Origin: Meiothermus ruber DSM 1279
GTDB lineage: Bacteria > Deinococcota > Deinococci > Deinococcales > Thermaceae
Reading direction: 5' to 3'
Length of the DNA stretch: 64,000 nt
NCBI RefSeq assembly: GCF_000024425.1
Contig: NC_013946.1
Span: 2,232,001 to 2,296,000 of the forward strand
Below are positions 1-64,000 of this stretch, in pieces (position 1 is the first letter of the stretch; every line of letters begins with the position of its first letter). A program made the position numbers and the translations under genes. Under the pieces are notes generated by a model that did no database searches, was not told where the DNA came from, and worked only from the letters and a program-made list of their open reading frames with translations.

Positions 1-668
1 ACGGTCTGCAGAATGCCCGGATGGCGCACCAGCACTTCCCAGCCGGTCATGAGCATGTCGTCGAAGGTGAGCAGGCCCTCCTCGAGCCGCACCTGCTCCA
101 TCAGTTTGTACAGCTCCAGGTACCACTCGAGTTCCTCGGGCGCCTGGGCCTGCGAAGCCACCCGCAGGGCCGCTGGGGGCAGCCCGGCCCCTTTCAGATC
201 GGCATACTGCAGGTTGCCCTTGCAGGCCCCCACGTAGCTCAAAAAGTCCTCGGCCTCGAGGTTCTCCAGCTCGGAGACCCACTCGAGCTTCAACTCGCGG
301 GCCCGTCGCAGGGTGCGCTGCAACAGGGCCTGTTCAGAGCCCTCATCCCTGACCTCGGCCAGCTTCAAAAGCCCCTCCGAGGCCGCCTTGCGCACGATGC
401 GGTAGCCCAGGGCGTGCAGGGTGGAGACCTGGATGGCCTGGGTGTGGGGCCAGCGCGCAAGCGCCCGCTTGAGATCGTCCACCGCCAGGCGGCTAAAGGA
501 GGTAGCCAGAATCTTGCGGGGCTCGAAGACCCGCTCCCGCACCAGGCGCTCGAGGCGGTGCACCAGTGCGGTGGTCTTGCCGGCCCCGGCCACCGCAAAC
601 ACCAGCGCCGGCCCCTCGTTGTGGGCTACGATGGCCTGTTGTTCGTCGGTTAGTCGCAAATCAGGCAT
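1..668 (-). CDS. UvrD/Rep-family DNA helicase, N-terminal part (cut by left window edge)
   Basis: The first 222 residues of a superfamily 1 helicase are visible. The Q-motif region (LTDEQQAIV, residues 6-14) is followed by Walker A AVAGAGKTT (25-33), a Thr-Ser region (ILATSFSRLAVDDLKRAL) and a FDDML motif near the edge. The catalytic DExx box and motifs III-VI lie outside the window. ATG is at 668-666 and overlaps the stop of the upstream DUF4276 gene by 8 bases, so translation is probably coupled. The N-terminus differs from the usual housekeeping UvrD/PcrA start (LN..Q..AV..GAGSGKTR). Role is inferred: ATP-driven DNA unwinding, possibly the helicase arm of a defence cassette; a stand-alone repair helicase is the alternative. 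Confidence 0.85.
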   Translation of the reverse strand, partial: MPDLRLTDEQQAIVAHNEGPALVFAVAGAGKTTALVHRLERLVRERVFEPRKILATSFSRLAVDDLKRALARWPHTQAIQVSTLHALGYRIVRKAASEGLLKLAEVRDEGSEQALLQRTLRRARELKLEWVSELENLEAEDFLSYVGACKGNLQYADLKGAGLPPAALRVASQAQAPEELEWYLELYKLMEQVRLEEGLLTFDDMLMTGWEVLVRHPGILQT

Positions 669-1209
669 TGGCAATTTTCTCTAGCTCCCGCCAAAGCTTG
701 TCGAATGAAGGCGCTCTTTCACGCAAAAGATGAGGGTCACATGCCGTGGCCATTCTAGCTACCAACTTGGGTTGATCTACGGTTTCCGAATAGTACCCCA
801 TACGCCGCTTTATCTCCTCTTTGGCCCCACGAATCGTTTCAACGGCCACCGGAGCCCGTCCCAACCCCAAAGCGTCCGCGCCAGCCAGAAACCAGGTCTC
901 GAACTCACATTTGGCCAGCACCAGATGACAGCTGAGGCGCGCATCCTGCCTAAGCTGGGACAGAAGACTCGGCGCAAGTTCTGCAGGACAGTCTTCGTCT
1001 GCATCCAGCAGCACCAGGATGGCCCCCTGCTGGCCTAAATTGTTTTGGGCAAGCGCAAGAAAACGCCTCCGTTCTTGCGGATCATTCAAGAAACGGTTTC
1101 GTTGAACCCTGAGCGGTCGCTGGACTTGGAGTGAGGGGAAAAAGCTTCTGATCAGAATGGGCAAAGCCTCCACCTCTCCATGTCCCTCTACAATGGGCGC
1201 AAGTTTCAT
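661..1209 (-). CDS. DUF4276-family TOPRIM-like protein
   Basis: A 182-residue protein starting MKLAPIVEGHGEVEALPIL. The VEGHGE segment (Glu8, Glu12) and LLDADED (Asp69, Asp71, Asp73) fit the Glu and DxDxD metal-binding signature of TOPRIM folds, seen in OLD nucleases, GajA and PARIS AriB. A second conserved block is CEFETWFLAGADAL. The gene is sandwiched by overlaps: its ATG shares ATGA with the stop of the upstream ATPase, and its stop lies inside the start of the UvrD helicase. DUF4276 genes commonly sit beside AAA/SMC-like ATPases. Nuclease function is inferred from the motifs only. Base composition is visibly less GC-rich than the kinase upstream, which suggests transfer. Confidence 0.8.
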   Translation of the reverse strand: MKLAPIVEGHGEVEALPILIRSFFPSLQVQRPLRVQRNRFLNDPQERRRFLALAQNNLGQQGAILVLLDADEDCPAELAPSLLSQLRQDARLSCHLVLAKCEFETWFLAGADALGLGRAPVAVETIRGAKEEIKRRMGYYSETVDQPKLVARMATACDPHLLRERAPSFDKLWRELEKIANA

Positions 1210-2348
1210 AGAAGTGCGTCTTGGACTGTGGGCAGTTCCAGTTGTCGCTGGCGCAAAAGCTCCCCTGCGGTAAAAAGGTTATCCCGGATAACCTGTTTTT
1301 GTTCCTCTGGTATGGGCCGAACCTCACTTGTTCCCCGCTGCATACCTACCATGAAAAGAGCATCGGGAGACAAGCCCTCATGGTCAAGAAGGTCGGGACT
1401 GTGGGTCGTCAACAAAATCTGACGGCTTTCACTGGCTTCGATCAAGGCATCCGCAAGCACAAAAGCGCTGCCGGGATGCAGGGCCACCTCGGGCTCTTCG
1501 ACCCCCGCTACCGTAACGGCAGTCTGGAAAGCAGCCACCAACACAGCCAGCGCCCGCAAGGTTCCATCCGACATCGAGCTGGCGTAAAAGCGCCAGTCGT
1601 TCTTGTTGTCCATCCGCTGAAAAAAATAGAGGGTTTCCTTGTGACCCAAGATCACAGGCTCAACCTTTGTAACACCCGGAACAATCTTTGAGAGAAACTC
1701 CTGAACCCGCTCTAAGCGTTGGGGAGCATTCCGCATCTGGCGCAGGACGCTGGGCAGGTTGCTACCATCCCGGCGCAGGATGGGGTAGGCATCGGGATCC
1801 TGCAGGTTGCGAATAGCCGCAGGGTTGGGGTTGTAGACGGCGATTCTGGTAAGATAATCGAAAACCTCGTTGAAGCCCTTTTCTGCTGAAACAGCCCTCA
1901 AGTATAGGTCTTGACGGTTGCTAGCCGCGCTCAACCGAGGGTTGGACGCTTTCAACTCACCGCGCTCTAGCACAAAATACCGCTCAGACGAGACTGCGGT
2001 CTGCAGTGAAAACACCCGGCACTCCTCCCGAGCAACCTGATAATCGTAGCCGCGCACAGCTTCGATGTCAAAAGCATATTTAGCAGCCCAGTGCTCGAGG
2101 GTTAGGTGCAGTTCGATACGGAAATTGTTGGGGCGACCGCTCGAGCGCCGACGTACCTCGTTGATACCCCCTCGTTCTCGCAACGCATAGTCCAGGTTGA
2201 GACTCAGGGCATCTGAAACGAAGCGCAAAGCATCGAGCAGGTTGCTTTTACCCGAGCCGTTGGGGCCTACAAAAACGGCCAGCTTACCAAGCTCGAGGTC
2301 AACCTTCCCCAAGCTCTTATAGTTACGAACCAAAAGCCGGGTCAACAT
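1206..2348 (-). CDS. AAA/ABC-type ATPase (OLD/RecF-like, AAA_15/AAA_21)
   Basis: A 380-residue ATPase of the SMC/RecF/OLD type. Walker A GPNGSGKSN is at 28-36, the ABC-like signature SSMSDGTLRAL near 257, Walker B VEEPE at 283-287 and an H-loop TTHSPDLLD around His316. The start MLTRLLVRNYKSLGKVDLEL is the classic first strands of this family. It ends after the ATPase domain and has no fused nuclease; the TOPRIM-like function lies in the next gene, overlapping by ATGA. An SD-like GGATGAGCGC precedes the ATG. The kinase gene stops only 19 bases upstream. Architecture matches split OLD/PARIS-type ATPases that sense phage and license a nuclease; this role is inference. Confidence 0.85.
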   Translation of the reverse strand: MLTRLLVRNYKSLGKVDLELGKLAVFVGPNGSGKSNLLDALRFVSDALSLNLDYALRERGGINEVRRRSSGRPNNFRIELHLTLEHWAAKYAFDIEAVRGYDYQVAREECRVFSLQTAVSSERYFVLERGELKASNPRLSAASNRQDLYLRAVSAEKGFNEVFDYLTRIAVYNPNPAAIRNLQDPDAYPILRRDGSNLPSVLRQMRNAPQRLERVQEFLSKIVPGVTKVEPVILGHKETLYFFQRMDNKNDWRFYASSMSDGTLRALAVLVAAFQTAVTVAGVEEPEVALHPGSAFVLADALIEASESRQILLTTHSPDLLDHEGLSPDALFMVGMQRGTSEVRPIPEEQKQVIRDNLFTAGELLRQRQLELPTVQDALL

Positions 2349-2367
2349 GCGCTCATCCTAACTGCTT

Positions 2368-4227
2368 TCAAGCAAACCGGTACAGCTTCCCCGCCAGGGT
2401 CGCCACATAAAGCGCCCCCCGGTAGGGCAGCGGGGGCACCTGGATGGGGCCTAAACCGGTGGCCTCAAAGAGCAGCCGTCCGCTCTTGGTGTCCACCCCC
2501 AGCACCCGGCCTTCCTCGGTGCCCAGGTACAGCACCCCGTGGGCGATGGAGGGCGCCGCGGTAACCTTGCCGACCTCGAGCGCCCACACCTCATCGCCGG
2601 TTTTCTGGTCGAGGGCGTGGAGCTTCCCGGCCCAGCTCGCCGCATACAGGTGGCGTTCGTCCAGGGCCGGGGCCCCCCAGAGTTCGCCCTCGAGGTCGAA
2701 ACTCCATTGCACCTCACGGGTCAGGGGGTCGAAGGCGTGGATCTCGCCCGCCCAGGTGGGGATAAAAAGCAGGCCGCCTCGAGCCGGCATGGCGGTGTGC
2801 ACGGCCCCGGCCTCCACCTTGTAGCGCAGGTGGCCGCTCTGGGGGTCGAGGGCAAAAAGCCAGCCGCCCTCGCTAGCCACGAACAAAAGACCCCGGTACA
2901 GGGTGGGCGAGGCCGAAAGCTCGCTGCCGGCCTGGAAACCCCAGCGCAGGGTGCCGCTGGCGTCCAGGGCGTACAAAAAGCCGTCGCGCCCGGCCAGGTA
3001 GATGAGGCCACCCACCAGCGGGGCCGCGGTGATCTCGGCGCGGGTGGGGAAGCTCAGGATGGGCCGCCCGGAAAGGGACATGGCGGTCAGGCGGCCGTCC
3101 CAGGCCGCCACATAGACCCGCTCGTCGGTCACCACCGGCGGGGCCGAGACCTCGTCACCCAGGCGCTGGCGGTGAACCGCGCCATCGGTTAGATCGAGCC
3201 GGGCGATGCCCTGTCCCGCCCCCACCCACAGGCTGCCCTCGCGGGCCACCAGCTCACCGGGCCAGGCCACCTCGCCCGAGAGGTCGTGGGTGCCGCGCAG
3301 CTCGAGCTTCTCGGGCCGCGCGGGGCCGGTGGGGTAGTGCCCGCTGCGGCTGGCCCCTGCCCGCGGGGTGGCCGAGAGGCTCTCGCGGTAGCGCCGCAGG
3401 GTTTCCTCCAGCACCGCGTGGGCCGTGGCCGCGCTGGCCGGGCGCTCGTCGGGGGTTTTTTGCAAAAGCGACAGAATCAGCTCGGAGACCTCGAGGGGAA
3501 TGGCCGGGTTCAGGCTGTGGGGGGGCCTGGGCGGCTCGTAGACGTGCTGGTAGAGCACCGACTGGTCGTTTTCCCCTTCGAACAGGGGCTTGCCGGTAAA
3601 GGTGCGGTAAAGCACCGCGCCAAAACTGTAGAGGTCGGCCTGGGGGGTGAGGGCCAGGCCCTTGGCCTGCTCGGGGGCCATGTACTCCGGGGTGCCCACG
3701 GTGATGCCGGTGCGGGTGAAGTGGCGGCTCTCCTGCATCAGATAGGCCAGGCCAAAGTCCATCACCTTGGGCTGGCCCTCGGGCGTGACCAGGATGTTGC
3801 GGGGGGTGAGATCGCGGTGGATCACGCCCCGCTGGTGCAGGTGCTCCAGGGCCTCGAGCACCCGCGCCGAGGCGGTCAGGAGGCGCAGGCCCTCCACCCC
3901 GTCCTCAAAAGGGCCCAGCCGGTCGTAGCTGCCGCCCTCCACCAGCTCCATCACAAAATAGGTGCGGCCCTCCTCCTCGCCCAGATCGAAGACCTGTACC
4001 ACACCGGGGTGGGAGAGCTTGGAGAGGGCCTTCACCTCGCGGAAAAAACGGCTGCGCTCGCTGGGGGGCAGGTAGGTGTGCAGAATCTTGACCGCCACCA
4101 GGCGGTCCATGCGCTCATCGGCGGCCCGCCAGACCTCGGCCATCCCCCCCTCGCCCAGGGGGGCCAGCAGCCGGTAGCGCCCGGCCAGCTTCAACTTATC
4201 CGTGGGACTCATGGGCCACGCCCCCAT
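2368..4227 (-). CDS. Ser/Thr protein kinase with C-terminal PQQ-like beta-propeller
   Basis: A 619-residue protein. A Hanks-type kinase domain covers about residues 15-285: glycine loop LGEGGMAEVW, VAVK lysine (Lys47), catalytic loop HRDLTPRN (137-144), DFG (157-159) and APEQAKG. From about 310 the protein is built of repeated blocks such as LYALDASGTLRWGFQ and LHALDQKTGDEVWALE, typical of PQQ/quinoprotein-like propellers. No membrane segment is evident, so it looks cytoplasmic. The usual Lys of HRDLKPxN is Thr here, an odd substitution in a catalytic position. MSPTDKL at 4212 is an alternative start. It follows fmt by about 46 bases and may be cotranscribed with def, fmt and the downstream ATPase cassette. 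Confidence 0.9.
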   Translation of the reverse strand: MGAWPMSPTDKLKLAGRYRLLAPLGEGGMAEVWRAADERMDRLVAVKILHTYLPPSERSRFFREVKALSKLSHPGVVQVFDLGEEEGRTYFVMELVEGGSYDRLGPFEDGVEGLRLLTASARVLEALEHLHQRGVIHRDLTPRNILVTPEGQPKVMDFGLAYLMQESRHFTRTGITVGTPEYMAPEQAKGLALTPQADLYSFGAVLYRTFTGKPLFEGENDQSVLYQHVYEPPRPPHSLNPAIPLEVSELILSLLQKTPDERPASAATAHAVLEETLRRYRESLSATPRAGASRSGHYPTGPARPEKLELRGTHDLSGEVAWPGELVAREGSLWVGAGQGIARLDLTDGAVHRQRLGDEVSAPPVVTDERVYVAAWDGRLTAMSLSGRPILSFPTRAEITAAPLVGGLIYLAGRDGFLYALDASGTLRWGFQAGSELSASPTLYRGLLFVASEGGWLFALDPQSGHLRYKVEAGAVHTAMPARGGLLFIPTWAGEIHAFDPLTREVQWSFDLEGELWGAPALDERHLYAASWAGKLHALDQKTGDEVWALEVGKVTAAPSIAHGVLYLGTEEGRVLGVDTKSGRLLFEATGLGPIQVPPLPYRGALYVATLAGKLYRFA

Positions 4228-4273
4228 TATGAATCAGGCAGCGTTTTTCCGATAGCTTGCCAGCAAAGCTGGG

Positions 4274-5230
4274 TCAGCCCAGCCGATCGCCCACCCGCAG
4301 GCGGGCCCCCCGCGCCCAGTCGGCGGCCGGCATGGGCTTCTTACCCTCGGGCTGCACCTCTTTCAGCAAGAGGCTGCCCTGCCCGGCGGCAACCATGAGC
4401 CCATCGGCGATGTGCAGAACCGTGCCCGGCTCGAGAATCTGCTCCAGTGGGCCCCTCGACATCTGCAGCACCTTTACCCGCCGGCCCCGGTGCTCGAACC
4501 AGCTTCCCGGCCAGGGCTGCACCCCCCGGTGGCGGTTGTAGATTTCATCGGCGCTACGCTCCCAGACGATTTTTCCGTCGTCTTTTTGCAGCATGGGGGC
4601 GTGGGTGCCCAGGGCCGGCTGGGGCTGGGGTTGCAGGTGCTCGAGGTCGGCCAGGGCCTCCAATAACAGCTCGATCCCTTTGTCGCGCAGGCGGTTGGAA
4701 AGCTCCACGGCTGTTTCGTCGGGGCCCACCGGGGTGCGCCAGCGGGCCACCACCGGGCCGGTGTCCATGCCCACATCGGTCTGCATGATGCAGACGGCGG
4801 TCTCGGTCTCGCCGTGGATCAGCGTCCACTGCACCGGAGCCGGGCCGCGGTACTTGGGCAGGTCGGAAGGGTGCAGGTTCAGGAAGCCGAACCGGGGGAT
4901 TGCCAGCAGCTCGGCGGGGAGAATTTTGCCGTAGGCCGCCGTGACCGCCACCTCCGGGGCGATCTCCCGGAAAAGCTCTGTGAACTCGAGGTTCTTGCGC
5001 AGTCTGGCGGGCTTCTCGACCCGCAGGCCCCGGGCCTCGGCCCAGGCGGCCACCGGGCAGGGCGTGAGCTTGAGACCCCGGCCCGCCGGTTTGTCGGGCT
5101 GGGTCACCACCAGCACCACCTGGTGCTGCTGGTAGAGGGCCTCGAGCACCGGCACCGCCCAGGCCGGGGAGCCGAAGAAGGCCACCCTGCGAGGTTGGTT
5201 GGAGTGGGTTGAGATGGTCTCGTTCATCAT
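4274..5230 (-). CDS. fmt: Methionyl-tRNA formyltransferase
   Basis: A 318-residue enzyme that formylates the amino group of initiator Met-tRNA using 10-formyl-tetrahydrofolate. Visible features: Rossmann start RVAFFGSPAWAVPVLEAL, the folate-site block NLHPSDLPKYRGPAPVQW carrying the family's Asn and His, the catalytic Asp in MQTDVGMDTG, and an OB-like C-terminal domain. Length is normal. The ATG overlaps the stop of def (ATGA), so the classic def-fmt pair is translationally coupled: deformylase removes what this enzyme adds. Confidence 0.95.
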   Translation of the reverse strand: MMNETISTHSNQPRRVAFFGSPAWAVPVLEALYQQHQVVLVVTQPDKPAGRGLKLTPCPVAAWAEARGLRVEKPARLRKNLEFTELFREIAPEVAVTAAYGKILPAELLAIPRFGFLNLHPSDLPKYRGPAPVQWTLIHGETETAVCIMQTDVGMDTGPVVARWRTPVGPDETAVELSNRLRDKGIELLLEALADLEHLQPQPQPALGTHAPMLQKDDGKIVWERSADEIYNRHRGVQPWPGSWFEHRGRRVKVLQMSRGPLEQILEPGTVLHIADGLMVAAGQGSLLLKEVQPEGKKPMPAADWARGARLRVGDRLG

Positions 5231-5811
5231 CGCTTGGCTTCTCGCAAAAAGGCTTTGGCCTGGCGCTGGAACTCGGCCAGGTCTTCACGGTGCTCCTCGA
5301 GGAACTTCTGCCGGTCGGCGAAGGACATGCGCTGGAAGAAAAGGATGCCGTCGAGGTGGTCAATCTCGTGCTGCATGACCACCGCCAGGTAACCCTCGGC
5401 CTCGAGCACCTTCTTCTGGCCGTGCTCGTCCTGGTACTCGACCCGCACCTGCAGGTCGCGCTGGGCCCCCTCGGCGTACAGGCCCGGCAGCGAAAGGCAG
5501 CCCTCGAGGATGGACTGCCGGCCCGCGCGGTAGGTAATGACGGGGTTCACCATCACATATAGCTGCTTGACGCGGGTCTTGAGGTCGGCCTCGGGGCCTT
5601 CTTCTTCGTCGTCGTCCAGGTACTCAGCGGCCACAAACAGCCGCTGGCTCACACCCACCTGCGGGGCGGCCAGCCCCACCCCCCGGGCCTCAAACATGGT
5701 CTCGAGCATGTTCTCGGCCAGTTGGGGTATGCCGCTAAAGTCCTGCACCGGCAGGGCTTTTTTCTTCAAAACAGGGTCGCCGTACAGGCGGATGGGGAGA
5801 ATCTCGGCCAT
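5227..5811 (-). CDS. def: Peptide deformylase
   Basis: A 194-residue metalloenzyme removing the formyl group from nascent proteins at the ribosome exit. All three family motifs are present: GVGLAAPQVG (44-53), EGCLSLP (103-109, metal-binding Cys) and QHEIDHLDG (metal-binding His pair at 148 and 152). An acidic insert (DDDEEEGPEAD, about 66-76) lies between motifs I and II and is longer than in enterobacterial enzymes. It is the first gene of a def-fmt pair with a 4-base overlap. Confidence 0.96.
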   Translation of the reverse strand: MAEILPIRLYGDPVLKKKALPVQDFSGIPQLAENMLETMFEARGVGLAAPQVGVSQRLFVAAEYLDDDEEEGPEADLKTRVKQLYVMVNPVITYRAGRQSILEGCLSLPGLYAEGAQRDLQVRVEYQDEHGQKKVLEAEGYLAVVMQHEIDHLDGILFFQRMSFADRQKFLEEHREDLAEFQRQAKAFLREAKR

Positions 5812-5868
5812 ATCTTGGTTGATTGTACCGGTAGGAAGAGGCGGTTACTGGAAGGCAGGCCCGCCGGA

Positions 5869-6744
5869 CTAAGCATCCCTGGTCACCCTCCCCAGCGTGT
5901 TCACGATGATCACCCCCACCAGGGCGATACCCCCGCCCACCAAAGCCAGCAGGCCGGGCACTTCCCCCAGCCAGAGGTAGGCGATCAGGGTGGCGAGCAC
6001 CGGGGAGACATACAGAAAACTGGTCACCTGCGAGGCCGGGGCGCGGCTCAGGGCGTAGTTCCAGGTCAGGTACGAAAGGCCGCCGGGCAGCACCCCCAGG
6101 TAGATCACGCTCCAGGTAGCCTGCGGCGAGGCCGCCTGCACCTCGGAGAAGAGCCCCGGCCAGAAGACCAGCAGGGGCAGCGTACCGGCCCAGATGGTGT
6201 AGGCCGTGAAGTTGAGGGGGTTGTACTTACGCGCCAGGCGCCGCTGGAAGACAAAATACACCGAGGTCACCAAGGCCGAGAGCACAATCAGCAAAGCGCC
6301 GGGCTCGAGCTGAAAACTACCCGGATGGTTCCCCACCGCAATCAGGGCCACCCCGGTAAAAGCCACTGCAATGCCCAACCAGCCCCAGGCCGAGAGCCGC
6401 TCCCGCAGGAAAAAATAGGACATCAGGGCCACAAACACCGGCCCCACCGCAATCAGGAGGGCCGCCGGGCCAGCTTTCACCGTGACCTGCCCGAAATTGA
6501 GGGCGGTGTGGTAGACGGTAATGCCCAGAAACCCCAGCCCGAAGATGGCCGGCCAGTCGCGCCGCTCGGGCAGCGGCATCCGCACCAGCAGGGCATAAAC
6601 CAGCATCACGCTCGAGGCCACTAAAAAGCGCAGCAAGGTGAGGTGCGCGGGGCTGTAGTCCTGCAGGCCCGCCCGTATCCCGGCAAAGGCCGAGGCCCAG
6701 GGCAGGATGGTAAGGGCGATGGCAAGGAGAACTCGAGCTTCCAC
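5869..6744 (-). CDS. EamA/DMT-family membrane transporter
   Basis: A 291-residue, highly hydrophobic protein with about ten membrane segments in two EamA repeats, as in drug/metabolite exporters of the RhaT/YdcZ type. Recognisable family blocks are LLRFLVASSVMLVYALL in the first half and the second-repeat start near ALLIVLSALVTSVYFVFQRR. The substrate cannot be told from sequence. It reads away from the nucleotidyltransferase gene at 6837 and is separated from def by about 57 bases. Confidence 0.88.
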   Translation of the reverse strand: MEARVLLAIALTILPWASAFAGIRAGLQDYSPAHLTLLRFLVASSVMLVYALLVRMPLPERRDWPAIFGLGFLGITVYHTALNFGQVTVKAGPAALLIAVGPVFVALMSYFFLRERLSAWGWLGIAVAFTGVALIAVGNHPGSFQLEPGALLIVLSALVTSVYFVFQRRLARKYNPLNFTAYTIWAGTLPLLVFWPGLFSEVQAASPQATWSVIYLGVLPGGLSYLTWNYALSRAPASQVTSFLYVSPVLATLIAYLWLGEVPGLLALVGGGIALVGVIIVNTLGRVTRDA

Positions 6745-6836
6745 AACAACCGGCTCCTCTCGGGACAGACGGCTTCGCCGCTGGAGGATACTAACATGGG
6801 CTAAGCTATAAGCAGCGGTGCACCCCGCGCTGAGAT

Positions 6837-7259
6837 ATGACCCAGGAGATGCTCGAGTTTATCCGCTGCCTCAATACCCAGGGCGCTCGCTCAATGGTAA
6901 TCGGTGGCTATGCCCTGGCTTTTTTGGGCGTGCCCCGCTACACCAAAGACCTCGACCTGTGGGTAGACCTAAGCGAGGCTCCCCTAGTTCTTCGAGCCAT
7001 CCAGACTTTTTTTGGTGGGGACGATTTGGGGCTCACCCTGGAGGACCTCAGCACCCCAGGGGTGGTTCAACTGGGCTACGAGCCCAACCGGATTGATCTG
7101 GTGCTGCTGGCTGGGCTAGATTTCGACCAGGCCTACGAGCGAAGCCAGGTTCATCAGGTAGAGGGCCTCCCGGTGCGGGTGGTCTCGCGTGAGGATTTTA
7201 TTACCCTGAAAAGGGCTTTTGGGCGCAGCATTGACCTGCGCGATATCGAGGAACTATGA
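6837..7259 (+). CDS. Nucleotidyltransferase-fold protein (AbiEii/DUF6036-like)
   Basis: A 140-residue protein with the minimal nucleotidyltransferase pattern: IGGYALAFLGVPRYTKDLDLWVD supplies the GG motif and the DxD metal pair, and NRIDLVLL a later Asp that could be the third carboxylate. The family includes AbiEii-type toxins and MNT-like AMPylating antitoxins. The downstream gene overlaps by ATGA, so two proteins are made together, as in toxin-antitoxin pairs. Function is inferred from fold motifs and arrangement; no target is visible. The ATG sits close after a weak promoter-like TAAGCTATAAGC. Confidence 0.75.
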   Translation: MTQEMLEFIRCLNTQGARSMVIGGYALAFLGVPRYTKDLDLWVDLSEAPLVLRAIQTFFGGDDLGLTLEDLSTPGVVQLGYEPNRIDLVLLAGLDFDQAYERSQVHQVEGLPVRVVSREDFITLKRAFGRSIDLRDIEEL

Positions 7260-7483
7260 AACCCATCGCCCGTAAATACCGCTTCGAGGAGGTGCCCTCC
7301 GAAAAGGAACGCTGGCAGGCGCTGCCCCTGGAGGTGCGCTTGCAGGCCGTGGTGGAGATGGCCTTCTTCTGGGCCCGTTTGCAGGGCCAGCAGAACCTCG
7401 AGAAAATCCAGCCGGTGGCCCGCAAAAGACCCCTGACCGAGCCAGCACCTAGGGCTTCAGGGGAATCCGGTGGCTGTAGCTGA
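7256..7483 (+). CDS. Small protein coupled to the nucleotidyltransferase
   Basis: 75 residues, starting MKPIARKYRFEEVPSEKERW, with an amphipathic middle (LEVRLQAVVEMAFFWARLQ) and a basic, low-complexity tail. The start overlaps the stop of the nucleotidyltransferase gene by 4 bases, and the 3' end overlaps the convergent CAP gene by 35 bases. No family was recognised. The coupling makes it a candidate partner (antitoxin or substrate-binding) of the preceding protein. Confidence 0.65.
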   Translation: MKPIARKYRFEEVPSEKERWQALPLEVRLQAVVEMAFFWARLQGQQNLEKIQPVARKRPLTEPAPRASGESGGCS

Positions 7484-8351
7484 TGCGGTTGCCCTGGCGC
7501 AGGCCCAGCCATAGCGCTTCCAGCGTGCTGGGGAGGGTAAGCTCGAGGCGCACCGGCCCCGAGAGGTTCTGCCAGAAGCGCGGTTGTGCGCCCACCGCCA
7601 GGGTGAAGCTGCCCGCCGGGAGCTGAAGAACCACGCGCTGGCCGGGTACAGCGCTTCGCTCGAGGGTCTGCTCGAGGCGCAGGCCGCGCTGGCCGTTCTG
7701 GGTGGCCCACCAGGTCTGGCCGTCGAAAAGCGCAAAGCTCACCTCGGCGCTGGGGGGCAGCTCGAGGCGGGCCTGGATGGGGGGGTTGAGCCGGGCGTAA
7801 AGGTTGTTGCCCACAAACACCCCCACCGTACCGGGGGCGCTCCCCGAAAGAACCAGCACCGTGCGCTCGGCCTGGGCTGGGGTCAGGCGCACCTGGGGGT
7901 CGAAGGGCCGCCCGATGAAGTTCTGCACCACCACCACCCGGCGGCCCTGGCGCACCAGGGCCACCCCCAGGTGGGTGAACTCCGGCTTGAGCAGGTTGGC
8001 CCGGTGGCCGGGGCTGTTCATCCAGCCCACAAGCGCCCGTTGGGGGATCTCGGGGTCGGGGTAGCCTTCGAAGCTGGCCAGGTTCTCCCCCACCATCACC
8101 TCGAGCACCCCTACGGCCCGCATCCGCTCGGCGGCCCCCAGGCCATCCGGGTTCTGGTGGGCAAAGAAGTTGCGCTCCTGCATATCCTGGGCGTGCCCCA
8201 GCGCCGCCTTGTAGGCCAGCGCGTCCCACTGCAAGGGCCGCAGGCCGCGTTCCTGGCGCACCTGGTTGGTGCGCTGGAGCACCTCCAGCTCCAGGGCAGT
8301 CTGGGCCAGCGCCCCACCGCAAAGCAACAACCCCAAAAACCACACCCACAC
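7449..8351 (-). CDS. Secreted CAP-domain (SCP/PR-1-like) protein
   Basis: A 300-residue protein with a signal peptide (MWVWFLGLLLCGGALAQ, cut after about 17) and a CAP domain over about 20-145: HAQDMQERNFFAHQNPDG, GENLASFEGYPDPE, and GWMNSPGHRANLLKP. These give the conserved His/Glu cavity residues. The remaining half is beta-rich and not recognised. CAP proteins in bacteria (YkwD-like) are extracellular with poorly defined roles. It is divergent from a second CAP gene 97 bases away, so the two may share regulation. Confidence 0.88.
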   Translation of the reverse strand: MWVWFLGLLLCGGALAQTALELEVLQRTNQVRQERGLRPLQWDALAYKAALGHAQDMQERNFFAHQNPDGLGAAERMRAVGVLEVMVGENLASFEGYPDPEIPQRALVGWMNSPGHRANLLKPEFTHLGVALVRQGRRVVVVQNFIGRPFDPQVRLTPAQAERTVLVLSGSAPGTVGVFVGNNLYARLNPPIQARLELPPSAEVSFALFDGQTWWATQNGQRGLRLEQTLERSAVPGQRVVLQLPAGSFTLAVGAQPRFWQNLSGPVRLELTLPSTLEALWLGLRQGNRISYSHRIPLKP

Positions 8352-8448
8352 CCTTGCATCATAGGGGCTGAAGGCAGGAGCAGGTGTTTATTTTCCTGAG
8401 AAAAGGCTCAATGGTCATCGAGCTAAAGCAGATGCCACAATAAAGCAT

Positions 8449-9018
8449 GTGAAGCCTTGGATGCTGGTTTGTCTGCTTAGTCTGGCGGCCTGCACCTCCC
8501 CTGCCGCCCCACCATCCACAGAGAGCCCCGATCCGCCTTCGGAAAGCCTGCCTGCCTGCAGCGCGGTTCGCTTCGATGCCGAAGGTGCCGGCCTGAGCAG
8601 CGCGGTGTTCACCCAGGCCCTCAACCAGGTGCGGGCCACTCCCTGCCGCTGCGCCAACCAGGCCTTTGCCAGCCCGGTGGCCGCGGTGGCCTGGGACGCC
8701 AAGCTCGAGGCCGCCGCCCTGGCCCACAGCCAGGACATGCAACGCAATAATTTTTTCTCACACACCGGCTCCGACGGTAGCAACCCCGGTCAGCGCATCG
8801 CGCGGGCCGGCTACAGCGCCGCCAGCTGGGGGGAGAACATCGCCGCCGGCTACCCCGACATGAACACGGTAATCCGGGGCTGGCTGGACAGCAGAAGTGG
8901 GCACTGCGAGGCCATTAAGAGCGCCAGCTTCAGCGAGATTGGGGCAGCCCTGGTGCAGGGCGATGCCTCCAACACCTACCGCACCTACTGGACGCTGGTA
9001 TTGGCCCGGCCCCGTTAG
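8449..9018 (+). CDS. CAP-domain lipoprotein
   Basis: A 189-residue protein whose first residues MKPWMLVCLLSLAAC end in a lipobox (LAAC), predicting lipid attachment at Cys15. The CAP domain covers about 45-185 with HSQDMQRNNFFSHTGSDG, WGENIAAGYPD and GWLDSRSGHCEAI. It is shorter than its divergent paralogue, with no C-terminal extension, and has extra cysteines (PCRCANQ) that could form a disulfide. Its end overlaps the convergent M16 peptidase gene by 4 bases. Confidence 0.88.
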   Translation: MKPWMLVCLLSLAACTSPAAPPSTESPDPPSESLPACSAVRFDAEGAGLSSAVFTQALNQVRATPCRCANQAFASPVAAVAWDAKLEAAALAHSQDMQRNNFFSHTGSDGSNPGQRIARAGYSAASWGENIAAGYPDMNTVIRGWLDSRSGHCEAIKSASFSEIGAALVQGDASNTYRTYWTLVLARPR

Positions 9019-10256
9019 CCCGCCGGTACCAGGCTGTAGAAGAAGCTCCGGCTGAAGGGCTGGGCCTCGAGCAGGCCGTTTACGTCGTCAAGCGTGACGG
9101 CCTCCACCTTGCGGGCCACCTCGCTCAGGGGCTCGTAGCTCTGGTTGTAGAGGTACTGGAGGCCCACGCTCATCAGGCGCTGCATGGGGGTTTCGCCAGC
9201 AAACACCAGGGCGGTGGCCAGTTTGTTTTTGGCCCGCTCGAGCTCCTCCGGGCGCACCCCCTGGCGCTCGAGGCGCTCGAGTTCCTCGCGCAGCACGGCC
9301 TTGACCACCTCCTCATTGGCGGGGTCGGTCTGGGCGTAGATGTAAAACAGACCGGCCTGGTCGGCCTCATCCACCCCGGCCCCCACCGACTCCACCAGCC
9401 CCTTATCAGTCAGGGCCCAGTGCAGGCGGCTGTTGCCCTCTTCCCCCAGGATGTTGGCCAGAATGCTGGCCGCGTAGCGGCGCGGGTCCTGGGCCGCGAC
9501 CCCCGGTGCAAAAACGGCCAGGTAGGTCTGGGTGGCCTTGGGGTAGGGTTCGCGCAGCTCGCCCACCGCCGGGTTCAGCGCCGGGTAGGCCCTTTCGGCA
9601 TGGCCCTTCGGCCAGGAAGCGGTGAGCGCGGCCACCTGCTCGAGGGTGCGCTCCCAATCCACCCGGCCCGCCAGGGCCAGCACCAGGTTGGAAGGAGCGT
9701 AGCGCCGGGCCTGGTACTGGGCCATCTGTTCGCGGGTCAGGGCGGTGATGGACTGGGTGGTGCCCAGCACGCTATTCCCCAGCGGGTGCCCGGCAAAGTA
9801 GCGGGCCCGCCCCCAGTCGAAGAGCATCACGTTGGGGCGGTCTTCGTAGAGGGCGATCTCCTCGAGGATGACCTGCTTCTCGGTGTCGAAGTCCTCCTGG
9901 CGCAGGGCCGGGCGCATCAGGTCGCTCCACAGCTCCAAAAGCCGGGGGGCGAACTCGGGCAGCACCGCCCCGTAGTAGACGGTGTTCTCCTCCGAGGTGT
10001 AGGCGTTGTACTGGGCCCCCATCTGGTCGAACTCGAGGTTGACCTGCAGGGCGTCGCGCCGCTCAGTGCCTTTGAACAGCATGTGCTCCAGAAAGTGCGA
10101 AACACCCGCGATCTCCGGGGTCTCGTCGCGGCTGCCGGTCTTGCAGAAGTAGCCCAGGGCCACGCTCTTGGCCTCGGGGTTGATCTCGGCGATGACGGTG
10201 AGTCCGTTCTCGAGGGTGGTTTGGCGGAAGGTCAGGGTCGGTCGGGTCAGGGTCAT
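9015..10256 (-). CDS. M16-family zinc peptidase (active subunit type)
   Basis: A 413-residue M16 peptidase (pitrilysin/processing-peptidase family). The inverted zinc motif HFLEH is at 54-58, followed by KGTERR and the downstream Glu region QVILEEIALYEDRP. Members act as clamshell proteases on peptides, often as a pair of active and inactive subunits. The upstream gene is such an inactive partner and starts the pair; 20 bases separate them. No signal peptide is seen, so it is probably cytoplasmic. Confidence 0.92.
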   Translation of the reverse strand: MTLTRPTLTFRQTTLENGLTVIAEINPEAKSVALGYFCKTGSRDETPEIAGVSHFLEHMLFKGTERRDALQVNLEFDQMGAQYNAYTSEENTVYYGAVLPEFAPRLLELWSDLMRPALRQEDFDTEKQVILEEIALYEDRPNVMLFDWGRARYFAGHPLGNSVLGTTQSITALTREQMAQYQARRYAPSNLVLALAGRVDWERTLEQVAALTASWPKGHAERAYPALNPAVGELREPYPKATQTYLAVFAPGVAAQDPRRYAASILANILGEEGNSRLHWALTDKGLVESVGAGVDEADQAGLFYIYAQTDPANEEVVKAVLREELERLERQGVRPEELERAKNKLATALVFAGETPMQRLMSVGLQYLYNQSYEPLSEVARKVEAVTLDDVNGLLEAQPFSRSFFYSLVPAG

Positions 10257-10276
10257 GACTACTCCGGAAAGCGAAT

Positions 10277-11509
10277 CTATTCAGCAGCCACCAGCTTGCG
10301 CGGCCCCAGGGTGGCAATCCAGGGGTTCTGGTAGGGGTGGGCGGCCAGGTAGCGGTTGATGCGTGTTACGTCTACGGCTGCAATCTGGGCCTCGATCTCG
10401 TCCAGGGTGCGCACCCGGCCCAGCAGGTAAAGGTCGCGGGCGATGCTGGCAGCCCTCGAGCGCGAGGACTCGTCCTGCATCACCAAAGCCGCCCGCAGGC
10501 CCACCTTGGTGCGCTCGAGCTCCTCCTCGCGCACCCCTTCGGCCAGCCGGGCGATCTCGGCCTGCATCACCCGCAGGGTCTCGTCGGCCCGCTCGGGGGT
10601 GGTGCCGGCGTAGGCGGTCAGGTAGCTATAGCCTTTAACGCCGTTGGGTGCGGCGTACACCGAGTAGACCAGGCCCCGCTTCTCCCGCACCTCGGTAAAC
10701 AGGCGGCTGCTGCTGCCCCCCGAGAGCACCTGCACGGCCAGGCGGGCGCTGTAGAACTCGGGGTGCTCGAAGGAGATGTCGGGGTAGATCAGGCCGATCT
10801 GCACCTGGGCGGTCTCCTGCTCGAGGTGCAGGGTGCGCACCGGCGCCAGCTCAACCGGCGGGTAGCCCGCCCCCGCCCCGCTCCAGGCCCCAAAAGCGTT
10901 CAGAACAGCCTGCCTGGCCTCTTCAAAGCCGATGCCGCCCACCAGGGCCAGAATGGCCCCCTGGGGGGCGTAGCGCCGGGCAAAGTCGTCCCGCAGGGCC
11001 TCGGCGGAGATGGCTTTGAGGTGGGCCTCCTGGCCGCTGGGGTTGCGCCCGTGGGGGCTGGCAAACACCGCCCGGCGCAGGGCCGCAAACATCTTCTTGG
11101 GGGGCTGATCCTCCAGCGCGGCCAGCTCCTGCAGGGCGATCTGCCGCACCGCCTCGAGGGCCTCGCTGGGCAGGTGGGGGCGCATCAGCACGTCGGCGTA
11201 CAGCCCCAGCACCGCCTCCAGCTTGTCGGCCAGGAACTGCGCGGCGAAGGTGGTGTGCTCGAGGGCGCTGCTGCTACCCCGGCGCACCCCCAGGTCGTCG
11301 AAGGCCTCGGCCAGGGCCCGCGCATCGCGGCGACCGGCCCCTTTCCATAGCCAGCCCTCCAGCAGGCTGGCTGCGCCCTCCATCCCCTCGGGATCGTTCA
11401 CGGCGCCCACCGGAACCAGAAGCTGCATAGCCACACCCGGTGTCCAGGGGCGTTCTTCCACGGCCAGCGTCAGGCCGTTGGGCAACACTTCAACTTGGGA
11501 TAAAGCCAT
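10277..11509 (-). CDS. M16-family peptidase homologue lacking the zinc motif
   Basis: 410 residues from ATG at 11509 (MALSQVEVLPNGLTLAVEER). Where active M16 enzymes have HxxEH, this protein has SLLEG (48-52): both histidines are replaced, so zinc binding is not expected. The C-terminal substrate-binding region is kept, with REKRGLVYSVYA. Active/inactive M16 heterodimers with this division of labour are known (Sphingomonas, mitochondrial MPP). The reading frame stays open far upstream, but that part is antisense to recG and lacks family similarity, so the start at 11509 was chosen. Confidence 0.92.
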   Translation of the reverse strand: MALSQVEVLPNGLTLAVEERPWTPGVAMQLLVPVGAVNDPEGMEGAASLLEGWLWKGAGRRDARALAEAFDDLGVRRGSSSALEHTTFAAQFLADKLEAVLGLYADVLMRPHLPSEALEAVRQIALQELAALEDQPPKKMFAALRRAVFASPHGRNPSGQEAHLKAISAEALRDDFARRYAPQGAILALVGGIGFEEARQAVLNAFGAWSGAGAGYPPVELAPVRTLHLEQETAQVQIGLIYPDISFEHPEFYSARLAVQVLSGGSSSRLFTEVREKRGLVYSVYAAPNGVKGYSYLTAYAGTTPERADETLRVMQAEIARLAEGVREEELERTKVGLRAALVMQDESSRSRAASIARDLYLLGRVRTLDEIEAQIAAVDVTRINRYLAAHPYQNPWIATLGPRKLVAAE

Positions 11510-11602
11510 ACCCACCAAGTATACGCGCCATCCCCTCCCAGACCATGACCTTTTCGACATTGCCACGGGCGCACCACAAAAGCAGCGCCAACCCCAGCTA
11601 AA

Positions 11603-13966
<2,364 letters not shown>

Positions 13967-14009
13967 ATGGGGTTCGGCAGGCCCCGGCGTTTTGCAGTAG
14001 CATAAAGCC

Positions 14010-14255
14010 ATGTCCCTGGAATGGGCCTTAGGGGTGCTGGTTCTGCTGGCGCTGGTCGCCCTGACCTTCTTTCAGCTAGGGCGCCTGAGCCAGCCTTCGA
14101 ACCCTACACAACAGCCTCGAAAGCGGCCCCGCCACCCCTCGGTGTTTGTGGATATGGACGACAACCCCCCCATGGAGATCGATTTTGAGGCCGGCATCCG
14201 CGCCAATCAATCTTCCAGCCGCAAGCACCCCAGCCGCGACGAGGCTTCCAGCTGA
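14010..14255 (+). CDS. Small single-span membrane protein
   Basis: 81 residues: a membrane helix at about 5-24 (ALGVLVLLALVALTFFQLG) followed by a polar, basic/acidic tail (RKRPRHPSVFVDMDDNPP). No family recognised. It follows recG by 43 bases on the same strand. A -10-like CATAAAG lies just before the ATG. Codon use resembles that of its neighbours, which supports a real gene. Confidence 0.6.
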   Translation: MSLEWALGVLVLLALVALTFFQLGRLSQPSNPTQQPRKRPRHPSVFVDMDDNPPMEIDFEAGIRANQSSSRKHPSRDEASS

Positions 14256-14301
14256 CCACCCCCTGACCAATCCGGGCTAGCTTGGCCTTGTGGAAGGGCT
14301 T

Positions 14302-14400
14302 ATGTCGCTGCTGCTGCTTCTGGTGGTCGCCATACCCACCCTGGTGCTGTTATGGCGGGGGGTTCTCGAGGGCGCCCCGGCCGACGAGGCCCTGGAGTAA
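14302..14400 (+). CDS. Tiny hydrophobic membrane peptide (32 aa)
   Basis: A 32-residue frame starting MSLLLLLVVAIPTLVLLW and ending in an acidic tail (APADEALE, TAA at 14398). An in-frame GTG at 14290 could add four residues. It lies 46 bases after the previous small membrane gene, on the same strand, and stops just before the convergent serine hydrolase gene. The single-span shape is plausible, but with no homologue recognised the call stays tentative. Confidence 0.35.
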   Translation: MSLLLLLVVAIPTLVLLWRGVLEGAPADEALE

Positions 14401-14401
14401 A

Positions 14402-15406
14402 TCAGCCCTTCCAGGCTGCGGCAATTGCGTTCCCTACAGCACGTCGCAGCTCAGCAATGCCGGTTTCTTTGCGCCGGCTGGGATGCACCCGGTTGGTGAG
14501 CAAAACCCAGGCATAGCCCCGCTCAAAATCCATCCAGACCCCGGTTCCGGTAAAGCCGGTGTGCCCCAAGGTCTGGCAGCTGCACAGACTGCCCCCGCTG
14601 TAGGAAGGGGTGGGTATCAGCCAGCCCAGGGCCCGCTCGGCATGCTGCGGGCGCCGCATCTCCGCCAGCGCTGCCGGGGAGAGCACCTCGCCCTTCATCA
14701 ACCGGTGGACGTAGGCCAGAACCCCCTTCAAGCTGCCAAAAAGCCCGGCGTGCCCGGTGGCTCCACCCAGGGCAAAGCAGTTTTCGTCGTGAACCTCACC
14801 CTGCAAGACCCGCCCGCGCCAGGGGTCGTGCTCGGTCGCGGCACACTGCTCGGGGTTTGGGGGGTTGAAGACCAGGCCCTCCGAAAGAGTAAAAACATCC
14901 AAGCCCTTACCCCTTAAGCGCTCCAGCACCAGCCCCAACAGGATGTAGCCGATATCGGAATACACATGCGCGCCCACCGGCCCCACTTCCCAGCGGTGCT
15001 GCAAAACCCGGTGCTTAAGGGTGTGGGCCTCCCCGCCCCAGGTATAAACGGCCTCCCAGGCCGGCAGCCCGGCCACATGCGTTAGCAACTGCCTTAGGGT
15101 ACGGCTGGGCAGCTCGCTACCCTGCATCCAGGCCAGCTCGGGCAGGCAGCTCGAGAGCGGGTCGTCCAGGTCGGCCAGCCCCTCCTCCACCAGATGCAGT
15201 ATTTGCGGCACGGTAAAGAGTACCTTGGTCAGGCTGGCCAGGTCAAAGAGGGTATCGGGGTCAACCGGCGCTGGCTTCTGCAGGTGCTTGACCCCGCTGC
15301 AAAACATCTCCGAGGAGCCATCCAAACCCACCACGCCCAAAGCAACCCCCGGTATTCGCCCCGATTCAACCGCCCCCTGAACGATCTGCGAAGCCTTTTT
15401 TAGCAT
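14402..15406 (-). CDS. Beta-lactamase-family serine hydrolase (class C/esterase-like)
   Basis: 334 residues with the penicillin-binding fold: nucleophile motif SLTK (58-61), a YSD in the YxN position (VYSDIGYILLG), and HTGFTGTG in place of the KTG box. No signal peptide is present, which is unusual for a PBP and favours a cytoplasmic esterase or peptidase. It diverges from anmK with 52 bases between, so a link with muropeptide recycling is possible. Substrate unknown. Confidence 0.85.
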   Translation of the reverse strand: MLKKASQIVQGAVESGRIPGVALGVVGLDGSSEMFCSGVKHLQKPAPVDPDTLFDLASLTKVLFTVPQILHLVEEGLADLDDPLSSCLPELAWMQGSELPSRTLRQLLTHVAGLPAWEAVYTWGGEAHTLKHRVLQHRWEVGPVGAHVYSDIGYILLGLVLERLRGKGLDVFTLSEGLVFNPPNPEQCAATEHDPWRGRVLQGEVHDENCFALGGATGHAGLFGSLKGVLAYVHRLMKGEVLSPAALAEMRRPQHAERALGWLIPTPSYSGGSLCSCQTLGHTGFTGTGVWMDFERGYAWVLLTNRVHPSRRKETGIAELRRAVGNAIAAAWKG

Positions 15407-15445
15407 GGCCTCCCCAGTCTATACCGCTCGCCCAGGCAGCAGCGG

Positions 15446-15451
15446 TAGAGT
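15446..15451 (+). promoter_or_regulatory. -10 box of anmK, leaderless type
   Basis: TAGAGT ends 7 bases before ATG 15459; no SD fits in between. Confidence 0.4.
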
Positions 15452-15458
15452 CTAGGGT

Positions 15459-16556
15459 ATGCGCGTTTTGGGTTTGATGTCCGGCACCTCGGTGGACGCG
15501 GTGGATCTGGTGCTGGCCGAGTTGGCGGGTCGGCCGCCAAAGCTCGACTGGCGGGTGCTTCGCCACAAAGAAGCCCCTTTCCCAGCCGAGCTGCGCGCCC
15601 AGATTATCCGCACCCTGAAGTCGCAGACCACGACCCGCGAGCTGGCCCTCTTGCACCATGCTCTGGGCCGCTTTTATGCGGAGGTAGCTACCGATTTCAA
15701 GGGCCAGGTAGACCTGGTGGCCTCGCACGGCCAGACCGTCTGGCACGAACCCCCCCACGCCACCTTGCAACTGGGCGAACCGGCCTATCTGGCCGAAGCC
15801 CTGGGCGTACCGGTGGTCTCGGATTTTCGCCCCTCCGACCTGGCCCTAGGCGGGGAGGGTGCACCCTTTGTGCCCTACGCCGACCTGCTGCTCTACGGAG
15901 AAAAAGGGGTTCGCCGGGCCATTCACAACATCGGGGGCATCTCCAACCTGACCTACCTGCCCGCCGACCTGAATCCCAGCAAGGTGCTGGCCTTCGACAC
16001 CGGGCCTGGCAACGCCCTGCTCGACGAAGCTGCTGGCCGACTGGGCCTGAACCAGGACACAGGCGGCAAAATTGCGGCTTCGGGCAAAGTAGATACGCTG
16101 CTGGTAGAGCGCTGGCTGGCCCATCCCTACTTCGACCGCAAACCGCCCAAATCCACGGGGCGCGAGCTCTGGAACCTGGAGACGCTGGACGAGGATGCAG
16201 CCTTACCCCCCCAAAACCTGCTGGCCACCCTGACCGAGTTCACCGCGCGTTCCATCGCCAAAGCCTACCAGGACTTTGTGCTACCCCTGGGGCTCGACGA
16301 AATCTGGGCAGCCGGCGGCGGGGCCTACAACGCCACCCTTATGCAGCATCTCAAGCGGCTTTTACCGGTTCCCGTGTATACCTTCGAGGAAAAGGGCTTC
16401 GACTCCAAGCACCGCGAGGCCCTTTGTTTTGCGGTGCTGGGGTATCTGCGCCACCTCGAGCTGCCCAACATCCTGCAGCAAGTTACAGGGGCGAGCCAGA
16501 GCGCCATCGCGGGCAAGATCACCCGGCCCTCTACCCGCCACGCTGGGCTGGCTTGA
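15459..16556 (+). CDS. anmK: Anhydro-N-acetylmuramic acid kinase
   Basis: 365 residues beginning MRVLGLMSGTSVDAVDLVL, the ATP-binding signature of AnmK. Further family blocks: ASHGQTVWHEPP, GEGAPFVPYADLLLYG, NIGGISNLTYLP, FDTGPGNALLDE and WAAGGGAYN. The enzyme opens and phosphorylates 1,6-anhydroMurNAc to MurNAc-6-phosphate in peptidoglycan recycling. A -10-like TAGAGT (15446-15451) lies 7 bases before the ATG with no SD, which suggests a leaderless transcript. Confidence 0.95.
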   Translation: MRVLGLMSGTSVDAVDLVLAELAGRPPKLDWRVLRHKEAPFPAELRAQIIRTLKSQTTTRELALLHHALGRFYAEVATDFKGQVDLVASHGQTVWHEPPHATLQLGEPAYLAEALGVPVVSDFRPSDLALGGEGAPFVPYADLLLYGEKGVRRAIHNIGGISNLTYLPADLNPSKVLAFDTGPGNALLDEAAGRLGLNQDTGGKIAASGKVDTLLVERWLAHPYFDRKPPKSTGRELWNLETLDEDAALPPQNLLATLTEFTARSIAKAYQDFVLPLGLDEIWAAGGGAYNATLMQHLKRLLPVPVYTFEEKGFDSKHREALCFAVLGYLRHLELPNILQQVTGASQSAIAGKITRPSTRHAGLA

Positions 16557-16574
16557 TGGCGGGGCCTCGAGTAC

Positions 16575-16580
16575 CATAAT
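16575..16580 (+). promoter_or_regulatory. -10 box of udp, leaderless type
   Basis: CATAAT ends 6 bases before ATG 16587; no SD fits in between. Confidence 0.4.
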
Positions 16581-16586
16581 AGGCCT

Positions 16587-17354
16587 ATGGCAGACCTGTA
16601 CCACATCGGCTTCGGGCCCGAAGATCTGGGCGATCACCGCCCCACCCTGGCCATTCTGAGCGGCGACCCCAACCGCGCAACCCAGATAGCCCAGACCAAG
16701 CTCAGCCAGGTCAAAACCCTCTCGGAAAACCGAGGCTTGAACAGCTACCTCGGTTTTTTGCCCAACGGACGGCCCATCATCTCAGCCACCAGCGGCATGG
16801 GAGCCCCCAGCCTGAGCATCGTGGTCAACGAACTGGTGCAGGTCGGCATCCGCACCATCATCCGGGTGGGCACCAGCGGCTCCATCCAGGAGGATGTAAA
16901 GCCTGGCAGCGTGGTGATTTCTAAAGCGGCCCTGTGCCGGCAGGGCGCTGCCAACGACATTGCCCCCCCCGAGTACCCCGCCAGCGCCGACCCCTTCCTC
17001 ACCGTGGCCCTGGTGGAGGCCGCGCAGCGCCTGGGTGTCGAGCACGCCCTGGGCATCACCGCCTCGGTAGACACCTTTTACGAGGGGCAGGAGCGCACCG
17101 GTTCAGCCAACCCCCACCTGCTGCGGGCCCTCCAGGGGATTACCGAAGAGTACCGCAACCTGCGCATACTCAACTACGAGATGGAGGCCGGCACCCTGTT
17201 CAAGATGGGCAACGTGTACGGGTTTGCCGCGGCCTGCATCTGCGGCATCATCGCGCAGCGTACCAGGGCCGAACAGCCCATCCTGGAGGCCAAAGGCCTG
17301 GCGGTGCAGCGCGCCATCGACGTGGCTATCGAGGCAGCCGCCCAGTTTGCCTAG
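16587..17354 (+). CDS. udp: Uridine phosphorylase-type nucleoside phosphorylase
   Basis: 255 residues of the NP-I family: LSGDPNRATQIA, the phosphate-site IRVGTSGS, and the nucleoside-binding MEAGTLFKMGNVYGF with the ME pair. The latter and the length favour uridine phosphorylase over purine enzymes. It splits uridine (or deoxyuridine) into base and (deoxy)ribose-1-phosphate. Thematically it fits the deoC cluster elsewhere in the window. A -10-like CATAAT (16575-16580) lies 6 bases before ATG. Confidence 0.88.
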   Translation: MADLYHIGFGPEDLGDHRPTLAILSGDPNRATQIAQTKLSQVKTLSENRGLNSYLGFLPNGRPIISATSGMGAPSLSIVVNELVQVGIRTIIRVGTSGSIQEDVKPGSVVISKAALCRQGAANDIAPPEYPASADPFLTVALVEAAQRLGVEHALGITASVDTFYEGQERTGSANPHLLRALQGITEEYRNLRILNYEMEAGTLFKMGNVYGFAAACICGIIAQRTRAEQPILEAKGLAVQRAIDVAIEAAAQFA

Positions 17355-17483
17355 TTCTTTCGGGCAGGTGGGGATGTTTTAATGGCTGCTTTAGAAAGGT
17401 GTGACTTGAACTACAAAACATCGTTCATGTAACGCCCCACTTTCCCAGAAAGTTCTAATCCAACACCCCCCCCCAAGCCGCAA

Positions 17484-17566
17484 CTGCCAGATTCCTGGGG
17501 GAAATCCGGGAGGGCCCAAAGATGAGAGATTGGGCCTGGCAGGTTAAAGGCCCCTTGACTTTAACC
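17484..17566 (+). other. Structured intergenic region (nested perfect stems)
   Basis: Between udp and the first M23 gene the DNA can fold as outer stem CTGCCAG/CTGGCAG (17484-17490 with 17536-17542) enclosing CCTGG/CCGGG (17494-17498 with 17506-17510) and GGCCCAA/TTGGGCC (17513-17519 with 17530-17536), followed by GGTTAAAG/CTTTAACC (17542-17549 with 17559-17566). It resembles a small multibranch RNA, but no known riboswitch consensus was recognised. A promoter-like TTGACT...TACTTA (17555-17584) overlaps the last hairpin, so a DNA operator role is also possible. Confidence 0.4.
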
Positions 17567-17593
17567 ATAGGGCGGCGTTACTTATAGCACCTG

Positions 17594-18496
17594 ATGCCGC
17601 CCCGTCGACACCCCGTGCGTTATACCCTGTGGCTGGCCCGCACCGGCGCCGCCCCACGGGCGTTTTCCCTACCCGCCTGGGTTCCGCTGGTGGTGGTGCT
17701 GGTGCTGCTGGTCTGGAGCGGCCTGAACCTCTGGCTCTGGCAGCGCACCGCCGAGATGCGCAGCCTGCAGATTCAGTTGGTAAGCCTGTCGGATCAGGCC
17801 CGCAAGCTCAACAACCAGTTGGCGGCTGAGCGCACCCGCAACAACGCCCTCAGCCAGGATGCCCAGAGCATTCTGAAGCAGCTCGAGGTGCTCGAAAAAG
17901 AGATCAACACCCTGCGCGAGCGGGCCGGGATGCCCAAAATCAAACTCACCCCAACCCGCAACGAGGGCGGTGGGCGCGGGGGGGCCGCGACCCCGGCGGC
18001 CCTCGAGGATGTCTTAAAGTATGCCGACCAACAGACCAGGGCTTTTTCCGAGAAGCTGAGTGAGGTATCGCCGGCGCTCAACGAGGCCCTCGAGCGGGAA
18101 GCCGCCATGCCCTACGGCTACCCCATCCGCGGGCAGACCCGGATCACCTCGTATTTCGGCTACCGTCGCAACCCTTTTGGCTGGGGCTTTGAGTTTCACA
18201 ACGGGCTGGACTTCCCTGCCTCTTACGGCACCCCCGTGCGGGTCACCGGGGCCGGCAGGGTCATCGAGACCGGCTGGAAAGGCCCCTTTGGCCTGGCGGT
18301 GGTGGTGGATCACGGCTACGGCTACCGCACCCTGTACGGGCACCTATCCTCCATCACGGTACAGGTTGGGCAGCGCCTCGAGCGCGGCGACCAGGTGGGG
18401 CTGGTGGGTTCGACGGGCCGCTCAACCGGGCCCCACCTGCACTACACGGTCTTCCGCAACGGGAGCGAGGTTAACCCGATTCCCTACCTAGACTAG
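17594..18496 (+). CDS. Membrane-anchored M23 (LytM) peptidoglycan endopeptidase
   Basis: 300 residues: cytoplasmic basic start, membrane span about 27-48, coiled coil about 50-115 (EMRSLQIQLVSLSDQARKLN), low-complexity linker GGGRGGAAT, then an M23 domain with zinc ligands in HNGLDF (His202, Asp206) and HLH (281-283). All catalytic ligands are present, so it should be an active cell-wall endopeptidase facing the periplasm. It is the first gene of an M23-bactofilin-M23 set. Confidence 0.93.
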   Translation: MPPRRHPVRYTLWLARTGAAPRAFSLPAWVPLVVVLVLLVWSGLNLWLWQRTAEMRSLQIQLVSLSDQARKLNNQLAAERTRNNALSQDAQSILKQLEVLEKEINTLRERAGMPKIKLTPTRNEGGGRGGAATPAALEDVLKYADQQTRAFSEKLSEVSPALNEALEREAAMPYGYPIRGQTRITSYFGYRRNPFGWGFEFHNGLDFPASYGTPVRVTGAGRVIETGWKGPFGLAVVVDHGYGYRTLYGHLSSITVQVGQRLERGDQVGLVGSTGRSTGPHLHYTVFRNGSEVNPIPYLD

Positions 18497-18533
18497 CAGG
18501 CCGCGGCAAGTTTGACGGGCAGGGGTGTAAACT

Positions 18534-18929
18534 ATGGCGGTGTTAGGTGGAGGACGTAAACCCAATCCGGCTGCGCTCACCTACCTGAGTGAGGGCAGTG
18601 AGATCGAAGGCAACCTTAGAGCCCCGGGCAACACCCGCATCGACGGGAAGATCAAAGGATCGGTGCTCGTCGAGGGCGACCTCGAGATCGGCAGCAACGC
18701 CCAGATCGAAGGCGATCAGATTAAGGCCAACAACATCATCGTTCACGGGCAGGTTAGCGCCCAAGTGATCGCGCTGGGCAAGCTGCACATCACCAAGAGC
18801 GCCCGGGTAGAAGGGGACGTGCGGGCCATGTCCCTGGATGTGGAGGCCGGAGCGGTGTTTGTGGGCCGCAGCCAGACGGGCGAGCCCAGGGCGCTGCCCC
18901 AGAACACCAAGACAGGCAGCAACCAGTAG
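18534..18929 (+). CDS. Bactofilin cytoskeletal protein
   Basis: 131 residues with the bactofilin beta-helix repeat pattern: EGSEIEGNLRAPGNTRIDGK, GDLEIGSNAQIEGD, IVHGQVSAQV, HITKSARVEGDV. Flexible tails flank a central domain of about 100 residues. Bactofilins polymerise without nucleotide and localise cell-wall enzymes. Its position between two M23 endopeptidase genes mirrors bactofilin-LytM pairs in Helicobacter and other bacteria, so it probably positions these enzymes. Confidence 0.93.
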   Translation: MAVLGGGRKPNPAALTYLSEGSEIEGNLRAPGNTRIDGKIKGSVLVEGDLEIGSNAQIEGDQIKANNIIVHGQVSAQVIALGKLHITKSARVEGDVRAMSLDVEAGAVFVGRSQTGEPRALPQNTKTGSNQ

Positions 18930-19010
18930 CCCAGGCCACCCAGCCCCTCTTTTGGGGGAGGGTCAGCCGTCACCGAGGCCCAGGCCTTCTTGCTGTAGGC
19001 TAAATGGGTC

Positions 19011-19961
19011 ATGGCGAGAGCGCCCCACCCCCTCACCTCGAGCGTCACCCTGAGGGTGCCGCTGTGGGTGGTGGCGGCTTTGCCGCTGCTGCTGGTGGGG
19101 CTGGTGCTGCTGGGGTGGAGCAAAAGCTCCCTCGAGCGTCAGCAACTGGCCCGGCTGGAGGCCCAGGCCTATAAGCTAAGCTTGGAGCTCGAGGCCGAAA
19201 AAAGCCGCAACGAGGCCTACGGCATCGAGGCTGTTCAACTGCAACAGAGCCTCAAGGTGCTGGAAAGCGAAATCAACCGGCTCCGCGCCAAGGCCGGCCT
19301 GCCCAAGCTGCACCTGCCTGCGCCGGCCCAGCCCAACCCGGTGCCCAGGCCCGACGGGGCCCCTCGAGGGGCCGGCGAGCCCATCGATCTGGGCGCTCTG
19401 CTGCTCAGCCTGCGCTCTCAGGTGGAAGGTTTTGCAGCGGAGCTCGAGGCCACTGCCGTTGCACTCAACAACCCACTCCCCCCCGATCCCCGCCCTGGGC
19501 GTGTGCTGCGGCGGCCCGCCCTCCAGGCCAGCCCCCCCAGCCCGACCCAGTTCGTACCAACCGGTCTGCCCTTGCTGGTCGAAGCCCCGCTCACCTCCAC
19601 CTTCGGCTACCGCTCCAATCCGTTTGGCGGTGGGGCCTACGAATTTCACAACGGCGTAGACTTTGCCGCACCCGAGGGCACGCCGGTCTATGCCACCGCG
19701 GCCGGAACGGTGAGCGAGATGGGCTGGAACCCCATCTTTGGCCTGATGGTTCTAATAGACCACGGCAATGGCCTGCACACCCTGTACGGACACCTTTCCT
19801 CCACCTACGTCGAAAAAGGCCAGCAGGTTCAACAAAGCGCCTTGATCGGTGCAGTCGGTTCAACCGGGCGCTCCACCGGCCCGCACCTGCACTACACCGT
19901 ATACCGGTATGGGGTGGCGGTTGACCCACTCCCCTATGTGGGTTATGCCGCAGTTCGCTAA
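19011..19961 (+). CDS. Second membrane-anchored M23 (LytM) endopeptidase
   Basis: 316 residues: membrane span about 20-40, coiled coil about 42-100 (RLEAQAYKLSLELEAEKSRN), Pro-rich linker, M23 domain with HNGVDF (His213, Asp217) and HLH (292-294). It is a paralogue of the gene at 17594, with the same build but an unrelated linker. Zinc ligands are intact. It follows the bactofilin gene by 81 bases on the same strand and closes the set. Confidence 0.93.
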   Translation: MARAPHPLTSSVTLRVPLWVVAALPLLLVGLVLLGWSKSSLERQQLARLEAQAYKLSLELEAEKSRNEAYGIEAVQLQQSLKVLESEINRLRAKAGLPKLHLPAPAQPNPVPRPDGAPRGAGEPIDLGALLLSLRSQVEGFAAELEATAVALNNPLPPDPRPGRVLRRPALQASPPSPTQFVPTGLPLLVEAPLTSTFGYRSNPFGGGAYEFHNGVDFAAPEGTPVYATAAGTVSEMGWNPIFGLMVLIDHGNGLHTLYGHLSSTYVEKGQQVQQSALIGAVGSTGRSTGPHLHYTVYRYGVAVDPLPYVGYAAVR

Positions 19962-20063
19962 GTGCCGCACCCATGCCGATTCAGCCGCGCCTCGGCTCGC
20001 ACAGCCCTATACTTGAACCCCGTCCAAACAAGGGGGGTTTCGCCTTATTCTCATTCTGCGGTA

Positions 20064-20069
20064 TAAGAT
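20064..20069 (+). promoter_or_regulatory. -10 box of accD, leaderless type
   Basis: TAAGAT ends 8 bases before the accD ATG and no SD is visible. The -35 region is poor. Confidence 0.4.
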
Positions 20070-20077
20070 AGGGCGTT

Positions 20078-20932
20078 ATGGCCTTAGAGCGGCTTTTCCG
20101 CCGTCGCCGGGCACAGGGCGAGGCAAGGGACATTCCCGAGCTATGGGTCAAGTGCCCCAAGTGCGACGCGCAGATATATAAAAAAGACCTCGAGACCAAC
20201 CTGCACGTCTGCCCCAAGTGCGAGCACCACCTGCGGCTCTCGGCCGACAAGCGCATCGCCATGCTGGCCGATGCAGGCAGCTTCGAGCAGATCACCGGCC
20301 TCAAACCCACCGACCCCCTGGGCTTTGTGGATACCGAGCCCTACCCCAAGCGGCTCGAGCGCTACCAAAAGGAAGCCGGGCGGCCCGATGCCATCGTGGG
20401 GGGGCGCTGCACCATTGGGGGCGTGGAAAGCGTGCTGCTGGTGATGGACTACGCCTTTGCCGGGGGTTCGATGGGCAGCGTGGTGGGTGAGGAAATTACC
20501 CGCGGCATCGAACTGGCCGCCCAGGAGAACCGGGCGGTGGTGATCGTCGCAGTCTCGGGCGGGGCCCGGATGCAGGAAGCGGCTTTATCCCTGATGCAGA
20601 TGGCCAAGACCACCCTGGCCCTCGACCGGTTGTGGGCGCAAAAACTGCCCTACATCTCCATCCTCACCGACCCCACCACCGGCGGGGTCACGGCCAGCTT
20701 CGCGGCCATCGCCGATGTGATTCTGGCCGAGCCCGGGGCCCTGATCGGCTTTGCCGGGCCTCGAGTGATTAAGCAAACCATCCGCCAGGACTTACCCGAG
20801 GGCTTCCAGCGCTCGGAGTTTTTGCTCAAGCACGGCATGGTAGACCAGGTGGTGGATCGGCGCCGGCTGAAGGAAACCGTGGCGCGCATCCTCAAGCTGC
20901 TGCACCCCAGGACGGTGAACCATGCAGGCTAG
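20078..20932 (+). CDS. accD: Acetyl-CoA carboxylase carboxyltransferase beta subunit
   Basis: 284 residues. An N-terminal zinc ribbon has Cys26, Cys29, Cys45 and Cys48 (CPKC twice), followed by the crotonase-fold carboxyltransferase domain with [12 protein letters not shown] and SGGARMQE. With the alpha subunit it transfers CO2 from carboxybiotin to acetyl-CoA, the first committed step of fatty acid synthesis. accA follows on the same strand after about 38 bases, an operon seen in many bacteria. Confidence 0.96.
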
Positions 20933-20970
20933 CCTTCAAGTCAGACACCAACCGCTAAAAGGGGGTGCTT

Positions 20971-21918
20971 ATGCCGCTTGAGTTCGAAAAGCCGATCGAG
21001 GAGCTCGAGGCCAAAATCGCCGAGCTGGAGGGCTTTGCGACCAGCAGCGGGGTCGACCTCTCCGGCGAGCTCCAGGTTCTGCGGGAGCGCCTGGCCCAGC
21101 TCAAATCGGAGACCTTCGATAACCTCTCTCGCTGGGAGCGGGTGCAGCTGGCCCGTGCCCCCGGACGCCCCACCACCCTCGACGTGATCGGGGGCATCAT
21201 GACCGAGTTTGTCGAACTGTACGGTGACCGAACCTACGGCGAAGACCCCGCGGTGGTGGGCGGCCTGGCCCGCTTTGAAGGCACCTCGGTGGTGGTGGTG
21301 GGGCACCAGAAAGGCCGCGACACCAAAGAAAACATCCGGCGCAACTTCGCCATGCCCCACCCCGAGGGTTACCGCAAGGCCATGCGTATGATGGATCTGG
21401 CCGACCGCTTCGGGCGGCCCTTCATCGCCTTCATCGACACCCCCGGCGCCTACCCCGGCGTCTCCGCCGAGGAGCGCGGCCAGGCCTGGGTGATCGCCCA
21501 GAGCATCCAGCGCATGGCCCGCCTAAGGGTGCCGGCCATCGCCATCATCCTGGGCGAGGGCGGCTCGGGCGGGGCGCTGGCCATTGGGGTAGGCAACCGC
21601 GTGCTGATCCTGGAAAACGCCTGGTACTCGGTGATCTCGCCCGAGTCCTGCGCGGCCATCCTCTGGCGCGACGCCAAAGAAGCCGCCAAAGCCGCCGAAG
21701 CCCTCAAACTCTCGGCCCCCGATCTCTTGAACCTGGGCATCGTGGATCGGATCATCCCCGAACCCAGCGGTGGGGCCCACCGCGACCCCGCCGCCACCCT
21801 GGCGAATATCAAACAGGCTTTGCAGGCTACGCTTGCCGAACTCGCTGGCCTTAGCCCAGAGCAGCTATTCGAAGACCGCTACCGGCGGTTCAGGGGGCTG
21901 GGGCGCTACCAGGCCTAG
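20971..21918 (+). CDS. accA: Acetyl-CoA carboxylase carboxyltransferase alpha subunit
   Basis: 315 residues from ATG at 20971 ([20 protein letters not shown]); a GTG two codons earlier is open, but the AAAGGGGGTG just upstream is a good SD for the ATG. Family blocks include [43 protein letters not shown] and [11 protein letters not shown]. It forms the A2B2 carboxyltransferase with AccD. Confidence 0.96.
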
Positions 21919-21929
21919 TCACGGAAAAA

Positions 21930-21972
21930 ACATCCAAAAAATAGCAGGGGGCGGCCTATGCACCGCCCCCTG
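21930..21972 (-). terminator. Rho-independent terminator of the phn operon
   Basis: Stem CAGGGGGCGG/CCGCCCCCTG (21945-21954 with 21963-21972), loop of 8. Read on the minus strand it is followed by CTATTTTTTGG. It ends the phnDCE transcript and probably also stops accA transcription from the other side. Confidence 0.85.
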
Positions 21973-22013
21973 TATTGCTCCCGATCAACCCGGTGGTAAA
22001 GCTTCCCTGACTC

Positions 22014-23642
22014 TCACACCAGCCGGCTGCGCAGCCACGAGGAAGCGAAGTCGATGATGTTCACCACCACCACAATCGCTATAACCCCCACGATCATCTG
22101 GTCGTACTGTCCCGAGGCCATCTTCTCGTTGATGAAATAGCCGATGCCACCCGCCCCCACCAGGCCCAGCACCAGCGAGGAGCGGAAATTGATCTCAAAG
22201 TTGTAGATGGTATAGGAGACAAAAAGGGGCAGCACCTGGGGCAATATAGCCCAGCGCACCACGTTCACCCCCGCCGCACCGGTAGATTCCAGGGCCTCAA
22301 CCGGGCCCTTGTCGGCGTTTTCAATGGCCTCGGAGTAGAGCTTACCCAGCTCGGTCAGGGAGTGGATGGCAATGGCCATCACCCCGGCAAAAGGCCCCAG
22401 CCCCACCGCCGCCACCAGAATCAGGGCAATGATCAGGGTGGGCACTCCACGCAGCACGTTTAAAAACAGGCGGGTTGCGTAGAACACCGAGCGCATCAAG
22501 GGCGTACCCGAGGTCACGTTGCGGGCTGCTAGAAACGAGATGGGCATGGCGAAAACCGCCGCCAGAAAGGTGCCCACCAGGGCCATCTGCACCGTGACGG
22601 CAATCTGGCTCAGCACCTCTTGCAGCGGGTAGCGCTCGGCCGAAGCATCGGCCAGTAGAGGGGGCCAGGCCCTATCGGCAAACTGCTGCAAGAAGGGCCA
22701 GCCCACCACCAGCTTGTTGAGGTCAAACTCGGTGGCATCAAACGCTGGGATCAGGCAGCTCGCCACCAGAGCAATCAGGATACCAGCGCGCCAATCGTCG
22801 GGCTCGTGCAGCGTAGGGTTTCGCAACAACACCAGCCCAGCCCCCAGCATGAGTCCGGCCAGAAAAAACATACCAAAAGCGCCGTACTGGGTCGTGGCCG
22901 GCTGCACCAGGCGGTAGCCCTCGCTCGAGGCCTGCTGGGGAATAGCCCCTTGCAGATCGGCCAGGCTTTGGATGGGCTTGAGTTCCTCCTGGCCCAGCTC
23001 TTTACGTATGGCGTTGAGCTCGGGCAAGGCCTGGTTGTAGGCCTCGATCATGGCCGTCTGGCTCTCCGGGGCCGTGGGGGAGAACAGCTTGTAATAGCCC
23101 AGGCTTTTAGGCAGGTAGGCCCCTCCACCTTGGGGGGCATGAAACCAGTAAAACGCCAGCGCCCCAGCCAGGGCAGCCGCCAGCAGAATGGGCAGGCGCT
23201 GCTTGGGGCGGCTAAAAGCAAGCAGGGCCACCGAGGCAGCCACCCCAAGGGCCACCAGCAGCTCCATGAGGCCGTTGATGGGCTGCATACGAACCAACTG
23301 GGCTGGCTGCGCGTACCAGCTTCCCGCGGCCAGCAGCACCACCGCCCCTCCCAGCACACCACCCCATCCGGCAGCCCCACCCCGGCGGGTAAGCACCAGG
23401 GCTACGAGCACACCCAGGGGAATCAGCAGAAGCAGGGGATAAACGGGCGTAAGGCCCAGCAGGGTGGGGTCTATGGTATCGCGGCTCAAAAAGCCCCGGG
23501 CCCGGCTGAAGGGGAAGGCCACAAAAACCACCAGCAGGGCCAGCCCAGCGCCCACCACCCAGCGCCGCATGGAGCCCCGGGCCACCCCCATCAGCAGCGC
23601 CAAGAACACCCCGCTCAAGGTGTACAACAGCAGCTCGGTCAT
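22014..23642 (-). CDS. phnE: Phosphonate-type ABC transporter permease with long N-terminal extension
   Basis: 542 residues, about twice the usual PhnE. The last 270 residues are a typical PhnE/BPD_transp_1 domain with the EAA-type loop EALESTGAAGVNVVRWAILP. The first 270 contain about seven predicted membrane segments and a soluble stretch (AYNQALPELNAIRKELG to GYRLVQPATTQYG) not recognised as a permease. Its start overlaps the phnC stop by ATGA. It should form the inner-membrane channel for a phosphonate, phosphite or phosphate-ester. The extension may be a lineage trait. Confidence 0.88.
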   Translation of the reverse strand: MTELLLYTLSGVFLALLMGVARGSMRRWVVGAGLALLVVFVAFPFSRARGFLSRDTIDPTLLGLTPVYPLLLLIPLGVLVALVLTRRGGAAGWGGVLGGAVVLLAAGSWYAQPAQLVRMQPINGLMELLVALGVAASVALLAFSRPKQRLPILLAAALAGALAFYWFHAPQGGGAYLPKSLGYYKLFSPTAPESQTAMIEAYNQALPELNAIRKELGQEELKPIQSLADLQGAIPQQASSEGYRLVQPATTQYGAFGMFFLAGLMLGAGLVLLRNPTLHEPDDWRAGILIALVASCLIPAFDATEFDLNKLVVGWPFLQQFADRAWPPLLADASAERYPLQEVLSQIAVTVQMALVGTFLAAVFAMPISFLAARNVTSGTPLMRSVFYATRLFLNVLRGVPTLIIALILVAAVGLGPFAGVMAIAIHSLTELGKLYSEAIENADKGPVEALESTGAAGVNVVRWAILPQVLPLFVSYTIYNFEINFRSSLVLGLVGAGGIGYFINEKMASGQYDQMIVGVIAIVVVVNIIDFASSWLRSRLV

Positions 23643-24397
23643 GCCAGCATCTCCTTGCGCTCGTATAGATCGTCGATGATCGACTCGGTAAGCTGTGCCG
23701 GCGCCCCATCGAACACCAGCCGCCCGCGCTTGAAAGCCACGATGCGCTTGGCGTACTTCAGGGCCAGGTCGAGGGCGTGGATGTTGATCACCACTGTGAC
23801 CCCGTCCTGCTCGTTGAAGCGCTTGAGGGTGCGCATCACCTCCTCCGAGAGCACCGGGTCGAGGTTGGCCGCCGGCTCGTCGGCCAGCATCAGGGTGGGC
23901 TGCTGGGCCATGGCCCGGGCGATGGCCACCCGTTGCTGCTGCCCACCCGAGAGCGAGTCCACTCGAGCGTTCTCTTTTGCGGCCAGGTCTACGCGCTCGA
24001 GCTGCTGGCGGGCAATCTGGTAGTCGGCCTCGCTGTACAGACCCAGCAGGCCGCGCCAGGTGGGCAGATAGCCCAGCCGGCCATGCAACACGTTTTCCAG
24101 AGCACTCAGGCGGTTGACCAGGTTGAACTGCTGGAAAATGAAGCCGACCGTGCGGCGGTACTTCTGCAACTCGCGCTTGGGCAGCTTGGTAATATCGGTA
24201 CCATTGACAATCACCGAGCCCGAGGTGGGAATCAGCAGCCCATTGAGGGTGCGCAAAAAGGTGCTCTTACCGGCCCCCGAGCGCCCAATTACGGCCACAA
24301 AATCCCCAGGGGCAATCTCGAGGTTCACGTCCATCAGAACCTGAAGGGGCCCCTTGGCGGTTTGAAAGGTCTGGTTAAGGTTTCGGACTTCAATCAT
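23639..24397 (-). CDS. phnC: Phosphonate-type ABC transporter ATP-binding protein
   Basis: 252 residues from ATG at 24397 (MIEVRNLNQTF), preceded by the SD CTGGAGAACGC; the longer open frame upstream lacks support. Walker A GRSGAGKST at 38-46, LSGGQQQRVAIARAM signature, Walker B LMLADEPAANLDP. Spacing of family motifs matches PhnC. It couples ATP hydrolysis to import and overlaps phnE. Confidence 0.92.
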   Translation of the reverse strand: MIEVRNLNQTFQTAKGPLQVLMDVNLEIAPGDFVAVIGRSGAGKSTFLRTLNGLLIPTSGSVIVNGTDITKLPKRELQKYRRTVGFIFQQFNLVNRLSALENVLHGRLGYLPTWRGLLGLYSEADYQIARQQLERVDLAAKENARVDSLSGGQQQRVAIARAMAQQPTLMLADEPAANLDPVLSEEVMRTLKRFNEQDGVTVVINIHALDLALKYAKRIVAFKRGRLVFDGAPAQLTESIIDDLYERKEMLA

Positions 24398-24460
24398 GCG
24401 TTCTCCAGATCGGCTGTGCAGGCCTGGCCCTCCTCGCAAGGCCATACCATCAAATCATAA

Positions 24461-24482
24461 GCCCCCAGCCAGCACCGGGGGC
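24461..24482 (-). terminator. Intercistronic hairpin between phnD and phnC
   Basis: GCCCCC/GGGGGC stem (24461-24466 with 24477-24482) without a strong T run. Such hairpins after a binding-protein gene usually stabilise its mRNA or reduce read-through to the ATPase gene. Confidence 0.55.
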
Positions 24483-24507
24483 ATAAGCAACCGAAGGTTG
24501 TTCCGTC

Positions 24508-25383
24508 TTACTGGCCGGCCACTTTGCGGGCCTGGCGCACCACATCGTAGTCGGAGTCCTGAGCGGGAATCATGTAGTCGATGCGGTAGAGGTTAAACAG
24601 GAGTTTGCTCTCCGGGGTTTTGATGCCCTGCAGGGCCGCCGCGATGCCGCGCGAAAGGGTGGGGTATTTGGTGTAGAACTGCTTGGAGACCGAGAAGGTA
24701 TCGCCGGGGATGGGCTTGGAGTAGAAAATGGCGGTGAGCTGGGCGGCCTCCTCGGGCTTGAGGAACTGCGTCCAGGCCCCGCTCTTGTTGCGGTTGTCGT
24801 TGGCAAAGGTGGCCGCTGCGTCCACCGACTTATTCAGCACTGCCAGCACCGCGGCGTCGTGCCGACCGGCGAAGGTTTGCTTGGCGAACAGCTTGTCGGG
24901 GTCGAGCTTCTCGGCCACCAGCGCGGCCCGCGGGAACACGTAACCGGCTGCGGAGTTTTTGTCTACCCAGGCGATGGTCTTGCCCTCGAGGTCGCGCACG
25001 CTCTTGATGCCTGAGTCCTTGCGCACCACGATGGCCGACCAGTAGTAGGGGCTGCTGCCGCGCACGCTCTTGAGGAGCACCTGGGCGCCCACATCCTGGT
25101 TGGCGATCACGTAGCCGTCGGGCGGGAAGAAGGCGAAGTCGAGGTTGCCACCGCGCATGGCCTCAATCAGACCGCGGTACTCGGTGGGGATGAAAACTTC
25201 CACCTCGATGGCCCCCTGGAAGCGGCGCTCGAGGTAATCGGCAATGGCCTGGGCCGCCGGGCGAAGCTGATCGGAGTTCTGGGTGGGGTTAAAGCCGATG
25301 CGCACTTTAACCGGGTTCTGGGCCAAGCCCGCGGACAGGCCAAACATCAACAAAGCTAGCAGAAGAAACAGGCTGCGTTTCAT
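24508..25383 (-). CDS. phnD: Phosphonate-type ABC transporter substrate-binding protein
   Basis: 291 residues with signal peptide MKRSLFLLLALLMFGLSAGLAQ and a periplasmic binding fold of the PhnD/PtxB family: IGFNPTQNSDQLRPAAQAIA, EYRGLIEAMRGGNLDFAFFPPDGY, SYYW-like SSPYYWSAIVV, GKTIAWVDKNSAAGYVFPR. No lipobox, so it is a free secreted protein. The ligand could be phosphonate, phosphite or a phosphate ester. No C-P lyase or phosphite dehydrogenase gene is in view. Confidence 0.9.
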   Translation of the reverse strand: MKRSLFLLLALLMFGLSAGLAQNPVKVRIGFNPTQNSDQLRPAAQAIADYLERRFQGAIEVEVFIPTEYRGLIEAMRGGNLDFAFFPPDGYVIANQDVGAQVLLKSVRGSSPYYWSAIVVRKDSGIKSVRDLEGKTIAWVDKNSAAGYVFPRAALVAEKLDPDKLFAKQTFAGRHDAAVLAVLNKSVDAAATFANDNRNKSGAWTQFLKPEEAAQLTAIFYSKPIPGDTFSVSKQFYTKYPTLSRGIAAALQGIKTPESKLLFNLYRIDYMIPAQDSDYDVVRQARKVAGQ

Positions 25384-25486
25384 ACGCCGCTTAGCCTACA
25401 CCAGGTTGTGTCGGAATTGAATCAGGTCAAAATTTTGCATGACTCCGGTTACGTTCGTTCACCTACCCTTAAATCCCTTCAACCCG

Positions 25487-25492
25487 TAGAAT
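25487..25492 (+). promoter_or_regulatory. -10 box of the HAD gene, leaderless type
   Basis: TAGAAT ends 9 bases before the ATG at 25502. No SD and only a weak -35 are seen. Confidence 0.4.
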
Positions 25493-25501
25493 GCAGCGAG
25501 C

Positions 25502-26188
25502 ATGCAAGCCCTCATCTTCGACTTCGACGGCACCATCCTGGACACCGAAAAGAGCGAGTTTCAGGCCTGGCAGGAGGTGTACCAGGCCCACGGGGCCGAG
25601 TTATCACTGGAGTATTGGCTTCCTTTTATCGGCAACAACTCCATCCCCTTCGACCCGGCTGGCAACCTGGAACGGCTTGTGGGCCAGCCGCTGGATAAGG
25701 AAAACATCGAGCGCTGGGTGGACGAGCGCAAGCGAACCCTCAACCAGTCGCTCCAGCCCCTACCGGGGGTGCTGGACTACCTCGAGGCCGCCCAGGCCAT
25801 GGGTCTCAAGCTGGCAGTGGCCAGCAGCTCGAGGCGGGCCTGGGTGGAGGGGCACCTGGAGTGGCTGGGCTTGCTGGGGTATTTCCAGGTCATCCGCACC
25901 AAGGAAGATGTGACCCTGACCAAGCCCGACCCCGCGCTATTTTTGCGGGCCGCCGAGGGACTGGGGGTCGCCCCCCAGGAAACCATCGTGCTCGAGGACT
26001 CCCTGAACGGGGTGCGGGCGGCCAAGGCGGCGGGGGCCTTTACGGTGGCCATCCCCAACGCCCTCACCCAGCACCTCGACCTGAGCCAGGCCGACCTGGT
26101 GCTCACCCGCCTGGACGACCTGGCGCTGTGGGATCTGCTGCGCATTGCCCGGCAAAAGGGCGGCGCAGGGCTACTCCCCGTTGTTTAA
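25502..26188 (+). CDS. HAD-superfamily phosphatase/phosphoglucomutase-like
   Basis: 228 residues: nucleophile motif DFDGT with Asp7 and Asp9, a helical cap (residues about 16-85), SSS at motif II (VASSSRRAWVEGHLE), Lys in KPDPALF and acidic motif ED in VLEDSLNGVRAAKAAG. The cap type matches beta-phosphoglucomutase and sugar-phosphate phosphatases. Substrate unknown. Its last 18 bases overlap the convergent amidase gene. Confidence 0.9.
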   Translation: MQALIFDFDGTILDTEKSEFQAWQEVYQAHGAELSLEYWLPFIGNNSIPFDPAGNLERLVGQPLDKENIERWVDERKRTLNQSLQPLPGVLDYLEAAQAMGLKLAVASSSRRAWVEGHLEWLGLLGYFQVIRTKEDVTLTKPDPALFLRAAEGLGVAPQETIVLEDSLNGVRAAKAAGAFTVAIPNALTQHLDLSQADLVLTRLDDLALWDLLRIARQKGGAGLLPVV

Positions 26189-27247
26189 AAAGCGCAGGAT
26201 GCCTCGAGCCAGGGCCAGGGCCAGGGTCTGGCGGTACTCGTTGGTCTGGAGGCGGCGGCCCTCAACGGGATGATTGGCAAAGCCCACCTCCACCAGAATG
26301 GCCGGGATGCGGGCGTTGCGAATCACGTAAAAAGGCGCCTGGCGCACCCCCCGGTCTACCGCGCCGGTGGCCTCTAACAACGCCCCCTGCACATAGTGGG
26401 CCAGTTGCCGCGAAAACTTGAGGTTGGACTGGGCGATCAGGTCGCGCACCAGGCGTTCGCCCACACTCTGGGCCTCGCGGGTCAGGCGCTGGCCCAGCTC
26501 GCCCCCGCCGTTCTCACGGATCACCTGGGCCAGCAGGCTCTGATCCAGGGTGCTGCCAAAGTAGTAGGTCTCGATACCCTGGGCCGCGTTGGGTGCGCTG
26601 TTGACGTGGATGGAGATAAACAGGTTGCGCTTGGAGTTGGCCATCTCGGCCCGCAGGCCCAGGTCGGTGGCCTTGTCAGGGGAAAGGTGGGTATCGCTGC
26701 TGCGGGTCAGAATGACCTCGATGCCCTCTTTTTGCAGCAGTTGCCGCAGGCGCAGGGCCAGGTCGAGGGTCACCTCCTTCTCCACCACATAGCCCACCGC
26801 CCCAGAATCAACACCGCCGTGGCCGGGGTCTATCACCACCACCCTGGGCTGGGGGCGGGGCCGGGGGGGCTGGGGTTGGGCCTGCACCGGGGGGCTGGGC
26901 CGGGGGGCCCTGGTGAGCACATCCACCACCAGGCGACGCCGGTTTCCGTCGTCCAGAAGTGCGGTCTTGACCTCTACGTTCGGCTTCAGGCGCACGAACA
27001 CCGTGGCGCCGTTGCCGGCTACCACCACCTGGTAGGAGGCCACCTGGGGTGAACTCACATCCACATCGGCGGCCTCCACGCCGATGCCGCTAAAGCGAAG
27101 GGTGAGGGTGTCGGGGGACTGGGCGAGTTGGTACTGGGTTCGGGCCTCGAGGTCGAAGACCAGGCGGGTGTAGCCTTCGTGCAGACCCAGGCGCGGAAAC
27201 GCCAGCACCGGGGCCAGCCATACGATGACAAAGGCTAAAAGCCGCAT
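26171..27247 (-). CDS. N-acetylmuramoyl-L-alanine amidase (AmiC-like, AMIN + Amidase_3)
   Basis: 358 residues: signal peptide (about 1-16), AMIN domain (about 20-112), a Pro-rich linker (PRPSPPVQAQPQPPRPRPQP), then Amidase_3 with zinc ligands His143 (IDPGHGG), Glu157 and His214 (ISIHVNSAPN) and the catalytic Glu in VEVGFANHP. It cleaves the MurNAc-L-Ala bond in the periplasm during cell separation. Confidence 0.94.
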   Translation of the reverse strand: MRLLAFVIVWLAPVLAFPRLGLHEGYTRLVFDLEARTQYQLAQSPDTLTLRFSGIGVEAADVDVSSPQVASYQVVVAGNGATVFVRLKPNVEVKTALLDDGNRRRLVVDVLTRAPRPSPPVQAQPQPPRPRPQPRVVVIDPGHGGVDSGAVGYVVEKEVTLDLALRLRQLLQKEGIEVILTRSSDTHLSPDKATDLGLRAEMANSKRNLFISIHVNSAPNAAQGIETYYFGSTLDQSLLAQVIRENGGGELGQRLTREAQSVGERLVRDLIAQSNLKFSRQLAHYVQGALLEATGAVDRGVRQAPFYVIRNARIPAILVEVGFANHPVEGRRLQTNEYRQTLALALARGILRFLNNGE

Positions 27248-27255
27248 CTTTTTGG

Positions 27256-27261
27256 AGTATA
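27256..27261 (-). promoter_or_regulatory. -10 box of the amidase gene, leaderless type
   Basis: TATACT on the minus strand ends 8 bases before the ATG at 27247; no SD is present. Confidence 0.45.
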
Positions 27262-27353
27262 GCCGAAGCCGCTGGGTTTTTATTAGACCGTTGACCCAGC
27301 ACGGTTGATGGTTTGCTCATTCGGTTCATGCCCCAGGCTCTACGATTGAGAAC

Positions 27354-27977
27354 ATGAAACGTTGGTGGATTCTGCTCACTTTTCTTTCTTTGATTGTGCT
27401 GGCCTCGAGGTTTGCCGGTTTCGAGGTGCGGCCCCGGGGCAACTCGGAGCTGGATGTGGGCACCGGCATCTACACCCTGCCCACCGGCGGCACCATCACC
27501 GACAACCAAAGCGGCCTGGTGCTGGAAGCCCGCTACATCCAGTACAAAGACGGCGAGTTTATCCGGGCCCAGGGGGCCACCCTCAAGGCCAGGGAGGGCA
27601 ATTTTAGCGCGAGCAGCCTCGAGTACCTGCAAAAGCCCGACACCCTGCGGATGAGCGGGGTGCGCTTCAGCTCCAAGGAGTTCAAGGCCCTCAGCGCCCA
27701 GCAGGGGCTCTTGCTCGGCGACGACGTGCTGGTGCTCAAGGGCGAGGTGCGCTCGAGCGAGCCGGTGCTCGAGGCCAGCACCCTGGTGGTGGACACCACC
27801 AAAGACCTGGCTTTGGTACTGGGGGCCTTCACCTTCCGCGACGGGGCCACCACCCTCAGGGGCAACCGGCCCGACAGCACCTTGTTGCTGACCGTTAGCG
27901 GCGGCAAAGTGCGGGCCAGCACCCGCGTTCCAGCCGATGTTTTCAACCGCCTGCGCCCCTACGCCGATAAACTGTAG
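27354..27977 (+). CDS. LptC/LptA-like envelope transport protein
   Basis: 207 residues: N-terminal membrane anchor (MKRWWILLTFLSLIVLASRF) and a beta-rich body with OstA/LptC-like strands (LVLEARYIQYKDGEFIRAQGATL, GNFSASSLEYLQKPDTLRMSGV). It precedes LptD- and LptF/G-like genes with almost no spacing, which supports a bridge role in moving a lipid across the envelope. Assignment rests on shape and neighbours more than on sharp motifs. Confidence 0.65.
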   Translation: MKRWWILLTFLSLIVLASRFAGFEVRPRGNSELDVGTGIYTLPTGGTITDNQSGLVLEARYIQYKDGEFIRAQGATLKAREGNFSASSLEYLQKPDTLRMSGVRFSSKEFKALSAQQGLLLGDDVLVLKGEVRSSEPVLEASTLVVDTTKDLALVLGAFTFRDGATTLRGNRPDSTLLLTVSGGKVRASTRVPADVFNRLRPYADKL

Positions 27978-27980
27978 GGC

Positions 27981-29666
27981 GTGCGAGTGGAGCATACCAG
28001 AAAAAAGCTGCATGATTCGCGACTACTAAACCTCGTATTGGCTTACATGGGCTTGAAGGCGTCCAGCCCGAGCTTCCCCCAACGTCGGCTCTTCCTGCAA
28101 GGGCTCTGCTTTCTGGCCCTGGGCTGGGGCGGCCTGGCCTGGGCCAGCCCCGCCCCCTGCAGCGAGCAGCCCTACACCCTCGAGACCCCCGAAGGGCTGG
28201 CCGGCGGGGGGAACCTCGAGTTCGACGGCGATCTGGCGGTTTTTACCGACGGGGCCTGCCTGCAGACCAAAGGGCTATCCCTGCGAGCGCCCGAACTGCG
28301 CTACGACCAGCAGAGCGGCGAACTAACCGCCCAGCAGATCGAGGTGGAAACCCCCCGCTACCGCTTCTGGGCCGAGGCAGGCCAGGTTAAGGGCCGGGTG
28401 CTGCAGGCCCGCGGCATCCGGATCACCACCTGCCGGTGCGGCGACGACCTGCGGCTCATGTCGGAGCGCCTCAGTTTCGATACCCAGAGCGGCGAGGTGA
28501 TCCTGGAAGAAAGCCGGCTCGAGGTCTACCGGCTGGGCCTGGCCCGGTTCGAGGCCATGCGCTTGAACGCCAACCGCACCCTGGAGGAAAACCTGGGGTT
28601 GCAGGCCGATGCTTTGCCCTTTCCCCTGCGGCTGGACTTCGACCAGGGCCTCAACCTGGGCCTGAGCGGCTTCCCCCTGCTCGAGCCGGGGGTCTTTAGC
28701 GGCCAATTCAGCAGCCGGCTGACCTTGCTGGCGCTGCGCCTGGGCAGCCCCGACCCCATCCTGCGCCTGGGGCTTTGGGGGCAGGCCGCAGGCAGGCGGG
28801 GCTGGCTCGAGCTCGACCTCAAGCCCAGCGGCCCGGCCAGCCGGGGCGAGGTGGTGGATGGCCCGATGTTTTTCGTTCATGACAGCGAAAAAGGGCGCTT
28901 TGCTTTTGGTCTGAAGCGGGCTTTTCAGCTCGACCGCTTTACCCTGACCCCTTTCGGCTGGATCGCCCAGGACTGGCCCGACGGCACCCCGGCTTCCCAG
29001 GTGCAGGGGCTGGCCGCCGGGGCCGAGCTGCGCTACAACCTCGAGGTGCAGGAAGGACCCTTTCGCTTCCGCCTCGAGCCCTTTGGGGTGCTGGGTTTCT
29101 ACGATCAGCCCCAGCAGTACCTGGCCTACGGGGGGTACGCCGAGGGCCGCTACGAGGGCGCGTTTGCCCTGAAGCTGGGCTACACCTGGATTATCGAGCC
29201 CACCCCCGGGCGCTTCTGGCTCGAGCGCCGCGAGGCCACCCAGACGCTCTCGGGCAGCCTTTCCTATCAGCACATCCGGCTCGAGGCCTCCCACAATTTC
29301 CTTCTGGATCAGACCCAGACCAGCCTGCGCCTCGGCTACCCCCAGAGCTACGGCGAGATCTGGGCCCAGCTCAACACCTGCTGGAACTGTGTGGGCAAAA
29401 CCCTGAGCAACGGGCGCGACGACTGGGAGCGCCGCGAGCTGGTGCTGGGCTTTACCCCGGTGCCCCTGAGCTGCACCTACGACCTCAGCCTGGCGCCTTT
29501 CCTCGGGTATGATTTCCTGCGGCAGGGCGTGAGCCGCTGGGGTTTGGAGCTGCGCTACGCCGACTGTTGCTTTATCTGGCGGTTGGGGTATCAGGAGGTT
29601 CGCATCGCCCAGCATCCCGACGAAATCCCCAACGGCAAATTAACCTTCGGACTGGAAATTCGATGA
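27981..29666 (+). CDS. LptD/OstA-like outer-membrane protein
   Basis: 561 residues from a GTG only 3 bases after the preceding stop. ATG at 28047 gives 539 residues with a conventional signal peptide (RRLFLQGLCFLALGWGGLAWA) and is the better protein start. An OstA-like beta domain (GNLEFDGDLAVFTDGACLQTK, LRYDQQSGELTAQQIEVE) precedes a long alternating-strand region consistent with a beta-barrel ending FGLEIR with a near-terminal aromatic. Several cysteines could form disulfides as in LptD. It is shorter than Gram-negative LptD. Confidence 0.65.
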   Translation: MRVEHTRKKLHDSRLLNLVLAYMGLKASSPSFPQRRLFLQGLCFLALGWGGLAWASPAPCSEQPYTLETPEGLAGGGNLEFDGDLAVFTDGACLQTKGLSLRAPELRYDQQSGELTAQQIEVETPRYRFWAEAGQVKGRVLQARGIRITTCRCGDDLRLMSERLSFDTQSGEVILEESRLEVYRLGLARFEAMRLNANRTLEENLGLQADALPFPLRLDFDQGLNLGLSGFPLLEPGVFSGQFSSRLTLLALRLGSPDPILRLGLWGQAAGRRGWLELDLKPSGPASRGEVVDGPMFFVHDSEKGRFAFGLKRAFQLDRFTLTPFGWIAQDWPDGTPASQVQGLAAGAELRYNLEVQEGPFRFRLEPFGVLGFYDQPQQYLAYGGYAEGRYEGAFALKLGYTWIIEPTPGRFWLERREATQTLSGSLSYQHIRLEASHNFLLDQTQTSLRLGYPQSYGEIWAQLNTCWNCVGKTLSNGRDDWERRELVLGFTPVPLSCTYDLSLAPFLGYDFLRQGVSRWGLELRYADCCFIWRLGYQEVRIAQHPDEIPNGKLTFGLEIR

Positions 29667-30796
29667 CCCGCCTAGATCGCTACATCTTACGTGAAGCCTG
29701 GCCGGTTTTCCTGTTTGGCCTGGCACTTTATGTGGGCTTTGGGCTCATTAGCAACCTCCTGCCCAGGGCCCAGTGGATGGGCACCGCCGAGCTCAGCAGC
29801 ATCCTCAAGTGGCTGGCCTTGCAGGTGCCCTACGCCACCGTGCAGGCCATGCCCATCGCCGGACTTCTGGCGGTGATGCTGGCTTTTGGACGGCTGGCGC
29901 GGGAAAACGAGCTTTTGGTGATGCAGGCCGGGGGCATCTCGGTGCTCCGCACGGCCCGGCCTTTTTTGCTGGGGGGCCTGCTTTTGAGCGGCTTCTCGCT
30001 GGCCCTCTCGGAGTGGGTGGTACCCTGGGCCAACCGGGCCACAGCCCTGGTGTACTGGAACGAGCTGATCCCCGAGCGCACCCCCCAGTTCAACCTGGTG
30101 GGGCGCGAGCTTACGGTGGGCGAGTACATCCTGCGCTACGAGGGCTTTGACCCAGCCAAGGACGAGTTCCAGCGGGTGCGCCTCGAGCGCTGGCAGAACC
30201 AGACCATGACCGTGATCCTGGCCCAGACCGCCCGCCTGCAGGGCCAGCGCATCGTGCTGAGGGATTACCGGGTCTTTACCCTGGATTTCGCCCAGCTTCC
30301 CCTGCCCGAGTTCGCCTCGCTGGAGCAGGCCGAGGCCGGCTTGCAGCAGATTTTCCGGGCCCAGAACATCGGCCAGCCGGGAGCCGAGCTCACCGTGCGG
30401 CTCTCCCGCAGCCGCGAAGACCTGGAGGTTCAGTACGCTGGGGGCGGGTTCGAGGTGCCGGTGCCCCTCTCAGAGTGGTGGCGCAAGCTGCAAGACCCCC
30501 GCACCCCACCCCGCGAGCTGCGCGAGGCCAAGGCCCAGTGGCACGCCGCCATTGCCCTGGCCCTGGCCAACCTGATGGTGCTGGTGCTGGCCCTGCCGGT
30601 GGCGGTGCGCCGGGCCACCAGCCCCGGTACGGCGCTGGGCCTGGCTTTGGTGCTCACCATCGCCTACTACGTGGCCTTCAGCGCCGGCAAGGTGCTGGCC
30701 CTATCCGGCCCTCTACCGCCGGAGCTGGCCGCCTGGGGGGCCAACCTGCTGGGGGTGGCCGTGGGCTACGGGCTGGGCAAGGGCATCTACCGGTAG
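29663..30796 (+). CDS. LptF/LptG-family permease (YjgP/YjgQ)
   Basis: 377 residues from ATG at 29663, overlapping the previous stop by ATGA. The start MTRLDRYILREAWPVFLFGL and the block MPIAGLLAVMLAFGRLARENELLVMQAGGIS are diagnostic for LptF/G; three membrane spans lie on each side of a periplasmic beta domain (about 120-280). It should work with an LptB-type ATPase encoded elsewhere. A single permease is seen here instead of an LptF/LptG pair. Confidence 0.9.
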   Translation: MTRLDRYILREAWPVFLFGLALYVGFGLISNLLPRAQWMGTAELSSILKWLALQVPYATVQAMPIAGLLAVMLAFGRLARENELLVMQAGGISVLRTARPFLLGGLLLSGFSLALSEWVVPWANRATALVYWNELIPERTPQFNLVGRELTVGEYILRYEGFDPAKDEFQRVRLERWQNQTMTVILAQTARLQGQRIVLRDYRVFTLDFAQLPLPEFASLEQAEAGLQQIFRAQNIGQPGAELTVRLSRSREDLEVQYAGGGFEVPVPLSEWWRKLQDPRTPPRELREAKAQWHAAIALALANLMVLVLALPVAVRRATSPGTALGLALVLTIAYYVAFSAGKVLALSGPLPPELAAWGANLLGVAVGYGLGKGIYR

Positions 30797-30852
30797 TGCC
30801 GCGCCCATCAAGGCGATAAAACATGTACTAAGCTATGGAGCAGGTGTTTTGA

Positions 30853-31959
30853 ATGGTACCCATTCTTGACCTTAAACGTGAGTATCTGGAATTGAAAAGC
30901 GAGGTTGACGCCGCCCTGGCCCGCGTGCTGGCCTCGGGGGCCTTCGTGGGGGGGGCCGAGGTCGCCGCCCTGGAGGAGGAGCTGGCCGCCTACCTGGGCG
31001 TCCCCCACGTGATCTCCTGCGGCTCCGGCACCGATGCCCTCGTCATCGCCTTGCGGGCCATGGGCCTGGGGCCGGGGGATGAGGTGATCACCACGCCCTT
31101 TACCTTTATCGCCACCCTCGAGGCCATCCAGCACGTGGGGGCCCGCCCCGTGCTGGTGGACATCGACCCCCGCAACTTTAACCTCAATCCGGCCCTGCTC
31201 GAGGCTGCCCTCACCCCGCGCACCAGGGCCATCCTGCCGGTTCATCTGTACGGCCAGGTGGCCCCCATGGGCGAGCTGCTGAACTTTGCCCAAAAGCACG
31301 GCCTGAAGGTGCTGGAGGATGCAGCCCAGGCCATCGGGGCCCGCTACTGCGCCCCGGGCCAGCCGCCCGCCCAGGCCGGTACCCTGGGTGATGCGGGGGC
31401 GTTTAGCCTCTACCCCACCAAAAACCTGGGGGCCTATGGCGACGGCGGCTTTATCGCCACCCACCACCCGGCCATCGCCGAGGAGGCCCGCCTGCTGGCC
31501 GTGCACGGCTCCAAGGAGCGCTACCACCATGTGCGCCCGGCCGGCTACACCTCGAGGCTCGACAGCCTCCAGGCCGCCATTCTGCGGGTCAAGCTGCCCC
31601 ATCTGGAGACCTGGAACGCCCGCCGCCGCCAGATTGCCCAGATCTACAACGAACACCTCAAAAACCACCTCCAGACCCCCTGCGAGATGCCCTACGCCCT
31701 GCACGTCTACCACCAGTACACGGTGCGCCACCCCGAACGCGACCGGCTGGCCGCCCACCTGAAGCAGCAGGGCATCGGCAGCAGCGTGCACTACCCGCTG
31801 CCAGCCCACCTCCAGCCGGCCTACCGCGAGCTGGCCCCGGCAGGCTCCCTTCCAGCCGCCGAGGCCGCCGCCCGCGAGGTGCTGAGCCTGCCCATGCACC
31901 CCTTTCTGGAGGAGGCCCAGCTCGAGGCGGTCATCCGGGCCGTACAAAGTTACGCCTAG
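30853..31959 (+). CDS. DegT/DnrJ/EryC1/StrS-family aminotransferase
   Basis: 368 residues, PLP-dependent sugar aminotransferase fold: [38 protein letters not shown], and the PLP-lysine motif [14 protein letters not shown], then [18 protein letters not shown]. These enzymes aminate keto-sugar nucleotides for surface polysaccharides; some members are dehydratases, but the Lys is present here. An AGGTG SD-like sequence precedes the ATG. No other sugar genes are adjacent. Confidence 0.92.
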
Positions 31960-31990
31960 GCAGGGCACATTCTCCGCTCCTAGCCCCATT

Positions 31991-31996
31991 TATACT
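31991..31996 (+). promoter_or_regulatory. -10 box of the M3 peptidase gene, leaderless type
   Basis: TATACT ends 7 bases before the ATG at 32004, so the message would start at or next to the start codon. Confidence 0.45.
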
Positions 31997-32003
31997 GGGC
32001 GCT

Positions 32004-34031
32004 ATGTCGGAGAACCCTTTGCTGGAAGTGCGCTACGATATCCCTTTTAGCCAGATCCGCCCCGAGCACATCGAACCAGCCATCCAGACCCTCCTGGCCC
32101 AGGCCGAGGCCGAGCTCGAGGCCATCCTGCGGGTAGAGGGCCCCCGCACCTTCGAGAACACCCTGCTCCCCCTGGATCGGCTGGGCGAGGGGCTCAGCTA
32201 CGCCTTTACGCTGGTGGCGCACCTCGAGAGCGTGGCTTCCACCCCCGAGCTCCGCGCAGCCTACAAAGCCATCATCCCGCCCATTACCGCCTTCAGCACC
32301 AAGGTGCAGATTTCCGCCGAGCTCTACCAGGCCCTCAAGGACTTCGCCGCCACCCCCGAGGCCAGCCAGCTCAGCCCCGACTGGGCCCGCTTCCTCAAGC
32401 TGCGCCTGGATGAGTTCCGCCGCCAGGGGGCCGATCTGCCCCCCGAAAAGAAAGCCCGCCTCGAGGCCCTCAACACCCGGCTTTCGGAGATCACCGCCCA
32501 GTTCGAGCAAAACCTCACCGACTCCACCGCCGACTGGGAGCTGTACCTGGACGAAAGCCAGGTGGCGGGCCTGCCCCCCAGCGCCCTCGAGGCCGCCCGC
32601 CAGAGCGCCCGCGCCAAAGGCCGCGAGGGGTACCGCTTCACCCTGCAACAGCCCAGCTACCTGGCCCTGCAAACCTACCTGGACGACGCCGAAATTCGCA
32701 AGCAGGTCTACCTGGCCTACCACCGCCGGGCGACCGAGCCAGGCCGCGACAACCGGCCCTTGATTGATGAAATTCTGGCCCTGCGCCGCGAAAAGGCCGA
32801 GTTGCTGGGCTACGCCAACTTTGCCGACTACGTGCTGGAAAACCGCATGGCCGGCAAGGCCGAGACCGCCCTGCGCTTCGAGCAAGACCTCAAAGCTGCC
32901 TACGAGCCCCATTTCAAGAAAGAGCTGGCCACCCTCGAGGCCTTCCGCCGGGAGCTCGAGGGCCCCCAGGCCCCCCCGCTGGAGCCCTGGGACATTGCCT
33001 ACTACGCCGAGAAGCAGCGCAAAGCCCTCTACGACTTCGACGAAGAAGAACTGCGGCCCTACTTTGCCCTACCGCAGGTGCTCGAGGGACTCTTCGAGAT
33101 CGTGCGGCGGGTCTTCGGCCTCGAGGTGCGGGAAGTAACGGGCGTGGAGACCTGGCACCCCGAGGTCAAAACCTACGAGATCTACCGGGAAGGCCGGCGC
33201 ATCTGCCGCTTCTTCACCGACTGGCACCCCCGCGAAAACAAGCGCGGCGGGGCCTGGATGAACACCCTCATCCGCGGCGTGCGCAATGGTAATGCCACCG
33301 AGCCCCACCTGGGCCTGATGTGCGGCAACCTCACCCCCCCGGTGGGCGACCGGCCCGCTTTGCTCACCCACCGCGAGGTGGAAACCATCTTTCACGAGTT
33401 TGGGCACCTGCTGCACCTGGCGCTCTCGAGCGTGGAAGCCCGCAGCCTGGTGGGCACCCAGGTGGCCCGCGACTTTGTCGAGCTGCCCAGCCAGATTATG
33501 GAAAACTGGTGCTGGGAGCGCGAAGCCCTCGACCTATTTGCCCGGCATTACCAGACCGGCGAACCCATCCCCGACGAGCTTTTTGAGAAGATGCTGCGAG
33601 CCAAAAACTACTGGGCCGCCAACCTGGGCATGCGCCAACTGGCCTTCGGCACGGTGGATCTGGCCCTGCACGTTCACTACACCCCCAGCGACGGCGATGT
33701 GGTCGCCTACGCCCGGCAGGTCATGCAGCCCTTCATGCCGGCCCCACTACCCCAGGACTATGCCTTTGTGGCCGGGTTTGCCCACCTGTTCGGGCACCCG
33801 GTGGGCTATGCGGCAGGCTACTACTCCTACAAATGGTCGGAGGTGCTCGATGCTGACGCTTTCTCGCGCTTCAAGGCCGAGGGCATCTTCAACCGCCAGA
33901 CCGGCGAAGACTTCATCACCCACATCTTGAGCAAAGGCAACTCCGCTGACCCCGCCGAGCTCTTCCGGCGCTTCCTGGGGCGCGACCCCGACCCCAGGGC
34001 CTTGCTAGCGCGCTCAGGGCTTCTGGACTGA
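32004..34031 (+). CDS. M3-family oligopeptidase (oligopeptidase A-like)
   Basis: 675 residues, the usual length for PrlC/Dcp-type thermolysin-like oligopeptidases. Zinc motif HEFGH at 464-468 ([14 protein letters not shown]), followed by the Glu region [13 protein letters not shown], and the family's [13 protein letters not shown]-like block ([13 protein letters not shown]). It degrades peptides of limited size in the cytoplasm. No signal peptide. Confidence 0.95.
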
Positions 34032-34039
34032 GCCGCTGC

Positions 34040-34315
34040 CTAAGGCGAAACATCCCCCCATAAAACCCGCAGGGTGGTGCCATAACGGCTGTTATCCTGC
34101 GGGTCGAGTTCTTCCACCGCTTTTACATAACCACCGCGCATCACCACCCGGATGCGCAGGTGGGGCCGTTTCCAGTCGTATACCTCGCGCCCCCAGTCCC
34201 AGTCGTCGTACTGGCTGAAAGGCCCAATGCGCTCGATAATGGCCTCCAGGGACAGGTTCACATAGTTCTCGGGACGGGAGAAAAACGCACGTAAGGTCTC
34301 TTCAGAGCAGGCCAT
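34040..34315 (-). CDS. Conserved hypothetical protein
   Basis: 91 residues from ATG at 34315 (MACSEETLRAFFSRPENYVN), chosen because AAGGGGGTGT is a good SD; the open frame extends 15 codons further into insertion-sequence DNA. The body is mixed alpha/beta with a WDWGREVYDW aromatic stretch. No family recognised. The right end of the insertion sequence lies just upstream, so its native promoter may have been displaced. Confidence 0.65.
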   Translation of the reverse strand: MACSEETLRAFFSRPENYVNLSLEAIIERIGPFSQYDDWDWGREVYDWKRPHLRIRVVMRGGYVKAVEELDPQDNSRYGTTLRVLWGDVSP

Positions 34316-34371
34316 ACACCCCCTTCGACCGGTTTCCTTAGCCAGTCTTGACACTCCCACGAGTGACGACT

Positions 34372-34391
34372 CCCCGTTCTGAAGAACGGGG
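34372..34391 (-). repeat. IS605 right-end hairpin, probable omega-RNA 3' part
   Basis: CCCCGTTCT/AGAACGGGG forms a tight hairpin 12 bases beyond the tnpB stop, in the context GAACCGAGAAGCCCC...GGGGAGT that is typical of IS605 right ends. In this family the same region is the end of the TnpB guide RNA. Confidence 0.75.
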
Positions 34392-34402
34392 CTTCTCGGT
34401 TC

Positions 34403-35533
34403 TCACGGGACGGCCCGCGCCGTACCCATCCCCGAAGGCTCCGTCCGAGCCTTGACCAGGACATTCAGTGCAGCAGCCACATCCCGATGAAGAGAGGCCC
34501 CACAAGCGGGGCAGGTGAACTCCCTGACCCACAAGGGTTTCTTCTCCCGGCGCCCGCACACCGGGCAGTCCTGGCTGGTATATTTGGGGTCTACCCCCAC
34601 TACCCGCCTACCAGCCTCTTCCGCTTTGTAGGCGAGGATTTGCAGAAAAGCCGCCCAGCCCGCATCCAGCACTCCTTTAGCGGTGCGAGAACGGGCCAGG
34701 CCGAGGATGTTCAGGTCTTCATGCACGATGGTGCCATACTGGTTGACCAGCCTCCTTGCCACCTTGTGGTGGAAGTCTTTGCGTTGGTTGGCGATTTTGC
34801 GGTGCAGCCTAGCAACCCGCCTTCTGGCCTGTTTACGGCGAGAACTACCCCGCTTCTTCCTGGACAGGCCGCGTTGGGCTCTGGCAAGTTTGGCCTGAGC
34901 CTTCTGAAAGTATCGGGGGGCCTCGACCATCTCCCCCTCCGAGGTGATGAGGAAGTGGGGGTTCGTACCCAGGTCTATCCCGATGGCCTGGTCATTGGGG
35001 GGAAGGGGCCTGGACTCCACCTCACAGGTAAAAACGATGTACCACTGTTCTCCCTCCCGCTTTACCGTTGCGGTCTTGACCTTTCCTTCGAGCGGGCGGT
35101 GGAACTTACACTTGACCGAGCCGATGCCGTAGATGAGTACCCGCTTCCCGCCCGCCTGGAGTTTGACCCCGGTAGTCCCGGCCTGGGGGAAGGTGAACGA
35201 GTCGTAGCGCTCCTTCCCCTTGAAGCGGGGGTAGCCGGGGGTTTGCCCCTGCTTGACCCGCCGGAAGAAGCCCTGGAAGGCTTTGTCCACCCGCTCGATG
35301 ACATTTTGCAAAACCTGGGAGTGGATGCGCTGGTACTCCGGCAACTCGGCCCGTATCTCCACCAACGAGCGCTTCTGCTCGTAGTAGGTCACGTTCTGGC
35401 CTGCCTTGCGGTAGGCCTCCCGGCGCTCCTGCAAGGCCGCGTTGTAGAGGTGGCGGCACAGCGAGAGGGTGCGCTCCAGGTCTTTTTGCTGGGGCTGGGT
35501 GGGGTAGAGGCGGTACTTGAAGGCTTTATGCAT
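34403..35533 (-). CDS. tnpB: RNA-guided endonuclease TnpB (IS605 OrfB)
   Basis: 376 residues from ATG at 35533 (MHKAFKYRLYPTQPQQ). The N-terminal HTH/OrfB domain is followed by the RuvC-like nuclease: Asp187 in GIDLGT, Glu272 in VHEDLNI, Asp351 in LHRDVAAALNV, and a zinc ribbon CPVC/CPAC between the last two. All three catalytic carboxylates are present, so the nuclease looks intact. It uses a guide RNA from the element's right end to cut the donor or empty site. It overlaps the tnpA remnant by 8 bases. Confidence 0.93.
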   Translation of the reverse strand: MHKAFKYRLYPTQPQQKDLERTLSLCRHLYNAALQERREAYRKAGQNVTYYEQKRSLVEIRAELPEYQRIHSQVLQNVIERVDKAFQGFFRRVKQGQTPGYPRFKGKERYDSFTFPQAGTTGVKLQAGGKRVLIYGIGSVKCKFHRPLEGKVKTATVKREGEQWYIVFTCEVESRPLPPNDQAIGIDLGTNPHFLITSEGEMVEAPRYFQKAQAKLARAQRGLSRKKRGSSRRKQARRRVARLHRKIANQRKDFHHKVARRLVNQYGTIVHEDLNILGLARSRTAKGVLDAGWAAFLQILAYKAEEAGRRVVGVDPKYTSQDCPVCGRREKKPLWVREFTCPACGASLHRDVAAALNVLVKARTEPSGMGTARAVP

Positions 35534-35798
35534 CCTCGTCCACCTGATGCTTGCGTTGCAACTCGATGTAGCGCTGAATAGTCTGGGCTGAGATATTCCC
35601 GGCGCTGCCCACGTAGAAAGAAGGCGACCACTTCGGGGGCACAGACACAAACAGGTGAGCGTGGTCGGGCATGACTTCCAACCCGAGGACTATCCAGTCC
35701 CTCATCAAGCAGGTCTCCCGGAATACCTGCATCAGCCTTTCGCGCACCTCGCCCACAAAAACGTGCCTGCGGTCTCCGGCGGACGTGGGGGAGTCCAT
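35526..35798 (-). pseudogene. tnpA: TnpA (IS200 Y1 transposase) remnant with internal deletion
   Basis: About 80 residues match an IS200 TnpA that is normally 130-140 long. Present: FVGEVRERLMQVFRETC, the HUH motif in VMPDHAHLFVSVPP, and the tyrosine helix ISAQTIQRYIELQ. Missing: the N-terminal strand before FVGEV and the middle block (KGxxSR...) between PPKWSPS and FYVGSAGN. The N-terminus is replaced by repeat-derived codons (MDSPTSAGD). The frame remains open through to tnpB. Because the core helices are lost, activity is unlikely. Confidence 0.8.
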
Positions 35799-35847
35799 GT
35801 ATCCCCGGTTTGAAAACCGGGGGATTATAGCTCCCCCACACCCCCTC
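35778..35847. repeat. Palindromic mini-element, copy A
   Basis: Ends GTGGGGGAG (35785-35793) and CTCCCCCAC (35831-35839) are perfect inverted repeats; inside is a second hairpin, CCCCGGTT/AACCGGGG. It shares both flanks (GGCGGAcGTGGGGGAGTCCATG and TATAGCTCCCCCACACCCCCTC) with copy B. It lies across the broken tnpA 5' end. Confidence 0.7.
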
Positions 35848-35903
35848 TTTTTTCTAAAGCCCGTGGATTCTTGGTTCAACGAGGACTGCCTACGATGCGT
35901 ACT

Positions 35904-35981
35904 CCCAGCCGTGCGAAGCAAAGCCTCGCTTTGGGCTTGGGTGGGTTGCATGCGGAAGCGGTAAACCTTGTGCAAGACCAT
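35904..35981 (-). pseudogene. TnpB N-terminal fragment
   Basis: Twenty-six codons (MVLHKVYRFRMQPTQAQSEA...) match the start of a TnpB different from the intact one. Similarity ends at LLRTAG, after which the frame runs through right-end-like DNA (GAACCAAGAATC) and mini-element copy A into the tnpA remnant. It is a scrap of a second IS605-type insertion. Confidence 0.65.
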
Positions 35982-36018
35982 TCAGTCCCTAGCCGCTCAC
36001 CATGCCATATCCGCCAGG

Positions 36019-36119
36019 GGCGGATGTGGGGGAGTCCATGCACGCCGGGCGTGGCGGCATGTCTGTGACTCCTTCCCATCTCTGAAAGGGATGGGTTTAA
36101 TAGCTCCCCACACCCCCTC
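36019..36119. repeat. Palindromic mini-element, copy B
   Basis: Same flanks as copy A (GGCGGAtGTGGGGGAGTCCATG at left, AATAGCTCCCCACACCCCCTC at right) but a different 55-base core holding two hairpins, CACGC/GCGTG and CCCATC/GATGGG. It ends 15 bases from the pilT stop. Conserved ends around variable hairpins suggest a non-autonomous IS200/IS605 derivative. Confidence 0.65.
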
Positions 36120-36133
36120 ACTTTTATAAGTCC

Positions 36134-37240
36134 TTAGGGGCGGCGCACACCGGCCGTCTGGGGTGCGGGGCCACCGGCATTGGCCAGGCGCGCAAACTCC
36201 TTGGGGTCTACAGCGCGCGACTGGCCCATCTCGTAGGTAATCAGCTTGCGCTTGTACAGGTCGGCCAGGTTGGCATCCATGGTAATCATGCCGTACTGGC
36301 CCCCAGTTTGAATCACGCTGACCAGTTGGTGGCTCTTGCCTTCGCGGATCAACGCCCGCACCGCCGGGGTGGCCACCATGAGCTCGTAGGCCAGCACCCG
36401 TCCACCGCCAAAGGCTTTGGGCAGAAGCTGCTGGGTGAGCACTGCAACCAGGTTGTTGGAGAGCTGCACCCGTACCTGCTCCTGTTGAGACTCCGGGAAG
36501 ACGTCAATAATGCGGTCGACGGTCTCGGGGGCGCTATTGGTGTGCAGCGTGCCCATAACCAGGTGCCCGGTCTCGGCGGCGGTGATGGCAGCCGAAATGG
36601 TCTCATAGTCGCGCATCTCCCCCACCAGGATCACATCGGGGGCCTGCCGCAGCACCGAGCGCAGGGCCTTGTCGAAGCCGTGGGTATCGGAGCCAATCTC
36701 GCGCTGGTTGATGATGGAGGACTTGTGGCGGTGGAAGAACTCGATGGGGTCTTCGATGGTTACGATGTGGCAGCGCTTACGCTCGTTGATGTAGTCGATC
36801 ATGGAGGCCAAGGTGGTGGACTTGCCCGAGCCGGTAGGGCCAGTAACCAGCACCAGGCCGCGGGGGCTCATGGCAATATCGGCCACGGTCTTGGGTAGCC
36901 CCAGCTCCTCAAAGCTCTTGACATTGGAGGGCACCACCCGCAGCACCCCACCCACACTACCGCGCTGCAAAAAGATGTTGACGCGGAAGCGGCCTTTACC
37001 CGGAAGGCTAAAGGAGAAGTCAAGCTCCTTTTCTTCCTCAAAAACCCGCTGCTGCTTCTCGTCCATCAGGGCATAGGTCAGGCGCCGGGTTTCCTGAGGG
37101 GTGAGGGGTTCAAACTCGGTGGGATGAAACTCCCCGTCAATTTTTACCATGGGGGGAAGGCCCACCGTGATAACCAGGTCCGAGGCGCTGCGATCTACAG
37201 CCAGATTGAGCAGGTCTACAATATCGGGTGCTTTGCTCAT
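36134..37240 (-). CDS. pilT: Type IV pilus retraction ATPase PilT
   Basis: 368 residues: PAS-like N-domain (SDLVITVGLPPMVKIDGEF), Walker A GPTGSGKST (134-142), Asp box TIEDPIEF, Walker B VILVGEMRD and His box GTLHTNSAPETVDRIIDVFP. The AIRNLIRE-like region is VRALIREGKSHQ. It powers pilus retraction for twitching and DNA uptake at the inner membrane. SD CTGGAG precedes the ATG. A second, PilU-like paralogue is at 43230. Confidence 0.95.
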   Translation of the reverse strand: MSKAPDIVDLLNLAVDRSASDLVITVGLPPMVKIDGEFHPTEFEPLTPQETRRLTYALMDEKQQRVFEEEKELDFSFSLPGKGRFRVNIFLQRGSVGGVLRVVPSNVKSFEELGLPKTVADIAMSPRGLVLVTGPTGSGKSTTLASMIDYINERKRCHIVTIEDPIEFFHRHKSSIINQREIGSDTHGFDKALRSVLRQAPDVILVGEMRDYETISAAITAAETGHLVMGTLHTNSAPETVDRIIDVFPESQQEQVRVQLSNNLVAVLTQQLLPKAFGGGRVLAYELMVATPAVRALIREGKSHQLVSVIQTGGQYGMITMDANLADLYKRKLITYEMGQSRAVDPKEFARLANAGGPAPQTAGVRRP

Positions 37241-37352
37241 GCGCGTCTCCAGTTGTCAATCTTAGAATACGCCAACCCGAGGGCCGGCTATGTTTATATA
37301 GCCAACCAGAAGCCAGCCGCAGCAGACTGCCGGTATTACCAAACCACCCCAG

Positions 37353-37892
37353 CTACCTTGCTCCCAGGTATTTGAAGTAGCGTTCCCGCGTAACCATGCC
37401 GTGCACCGTATCGCCATCGGCCACAAACACAATCGGGTGCTGGCGAAATAGCGACCCCAGCTCACTCGCAGCGGTTTCACCGGAGACCACCGGGGCTTCG
37501 TCCCAGGGAACCAACGAGTCGGCCATACCGATAACGCCCACCGGATGACCGTCCTCGAGCAGTACTGCGATACTCCCCTCGAAGGACTGTAGCGCGCTAA
37601 TTACCGGCACCGGTCTAGCCAGCTTACGGGCCGAAGTGGGTACAAATATACCCGCGGAAAGCAGGGTGGTGGTGGTTACCTTAACTGCTCTTTTAGCAAT
37701 AAGGAGGCTAACGGTAAAGACCAGCAAGAAAGCCAGACCCTCGAGGACGCCAAAGAAGTTAAAGCCCTCCCAGCCAAACTGCCCCCGTCCGCCCAGGGCC
37801 CAGTGTATAAGCCCCGAGACCATCAGCCCCGCAATCAGCGCAGCAAGGTAAGCAATCAGACCGGCCAGGCGTAAGTCGCGAACAGTTCGCAT
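37353..37892 (-). CDS. Membrane protein with CBS-like domain
   Basis: 179 residues: two membrane spans (about 8-32 and 46-68) and a soluble part (about 85-178) with CBS-type features: FEGSIAVLLEDGHPVGVIGMADSL and FRQHPIVFVADGDTVHGMVTRERYFKYL. CBS pairs bind adenosyl ligands; what this one controls is not visible. It precedes pilT on the same strand by 112 bases. Confidence 0.75.
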   Translation of the reverse strand: MRTVRDLRLAGLIAYLAALIAGLMVSGLIHWALGGRGQFGWEGFNFFGVLEGLAFLLVFTVSLLIAKRAVKVTTTTLLSAGIFVPTSARKLARPVPVISALQSFEGSIAVLLEDGHPVGVIGMADSLVPWDEAPVVSGETAASELGSLFRQHPIVFVADGDTVHGMVTRERYFKYLGAR

Positions 37893-37951
37893 CTAGCCTC
37901 CAGTCTACATCCCCCTGGCGGGGTGGCTCCAGACCCCGGCGGCCCTTACCC

Positions 37952-38659
37952 TTAAGTCAACCACCGAAGATCCTCCTCTTTATCGATATCTATGCCTATT
38001 TCAGCGTAGGGGGTGATGAGGGCTTTGGCTGGAACCCCGATAATTCGCGAGACCCTGGCCTCGAGCCCGACGATGTCAGCCTGGCCCAAAAGCACCTTGA
38101 CCAGGGTGCCCAGCCCAATCATCCGGGCCAGGGCCAGGGGTTTTTTACGCAGTTCCAGGGCTTGCTTGAGCAAAGGCAGGGCTGTAAAAAAGAGCTTTCT
38201 GTCGATGATGACCAGGTTGCCCCCGGTAAAGTAGCCCTCGCGGACGCGGGCGTAGGTGCGGCGCATCCCCGGGAAGCGCTGCTCAATGGTGGGCCGGGCA
38301 ACAATAGTATAGACGAAGCCCGCCTGGGGTGCATTTTCCAGCACCCAGCGCACCGCCTCTTCCTGCAAAAAGGGCATGTCGCCGGTAGCCACCAGCACCT
38401 TGCTACCCTGGGCGGCATTAATCCCGGCCTCGAGGTTAGCCAGCAAGCCGCCCTGGTCGGGCAGGGCCCGTTGGGGTGGGGGGTTCAAGGGCACGGACGG
38501 CCCGACCAAAATAACTTCCAGCCCTGCTTGTACCAGGGCCTCGAGGGTGTACTCCACCAGCGGGCGACCCCGGTAAGGCACCAGGGTTTTGCTGGCTACG
38601 CCGAACTTCTGGGCCAGGGGGTCATCGGCATTACCCCCCGCCAACACAATCGCTTCCAC
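37952..38659 (-). CDS. MobA-like NTP transferase-domain protein
   Basis: 235 residues: MEAIVLAGGNADDPLAQKFGV is the nucleotide-binding start, KTLVPYRGRPLVEYTLEAL the sugar-1-phosphate uridylyltransferase-like loop, and VATGDMPFL the metal Asp. The typical GxGxR is altered to GGNADDP, so the substrate and even activity are uncertain. It is divergent from the small gene at 38723. Confidence 0.8.
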   Translation of the reverse strand: MEAIVLAGGNADDPLAQKFGVASKTLVPYRGRPLVEYTLEALVQAGLEVILVGPSVPLNPPPQRALPDQGGLLANLEAGINAAQGSKVLVATGDMPFLQEEAVRWVLENAPQAGFVYTIVARPTIEQRFPGMRRTYARVREGYFTGGNLVIIDRKLFFTALPLLKQALELRKKPLALARMIGLGTLVKVLLGQADIVGLEARVSRIIGVPAKALITPYAEIGIDIDKEEDLRWLT

Positions 38660-38722
38660 CGGACTAGTTTACCCTTGGTTACCCGCCTCTCTTTACCCAA
38701 AGCCCTTGCGGGCGATACCCTA

Positions 38723-38932
38723 ATGTCTATGGACGACCTGCTCGAGCGGCTGGGAAATCATCTAGTCTGGCGCATCGGCAAGGCCGAGGCCGAGGAGGTG
38801 CTGGTGGTGCGGGTGGGCCTGGCCTCCGCCGCCCCCGAGTTCAGCCACCTGGCACGCCTCCGCAACGTAACCGACGAAGAAATCGAGCAACTCGCACAGT
38901 CCGGGCAACTACGGGTCGAGTGGGTCAACTAG
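38723..38932 (+). CDS. DUF3248-like small protein
   Basis: 69 residues from ATG at 38723 (MSMDDLLERLGNHLVWRIGK), with a second ATG two codons on. It resembles the DUF3248 family that I know only from Deinococcus-Thermus: VVRVGLASAAPEFSHLARLRNVTDEEI. The longer open frame upstream is antisense to the NTP transferase gene. The next gene's ATG immediately follows the stop, so the two are coupled. Function unknown. Confidence 0.75.
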   Translation: MSMDDLLERLGNHLVWRIGKAEAEEVLVVRVGLASAAPEFSHLARLRNVTDEEIEQLAQSGQLRVEWVN

Positions 38933-39364
38933 ATGGTACTGGAAAAAACCTTCCACCTTAAACTACCAGCGCCCCCCGCGCACCTGCTCCAGCCCGAGCA
39001 GGTCTTCGGTGGCAAGCCCCCGTTCGGTGAGCTAACCCGCCAGGACACCACCCTGCGGGGTTACCTGGTGGCCGAGGCCCCGCTGTTTGGCGAAATCCAG
39101 TTTCCCTTCCAGAGCCGTATTCATCCACAGGGCCTTGCAGCGCGCCTCGAGGCCCTGCCCCTCCCCGAACCCCCGGCCTTCTGGGCCGAGCTCGAGGGCC
39201 ATGGCGAGGTGGTGGAGGGGGGCATCGCCTATCAGCTCACCCTCCGCATCCACGCCACCCTGCCCCAAGGCGAAAAATGGGGGGGACGGGCCCTGGGGCG
39301 CCTGGCCGAGGCCGCTTTCGAGCGGAACGTAGAACGGGTTCTCCAGCAGCTTGTCCAGGCCTAA
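38933..39364 (+). CDS. DUF3809-like protein
   Basis: 143 residues (MVLEKTFHLKLPAPPAHLLQ), a START/SRPBCC-like mix of strands and a C-terminal helix (AEAAFERNVERVLQQLV). It resembles the DUF3809 family of Deinococcus-Thermus, which is found beside DUF3248. It starts at the base after the preceding stop. Function unknown; the pairing suggests joint action. Confidence 0.7.
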   Translation: MVLEKTFHLKLPAPPAHLLQPEQVFGGKPPFGELTRQDTTLRGYLVAEAPLFGEIQFPFQSRIHPQGLAARLEALPLPEPPAFWAELEGHGEVVEGGIAYQLTLRIHATLPQGEKWGGRALGRLAEAAFERNVERVLQQLVQA

Positions 39365-39425
39365 AGCCCGGCAAGCCCAAACCCAGCTTCGGACATATAC
39401 TAGTTAACGCGTCGGAGGTCGAACC

Positions 39426-40103
39426 ATGGTCGAGGTACGCTACCTAGGACACTCAGCCCTACTCATCAGCGACGGCACCACCCGCATACTGGTAGACCCT
39501 TTCCTCACCGGAAATCCCAAGGCAGCCCTCTCAGCCGATCAGGTAGAGGCCGATCTGGTGGTGCTGACCCATGCCCATGGCGATCACTACGGCGACAGCG
39601 TGGCCATTAGCCAGCGCACCGGAGCCCCCATTATCTCCAACTACGAGATTGTGAGCTATGCCGAAAAACAGGGCGCCAAAGGGGTGGGCATGAACCTGGG
39701 CGGCACCTACCGGTTCAAAGGCGGGTGGCTCAAGTGGTTCCCGGCCTGGCACTCCTCTTCTTTTCCGGATGGAACCTACGGCGGCCTGGCCCAGGGGCTC
39801 GTGCTCGAGCTGGGCGGTAAGCGCCTGTACATCGCAGGGGATACCGCCCTATTCAGCGATATGACCCTGGTAGCCCAGTACAGCCTCGATCTGGCTGTTC
39901 TGCCCATTGGCGACCACTTCACCATGGGGCCGGACGATGCCCTCAAGGCCCTCGAGCTGACTCGAGCCAAGCAGGTGCTGCCGGTGCACTACAACACCTT
40001 CCCCCTCATCGCCCAGGATGGCGCGGCCTTTGTGCAGCAGGCGGGCCGGCTGGGGGTGGGGGGCCAGGCCCTGGCCCCTGGTGAACACCTGACCCTTTCA
40101 TAG
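39426..40103 (+). CDS. UPF0173 metal-dependent hydrolase (beta-lactamase fold)
   Basis: 225 residues of the YtkL/UPF0173 family: MVEVRYLGHSALLI, metal motif THAHGDHYGD, WHSSSFPDGTYGG, AGDTALFSDM, IGDHFTMGPDDA and the late His in VLPVHYNTFP. All metal ligands of the fold are present. The physiological substrate of this family is not established. The kinase gene follows after 8 bases. Confidence 0.9.
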   Translation: MVEVRYLGHSALLISDGTTRILVDPFLTGNPKAALSADQVEADLVVLTHAHGDHYGDSVAISQRTGAPIISNYEIVSYAEKQGAKGVGMNLGGTYRFKGGWLKWFPAWHSSSFPDGTYGGLAQGLVLELGGKRLYIAGDTALFSDMTLVAQYSLDLAVLPIGDHFTMGPDDALKALELTRAKQVLPVHYNTFPLIAQDGAAFVQQAGRLGVGGQALAPGEHLTLS

Positions 40104-40111
40104 TAATTACC

Positions 40112-41005
40112 ATGGCTCCAAACCCCCAGAAACCCATGGACTATCGCCGACTGACCCGACAACACTACAAGCTCGAGATGCTCTTGGGCCTGGGGCGGTC
40201 ATCCCAGGTGTATCTGGCCCGTGCCCCCGACGGCACCAAGGTAGCCCTCAAGGTGCCGCGCCGCGAGGTGCGCACCGACCGGGCCCTCACCGAGCGCTTT
40301 GCGCAGGAAGTGGCCCTGTCGCTTACCCTTAACCACGCCAACCTGGTGCGGGGGCTCTCGGGGCGCCCCGAGGGGGAAGGGGCTTTCCTGGCGCTGGAGT
40401 ACTTCGAAGAGGGTACCCTCGAGGACAGGCTCAAAAAAGGCCCCCTCAGCCGGGAGGTGGCCCTCGACTGCCTGAGCCAGGTCGCCCAGGCCCTCATCTA
40501 TCTTCACGACCGGGGTATCATCCACCAGGATGTCAAGCCGTCGAACATTTTCATCGACGGTATGCTGTTCAAGCTCGGCGACTTTGGCGTGGCCAAAACC
40601 CGCGAAAACCCCAAACCCTTAGAGCGGGCCGGCAGCCCCTTCTACATGGCCCCGGAGCTGTTTCTGGGGGAGCCCGCCACCCCCGCCTCGGACGCTTACT
40701 CGTTTGGGGTGATGGCCTTTGAGCTGCTGGTAGGCAAACGGCCCTTTGTGGGGGAGACCCTGGAAGAAATCACCCACGCCCACCTGCACAAGCTGCCCCC
40801 ACCCACCAACCTTCCACCCCACCTCGACCGGATCGTTCGCAACCTTCTGGCCAAAGACCCCGCCATCCGCGCAACCCCTAAAGCTTTTCTACAGATCGTG
40901 CAAGGCAACCCCCAGGCCGAGGCCAGCCCTGACCCTGGCAAAAGCAGTCCAGAGAGCAAGCCCCCCAAAAGCAAAGGGCTGTTTGGCCTGTTTCGCAAAA
41001 AATAG
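40112..41005 (+). CDS. Ser/Thr protein kinase (cytoplasmic, no sensor domain)
   Basis: 297 residues: glycine-loop LGLGRSSQVY, VALK lysine (Lys47), catalytic loop HQDVKPSN (138-145), DFG (157-159) and APELFLG. The Arg of the HRD motif is Gln, so it is a non-RD kinase, a class often regulated without activation-loop phosphorylation. A short Lys/Pro/Ser-rich tail ends FGLFRKK. No membrane or extracellular part. It is coupled to the UPF0173 gene. An in-frame ATG at 40136 is an alternative start. Confidence 0.88.
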   Translation: MAPNPQKPMDYRRLTRQHYKLEMLLGLGRSSQVYLARAPDGTKVALKVPRREVRTDRALTERFAQEVALSLTLNHANLVRGLSGRPEGEGAFLALEYFEEGTLEDRLKKGPLSREVALDCLSQVAQALIYLHDRGIIHQDVKPSNIFIDGMLFKLGDFGVAKTRENPKPLERAGSPFYMAPELFLGEPATPASDAYSFGVMAFELLVGKRPFVGETLEEITHAHLHKLPPPTNLPPHLDRIVRNLLAKDPAIRATPKAFLQIVQGNPQAEASPDPGKSSPESKPPKSKGLFGLFRKK

Positions 41006-41098
41006 AAGCGCGGCGCTTTATCAAAAGCCAGGCCCCTTGCGCGCAACCCCTTACCGGCTTCGGCCGATAAACTATGGGCAAGCAAAGCGAGGCCTGTT

Positions 41099-43024
41099 AT
41101 GAGCAACCCCATCTGGTTTCCCTCCGATGCGTACACCCGCGGCAGCCACATAGAAGCCCTGCTAAAGCACCTGGGCCTGGATAGCTATGAAGCCCTTTAC
41201 CGCTTCAGCATCGAGCAGTCCGAGGCTTTTTGGGAGGCCACCCTGCAGCTTTTGGGCCTTGAGTGGTTGACCCCTTACCGGCAGGTGCTGGACACCTCCC
41301 AGGGCCCGCAGTGGCCCCGGTGGTTTGTGGGCGGGCAGCTCAATCTGGCTTACAACGCCCTGCATCATGCCAGAACCCGCAAAGACGCCCCGGCCCTGAT
41401 CTGGGAAGGGGAAGAGGGGGCCGTAGCGCGCTTGAGCTACGGGGAGCTCGAGGCCGCCGTGGCCCAGGCCGCCCACGCGCTCGAGGCCCTGGGCATCCAG
41501 AAAGGCGACCGGGTAGGCCTGTTTCTGCCCATGCTGCCCGAAACCGCCATCAGCGCCCTGGCCGTGGCACAAATTGGGGCCATCTTTGTACCCATCTTCT
41601 CCGGTTACGCCCCCGAAGCAGCGGCCACCCGGCTGCAGGATGCCGGGGCCAGGCTGGTCATCACCGCGGATGGCTTCTACCGGAGGGGCAGCCGGGTTGA
41701 TCTTCTGAACAACGCCCGCCGCGCCGCAGCCCTTTCGCCAAGCGTAGAGAAGCTGCTGGTGGTGCGCCGCTTTGGGGACGTGCCCCTGGCCGCCAACGAA
41801 GTGGCCTGGGACAAGCACGTCCTCGGCCAGCCCTCGAGCGCAGCATACCAACCCATGGACAGCATGGATCCGTTCATGCTGATCTACACCTCCGGCACCA
41901 CCGGCAAACCCAAGGGCACCGTGCACTACCATGCTGGCTTTCCCATTAAAGCCGCCCAGGACATGGCCCACCTCTTCGATCTGCGTCAGCACGAAACCCT
42001 GTTCTGGTTCACCGACATGGGCTGGATGATGGGGCCGTGGGCCATTCTAGGCGCTCTTACCATCGGCGGTACGGTGCTGCTGTACGAAGGGGCCCCCGAT
42101 TACCCGGATCCAGGCCGCTTGTGGGCCCTTTGCGAGCGACACAGGGTAACCCACCTGGGCCTCTCCCCCACCCTGGTGCGGGCCCTGATGCCCCTGGGGG
42201 ATGACTGGGTACGCCAGCACGACCTGTCCAGCTTGCGCATGCTGGGCTCTACCGGCGAGCCCTGGAACCTCGAGCCCTACCTCTGGTTCTTCAAGACTGT
42301 GGGCCAGGGCCGGGTTCCCATCATCAACTACTCCGGGGGCACCGAGGTTGGTGGCGGCATCCTGGGGTGCACAGCCTGGCGACCCATTAAGCCCATGGGC
42401 TTCAACACCGCGGTACCCGGCATGCACGCCGAAGTGCTCGATGGCATGGGCAAGCCCGTGCGGGACGAGGTGGGCGAGTTAGCGGTGCTGGCCCCCTGGC
42501 CGGGCCAGACCAAGGGCTTCTGGAAAGCGCCTGAGCGTTACCTCGAAACCTACTGGCAACGCTTTGAAAACGTCTGGGTGCACGGCGACTGGGCCATTTT
42601 GGATCGAGAGGGGCACTGGATGATTCAGGGCCGGAGCGACGACACCCTCAAAATCGCCGGTAAGCGGGTGGGGCCCGCCGAGTACGAAAGCGCCGCCGTG
42701 GAGCACCCCAGCGTAAAAGAAGCCGCCGCCATCGGCATACCGCACCCGGTAAAGGGCGAGGCCGCGGTGCTATTCGTGGTGCTGCGCAGCGGCCATACCC
42801 CCAGCCCCGACCTCGAGCAGGCCATCAGCGAAACCATCACCCAGCGCCTGGGCAAGGCCCTCAAACCCGAACGCATACTGTTTGTGCCCGATCTACCCAA
42901 AACCCGCAACGCCAAGGTGATGCGCCGGGTGATACGGGCCGCCTTTCTGGGCCAGCACCCCGGCGATCTCTCGGCGCTGGAGAACCCCCAGGCGGTAGAA
43001 GCCATCCAGCAAGCTGCCCGATAG
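41099..43024 (+). CDS. AMP-forming acyl-CoA synthetase (acetyl-CoA synthetase-like)
   Basis: 641 residues of the ANL superfamily: P-loop YTSGTTGKPKG (about 263-273), GSTGEPWN, YSGGTEVGGGI, adenylate motif HGDWAILD, RSDDTLKIAGKRVGPAEYES hinge, and catalytic Lys near 606 in TRNAKVMRR. Length and N-terminal cap resemble acetyl-/propionyl- and acetoacetyl-CoA synthetases. Chain-length preference cannot be read. Confidence 0.88.
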   Translation: MSNPIWFPSDAYTRGSHIEALLKHLGLDSYEALYRFSIEQSEAFWEATLQLLGLEWLTPYRQVLDTSQGPQWPRWFVGGQLNLAYNALHHARTRKDAPALIWEGEEGAVARLSYGELEAAVAQAAHALEALGIQKGDRVGLFLPMLPETAISALAVAQIGAIFVPIFSGYAPEAAATRLQDAGARLVITADGFYRRGSRVDLLNNARRAAALSPSVEKLLVVRRFGDVPLAANEVAWDKHVLGQPSSAAYQPMDSMDPFMLIYTSGTTGKPKGTVHYHAGFPIKAAQDMAHLFDLRQHETLFWFTDMGWMMGPWAILGALTIGGTVLLYEGAPDYPDPGRLWALCERHRVTHLGLSPTLVRALMPLGDDWVRQHDLSSLRMLGSTGEPWNLEPYLWFFKTVGQGRVPIINYSGGTEVGGGILGCTAWRPIKPMGFNTAVPGMHAEVLDGMGKPVRDEVGELAVLAPWPGQTKGFWKAPERYLETYWQRFENVWVHGDWAILDREGHWMIQGRSDDTLKIAGKRVGPAEYESAAVEHPSVKEAAAIGIPHPVKGEAAVLFVVLRSGHTPSPDLEQAISETITQRLGKALKPERILFVPDLPKTRNAKVMRRVIRAAFLGQHPGDLSALENPQAVEAIQQAAR

Positions 43025-43043
43025 GCCACCTCATACCGTTTTT

Positions 43044-43091
43044 GCTTGAATCCTTCACCGCCCTGCGCAGTCAGAGGTGAAGGATTCAAGC
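43044..43091. repeat. Perfect 16-bp inverted repeat between convergent genes
   Basis: GCTTGAATCCTTCACC (43044-43059) and its exact complement (43076-43091) flank a 16-base loop containing the small palindrome CTGCGCAG. It lies between the acyl-CoA synthetase and second pilT stops. No T run follows in either direction, although TTTTT precedes it on the plus strand. Likely a bidirectional end structure. Confidence 0.7.
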
Positions 43092-43229
43092 CGACCGAAG
43101 GGAGTAGAAAAGCATTCCGGTAGTTTCGTTCACTTTGACAAGTCTAAACTCCCCTGTACGAAGCGACCCTCGAGGGTTCCTTATTGCGGTTAGTTCACCA
43201 GCACTGGCATTCCGTTGTTCCCAAGCCCC

Positions 43230-44330
43230 CTAGAAAGCCCGGCCGGTGGCTTTGGTAAGCATCAACCTGAGCTCGTGGGGGCTGGTGGCCGAGCCTTCGG
43301 CATCCTCGAGGCTGATGTGGCCCTGGCTGTAAAGCTCAACCAGGTGTTGATCAAAGGTTTGCATGCCGCGCAGATTGTCCTGTATCATGGCATCCTTGAT
43401 CTGGGGCGTCTTGTTTTCGTCCTTAATGAGGTCGCGCACAAAAGGCGTGGCGAGGAGTATTTCCAGGGCCAGCGCCCGACCGTGACCGTCGGCGCGGGGC
43501 AGCAGGCGCTGCGAGATGATGCCCAGAAGCGACTCGGCCAGCAGAATGCGAATTTGCAGGTGTTCGTGTAGGGGGAAAAAGTCGATGATACGGTTGATGG
43601 TGCGCACCGCATCCAGGGTGTGCAGGGTGGACAGCACCAGGTGGCCGGTCTGGGCTGCCATAATCGCCGCCTCCACCGTTTCGCGGTCGCGCATCTCACC
43701 GATCAAAATCACATCCGGATCCTGCCGCATGGCGTATTTGAGGCCGGAGCTAAACGAGTCGGTATCCACCCCCACCTCGCGCTGCACCACCAGGCTTTTC
43801 TTATGCTTGTGCAGAAACTCGATGGGGTCTTCAATGGTGATGATGTTTTTGGGATAGTGCAGGTTGATGTGGTCGATGAGGGCCGCCAGGGTGGTGGACT
43901 TGCCTGAGCCGGTAGGGCCGGTCACCAGTATCAATCCGCGCTCTTTGGAGGCCAGGTCTTCCATCACCGGACGGGGTAACCCCAGGGCCTCGAAGCTTGG
44001 AATGGTCTCGGCCACCACCCGCATCACCAGCCCGAAGCTACCCCGTTGGTGCAGCAGGTTGCAACGGAAACGCGCCAGGCCCGGCACCGTATAGGCAAAG
44101 TCCATCTCTTTTTTGTACTCGAGCTCCTCGAGCTGCATGGGGTTTAGCAGACTGCGCACGATGGCTTCTACATCTTCCGGCGAGAGCACCTTGCTCCCAA
44201 AGGGTTTAAGTTTGCCATCAATGCGCACCGTAGGCGGCGCCCCAGCCTGCAAATGGATATCCGAGGCTCGAGCCTGCACCATGCTGCGCAGCATATCAGC
44301 AATGGGCGTAGGGGTTTGCGTAGCACTCAT
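43230..44330 (-). CDS. PilT/PilU-like type IV pilus ATPase
   Basis: 366 residues, paralogue of the pilT at 36134: ASDIHLQAGAPPTVRIDGKL, Walker A GPTGSGKST, TIEDPIEFLHKHKKS, VILIGEMRDRETV and STLHTLDAVRTINRIIDFFP. The C-terminal FDQHLVELYSQGHISLEDA differs from the other copy. Two retraction-type ATPases are also known in Thermus. Which paralogue is the main motor cannot be decided here. Confidence 0.92.
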   Translation of the reverse strand: MSATQTPTPIADMLRSMVQARASDIHLQAGAPPTVRIDGKLKPFGSKVLSPEDVEAIVRSLLNPMQLEELEYKKEMDFAYTVPGLARFRCNLLHQRGSFGLVMRVVAETIPSFEALGLPRPVMEDLASKERGLILVTGPTGSGKSTTLAALIDHINLHYPKNIITIEDPIEFLHKHKKSLVVQREVGVDTDSFSSGLKYAMRQDPDVILIGEMRDRETVEAAIMAAQTGHLVLSTLHTLDAVRTINRIIDFFPLHEHLQIRILLAESLLGIISQRLLPRADGHGRALALEILLATPFVRDLIKDENKTPQIKDAMIQDNLRGMQTFDQHLVELYSQGHISLEDAEGSATSPHELRLMLTKATGRAF

Positions 44331-44619
44331 CTTAAAGCTCCCTCTGTGTTAGCAGATCAACGGGTTAACCTTGTTGGTGCACACCGACAGCTACCATAAG
44401 GCCATCGCTACAATAAGTGCTCATTTAAAAATCGGCCTTACCGTGCTGCCGGCATCCAACTCAAACCCACGCTCATGAGTATATGACACCACCCTAACCT
44501 GGCCCACATCAAATAAACAAATAAACAAAGCCCCGCGATTGGGTATAGCATTTGGTGGGGTTAACTTGCAGAACCCCCACCCCTGGCCTCAACGGGGGCC
44601 AGGGTTTAAACTCGAGCAC

Positions 44620-44928
44620 ATGGGCAAGAAGCGCCGGGAAGAAAAGCTCAAACGCAAAGCTCAGCAGCGGGTGCCGCTCTCCGGTCGGGACATGCTGCGC
44701 ATCTTTCCCAGCCTGCTGTTGCGGGCTTTTATCGTGGTGATGCCCCTCTCCCTGCTTATGACCATCCTGGGCAGCAACGGGGTCACGCTGTTCAATAATT
44801 TCTGGGTGCAGATGGGAACGTACCTTGCCGCCTATATCGTATTCAACAGGTTCATCTTTGGCCCCATTCGCAACTACCAACCAACCCAGGCCAGCTCGCG
44901 CAACAACCCACCCAGGGCCAAGCCCTAG
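44620..44928 (+). CDS. Small two-span membrane protein
   Basis: 102 residues from ATG at 44620 (MGKKRREEKLKRKAQQRVPL): basic start, two membrane spans (about 30-50 and 62-84), polar tail. No family recognised. The frame is open upstream, but that part covers two hairpins (GGTGGGG..CCCCCACC and CCCTGGCC/GGCCAGGG at 44581-44604) and is not expected to be coding. Confidence 0.65.
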   Translation: MGKKRREEKLKRKAQQRVPLSGRDMLRIFPSLLLRAFIVVMPLSLLMTILGSNGVTLFNNFWVQMGTYLAAYIVFNRFIFGPIRNYQPTQASSRNNPPRAKP

Positions 44929-44939
44929 GCGCTGTCCCG

Positions 44940-45284
44940 CTATATGCGCTTTGCATCGGCCCAGAAACCCTCTAGATCGTAGTATTCGCGGGCCTCCGCG
45001 CTCATCAGATGCACCAGCACCGGGCCATAGTCGAGGAGCACCCAGCGTGGACTGGGGCCTTCGACGTTGTTAGCCCGGATGCCTTCGTCTTCGAGTAGCT
45101 TTTCCCGCACAGCCCGCTCGAGGGCCTGCAGGTGGGGCTGGGAAGTCCCGGTCGCAATCACAAAGTAATCGAGCGTGTCGGAGACGCCGGTCAGATCCAG
45201 CACCACCACATTCTCGGCTTTCTTGTCCTCCAGGGCTTCCTTGACCAGGTGGATGAGTCTTTGGGTATCAATGGCTTGAACCAT
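44940..45284 (-). CDS. rsfS: Ribosomal silencing factor RsfS
   Basis: 114 residues with the Iojap/RsfS signature: VVLDLTGVSDTLDYFVIATGTSQPHLQAL and SPRWVLLDYGPVLVHLMSAEAREYYDLEGFW. It binds bL14 on the large subunit and blocks subunit joining in starvation. It lies downstream of obg on the same strand, a common grouping. Confidence 0.95.
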   Translation of the reverse strand: MVQAIDTQRLIHLVKEALEDKKAENVVVLDLTGVSDTLDYFVIATGTSQPHLQALERAVREKLLEDEGIRANNVEGPSPRWVLLDYGPVLVHLMSAEAREYYDLEGFWADAKRI

Positions 45285-45315
45285 TCGACCTCATTGTACA
45301 CAAGTAAAGAGCAGG

Positions 45316-46566
<1,251 letters not shown>

Positions 46567-46570
46567 AAAT

Positions 46571-46610
46571 CAAAAACCGGAGGCCAGAAGCGCAGGCTCC
46601 CGCCTCCGGC
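46571..46610 (-). terminator. Hairpin with T run between rpmA and obg
   Basis: GCCGGAGGC/GCCTCCGG stem (46577-46584 with 46602-46609) followed on the minus strand by TTTTTGATTT. It is probably a partial terminator that lowers obg relative to the two ribosomal proteins. Confidence 0.75.
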
Positions 46611-46621
46611 GCAGAGTAAGG

Positions 46622-46897
46622 TTAATCCCCAGCCTGGGCCGTTTCCAGGGGCCTTACCAGCACAAAGCGGCCCTTGCGGCCCTTATCGGCAAACTCCACC
46701 ACACCGTCGATCAAGGCAAACAGGGTGTAGTCGCGGCCCTGACCCACCCCCGCACCGGCGCGGAACTTGGTGCCGCGCTGGCGCACCAGCACGTTACCAG
46801 CCTTGACCACCTGACCTTCGAAGCGCTTGACGCCCAGGCGCTTGGCTTGGCTGTCGCGCCCGTTTTTGGTTGAACCCAGACCCTTTTTATGTGCCAT
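46622..46897 (-). CDS. rpmA: Ribosomal protein bL27
   Basis: 91 residues beginning [22 protein letters not shown], the conserved N-terminus that reaches the peptidyl-transferase centre, then [23 protein letters not shown]. No N-terminal cleavage extension as in Firmicutes. It follows rplU by 28 bases. Confidence 0.97.
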
Positions 46898-46925
46898 CGT
46901 GTGCTCCTTCGGGAGAGCGCCTCAG

Positions 46926-47231
46926 CTAAGCGCGAATCTCCTTTACAAGAATCTCGGTATAGGGCTGGCGGTGGCCCCGCTTGCGGCGGTACTGAACCTT
47001 GGCTTTGAACTTAGCCACCACCACCTTTTTGCCCTTACCATGCTCGACCACCTCGGCCACCACCTTGGCGCCGGGTACGGTGGGGCTGCCGATCACGGTC
47101 TTCTCGCCCCCCAGCATCAGCGCCTCAAACTCCACGGTATCGCCGGGGTTGGCCTCGAGCTTCTCCACACGCAGCCGGCTGCCTGCCTCTGCGCGGTACT
47201 GTTTACCACCGGTTTTGATAATTGCGTACAT
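46926..47231 (-). CDS. rplU: Ribosomal protein bL21
   Basis: 101 residues from ATG at 47231 ([18 protein letters not shown]), with SD CTGGAGTG; the open frame continues upstream but only through leader DNA. Family blocks [26 protein letters not shown] are present. First gene of the rplU-rpmA-obg operon. Confidence 0.97.
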
Positions 47232-47285
47232 GACCACACTCCAGTTAGCCGTCTGGGATGCATGTGCAATCCAATCAAACGGCTC

Positions 47286-47311
47286 GGGTCTTTTGACCCA
47301 GCCAACTGTCA
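47286..47311 (-). promoter_or_regulatory. rplU leader hairpin
   Basis: Within the roughly 75-base leader, GGCTgGGTC and GACCCgAGCC can pair around an AAAA loop. A leader that folds ahead of a ribosomal protein gene may be an autoregulatory site; no known family was recognised. Confidence 0.35.
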
Positions 47312-47340
47312 ACTATAGCGGCTAGGGACAAATGTTTCAA
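47312..47340 (-). promoter_or_regulatory. rplU promoter
   Basis: On the minus strand TTGAAA, a 17-base spacer and TATAGT form one of the best sigma-70-like promoters in the window. Transcription would start about 75 bases before the rplU ATG. Confidence 0.75.
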
Positions 47341-47506
47341 GTGCCGGTTCGCTTCTGGAAAATCGGATTGGCCAGCAGGCCGCAGAAGCGCGCCGTTCCC
47401 CGCCAAGGCCTGCCGCCTTGGAAATTTTTACAAATGTGGTAGGCTCTCTGTTGCGGATGGGCAGGAGTCTCCAATACCTGCTCCCGCCCTCGGCGGAGGC
47501 TTAACT

Positions 47507-48073
47507 TTGATACGCACGAGCGCTGTCGCTGATTACGCCGAGAAGGTGCGCCGGCTGGTCAAGCCCGAGCGCTATGAGCATATTCTGCGGGTCGCCGAGC
47601 TGGCGGCTCAAATTGCCCGGGCCAACCGGCTTGACGAGGGAAAAACCTACCTGGCTGCCATCCTGCACGACGCCGCGCGCGATCTAAGCGCCGAACGCTT
47701 GCTGGAGCTGGCCACCCCAGAGAACGAGATCGAGCGCAACCATCCCCTGGCCCTGCACGGGCGGGCGGGCCGCCGGCTGGCCGAGGCCTGGGGCATAGAG
47801 GACGAGGAGGTGCTCGAGGCCATCGAGGGCCATGTCTATGGGGTTCGTCCCGACCACGGGATCGGCATGGCCCTCTACATCGCCGATGTCTCGGAGCCGG
47901 GCCGCGGGGTCAATCATGAAATCCGGGAGATGGCACTTAGCGGCAGGCTCGAGGAGGCCTACCAAAAGGCCGTCGTTTGCAAGGTTGATTACCTGCAAAA
48001 GAAGGGCATTACACCGCATCCCCGCACCTGGGCTGCCTATCAAGCCCTGCAGCGAAAGCCAGGCGACCGCTAG
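47507..48073 (+). CDS. yqeK: HD-domain hydrolase YqeK (diadenosine tetraphosphatase)
   Basis: 188 residues starting at TTG 47507, selected because GGAGG lies 7 bases upstream. HD motif: ERYEHILRVAELAAQIAR, LAAILHDAARD (HD pair), NHPLALHGRAG, EAIEGHVYG and YIADVSEPGRG. YqeK members hydrolyse Ap4A to two ADP. In other bacteria yqeK neighbours nadD and rsfS; here nadD is absent. Confidence 0.9.
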   Translation: MIRTSAVADYAEKVRRLVKPERYEHILRVAELAAQIARANRLDEGKTYLAAILHDAARDLSAERLLELATPENEIERNHPLALHGRAGRRLAEAWGIEDEEVLEAIEGHVYGVRPDHGIGMALYIADVSEPGRGVNHEIREMALSGRLEEAYQKAVVCKVDYLQKKGITPHPRTWAAYQALQRKPGDR

Positions 48074-48128
48074 GCACACCGCGCCGCTACAGCCCTGTTA
48101 CCCACGCTCTGCTGCTCACTCGATTTTG

Positions 48129-48134
48129 TAATCT
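48129..48134 (+). promoter_or_regulatory. -10 box of the LCP gene, leaderless type
   Basis: TAATCT ends 6 bases before ATG 48141. An in-frame TTG two codons earlier (48135) would leave no room for a leader. Confidence 0.4.
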
Positions 48135-48140
48135 TTGGTC

Positions 48141-49394
48141 ATGGCACAACCGCCCAGCCCCCACCGCCCTGGAACCGCTTCGTCGGTTCGCCGCCCCAGG
48201 CCGCGGGGTTCGTTAATTGGGCTAGGGCTGGCCCTGCTTGTCCTCGCCTGGGCCCTGGCCTACGGGCCGCAGCACAGGGATGTGGAGACCCAGTGGCAGG
48301 GCGCTGACCAGGGCAGAGGCCCGTACGAGGAGCTCAGCCTGGTGGTGGCGGCCCGCGACACCGAGTACTGCGGCTATCACACCGCTTGCGGGCCAGGACT
48401 CCGCACCGACACCATCTTTTATGTCCGTCTGCGCGGGGCAGAGGCCACCGTTGTGGCCATTCCCCGCGATTTACACTACAGCGGCGAAACCCCCGAAGGT
48501 TATTTTGATGGTCGGATTAACACCATCTACGAGCGGGGGGGCAAAGGCAAAGGGCTGCAGATGGCCGTGCAAAACCTGCTGGGTGTACCGGTGGAGCATC
48601 ATGTGATCCTGACCTTTGAAGCGGTCATGAGGCTGGTCGACGCGGTGGACGGGGTGGATGTGGTGCTGCCCCAGCCCATGAAGTACACCGACCGGGCCGC
48701 AGGGCTCTACATCGACTTCCCGGCAGGGCCGGTGCACCTCGACGGCAAGGATGCTGTCAAGTACATGCGCTTCCGGCGTTGGGAGGGCACCGACCTGGGC
48801 CGGCTGGATCGCATCAGGGAGGTGATGGAGCTGGCCCTTCGCAAAGCCCAGAACCCCCGCTACTGGCCGCGCTTACCTGGGGTTGCCAGCGCCCTCTGGG
48901 GCTCCATCGAGACCAGCCTCCCCCTCTCCGAAGCTTTGCGCCTGCTCCCGAACCTGCGCAACCTGACTTTGAAAAGCGCCACCCTGCCCACCCTGGAGGA
49001 GGGCCTCTACCTGATCCCCGATCAGGCTGCCATGCCTTCTTTTATCGCCGGGCTGCTGGGCCGCACCACCGATACCGAGGTCATGGCCCGGCTGGTGCAG
49101 GCGGAAGCCCTGGGCCTCAAAACCCTTCTGCTCGATCGGAGCGGCAGTGGGCTGGGTGAACGATACCGGCAGGGCTTTATCGAGATGGGCCTGACCCCAC
49201 CCGAGCTGCAGCTTGGGAAGGTAGGGGGCTCGAGCGTGGTCTTGGTGCGCAGTGGGGTTTCGGTGGTGGGGCGCGAATCCCCCGCCTTCGTGTTGGCTCG
49301 AGACTACGCCGACCTGCTGCACCTACCCCTGCAAACCCGCATACGCCTCGAGCCCGCGGGCTACGATGTGGTCATCGTGCTGGGGTCAAACTAA
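48141..49394 (+). CDS. LytR-CpsA-Psr (LCP) family protein
   Basis: 417 residues: short cytoplasmic basic region, membrane span (about 26-43), then an extracytoplasmic LCP domain with RTDTIFYVRL, VAIPRDLHY, RINTIYERGGKG and YMRFRRWEGTDLGRLDRIREVM, carrying the Arg/Asp residues that bind polyprenyl phosphate. LCP enzymes transfer glycopolymers from lipid carriers to peptidoglycan or other acceptors. A C-terminal LytR_C-like part (VVLVRSGVSVVGRESP) follows. Confidence 0.9.
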   Translation: MAQPPSPHRPGTASSVRRPRPRGSLIGLGLALLVLAWALAYGPQHRDVETQWQGADQGRGPYEELSLVVAARDTEYCGYHTACGPGLRTDTIFYVRLRGAEATVVAIPRDLHYSGETPEGYFDGRINTIYERGGKGKGLQMAVQNLLGVPVEHHVILTFEAVMRLVDAVDGVDVVLPQPMKYTDRAAGLYIDFPAGPVHLDGKDAVKYMRFRRWEGTDLGRLDRIREVMELALRKAQNPRYWPRLPGVASALWGSIETSLPLSEALRLLPNLRNLTLKSATLPTLEEGLYLIPDQAAMPSFIAGLLGRTTDTEVMARLVQAEALGLKTLLLDRSGSGLGERYRQGFIEMGLTPPELQLGKVGGSSVVLVRSGVSVVGRESPAFVLARDYADLLHLPLQTRIRLEPAGYDVVIVLGSN

Positions 49395-49399
49395 AAGGG

Positions 49400-49582
49400 T
49401 CACTCATCCGGCATGGGCTCCTCGTCGGATTCGAAAGCGTAGTACAGCCTGAGCGGTTGCACCTCCACCACCCGCAGCACCTCCTGGCACTCCGGGCACT
49501 CGACCTCGAGGCCCACCCAGGGGCCCGGCACCTCCAGCAACGCTCCACAAACCAGGCATTTAGCGGCTTCCAGGGTTTCCAT
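49400..49582 (-). CDS. LysW-like zinc-ribbon protein
   Basis: 60 residues: METLEAAKCLVCGALLEVPG and VECPECQEVLRVVEVQPLRL give two CxxC pairs spaced as in the amino-group carrier protein LysW, and PLRL is also shared with LysW. The acidic tail ends DEEPMPDE, not the EDWGE of true LysW, though the last residue is still Glu. It could be a LysW paralogue with another client or a structural zinc ribbon. It is convergent with the LCP gene. Confidence 0.75.
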   Translation of the reverse strand: METLEAAKCLVCGALLEVPGPWVGLEVECPECQEVLRVVEVQPLRLYYAFESDEEPMPDE

Positions 49583-49732
49583 GCTTCACCTACCGCGGTT
49601 TTGGGAGCAGCATGGCCGGCTGAAACGAATCCCAATCGAGCAGACTCCCTATGAGCGGTATTCAAAGCTTAGCAAAAGTCCGCCCCGCCCGTAAAACCCA
49701 TCCGGCAAAATTAGGCGCTCCACCCGCTTTTT

Positions 49733-49775
49733 TAGAGCGGCTGGGTTCTTCCGGAAAACCGCTCTAGGCTATAAT
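49733..49775 (+). promoter_or_regulatory. deoC promoter with operator-like inverted repeat
   Basis: TAGAGCGG (49733-49740) and CCGCTCTA (49759-49766) are exact complements 18 bases apart; the right arm ends 3 bases before a perfect TATAAT (49770-49775). A further CCGCT half-site is at 49724-49728. A repressor bound here would cover the -35 region. The deoC ATG is 22 bases after the -10. Confidence 0.65.
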
Positions 49776-49797
49776 CGGCTGTACTCGAGGCCATCCT

Positions 49798-50781
49798 ATG
49801 GCAACCGCAACCCTACCCCACACCCACCCGCTGCCGGAGCGCAACCCCGGCACCCCCTTCGACCCTGGTGCCCTCGAGGGGGCCCTGGTCAACAAAAGCG
49901 CGGTCGAACGTCGCGCCGCCACCTTACCCACCCGCCGCACGGTCAAAAAAGCCTGGCAGGCCGCCTGGCTGCTGCACGCCATCCGAACCATTGACCTCAC
50001 CACCCTCTCGGGCGACGACACCCCCGGCACGGTGCGGCGGCTGTGCGCCAAGGCCCGTCAGCCGGTGCGCCCGGAGCTGCTGCGCGACCTGGGGGTGCCC
50101 CACCTACCGCTCACCACCGGCGCGGTCTGCGTCTACCACGAGATGGTGCCCGTCGCAGTCGAGGCCCTGGAGGGTTCCGGCATCCCGGTGGCCGCGGTCT
50201 CGACCGGGTTCCCGGCAGGCCTCACCCCACACCGCCTCAAGCTACAGGAGATCGAGGCCTCGGTGGCCGCCGGGGCCCGCGAGATTGATATCGTGATCTC
50301 GCGCCGCCACGTCCTAACCGGTAACTGGAAAGCCCTCTACCAGGAGGTGCGCGACTTCCGCGAGGCCTGCGGCCCGGCCCATATGAAAAGCATCCTGGCC
50401 GTGGGCGAGCTGGGCACCCTCAAAAACGTCTACAAGGCCAGTATGGTGTGCATGCAGGCCGGTTCGGATTTCATCAAAACCTCTACCGGCAAAGAGGCCG
50501 TCAACGCCACCCTGCAAAACAGCCTGGTGATGGTGCGGGCCATCCGGGCTTTTTACGAGCAGACCGGTTACAAGGTGGGCTTCAAACCCGCCGGGGGCAT
50601 CCGCACCGCCAAGCAGGCCCTGGACTGGCTGATTCTGATGAAAGAAGAACTCGGCCACGAATGGATGCAGCCCCACCTCTTCCGGATTGGGGCCAGCGCC
50701 CTGTTGAACGACATCGAACGGCAGCTCGAGCACTTCGCCTACGGGCGCTACGCCTCCATGCAGTACCAGCCGCTGGGCTAG
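49798..50781 (+). CDS. deoC: Deoxyribose-phosphate aldolase
   Basis: 327 residues, longer than E. coli DeoC because of an N-terminal extension of about 70. The TIM-barrel blocks are IRTIDLTTL, AVCVYHEMVPVAVEAL, VSTGFPAGLT, EIDIVISRRHVL, HMKSILAVGELG, FIKTSTGKEAVNAT with the Schiff-base Lys, and GFKPAGGIRT. It splits 2-deoxyribose-5-phosphate into acetaldehyde and glyceraldehyde-3-phosphate. The aldehyde dehydrogenase downstream fits acetaldehyde removal. Confidence 0.96.
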   Translation: MATATLPHTHPLPERNPGTPFDPGALEGALVNKSAVERRAATLPTRRTVKKAWQAAWLLHAIRTIDLTTLSGDDTPGTVRRLCAKARQPVRPELLRDLGVPHLPLTTGAVCVYHEMVPVAVEALEGSGIPVAAVSTGFPAGLTPHRLKLQEIEASVAAGAREIDIVISRRHVLTGNWKALYQEVRDFREACGPAHMKSILAVGELGTLKNVYKASMVCMQAGSDFIKTSTGKEAVNATLQNSLVMVRAIRAFYEQTGYKVGFKPAGGIRTAKQALDWLILMKEELGHEWMQPHLFRIGASALLNDIERQLEHFAYGRYASMQYQPLG

Positions 50782-50827
50782 CCCGTTCGTAAAAAGCCAA
50801 CACCGCCCTCGAGCCCAGGAGTCCCCC

Positions 50828-53194
50828 ATGACCCTTACCGAACTTATGGAAACCCTCCCCTACGGCCCCGCCCCCGAGGCGGCCCAACCCGCCCTGGACT
50901 GGATCAAAGCCCACAAGGGCCGTTTTCAGCTCTTTATTGGAGGCCGCTGGCGCAGCCCGGCCAGCCAGGAATGGTTCACCACCATTAACCCAGCCAACAA
51001 CCAACCCCTGGCCGAGGTGGCCCAGGCCAGCGCCGCCGACGTGGACGAGGCGGTCAAGGCCGCCCGCAAGGCCTTTGCAAGCTGGCGCCAGACCAAGGGC
51101 CATGTGCGGGCCCGCTACCTGTACGCCCTGGCCCGCCAGATTCAAAAGCACGCCCGCCTGTTCGCTGTGCTGGAAACCCTGGACAACGGCAAACCCATCC
51201 GCGAGACCCGTGATATTGATATCCCCCTGGTGGCCCGCCACTTCTACTACCACGCCGGCTGGGCGCAGCTCATGGAAAGCGAGCTGGCGGGCTATGGGCC
51301 GCTGGGGGTGGTGGGGCAGATCATCCCCTGGAACTTTCCCCTGCTGATGCTGGCCTGGAAGATTGCCCCCGCGCTGGCTATGGGCAATACGGTGGTGCTC
51401 AAGCCCGCCGAGTTTACCCCCCTGACCGCGCTTCTGTTCGCTGAAATTTGCCAGCAGATCAGCCTGCCGCCGGGGGTGGTGAACATTATCACCGGCGATG
51501 GGAAGACCGGTGCAGCCCTGGTGGAGCACCCTGGGGTGGACAAAATCGCCTTCACCGGCTCAACCGAGGTGGGCCGCCTGATCCGAAAGGCCACCGCCGG
51601 CAGCGGCAAAAAGCTCTCCCTCGAGCTCGGGGGCAAGTCGCCTTTTGTGGTCTTCGAGGATGCCGATCTGGATAGCGCGGTGGAGGGCGTGGTGGACGCC
51701 ATCTGGTTCAACCAGGGCCAGGTCTGCTGCGCGGGCTCGAGGCTCCTGGTACAGGAGGGCATCGCCGAAAAGATGTACGCCAAGCTCCGCGCCCGCATGG
51801 AAAAACTGCGGGTGGGTGACCCGCTGGACAAGGCGGTGGACATCGGGGCCATCATCGCACCGGTGCAGTTACAAAAAATCCAGCGACTGGTGCAAAAAGG
51901 CGTGGAGGAAGGGGCCAAACTCTGGCAGCCAAGCTGGGCTGTTCCTGCCGAAGGCTGCTTCTACCCTCCTACCCTCTTCACGGAGGTGGCCCCTTCTTCC
52001 ACCATCGCCCAGGAGGAGATTTTCGGGCCCGTGCTGGCCGCCCTCACCTTCCGCACCCCCGAGGAGGCTGTCCGGCTGGCCAACAACACCCGCTACGGCC
52101 TGGCCGCCTCCATCTGGAGCGAGGACATCAACCTGGCCCTGGATGTGGCCACCCAGATCAAGGCCGGCACCATCTGGATCAACAGCACCAACCTCTTCGA
52201 CGCCGCCAGCGGCTTCGGCGGCTACCGCGAGAGCGGCTTTGGGCGCGAGGGGGGCAAGGAAGGGCTGTGGGAGTACGTCAAAAAAACCGCGGAGAGTAAG
52301 GCCGCCAAAAGCCAGAAAGCCAGCCCCCCATCCAGGAAAACCGAGGCCGCGCGGACGGCGCCCGCCGTGCCCCCCATTGACCGCACCGCCAAACTCTTTA
52401 TCGGCGGTAAGCAAGTGCGCCCCGACAGCGGCTATAGCAAGCCGGTGTACGACCCCGATGGGCACCTTATTGGTGAGGTGGGGCTGGGCAACCGCAAGGA
52501 TATCCGCAACGCGGTGGAGGCCGCTCGAGGAGCCTTGGAGGGCTGGCGCAAAACCAGCGGCCACAACAAGGCCCAGATCCTGTACTTCCTGGCCGAGAAC
52601 CTCTCCGAGCGGGCCGAGGAGTTCGCCCGTCGCATCGCACAGCAGACCGGGCAGGATGGCACCGCCGAGGTCGAGGCGGCCCTCGAGGCCCTCTTCACCG
52701 CCGCGGCCTGGGCCGATAAGTACGAGGGCGTGGTGCACAACACCCCCATCCGCAACGTAACCCTGGCCGTCCCGGAGCCCATCGGCGTGATGGGCATCCT
52801 CTGCCCCGACGACCGGCCCCTCCTGGCCCTGGCCCGGCTGGCCGCAACCGCCCTGGCCATGGGCAACACCCTGGTGGTGGTGCCCTCCCCCCTGGCCCCC
52901 CTCACGGCCACCGACTTCTACCAGGTGCTGGAGACCTCCGACATCCCGGCTGGAACCTTCAATATAGTCACCGGCGAGCGCGACGAACTGGCCCAGACCC
53001 TAGCCGAGCACGATGACGTGGACGCCCTCTGGTATGCCGGCCCCCAGGCCGGCTGGGCCCTGGTGGAAAAGGCCAGCGCCGGCAACATGAAGCGCACCTG
53101 GACGCTGCCCGCCAGCGGCCCCCTGCCCGACTTAGACGAAACACTCAGGCAGGCCACCCAGGTCAAGAACATCTGGGTGCCCTACGGGGCCTAG
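50828..53194 (+). CDS. Two-domain aldehyde dehydrogenase, ALDH16 type
   Basis: 788 residues. Domain 1 (about 1-490) is complete: IIPWNFPLLML, Glu266 in LELGGKSP, and nucleophile Cys300 in FNQGQVCCAGSR. A linker (KAAKSQKASPPSRKTEAA) leads to domain 2 (about 515-788), an ALDH-like fold (AKLFIGGKQVRPDSGYSKPV, EPIGVMGILCPDD, GNTLVVVPSPLAPLTA) that ends before any catalytic Cys. This build matches ALDH16, in which the second domain is structural. It follows deoC by 46 bases; oxidation of acetaldehyde to acetate is the likely role. Confidence 0.92.
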   Translation: MTLTELMETLPYGPAPEAAQPALDWIKAHKGRFQLFIGGRWRSPASQEWFTTINPANNQPLAEVAQASAADVDEAVKAARKAFASWRQTKGHVRARYLYALARQIQKHARLFAVLETLDNGKPIRETRDIDIPLVARHFYYHAGWAQLMESELAGYGPLGVVGQIIPWNFPLLMLAWKIAPALAMGNTVVLKPAEFTPLTALLFAEICQQISLPPGVVNIITGDGKTGAALVEHPGVDKIAFTGSTEVGRLIRKATAGSGKKLSLELGGKSPFVVFEDADLDSAVEGVVDAIWFNQGQVCCAGSRLLVQEGIAEKMYAKLRARMEKLRVGDPLDKAVDIGAIIAPVQLQKIQRLVQKGVEEGAKLWQPSWAVPAEGCFYPPTLFTEVAPSSTIAQEEIFGPVLAALTFRTPEEAVRLANNTRYGLAASIWSEDINLALDVATQIKAGTIWINSTNLFDAASGFGGYRESGFGREGGKEGLWEYVKKTAESKAAKSQKASPPSRKTEAARTAPAVPPIDRTAKLFIGGKQVRPDSGYSKPVYDPDGHLIGEVGLGNRKDIRNAVEAARGALEGWRKTSGHNKAQILYFLAENLSERAEEFARRIAQQTGQDGTAEVEAALEALFTAAAWADKYEGVVHNTPIRNVTLAVPEPIGVMGILCPDDRPLLALARLAATALAMGNTLVVVPSPLAPLTATDFYQVLETSDIPAGTFNIVTGERDELAQTLAEHDDVDALWYAGPQAGWALVEKASAGNMKRTWTLPASGPLPDLDETLRQATQVKNIWVPYGA

Positions 53195-54291
53195 CGTCTG
53201 TCCGGCACTACAATCCGCCCGGCCACAATGGCCTGGCGGGTGGCGTTCACTTCCCGGCGCAGGCTTTCGGGCAAGAGCGCCTGGTTGTAGGCATCCAGCG
53301 CGTAGCCCAGGCCGTTTTCCCTGAGCCCCAGGCTGACCAGGCCACCCTGGAAGGCGTTGCGGGCCACCGACTCCACCGCGCGCTGGGCCGCCACATCCAC
53401 CCGTTTGAGCATGCAGGTGAGGGCGTGGTTGAGGGTGGCGGGGTTGTTGTCGGTGTCGCCCAAAAAGTTCAGGTTGCCGTCGCCCCCGATGAAGAACATC
53501 GGTCGGGTATCCCCGGCGCACTCCCGGGTGTAGGCCTCGTATTTGGGCACGCTGGCAAAGGGGTTGCTGCGGAAGCGCAGGCCCCTGGGCAGCTCGCTGG
53601 CCTTGAGGCAGCGGGTCTGTTTGACGTAGTCGAACACCCCCAGCCCCGAGGCCCCAGCGGCGGCGTAGATGATGTCGGCCCCCTGGGACTTCTGTGCGGC
53701 GGCAATCTCTTTGGCCCTGGCCGGATCTGAGAAGGCCGCCGGGGTGTTGCCCACGTAGTTCACCAGCACCCGGCAGGTCGGGCAGGCCCGCCGAACCCCC
53801 TCGCGGTAGCCCACCTCGAACTTGTGAATCAGGGGGATGTCCATCCCCCCCACAAAACCCACCACCCCGGTCTGGCTAAGGCGGCCGGCAATATAGCCCA
53901 CCAGGTAGGTGCCCTCGTTCTCGCGGAAAACGTAGGAGGCCACGTTGGGCGCTTCGGTCGCGGTGTCAATCAGGGCGAAGCGCTGTTCGCGAAACTCCCG
54001 GGCCGCCGCTGCAACCCCCGGTTCGGTGGCAAAACCCAGGCCGATGATCAGACTGAAGCCCTCGCTGGCAAAGCGCCGTATGGCCGAGGGAATCTGGGAG
54101 GGGTCGGCGGGCTCAAAGTCGAACATGCGTCCACCGAACTGCTGCACCGTGCGCAGGGCCGCGCCGTAGGCCACCCCGTTGAAGGTAGGATCGGTTTTGG
54201 CCCCTTCACTGAAGACCATCGCCACATTGCCCAGCGGCTGGGCCAGGGCCAGCCCCAGTGTCGCCAGCAAAAGGATGAGCAACTTTTTCAT
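53191..54291 (-). CDS. BMP-family (PnrA-like) substrate-binding protein
   Basis: 366 residues from ATG at 54291 with signal peptide MKKLLILLLATLGLALAQ. Family blocks: SEGAKTDPTFNGVAYGA, IIGLGFA, RENEGTYLVGYIAGRLSQTG, GGMDIPLIHKFEVGYREGV and GADIIYAAAGASGLG. BMP proteins mostly bind nucleosides for ABC import. Its gene end overlaps the ALDH16 gene by 4 bases in convergent orientation; no permease or ATPase gene is adjacent. Confidence 0.9.
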   Translation of the reverse strand: MKKLLILLLATLGLALAQPLGNVAMVFSEGAKTDPTFNGVAYGAALRTVQQFGGRMFDFEPADPSQIPSAIRRFASEGFSLIIGLGFATEPGVAAAAREFREQRFALIDTATEAPNVASYVFRENEGTYLVGYIAGRLSQTGVVGFVGGMDIPLIHKFEVGYREGVRRACPTCRVLVNYVGNTPAAFSDPARAKEIAAAQKSQGADIIYAAAGASGLGVFDYVKQTRCLKASELPRGLRFRSNPFASVPKYEAYTRECAGDTRPMFFIGGDGNLNFLGDTDNNPATLNHALTCMLKRVDVAAQRAVESVARNAFQGGLVSLGLRENGLGYALDAYNQALLPESLRREVNATRQAIVAGRIVVPDRR

Positions 54292-54315
54292 GGGGGGACA
54301 ATAGCACAAAGCCCC

Positions 54316-54780
54316 TCAGGGCGACAACTGAGCCCCCTCCCATCGCAAAAGCCACTCCTTCACGCCCTCCCGCCCGGCAAAACCCCCCAGCCGCCCATCG
54401 GCATGAATCACGCGCTGGGCCGGAACCACCAGGAAGAACGGACAGGCCCGCATGGCGGCCCCCACCGCCCGGGGCGTGAGGCCGCACAGGCGCCCCATCT
54501 GGGCGTAGCTGCGGGTCTGGCCGGGGGGAATGCGCCGCACCTCCTCGTAAAGGGCTATTCGCCGGGCCTCGAGGCCGCTGTAGTCGAGGGGCACCTGCAA
54601 AAAGGTTTCACCCTTACCGGCAAAGTAGGCCTCCACCCGCCGGGCCAGGTCGTTGAGCAGGGCGTTGGGACGTTCGGGAAAGCCCTCCCCCAAGACCAGC
54701 AGCTCCACCGATAGCAACCCCTGGGGGCTGGCTTTGGCGTAGAGTGGACCCACCGGGGTGGGTATGAGCAGGCTGTGCAT
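54316..54780 (-). CDS. Alkyltransferase-like DNA-damage protein (ATL)
   Basis: 154 residues with the O6-alkylguanine transferase fold: RIPPGQTRSYAQMGRLCG, Arg finger in PRAVGAAMRACP, and the active-site loop PAQRVIHADGRLGGFAG. The nucleophilic Cys of PCHRV is Ala121 here, so it cannot accept alkyl groups; such ATL proteins bind O6-alkylguanine and hand it to nucleotide excision repair. Thermus thermophilus is known to have one with Ala at this place. Confidence 0.9.
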   Translation of the reverse strand: MHSLLIPTPVGPLYAKASPQGLLSVELLVLGEGFPERPNALLNDLARRVEAYFAGKGETFLQVPLDYSGLEARRIALYEEVRRIPPGQTRSYAQMGRLCGLTPRAVGAAMRACPFFLVVPAQRVIHADGRLGGFAGREGVKEWLLRWEGAQLSP

Positions 54781-54783
54781 GGC

Positions 54784-55419
54784 CTAGCTCGAGGTGCGTG
54801 CAGCCTTGGCTGGCTTGGCGGCCTCCCTGGCCAGGGCGCCTTCCAGCATCAGGTCGAGGAACTTGTTCATCTCATCCTTAAGCTGCCGCCCCGGGGTATA
54901 AGCCGCCCAGCGCAACGCCGAGAGCAGGTACACATCGGCAATGGAGCGGGAGATGCGCTCGAGCGACATATCCTGCCGCAACCGACCCTGGGTTCTTAGC
55001 GGGTGCAGAATTTCGGCAATCAGGTCGCCCAGGGGCAGAGCTTCAAAAGCAGCCTTGGCACGCTGGGGATCGGGGTTCAGCAGCTCGTAAGCTAGAGGGG
55101 AGAGTAGCACGCGTTCACGCTCACTAACCTCGGCCAGGCGGTTCCATAAGCGGCGCAGCACCTCGAGGGGAGGCTCACCTTGAGCCAGCTCGGACAGGGC
55201 TTGTTCCCGTAGTTCGTTCAGTAGCTGGGCACCGAAGTCGAGTAGAACCGCCTCCTTATAGGAATAATAGTTGAAAAAAGTGCCCCTTGAAACGTGCGAA
55301 GCTTTAGCAATGTCGGTGGCTGTGGTCTGATGAAAGCCTTTCTCACGGAATAGGTTGATGGCAGTGCGGAAAATGCGGTCTCGGCGACGCTGTTTTTGCC
55401 TTTCCCGAAGGGTAAGCAT
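54784..55419 (-). CDS. TetR-family transcriptional regulator
   Basis: 211 residues from ATG at 55419 (MLTLRERQKQRRRDRIFRTA). The HTH covers about 15-60: INLFREKGFHQTTATDIAKASHVSRGTFFNYYSYKEAVL. The ligand domain resembles TetR_C types but the ligand is unknown. It diverges from the phospholipase-D-like gene; a palindrome in that gene's promoter may be its operator. The ATL gene follows 3 bases after its stop. Confidence 0.92.
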   Translation of the reverse strand: MLTLRERQKQRRRDRIFRTAINLFREKGFHQTTATDIAKASHVSRGTFFNYYSYKEAVLLDFGAQLLNELREQALSELAQGEPPLEVLRRLWNRLAEVSERERVLLSPLAYELLNPDPQRAKAAFEALPLGDLIAEILHPLRTQGRLRQDMSLERISRSIADVYLLSALRWAAYTPGRQLKDEMNKFLDLMLEGALAREAAKPAKAARTSS

Positions 55420-55508
55420 GAAGAGATTGTACCCGAGTCCAATAAATTGCGCTAGTCGGCCTGGGCTGGGAATATCTCTTGTCAAGGCATATGGTCAAGT
55501 TTGGTGGA

Positions 55509-55538
55509 TTGGTTACAAACAACCTTCCGTTGTACAGT
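55509..55538 (+). promoter_or_regulatory. Promoter of the PLD-like gene with palindromic operator candidate
   Basis: TTGGTT, an 18-base spacer and TACAGT form a promoter. ACAAC CTTCC GTTGT (55519-55533) is a perfect 5-bp-arm palindrome between the two boxes, well placed for a TetR-type repressor from the divergent gene. Confidence 0.55.
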
Positions 55539-55549
55539 AGACATCTGCT

Positions 55550-56677
55550 ATGCGTCGTGGTTCCAGGTTCAATTCGCTTTGGGCTATGTGGGGCTTATTT
55601 CGTCCCAGAGGCCGCTACCGAGGCCGGCGCGGCGGCGATCGGCCGTGGCTCTTTCTGCTGCTCCTGGCCGTGGTGGGTTATCTGGTTTGGGAGGCCTACC
55701 TTCGCCCGATTCCATCGGTGTACAGATCGGCCGGTGGCCTCGAGCTGTATTTTGCCCCCGAGCAGGGCCCTACCGCCAAGAATCGCCTGGTGGGCCTGAT
55801 CAACGCAGCCCAGAACCAGGTTGAGGTGGCCGCCCTCGAGCTCGAAGACCGCGAGATAGGGCAGGCCCTCATACGTGCAGCCGCCCGCGGGGTGCGGGTG
55901 CGAATGCTCAACGACTCCGACTACCGCCGCGAGACCCGCGAGAGCCTGGGCGTGCGCAGCAACAACCAGGCCCGCTGCGAAACCTTACAGCGCGTGCAGG
56001 TTTGCTACGACAGCCGCACCAGCGCCCTCATGCACCACAAGTTCGTGCTCATCGATAACCTGGGGGTCTGGACGGGTAGCACCAACCTGACCTGGAATGC
56101 CTTTGAGCGCAATAACGAAAACAGCCTGTGGCTACCGGTGCCGGGCCTGGTACAGACCTACCGGGCCGAGTTCGAAGCGCTGTTCGCTGGTCAGGAAAAC
56201 GGCCTGGGCCGCTCCGAGCGCTTCCAGATTGGCAGTACCGAGGGTGTGGTCTACTTTAGCCCGGCCGGTGGACGCCGGGCTCGAGGCGCGATCCTCGAAG
56301 TGCTGGGGCGTGCCCGTCAGGAAATCTGGGTGGCTGCGTATGTGCTGACCGATACCCGCATCATCGAGGCGCTGGTGCAGGCCCATCGGCGTGGGGTGCG
56401 GGTTCGGGTGGTAATCGATACGCGCAACCTGGAGAACTCGCGGGACGAAACCCTGAAGCAGGCCGGGGTGGATGTGCGCAAAGACGGCAACCCCTACACC
56501 ATGCACCACAAGGTGATGGTGGTGGACGGTGAGTGGGTGATTACGGGCAGCTACAATTTCACCAATTCCGGGTTCGGCCGCAACAACGAAAACCTGCTGA
56601 TCCTGCGGGACAGCGCACTGGCCCAGCGCTACCAGCGCGAGGTGGAGAGCATCTGGCGTGCAGGTACCCGCCTATGA
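55550..56677 (+). CDS. Phospholipase D-like (HKD) membrane-anchored protein
   Basis: 375 residues: Arg-rich start, membrane span (about 32-50), then two PLD half-sites with HxKxxxxD: His162-Lys164-Asp169 (MHHKFVLIDN...GSTNLT) and His319-Lys321-Asp326 (MHHKVMVVDG...GSYNFT). Both are intact. Families with this build include cardiolipin synthases and secreted endonucleases (Nuc); the substrate is not decided. It overlaps maf by ATGA. Confidence 0.9.
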   Translation: MRRGSRFNSLWAMWGLFRPRGRYRGRRGGDRPWLFLLLLAVVGYLVWEAYLRPIPSVYRSAGGLELYFAPEQGPTAKNRLVGLINAAQNQVEVAALELEDREIGQALIRAAARGVRVRMLNDSDYRRETRESLGVRSNNQARCETLQRVQVCYDSRTSALMHHKFVLIDNLGVWTGSTNLTWNAFERNNENSLWLPVPGLVQTYRAEFEALFAGQENGLGRSERFQIGSTEGVVYFSPAGGRRARGAILEVLGRARQEIWVAAYVLTDTRIIEALVQAHRRGVRVRVVIDTRNLENSRDETLKQAGVDVRKDGNPYTMHHKVMVVDGEWVITGSYNFTNSGFGRNNENLLILRDSALAQRYQREVESIWRAGTRL

Positions 56678-57279
56678 AGAACCTTCCTACCCTGATCCTG
56701 GCCTCACAAAGCCCGCGCAGGGCCGAGCTATTGCAGCGGCTGAACCTGCCTTTTGAGGCGCGTCCGGCTAACATAAACGAAGAAAGCCTCCGGCACCTCG
56801 AGCCCGCCCGCATGGCCCTGGAGCTGGCTACCCAGAAAGCCCAGGCCATCTGGCAGCCAGGGCAGTGGGTGCTGGCGGCCGATACCGTGGTCGCCCTGGG
56901 GGATGAAACCCTGGGCAAGCCCCGCGACCCCCAGGAGAACAGGCGATTCTTGCAGCGGCTCTCGGGGCGGCAGCACACGGTGTACACCGGCTTTGCCATT
57001 CTCAAACCGGACGGAGGCCTGCACCGTGAGGTGGCCCTGACACAGGTCGCCTTCCGCCCGCTACAGGCCTGGGAGATCGAGTGGTATATCCAAAGCGGCG
57101 AGGGGCTGGACAAAGCCGGGGGCTACGGCGCACAGGGGCTGGGCATGGTGCTGCTGGAGCGCATTGAGGGCGACTTCTACACCGTGATGGGCCTGCCCGT
57201 GAGCCGGGTCTGGCAGCGGTTATACGAGCTGGGCTACTTTGGCCTCGAGCCCCACCGGCCAGACCCCAAGGAGCTGTAA
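56674..57279 (+). CDS. maf: Maf-family nucleoside triphosphate pyrophosphatase
   Basis: 201 residues from ATG at 56674, overlapping the previous stop. Signature ASQSPRRAELLQRL, then VLAADTVVALGDETLGKP, RFLQRLSGRQHTVYTGFAI and GGYGAQGLGMVLLERIEGDFYTVMGLPV. Maf proteins hydrolyse dTTP/UTP or modified pyrimidine triphosphates and influence septation. Confidence 0.94.
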   Translation: MKNLPTLILASQSPRRAELLQRLNLPFEARPANINEESLRHLEPARMALELATQKAQAIWQPGQWVLAADTVVALGDETLGKPRDPQENRRFLQRLSGRQHTVYTGFAILKPDGGLHREVALTQVAFRPLQAWEIEWYIQSGEGLDKAGGYGAQGLGMVLLERIEGDFYTVMGLPVSRVWQRLYELGYFGLEPHRPDPKEL

Positions 57280-57285
57280 GCCCCC

Positions 57286-59892
57286 CTACCCCAGCCGGGC
57301 CAGGTTTTGTCGGATGCGCTCGAGCTGGGCCTGGTTCTCGGCTAGCCGCTCCCGCTCGGCCTGCACGATGGCCGGGTCGGCCCGCTCCACAAAACCCGGG
57401 TTGGCGAGTTTTTTCTGTCCCTGCTCAACCTGCTTCTCCAGCTCGAGCAGCCGCTTGCGCTGGCGCTCCAGGAAGCTCGATAGGTCACCTTCGGGCTTGA
57501 GGTAGACGGTGGTGCTGGGGGTCACCTGGGCAATGGCTTTTTCGGGGCTACCTATAGAGGCTTGGGCTTTGCTGAGGAAGCGGAACAGCGCCAGGTTCTC
57601 CATCACCAGCGCCGCCCCCGGCCCCTCCAGATGCACCGCGACTTCCTGCTGGGGCGGGATGCCCAGCTCGGCCCGCAGGTTGCGGGTGGCGGTGATGGCG
57701 GCCTGCAGGGTTTCGAAGGCTTTTTCCGCCTCGAGGTCGCGCGCACCAACCTGGGGCCAGTCCTGCAAGGCCAGCTGGGTGGTATCGCCGGTGAGGGCCT
57801 CGTACAGCTCCGAGGTGATGAAGGGCATGATGGGGTGCAGCAGCTTGAGCAGGGTCGCCAGGGTGGACTCCAGGGTGTGCAGGGTGGCCTGGTTGCCCTC
57901 GCGCAGTGCGGGCTTGGCGGCCTCCAAGTACCAGTCGCAAAACTCGCTCCAGACCAGCTCGTAGACCAGCCGGGCGGCCCGGCCCAGGTCGAAGGCCTCG
58001 TAGGCCTCGGTAATCTCGGCGATGCCCCGGTTCAGGCGCGAAACCATCCAGCGGTCGGCCAGGGTGGGGGTGGCCGGGGCGCTGGAGCGGCCCGCCTGCT
58101 TGTTCATCAGCACGAAGCGCGTGGCGTTGTAGAGCTTGTTGGCAAAGTTGCGCCCCTGCTCGTAGCGCCGCTCGTCGTGGCGGATGTCCTGCCCACCGGT
58201 AGCCAGGTAGTCCCAGGCGAAGCGGCAGGCGTCGGCCCCGTATTTGTCGATGAGCTCGAGGGGGTCAATGCCGTTGCCCTTGCTTTTGGACATCTTCTGT
58301 CCCTTGGCGTCCAGGTACAGCCCGTGCAGCACGATGGTGTGGAAAGGGGCCCGACCGGTGAACTGGTAGCCCGACATCTGCATACGGGCCACCCAGAAGA
58401 AGATGATGTCGTAGCCCGTCACCAGCACGTCGGTGGGGTAGTACTTCTTCAGGTCGGGGGTGGCATCGGGCCAGCCCAGGGTGGAAAAAGGCCACAGCGC
58501 CGAAGAGAACCAGGTGTCGAAAACGTCCTCGTCGCGCCGCAGCTTGAGGTGGGCGTAGCGGGGATCCTGGTCGCAGTCGAGGTCGGGGTTGTCCGGGTCG
58601 GGCACGTAGATGTTGCCCTCCTCGTCGTACCAGGCCGGTATCTGGTGGCCCCACCAGAGCTGCCGGGCGATGGCCCAGTCCTTGATGTTTTCCAGCCAGT
58701 CGCGGTTGACCTTCTCCCAGCGCTCGGGCACGAAGCGCATCTCGCCCTTATCCAGGCCTTCCAGCACCTTCTCGGCCACCGGCTTCATCCGCACGAACCA
58801 CTGCTCGAGCAGGAGGGGCTCCACCGGGGCCTTGGTGCGGTCGGAGTAGCCCAGGGCGATGGTGTAGTCGCGGACTTCCCGCAGGTGCCCGGCTTCCTCC
58901 AGCGCCTGCACCACCCGCCGGCGGGCCTCGAAGCGCTCCAAACCCCGGAACGGCTCGGGCACCAGCTCGCCCGCAAGGCAGCCCTTCAGGTCAATCACGC
59001 TGGGCATCTCCAGGTGGTGCCGGCTGCCGATCTCGAAGTCGGTGGGGTCGTGGGCCGGGGTAATCTTCAGGGCCCCGGTGCCGAAGTCCATCAGCACCGC
59101 TTCATCGGCAATGATGGGAATGTACCGCTCGGTGAGGGGGATGCGGGCCTTCTGCCCAATTAAGTGCCGGTAGCGCTCGTCGGCGGGGTTTACCGCAACG
59201 GCCACATCGGCAAAGATGGTCTCCGGGCGCACGGTGGCAATCTGAATCTCACCGCCCCCTGCCAGGGGGTAGGCCAGGGTGTAGAGCTGGCCGGGGGTGG
59301 GCTCGACGTTGACCTCGAGGTCGCTCACCACCGTCTGGGCCACCGGATCCCAGTTCACGATGCGCTTGCCCCGGTAGGCCAGCCCCTGGTGGTAATACTC
59401 GATGAAGGCCCGCCGCACCGCGCGGGAGAGCCCTTCGTCCATGGTGAAGCGCTCGCGGCTCCAGTCACAAGAAGCCCCAATGCGCCGGAGCTGGTGCAAA
59501 ATAGCCCCGCCGTTTTTCTCCTTGAAGGCCCAGACCCGTTCCAAAAACTTCTCCCGGCCCAGGTCGTGGCGGGATAGCCCCTCCTGGGCCAGCTCGCGCT
59601 CGACCAGCACCTGGGTGGTGATGCCGGCATGATCGGTGCCGGGTAGGTACAGGGCCTCGTAGCCCTGCATGCGCTTGAAGCGGATGATGGTATCGATGAT
59701 GGTGTTGTCCAGCGCATGGCCCAGGTGCAGGTTGCCGGTCACGTTGGGCGGTGGGATCACGATGGTGAAAGGCCCCTTGCCCTTGTGGGCGTTGAGTTCG
59801 GGCTTGAGGGGGTTCTGGGCCCATTCCAGGGCCCAGCGGGGCTCCACTGCCTGGGGGTCGTAGGCTTTGGGTAGTTCCTTAGGTTCGGTCAT
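57286..59892 (-). CDS. valS: Valyl-tRNA synthetase
   Basis: 868 residues, class I synthetase: HIGH motif HLGH (56-59, NVTGNLHLGHALD), CP1 editing domain (about 190-345), KMSKS at 533-537, anticodon-binding domain and a C-terminal coiled coil (SFLERQRKRLLELEKQVEQG) that contacts tRNA. Its start overlaps the upstream acidic-protein gene by 14 bases, and both lie behind a valine T-box. Confidence 0.97.
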   Translation of the reverse strand: MTEPKELPKAYDPQAVEPRWALEWAQNPLKPELNAHKGKGPFTIVIPPPNVTGNLHLGHALDNTIIDTIIRFKRMQGYEALYLPGTDHAGITTQVLVERELAQEGLSRHDLGREKFLERVWAFKEKNGGAILHQLRRIGASCDWSRERFTMDEGLSRAVRRAFIEYYHQGLAYRGKRIVNWDPVAQTVVSDLEVNVEPTPGQLYTLAYPLAGGGEIQIATVRPETIFADVAVAVNPADERYRHLIGQKARIPLTERYIPIIADEAVLMDFGTGALKITPAHDPTDFEIGSRHHLEMPSVIDLKGCLAGELVPEPFRGLERFEARRRVVQALEEAGHLREVRDYTIALGYSDRTKAPVEPLLLEQWFVRMKPVAEKVLEGLDKGEMRFVPERWEKVNRDWLENIKDWAIARQLWWGHQIPAWYDEEGNIYVPDPDNPDLDCDQDPRYAHLKLRRDEDVFDTWFSSALWPFSTLGWPDATPDLKKYYPTDVLVTGYDIIFFWVARMQMSGYQFTGRAPFHTIVLHGLYLDAKGQKMSKSKGNGIDPLELIDKYGADACRFAWDYLATGGQDIRHDERRYEQGRNFANKLYNATRFVLMNKQAGRSSAPATPTLADRWMVSRLNRGIAEITEAYEAFDLGRAARLVYELVWSEFCDWYLEAAKPALREGNQATLHTLESTLATLLKLLHPIMPFITSELYEALTGDTTQLALQDWPQVGARDLEAEKAFETLQAAITATRNLRAELGIPPQQEVAVHLEGPGAALVMENLALFRFLSKAQASIGSPEKAIAQVTPSTTVYLKPEGDLSSFLERQRKRLLELEKQVEQGQKKLANPGFVERADPAIVQAERERLAENQAQLERIRQNLARLG

Positions 59893-60691
59893 GGTTGCTC
59901 CTTAGCGACAGGTAGTATTGTTTTTGCTCATCCTGGAAGCTGGCTTCCTCGTAGGCCACCCCAATCACTTGGGTGTTTTCATCGAAGGTGTGGCTCCAGA
60001 AACCCACGGTCAGGCGGTTGCCCTCGAGGCTTACCGGGCCCACCGCAATTTCCTCCCAATCCTGCTCTTCCTCCTCTTCTTCAAAGCTTTCATCGTCCTC
60101 CAGAAGGTCGAGGGGCTCGAGGTTGTCTTCGTCCAGGTCATCCGGGTCGTCCTCATCGAGCAGCTCGAGGTCTATTGCGCTAAGAGTGCAGACCTGGCCC
60201 ACCAGGCTGCGGATGGGGTTGTTGGGCTGGCCGAAGCGGGTGCTGAACTCCGGGCGGAAAGGGGTGTAATCAATGCTGGCGACCAGCAGGTAGTCGCCCA
60301 GCTCCCATTTGCACGAAAGCAAGGGGGGTAGCGGCGCGTCCCGGTCGGGGTCGTAGTCGGGCGGGGGGGTGGCGATGGGGGTATTGAGCAACTCGATGAT
60401 CATCTGCTTGCGGACTTTACCGCTGACCTCAATGGGCGCACGTCGGCCCAGCAAGTCTTTCATGTTCCAGTGCTTGAGGCGGGACTTCAGGGCGGCCAGG
60501 GCCTCCTCGAGGCTATCCACAATTCGCATGGGGTCGCCGCGCTGAAGAAAGTACCAGCCGGGGTACTCCTCCGACTCTGTGGCCGGTATTTCCTCCCCTA
60601 GCAGCTTGAGGGGCTGCGGCTCCCGGCTGAACCAGTAGAGACCGGGTTCATAATGGGGCTCGAGCTGCCATTCCCTGGGAATATCGTTCAT
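59879..60691 (-). CDS. Unknown acidic protein in the valS operon
   Basis: 270 residues (MNDIPREWQLEPHYEPGLYW), SD GGGAGGTGCT before the ATG. The middle carries a strongly acidic run (about 177-215: LLDEDDPDDLDEDN, SFEEEEEEQDW) and the flanks are rich in Trp, Tyr and strands. No family recognised. It is the first cistron after the T-box and overlaps valS by 14 bases, so it is made together with valyl-tRNA synthetase when charged tRNA-Val is scarce. A role in translation is possible but not shown. Confidence 0.75.
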   Translation of the reverse strand: MNDIPREWQLEPHYEPGLYWFSREPQPLKLLGEEIPATESEEYPGWYFLQRGDPMRIVDSLEEALAALKSRLKHWNMKDLLGRRAPIEVSGKVRKQMIIELLNTPIATPPPDYDPDRDAPLPPLLSCKWELGDYLLVASIDYTPFRPEFSTRFGQPNNPIRSLVGQVCTLSAIDLELLDEDDPDDLDEDNLEPLDLLEDDESFEEEEEEQDWEEIAVGPVSLEGNRLTVGFWSHTFDENTQVIGVAYEEASFQDEQKQYYLSLRSNHDRT

Positions 60692-60804
60692 AGCACCTCC
60701 CTAACGTCAATGGAAAAGAAGCGCGTGCGATCGGTTCGTCATGCACACCGCCCACCTTGATGCTGGCCTACAGCCTGTCCACTGCTCCCTCATGCTCTCG
60801 CCCT

Positions 60805-61068
60805 ATAAACAAAAGCGCCCCTGCAGGCTTTGCTGCACGGACGAGGAAAACCCCGCGGTACCACCGCGCTTCCTGAAGCGCCAGCAGGGCCTCAGGCGCT
60901 CAAAATGTGCTGTAACGGGCACCCCCGGCAGGCTCTACTGGGCCAGTTGGCTGTTCTTCCTGCAGGCTCGCGGGCGACGTTCGGCTGGTGCGTTTCCAGG
61001 TGCCCTCTCAGCCGGTGGGGCACCCTTGCTGTGGGCGCGGCCAGCCTACTCTTCCCGGTCTACGCCAC
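60805..61068 (-). promoter_or_regulatory. T-box riboswitch, valine-specific (valS leader)
   Basis: Read on the minus strand: an AGTA bulge in GGGAAGAGTAGG (near 61047), a stem I with GAACGTCGCC whose GTC (60976-60978) is placed as specifier codon for valine, the T-box core GGTGGTACCGCGG (60853-60865) that pairs with the free tRNA CCA end, and a terminator. These match the classical transcription-attenuation T-box, and the specifier agrees with valS downstream. Uncharged tRNA-Val should favour the antiterminator and read-through. Confidence 0.92.
60807..60843 (-). terminator. T-box attenuator terminator
   Basis: CGTCC-TGCAG pairs with CTGCA-GGGCG with one G/G mismatch, followed by CTTTTGTTT on the minus strand. 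It is the terminator half of the T-box switch. Confidence 0.85.
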
Positions 61069-61073
61069 AACCC

Positions 61074-61079
61074 AGTATA
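61074..61079 (-). promoter_or_regulatory. -10 box of the T-box/valS transcript
   Basis: TATACT on the minus strand, about 6 bases before the inferred leader start; the -35 region is weak. Confidence 0.5.
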
Positions 61080-61103
61080 CATCAGCCACGCCCACAGGCT
61101 TTC

Positions 61104-61244
61104 TCAAAAGGCCTGGGCCAGCTCGAAAATCAGCCAGCCTAAAAAGAACAAGGCTGCAAGAACCGCTATAGCGTAGCGCAGCGTCGGTTCGGAGCGGCCA
61201 AGAAGGCTTCTGAAAAGCTCCGGGGCACGGCCGAACATGAGCAT
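61104..61244 (-). CDS. 46-residue single-span membrane protein
   Basis: A short frame, MLMFGRAPELFRSLLGRSEP then TLRYAIAVLAALFFLGWLIF and ELAQAF, with one clear membrane helix (about 24-42). GTGGGGTGA before the ATG is an acceptable SD, and the GGDEF gene stops 10 bases upstream. A second ATG lies two codons on. It ends just before the T-box promoter. No family recognised. Confidence 0.55.
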   Translation of the reverse strand: MLMFGRAPELFRSLLGRSEPTLRYAIAVLAALFFLGWLIFELAQAF

Positions 61245-61254
61245 TCACCCCACT

Positions 61255-61932
61255 TCAGTAGTACATTCCGGGAAAGGTCTGGTTGCGGCCCGAGTTTTTA
61301 GCCTCGGCCTGGAAGTGTTTGGCTCGAGCCAGCACGGCCTGGGCGGTTGGCTCGCCATCGCGGCCCGCAAAGCCCAAACTGATGGTGACTTTAAGTTCAG
61401 GGTGAAGCTGGCTCCAGGGGTACTTGAACACCGCAACCCGCAGCCGCTCACAGACCCCCAGGGCCCGATCCCCGGTGATGCCACGCAGAATCAGGGCGAA
61501 CGAATCGCCCCCGGTTCGTCCAGCAACATCCGAGGCCCGCAGGGTCTTCTGCACCAACTGCCCCACACGGCGCAAAACCTCATCGGCCAGGGCCTGGCCG
61601 AAGCGCTGCACAATGGTTTGGAATTCGTCCAGGTCGAAGGCGACCACGCTAAACGCTTCGCCGCTGGCGAAAGCGCGCTCGAGGGCCTGTTCAAAAGCCG
61701 CCTGGCCCGGCAGACCGGTCAGCGGGTCATCGGCTTCGCGACCATAGCCTTCCAGCCAGGGGCTGCGAATGTTCAGCAAGTTTCGGTTCCGCTCCTCGAC
61801 CAGGCGCTGCGCCGACTCCAGGGCCTGTTTGAGCGAGTCGAGGTTACTGCTGGCCTGGGCTATCTGGCTGCGCATCTGCTCGAGCAGGTGCAGCAGTTTG
61901 AGGTCTTCTTCGCGCAGCTTTTCAGCGCTCAT
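61255..61932 (-). CDS. GGDEF-domain protein with degenerate active site
   Basis: 225 residues from ATG at 61932 (MSAEKLREEDLKLLHLLEQM). A coiled coil (about 5-55) leads to a GGDEF domain: DPLTGLPGQAAFEQALERAF, VVAFDLDEFQTIVQRFG, and GGDSF (141-145) where active diguanylate cyclases have GG(D/E)EF. The missing Glu makes c-di-GMP synthesis doubtful; it may bind nucleotide or act in signalling. No sensor or membrane part is fused. Confidence 0.88.
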   Translation of the reverse strand: MSAEKLREEDLKLLHLLEQMRSQIAQASSNLDSLKQALESAQRLVEERNRNLLNIRSPWLEGYGREADDPLTGLPGQAAFEQALERAFASGEAFSVVAFDLDEFQTIVQRFGQALADEVLRRVGQLVQKTLRASDVAGRTGGDSFALILRGITGDRALGVCERLRVAVFKYPWSQLHPELKVTISLGFAGRDGEPTAQAVLARAKHFQAEAKNSGRNQTFPGMYY

Positions 61933-61942
61933 CTTGTTGCGG

Positions 61943-61948
61943 ATTATA
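61943..61948 (-). promoter_or_regulatory. Perfect -10 box of the GGDEF gene
   Basis: TATAAT on the minus strand ends 10 bases before ATG 61932. The -35 is not clear. Confidence 0.5.
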
Positions 61949-62199
61949 TGCAGGCCAGGGCCCGAACCCTGCGTAATTTGACCATCAGAGGGCGCCGCAC
62001 AGTCCACCGTTGGATGGATTGACTGCCCTTGAACTCCTTCAACACCTCCACCAGCTCGATCCCAAAGGTCTCGAGCTGGGCATCGCGCATAGCTTCAAAT
62101 TAGCGACCATGCTTTGCCCTCAGAAACCGTAATACCCGCCAATACCTCGTAGGGAGCCTCCTTATGGTCGGTTCCGCTCTGGTCTAAAAATAGTAGCAC
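61944..62199 (-). pseudogene. DUF3800 protein remnant (frameshifted, truncated)
   Basis: From GTG at 62199 the frame reads MLLFLDQSGTD, then HKEAPYEVLAGITVSEGKAW and a TGA (62095). This is the conserved N-terminus of DUF3800 proteins (LFLDESGTDHK..YEVLAG). A few bases later, in another frame, MRDAQLETFGIELVEVLKEF continues the family pattern, then similarity fades before TAA at 61944. One frameshift and loss of the C-terminal part leave a pseudogene. Confidence 0.7.
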
Positions 62200-62289
62200 G
62201 CTTCAGATTTTATCGAGTCTCAGCGCTCACACTATGCCCTGGAGCCCAACAAACCAGTCGGTGTTATATGCCGACCCTACCCCCACCGC

Positions 62290-63591
62290 CTAGCCCCTGG
62301 CGATCCCCTCCGCAGCCGCCAGGTACCGCCTGCGGGCCGCGTCCAGGTCAATGACCGGGGTTTTGTAGGGCTGGGCCCGGCCCCCCGACTCGGGCACCCA
62401 GCGCTTTAGCCACAATCCCTGGGGGTCGTGGGTCTCGGCCTGGGTGATCAGGTTGAAGACCCGGAAGTAGGGGGCGGCGTCCACCCCCAGCCCCCCCGCC
62501 CAGTGCCAGCCCTGCAGGTTGGAGGCGTTGTCGCCATCTAAGAGCAGGTTGCGGAAGGCCCGCTCGCATTTCTGCCAGGGCAGCAAGGCCAGCTTGACCG
62601 CAAACTGCGCCACCACCATCCGCCCCCGGTTAGACAGAAAGCCGGTGGCCTGTAGCTCACGCATGCAGGCATCCACCACCGGGATGCCGGTCTGGCCGTG
62701 CAGCCAGGCCTCAAACACTTCGCTATCGTGGTTCCAGGGCAGGCCTTCCCAGCGCGGGTCGAAGGCCTGGGTCATCATCTGCGGGCGGTGGTAGAGCAGG
62801 TCGCCGCTAAAGTCACGCCAGCACAGCTCGTTGACCCACTTGCGGGCCCCCTCACCCCCCACCTGCAGGGCTTTACGGGCGGCCAGCCGGGGCGAGAGAA
62901 CCCCCAGGGTGAAGTAGTAGGAGAGCCTCGAGACCCCCTCCCCGGCCAGCCCGTCGCGGGTCTGGTGGTAGTGGGGCAGTTTGTCGCGTAAGAAGACCTC
63001 GAGCGCCTTCAGGGCCGCCGCCTCGCCCGCCGGTGGCAGGGGCACGTCCGAGGCTTCCTGGGGAATAGCGCCCGGGTCGTAATCGGGTGGCAGGCTAAAG
63101 GGCGGAAAGTGAGCGGGGGCCTCGAGCAGAACCGGCTCAGGGGCCGCCCACCAGCGCTTGGAATAGGGCGTAAAAACCGTGTAGCCCCCCCCGTCCGGCT
63201 TGACGATGGTTCCCGGCTCGTGGATGTACTGACCCGGCAGCCAGCGGAGGCGCCCCGGCAGGGCCTCGCCCACCTTCTGGTCACGAAACCGGGCATAGGG
63301 GGTCGAGTTCCGCACGGCAAACACCCGCTGGACGCCCAGCTCGGCTGCCACTCGGGGCAGAACCTCCCAGGGCAGGCCGCTGCGCACCAGCAGGAGGCCC
63401 CCCCGCGCCGCATAAGCCTCGCGCAGGGCCTGGGTGTTCTGATAGAACCAGGCCCGCCGCCGGGGCGTGGTGTTTTGCAGAATGTTGGGATCCAAAACCA
63501 CCAACCCCACAGCCGGGCCGGTTCGCAGGGCCTCGGCCAGGGCGGGGTTGTCGTGCAAGCGAAGATCGGCGCGGTGCCAGACCAGGTTCAC
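62290..63591 (-). CDS. phr: Deoxyribodipyrimidine photolyase
   Basis: 433 residues from GTG 63591 (VNLVWHRADLRLHDNPAL); the open frame extends upstream over the promoter region without similarity. DNA photolyase antenna domain (about 1-125), then the FAD domain with GVSRLSYYFTLGVLSPR, WRDFSGDLLYHRP, TGIPVVDACMRELQATGFLSNRGRM and WHWAGGLGVDAAPYFRVFN. Tip to tail it resembles the Thermus thermophilus CPD photolyase, which uses light to split pyrimidine dimers. Confidence 0.93.
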   Translation of the reverse strand: MNLVWHRADLRLHDNPALAEALRTGPAVGLVVLDPNILQNTTPRRRAWFYQNTQALREAYAARGGLLLVRSGLPWEVLPRVAAELGVQRVFAVRNSTPYARFRDQKVGEALPGRLRWLPGQYIHEPGTIVKPDGGGYTVFTPYSKRWWAAPEPVLLEAPAHFPPFSLPPDYDPGAIPQEASDVPLPPAGEAAALKALEVFLRDKLPHYHQTRDGLAGEGVSRLSYYFTLGVLSPRLAARKALQVGGEGARKWVNELCWRDFSGDLLYHRPQMMTQAFDPRWEGLPWNHDSEVFEAWLHGQTGIPVVDACMRELQATGFLSNRGRMVVAQFAVKLALLPWQKCERAFRNLLLDGDNASNLQGWHWAGGLGVDAAPYFRVFNLITQAETHDPQGLWLKRWVPESGGRAQPYKTPVIDLDAARRRYLAAAEGIARG

Positions 63592-63693
63592 AGGCGCTAT
63601 GATGCCGCGAAGCCGTGCCCGAAAGTATGCGTTGGCTCCAAATTTCACGGCCGGCCTCGCTTGCTTCTCAGCAAGCCTTGGCATACTGAAGAG

Positions 63694-64000
63694 ATGCGCA
63701 ATGGGGTACAAGCGTTATTTTTTGCTCTGGTGTCCCTTAATCTAGTTATGGGCAGCTTGGTATTGCTGCAAACGCGCTCCAGCAACAACTGGAAAATCCA
63801 GCAGCTTCCCGATAGAAGCATTGTGCGGCTGGCCGTGCAATTCAAAAGCGACGTGCCGTTGTTTGCCGAAATCTGCAAACCAAAGGGCCGGGGCCCTTTC
63901 CCCAGCCTCGTGCTGGTACACGGGGGTTTTGTCGGCCCCAACGAGAGCACCCAGGCGCTTTGCCGAACCTGGGCTCAGGCGGGCTACCTGGTGGCCCTGC
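63694..64000 (+). CDS. Alpha/beta hydrolase, N-terminal part (cut by right window edge)
   Basis: 102 codons are visible from ATG 63694 (MRNGVQALFFALVSLNLVMG). An N-terminal hydrophobic stretch suggests a signal peptide or anchor. SLVLVHGGFVGPNEST is the oxyanion HGG region of alpha/beta hydrolases such as dienelactone hydrolases and acyl peptidases. The catalytic Ser, Asp and His lie beyond the edge. A CATACT just before GAAGAG-ATG suggests a short-leader promoter. Confidence 0.7.
   Translation, partial: MRNGVQALFFALVSLNLVMGSLVLLQTRSSNNWKIQQLPDRSIVRLAVQFKSDVPLFAEICKPKGRGPFPSLVLVHGGFVGPNESTQALCRTWAQAGYLVAL

Follow-up and report, generated by a model that had tools for sequence, protein, structure and literature searches.

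The 64,000-nucleotide stretch of Meiothermus ruber DSM 1279 DNA analysed here (the window) carries, at 17594–19961 (+), three same-strand open reading frames that occupy exactly the span given in the first-pass annotation: an upstream M23 endopeptidase gene (M1), a bactofilin gene and a downstream M23 endopeptidase gene (M2), whose features are listed in Table 1. The bactofilin domain scores 88.1 bits in Pfam against a curated cut-off of 27.9, and its closest solved structure is 6ria (3.7e-30), which we take to be the Thermus thermophilus bactofilin. A genome search found it to be the sole bactofilin copy in M. ruber, where M1 and M2 are two of seven M23 genes. The same M1–bactofilin–M2 order is seen in 18 genomes belonging to two genera, so the arrangement is not due to chance.

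Table 1. Features of the M1–bactofilin–M2 locus (genes and upstream elements in window positions, protein segments in residues)
Feature	Position	Strand	Description
Promoter-like element before M1	17555..17585	+	TTGACT, 18-base spacer, TACTTAT; ends 8 bases before ATG
M1, LmdC-type M23 endopeptidase	17594..18496	+	300 aa; Pfam Peptidase_M23 2.3e-32
Bactofilin	18534..18929	+	131 aa; Pfam Bactofilin 4.7e-25
Promoter-/operator-like element before M2	18961..19001	+	GGTCAGCCGTCACC ... TAGGCT; ends 9 bases before ATG
M2, M1 paralogue with intact M23 site	19011..19961	+	316 aa; Pfam Peptidase_M23 1.8e-35
M1 cytoplasmic beta-hairpin	residues 9-14 and 22-27		two strands directly before membrane helix (model)
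M1 membrane helix + coiled coil	residues 29-111		model
M1 M23 domain	about residues 176-298		
M2 membrane helix + coiled coil	residues 18-94		model; cytoplasmic hairpin absent

Both endopeptidases have complete zinc-binding and catalytic motifs (H202xxxD206, YGHL at 248 and HLH at 281–283 in M1; H213xxxD217, YGHL at 259 and HLH at 292–294 in M2), and both M23 motifs are present in 60 M1 rows plus that of locus L122 and in all M2 rows that were checked. Structure models give each protein one N-terminal membrane helix that continues into a coiled coil. Open reading frames, Pfam matches, motifs and models all agree with the first-pass description of two intact, membrane-anchored M23 (LytM) enzymes with coiled coils sandwiching a bactofilin, and we infer that M1 and M2 are catalytically active and could affect cell shape. 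The two proteins differ at their N-termini. The M1 model has a mean pLDDT of 83.6, with moderate confidence in the cytoplasmic hairpin (block means of 75–78), and the M1 tail can be aligned with the tails of bactofilin-adjacent M23 proteins of beta- and gammaproteobacteria; hairpin-like tails precede the membrane helix in many bactofilin-adjacent M23 partners outside the phylum. The M2 tail, of about 17 residues, is uncertain in its model (pLDDT 49–68), and the M. ruber reading frame could extend at most four residues upstream of the M2 start. A profile of the tail, made from 21 relatives with the window's M1 and M2 excluded, gave at least 10.8 bits for all 61 M1 sequences (the f4 and f3 family M1s overlap the training set, and those of family f1 are independent of it) and at most 3.5 bits for all 18 M2 sequences, the incomplete M2 of locus L057 being left out of the scoring. 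The pair that had been described as symmetrical is thus symmetrical in gene order only: the docking hairpin is present in M1 and absent from M2 in 18 of 18 orthologues.

Among 17 genomes, the tail is the best conserved segment of M1 (mean identity 0.86, with 0.80 for its M23 domain), and the M2 tail is short and variable (0.55, with 0.80 for its M23 domain). The coil has an identity of 0.72 among M2s and of 0.46 between M1 and M2 over 54 positions. Pairwise dN is far below dS in both genes, which shows purifying selection on both coding sequences, and M2 changes faster outside its M23 domain. The low dN and the conserved catalytic domain rule out M2 as a decaying gene, and the complete M23 motifs rule it out as an inactive partner of the Helicobacter pylori Csd2 kind.

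The distribution of these genes was followed through 111 Deinococcota genomes, 84 of which have a bactofilin match; genus and family labels in this survey are coded and their names inferred, except that g3 was identified as Calidithermus by its match to a named record. In 60 of these 84 loci the gene directly upstream of bactofilin is M1: 16/16 in the same genus as M. ruber (g1), 2/2 in its sister genus (g2), 25/26 in the Thermus-like genus g4, 1/1 in g5, 12/12 in family f4 and 4/4 in family f3; it is directly upstream in 0/2 Calidithermus loci and 0/21 loci of the Trueperaceae-like family f5. In one Thermus-like locus (L047, genome G061) all that is left of M1 ahead of the intact bactofilin gene is its final 42 residues, which could be either a natural loss or an assembly fault. 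M2 follows bactofilin only in the 16 g1 and two g2 loci (cut by a contig end in L057), and it was found beside bactofilin in 0/26 Thermus-like genomes. Two of the 18 g1 genomes have no bactofilin match, and both are draft assemblies: in one the end of M2 and accD lie at a contig edge, and the other, in 490 contigs, has no close M1 or M2. In Calidithermus chliarophilus 4.6 kb separate M1 from the bactofilin gene downstream of it; the opposite-strand genes in between (L122, 3255–7678) we take from their translations to be ribonucleotide-reductase-like, and M2 is about 250 kb away; C. roseus contigs end at the locus, so the neighbours there cannot be read. The expectation that the triplet would be found in other Thermaceae is thus borne out in all 16 g1 loci and both g2 loci, and fails in the 26 Thermus-like genomes and in C. 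chliarophilus, whose M2 is unlinked.

The genes that follow are also conserved. Across the phylum bactofilin is followed by accD-accA, encoding the acetyl-CoA carboxylase carboxyltransferase (18534–21918 in the window; loci L038–L090), as is the case in 26/26 Thermus-like, 12/12 f4, 18/21 f5 and 1/4 f3 loci; of the remaining three f5 loci, one has no accD-accA and two are too short to judge. This adjacency, which may link the bactofilin module with the making of membrane lipids, occurred in 0/148 bactofilin loci from outside the phylum. That outside sample comprised 70 loci from Pseudomonadota (the best 30 matches plus 40 taken down the ranking, of 155 genomes with a match), 30 from Spirochaetota (of 100), 30 from Bacteroidota (of 71) and 18 from named records; 90 of its loci reach only 1.5 kb to each side, most genomes are represented by one bactofilin, and Campylobacterota were left out. 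Within it, a same-strand M23 gene lies upstream of bactofilin in 56/148 loci, a downstream M23 gene is on the same strand in 1/148 and on the opposite strand in 7/148, and M23 genes on both sides were seen in 0/148.

The 18 M2 sequences group as a single clade (100/100) in both of two trees, beside the M1s of Thermaceae and with those of f4 outside, and M2 is therefore, on this phylogeny, a Thermaceae-specific paralogue of M1. The trees place M2 outside all Thermaceae M1s; a duplication after the split from Thermus is nonetheless compatible with the data (AU p 0.314), and because it is not rejected, loss of M2 in Thermus and its never having been present there both stand. A hairpin-less, fast-evolving M23 gene sits directly before accD-accA, the usual place of M2, in the g5 genome G071 (L127, 2327–3226), whose M1 and bactofilin genes are elsewhere in the genome; this M23, which may or may not be an M2, has a long branch in the tree, and joining it to M2 gives an AU p of 0.047.

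Spacing and upstream elements bear on how closely the genes are coupled. The M1–bactofilin gap is 10 bases in all 25 Thermus-like loci that have M1 and 35–204 bases in Meiothermus (g1), so the argument for coupling of M1 to bactofilin is weaker in Meiothermus. A sigma-70 consensus scan of the locus region returned no promoter-like sites; TTGAC precedes M1 in 18/18 two-M23 genomes. The block GGTnA(N3-4)TCAC is found before M2 in 17/18 of these genomes, mostly followed by a TAnnCT-like hexamer, and before M1 and before bactofilin in 0/18 each; the relocated C. chliarophilus M2 has only a near-match upstream. This element is possibly both operator and promoter. A search for a wider regulon was negative, as the genome has 9 copies of the exact dyad GGTCANNNNTCACC and 10 of a reversed control pattern; since it is no commoner than the control, the positional conservation stands alone. 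At 20057–20080 of the window, only a few bases ahead of accD, a TATAAGAT stretch points to a leaderless promoter of its own for accDA. The first-pass annotation had named independent promoters together with no shape phenotype, or a lack of coupling in relatives, as grounds for giving up a paired machine; M2's own conserved promoter-like element would supply part of the former, and the absence of M2 from the Thermus-like loci and its unlinked position in C. chliarophilus part of the latter.

What do these three genes do together? As judged from sequence, M1 and bactofilin are a module of the known bactofilin–LmdC type, and the reading to which we give moderate confidence is that the endopeptidase of this module was duplicated in Thermaceae and the copies then became unequal, M1 docked and M2 undocked but active. 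M1 would be the ancestral partner: very probably it docks through its cytoplasmic beta-hairpin on filaments of membrane-bound bactofilin, the membrane helix and coiled coil would reach across into the periplasm, and there the M23 domain would cut peptidoglycan cross-links, so that the wall would be loosened where bactofilin polymerises. M2 would have kept the active M23 domain, the membrane anchor and the coiled coil and lost the hairpin, and because of this loss it should not bind bactofilin directly, which we consider probable. It would probably work in M1's zones through the related coiled coil, or else be a more diffuse second endopeptidase under separate regulation. Pairing of M2 with M1 has a precedent in Csd1–Csd2, two related M23 proteins that pair through helical parts (PMC5053510), yet the coil identity of 0.46 may reflect ancestry alone, and we hold such pairing to be plausible but rather doubtful. 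More speculative still, the wall-remodelling enzyme of the bactofilin may have been split by nature into one copy docked on the filament and another that is undocked but active. M1 and M2 may then differ in the bonds they cut in the Meiothermus wall, which is of the ornithine type (a literature search on Thermus muropeptides listed no relevant paper), or M2 may ride on M1 by a mixed coiled coil and so be a second endopeptidase, under separate regulation, that can be reached only by way of the docked M1.

The wall-remodelling module in a rod or filament former that had been proposed at the outset is supported, and M. ruber cells are rods with filamentous forms according to PMC3035268; the symmetrical set that went with it is not supported by the comparison of the two tails. 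A symmetrical machine would have one bactofilin directly recruit both enzymes, one to each side of a remodelling zone. Gene order speaks for it, as does the presence of all three genes together in 16/18 g1 genomes and both sister-genus genomes, the two g1 exceptions being drafts, in one of which a contig ends at M2 and accD, but M2 has no hairpin in any of the 18 orthologues and is missing beside bactofilin in 26/26 Thermus-like loci and unlinked in C. chliarophilus; we regard it as quite improbable and as the least likely of the three readings. The third holds that M2 no longer belongs to the module: it would be a free endopeptidase of general function under its own regulation, and tandem duplication alone would explain where it sits. 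This would account for its own conserved promoter-like element, its missing hairpin, its faster change outside the M23 domain and its relocation in C. chliarophilus, where just a near-match of the element precedes it. Against this, M2 has been kept beside bactofilin in 18/18 readable loci of two genera, and its coil is well conserved (0.72 among M2s); we think this reading unlikely, if less so than the symmetrical machine.

Bactofilins are widespread, and the few species in which their placement of wall enzymes is understood are mostly curved or stalked. Meiothermus offers a natural domain-removal comparison, in which paralogous endopeptidases with and without the docking hairpin lie beside one bactofilin, so that hairpin docking is directly testable; it does so in a straight rod that has a one-enzyme relative in Thermus. 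If M2 proves to be independent, the locus would be a warning against taking gene neighbourhood as machinery.

The bactofilin–M23 module and its occurrence in Deinococcus–Thermus are already published, the latter in a survey of 226 species that includes this group (PMC10945521). Two active M23 enzymes around a bactofilin, or loss of the hairpin, were not found in the literature searched by title and abstract opening, a search that mostly fell outside subscription papers. The closest described two-M23 case is csd1-csd2-ccmA of H. pylori, in which one bactofilin and two M23 homologues share a three-gene shape locus (ccmA with csd1 and csd2; PMC5053510, PMC9507126), a case overlooked in the first-pass premise that only one LytM enzyme is known per bactofilin. 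It differs in its second M23 protein: the site of Csd2 is degenerate and metal-free, and Csd2 pairs 1:1 with Csd1 as a heterodimer, whereas the M1 and M2 sites are both complete. It differs also in gene order, as ccmA adjoins csd1 and is not described as lying in between, whereas the Meiothermus bactofilin is central. CcmA did not bind Csd1 or Csd2 directly according to PMC10151779, and M23–bactofilin docking is therefore not universal. The Thermus M1–bactofilin–accD-accA cluster is alike in orthologous order and neighbours and differs by having no M2 and the 10-base gap. BacA–LmdC of Hyphomonas neptunium and Rhodospirillum rubrum (PMC10945521) is alike in the M23 gene upstream of bactofilin and, for M1, in the tail hairpin, membrane helix, coiled coil and M23 domain; there, changes in cytoplasmic beta-hairpin residues of R. 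rubrum LmdC abolish or disturb BacA-dependent placement, and the H. neptunium LmdC tail binds BacA (KD about 15 uM). To that arrangement Meiothermus adds M2, a downstream, motif-intact M23 protein without the hairpin.
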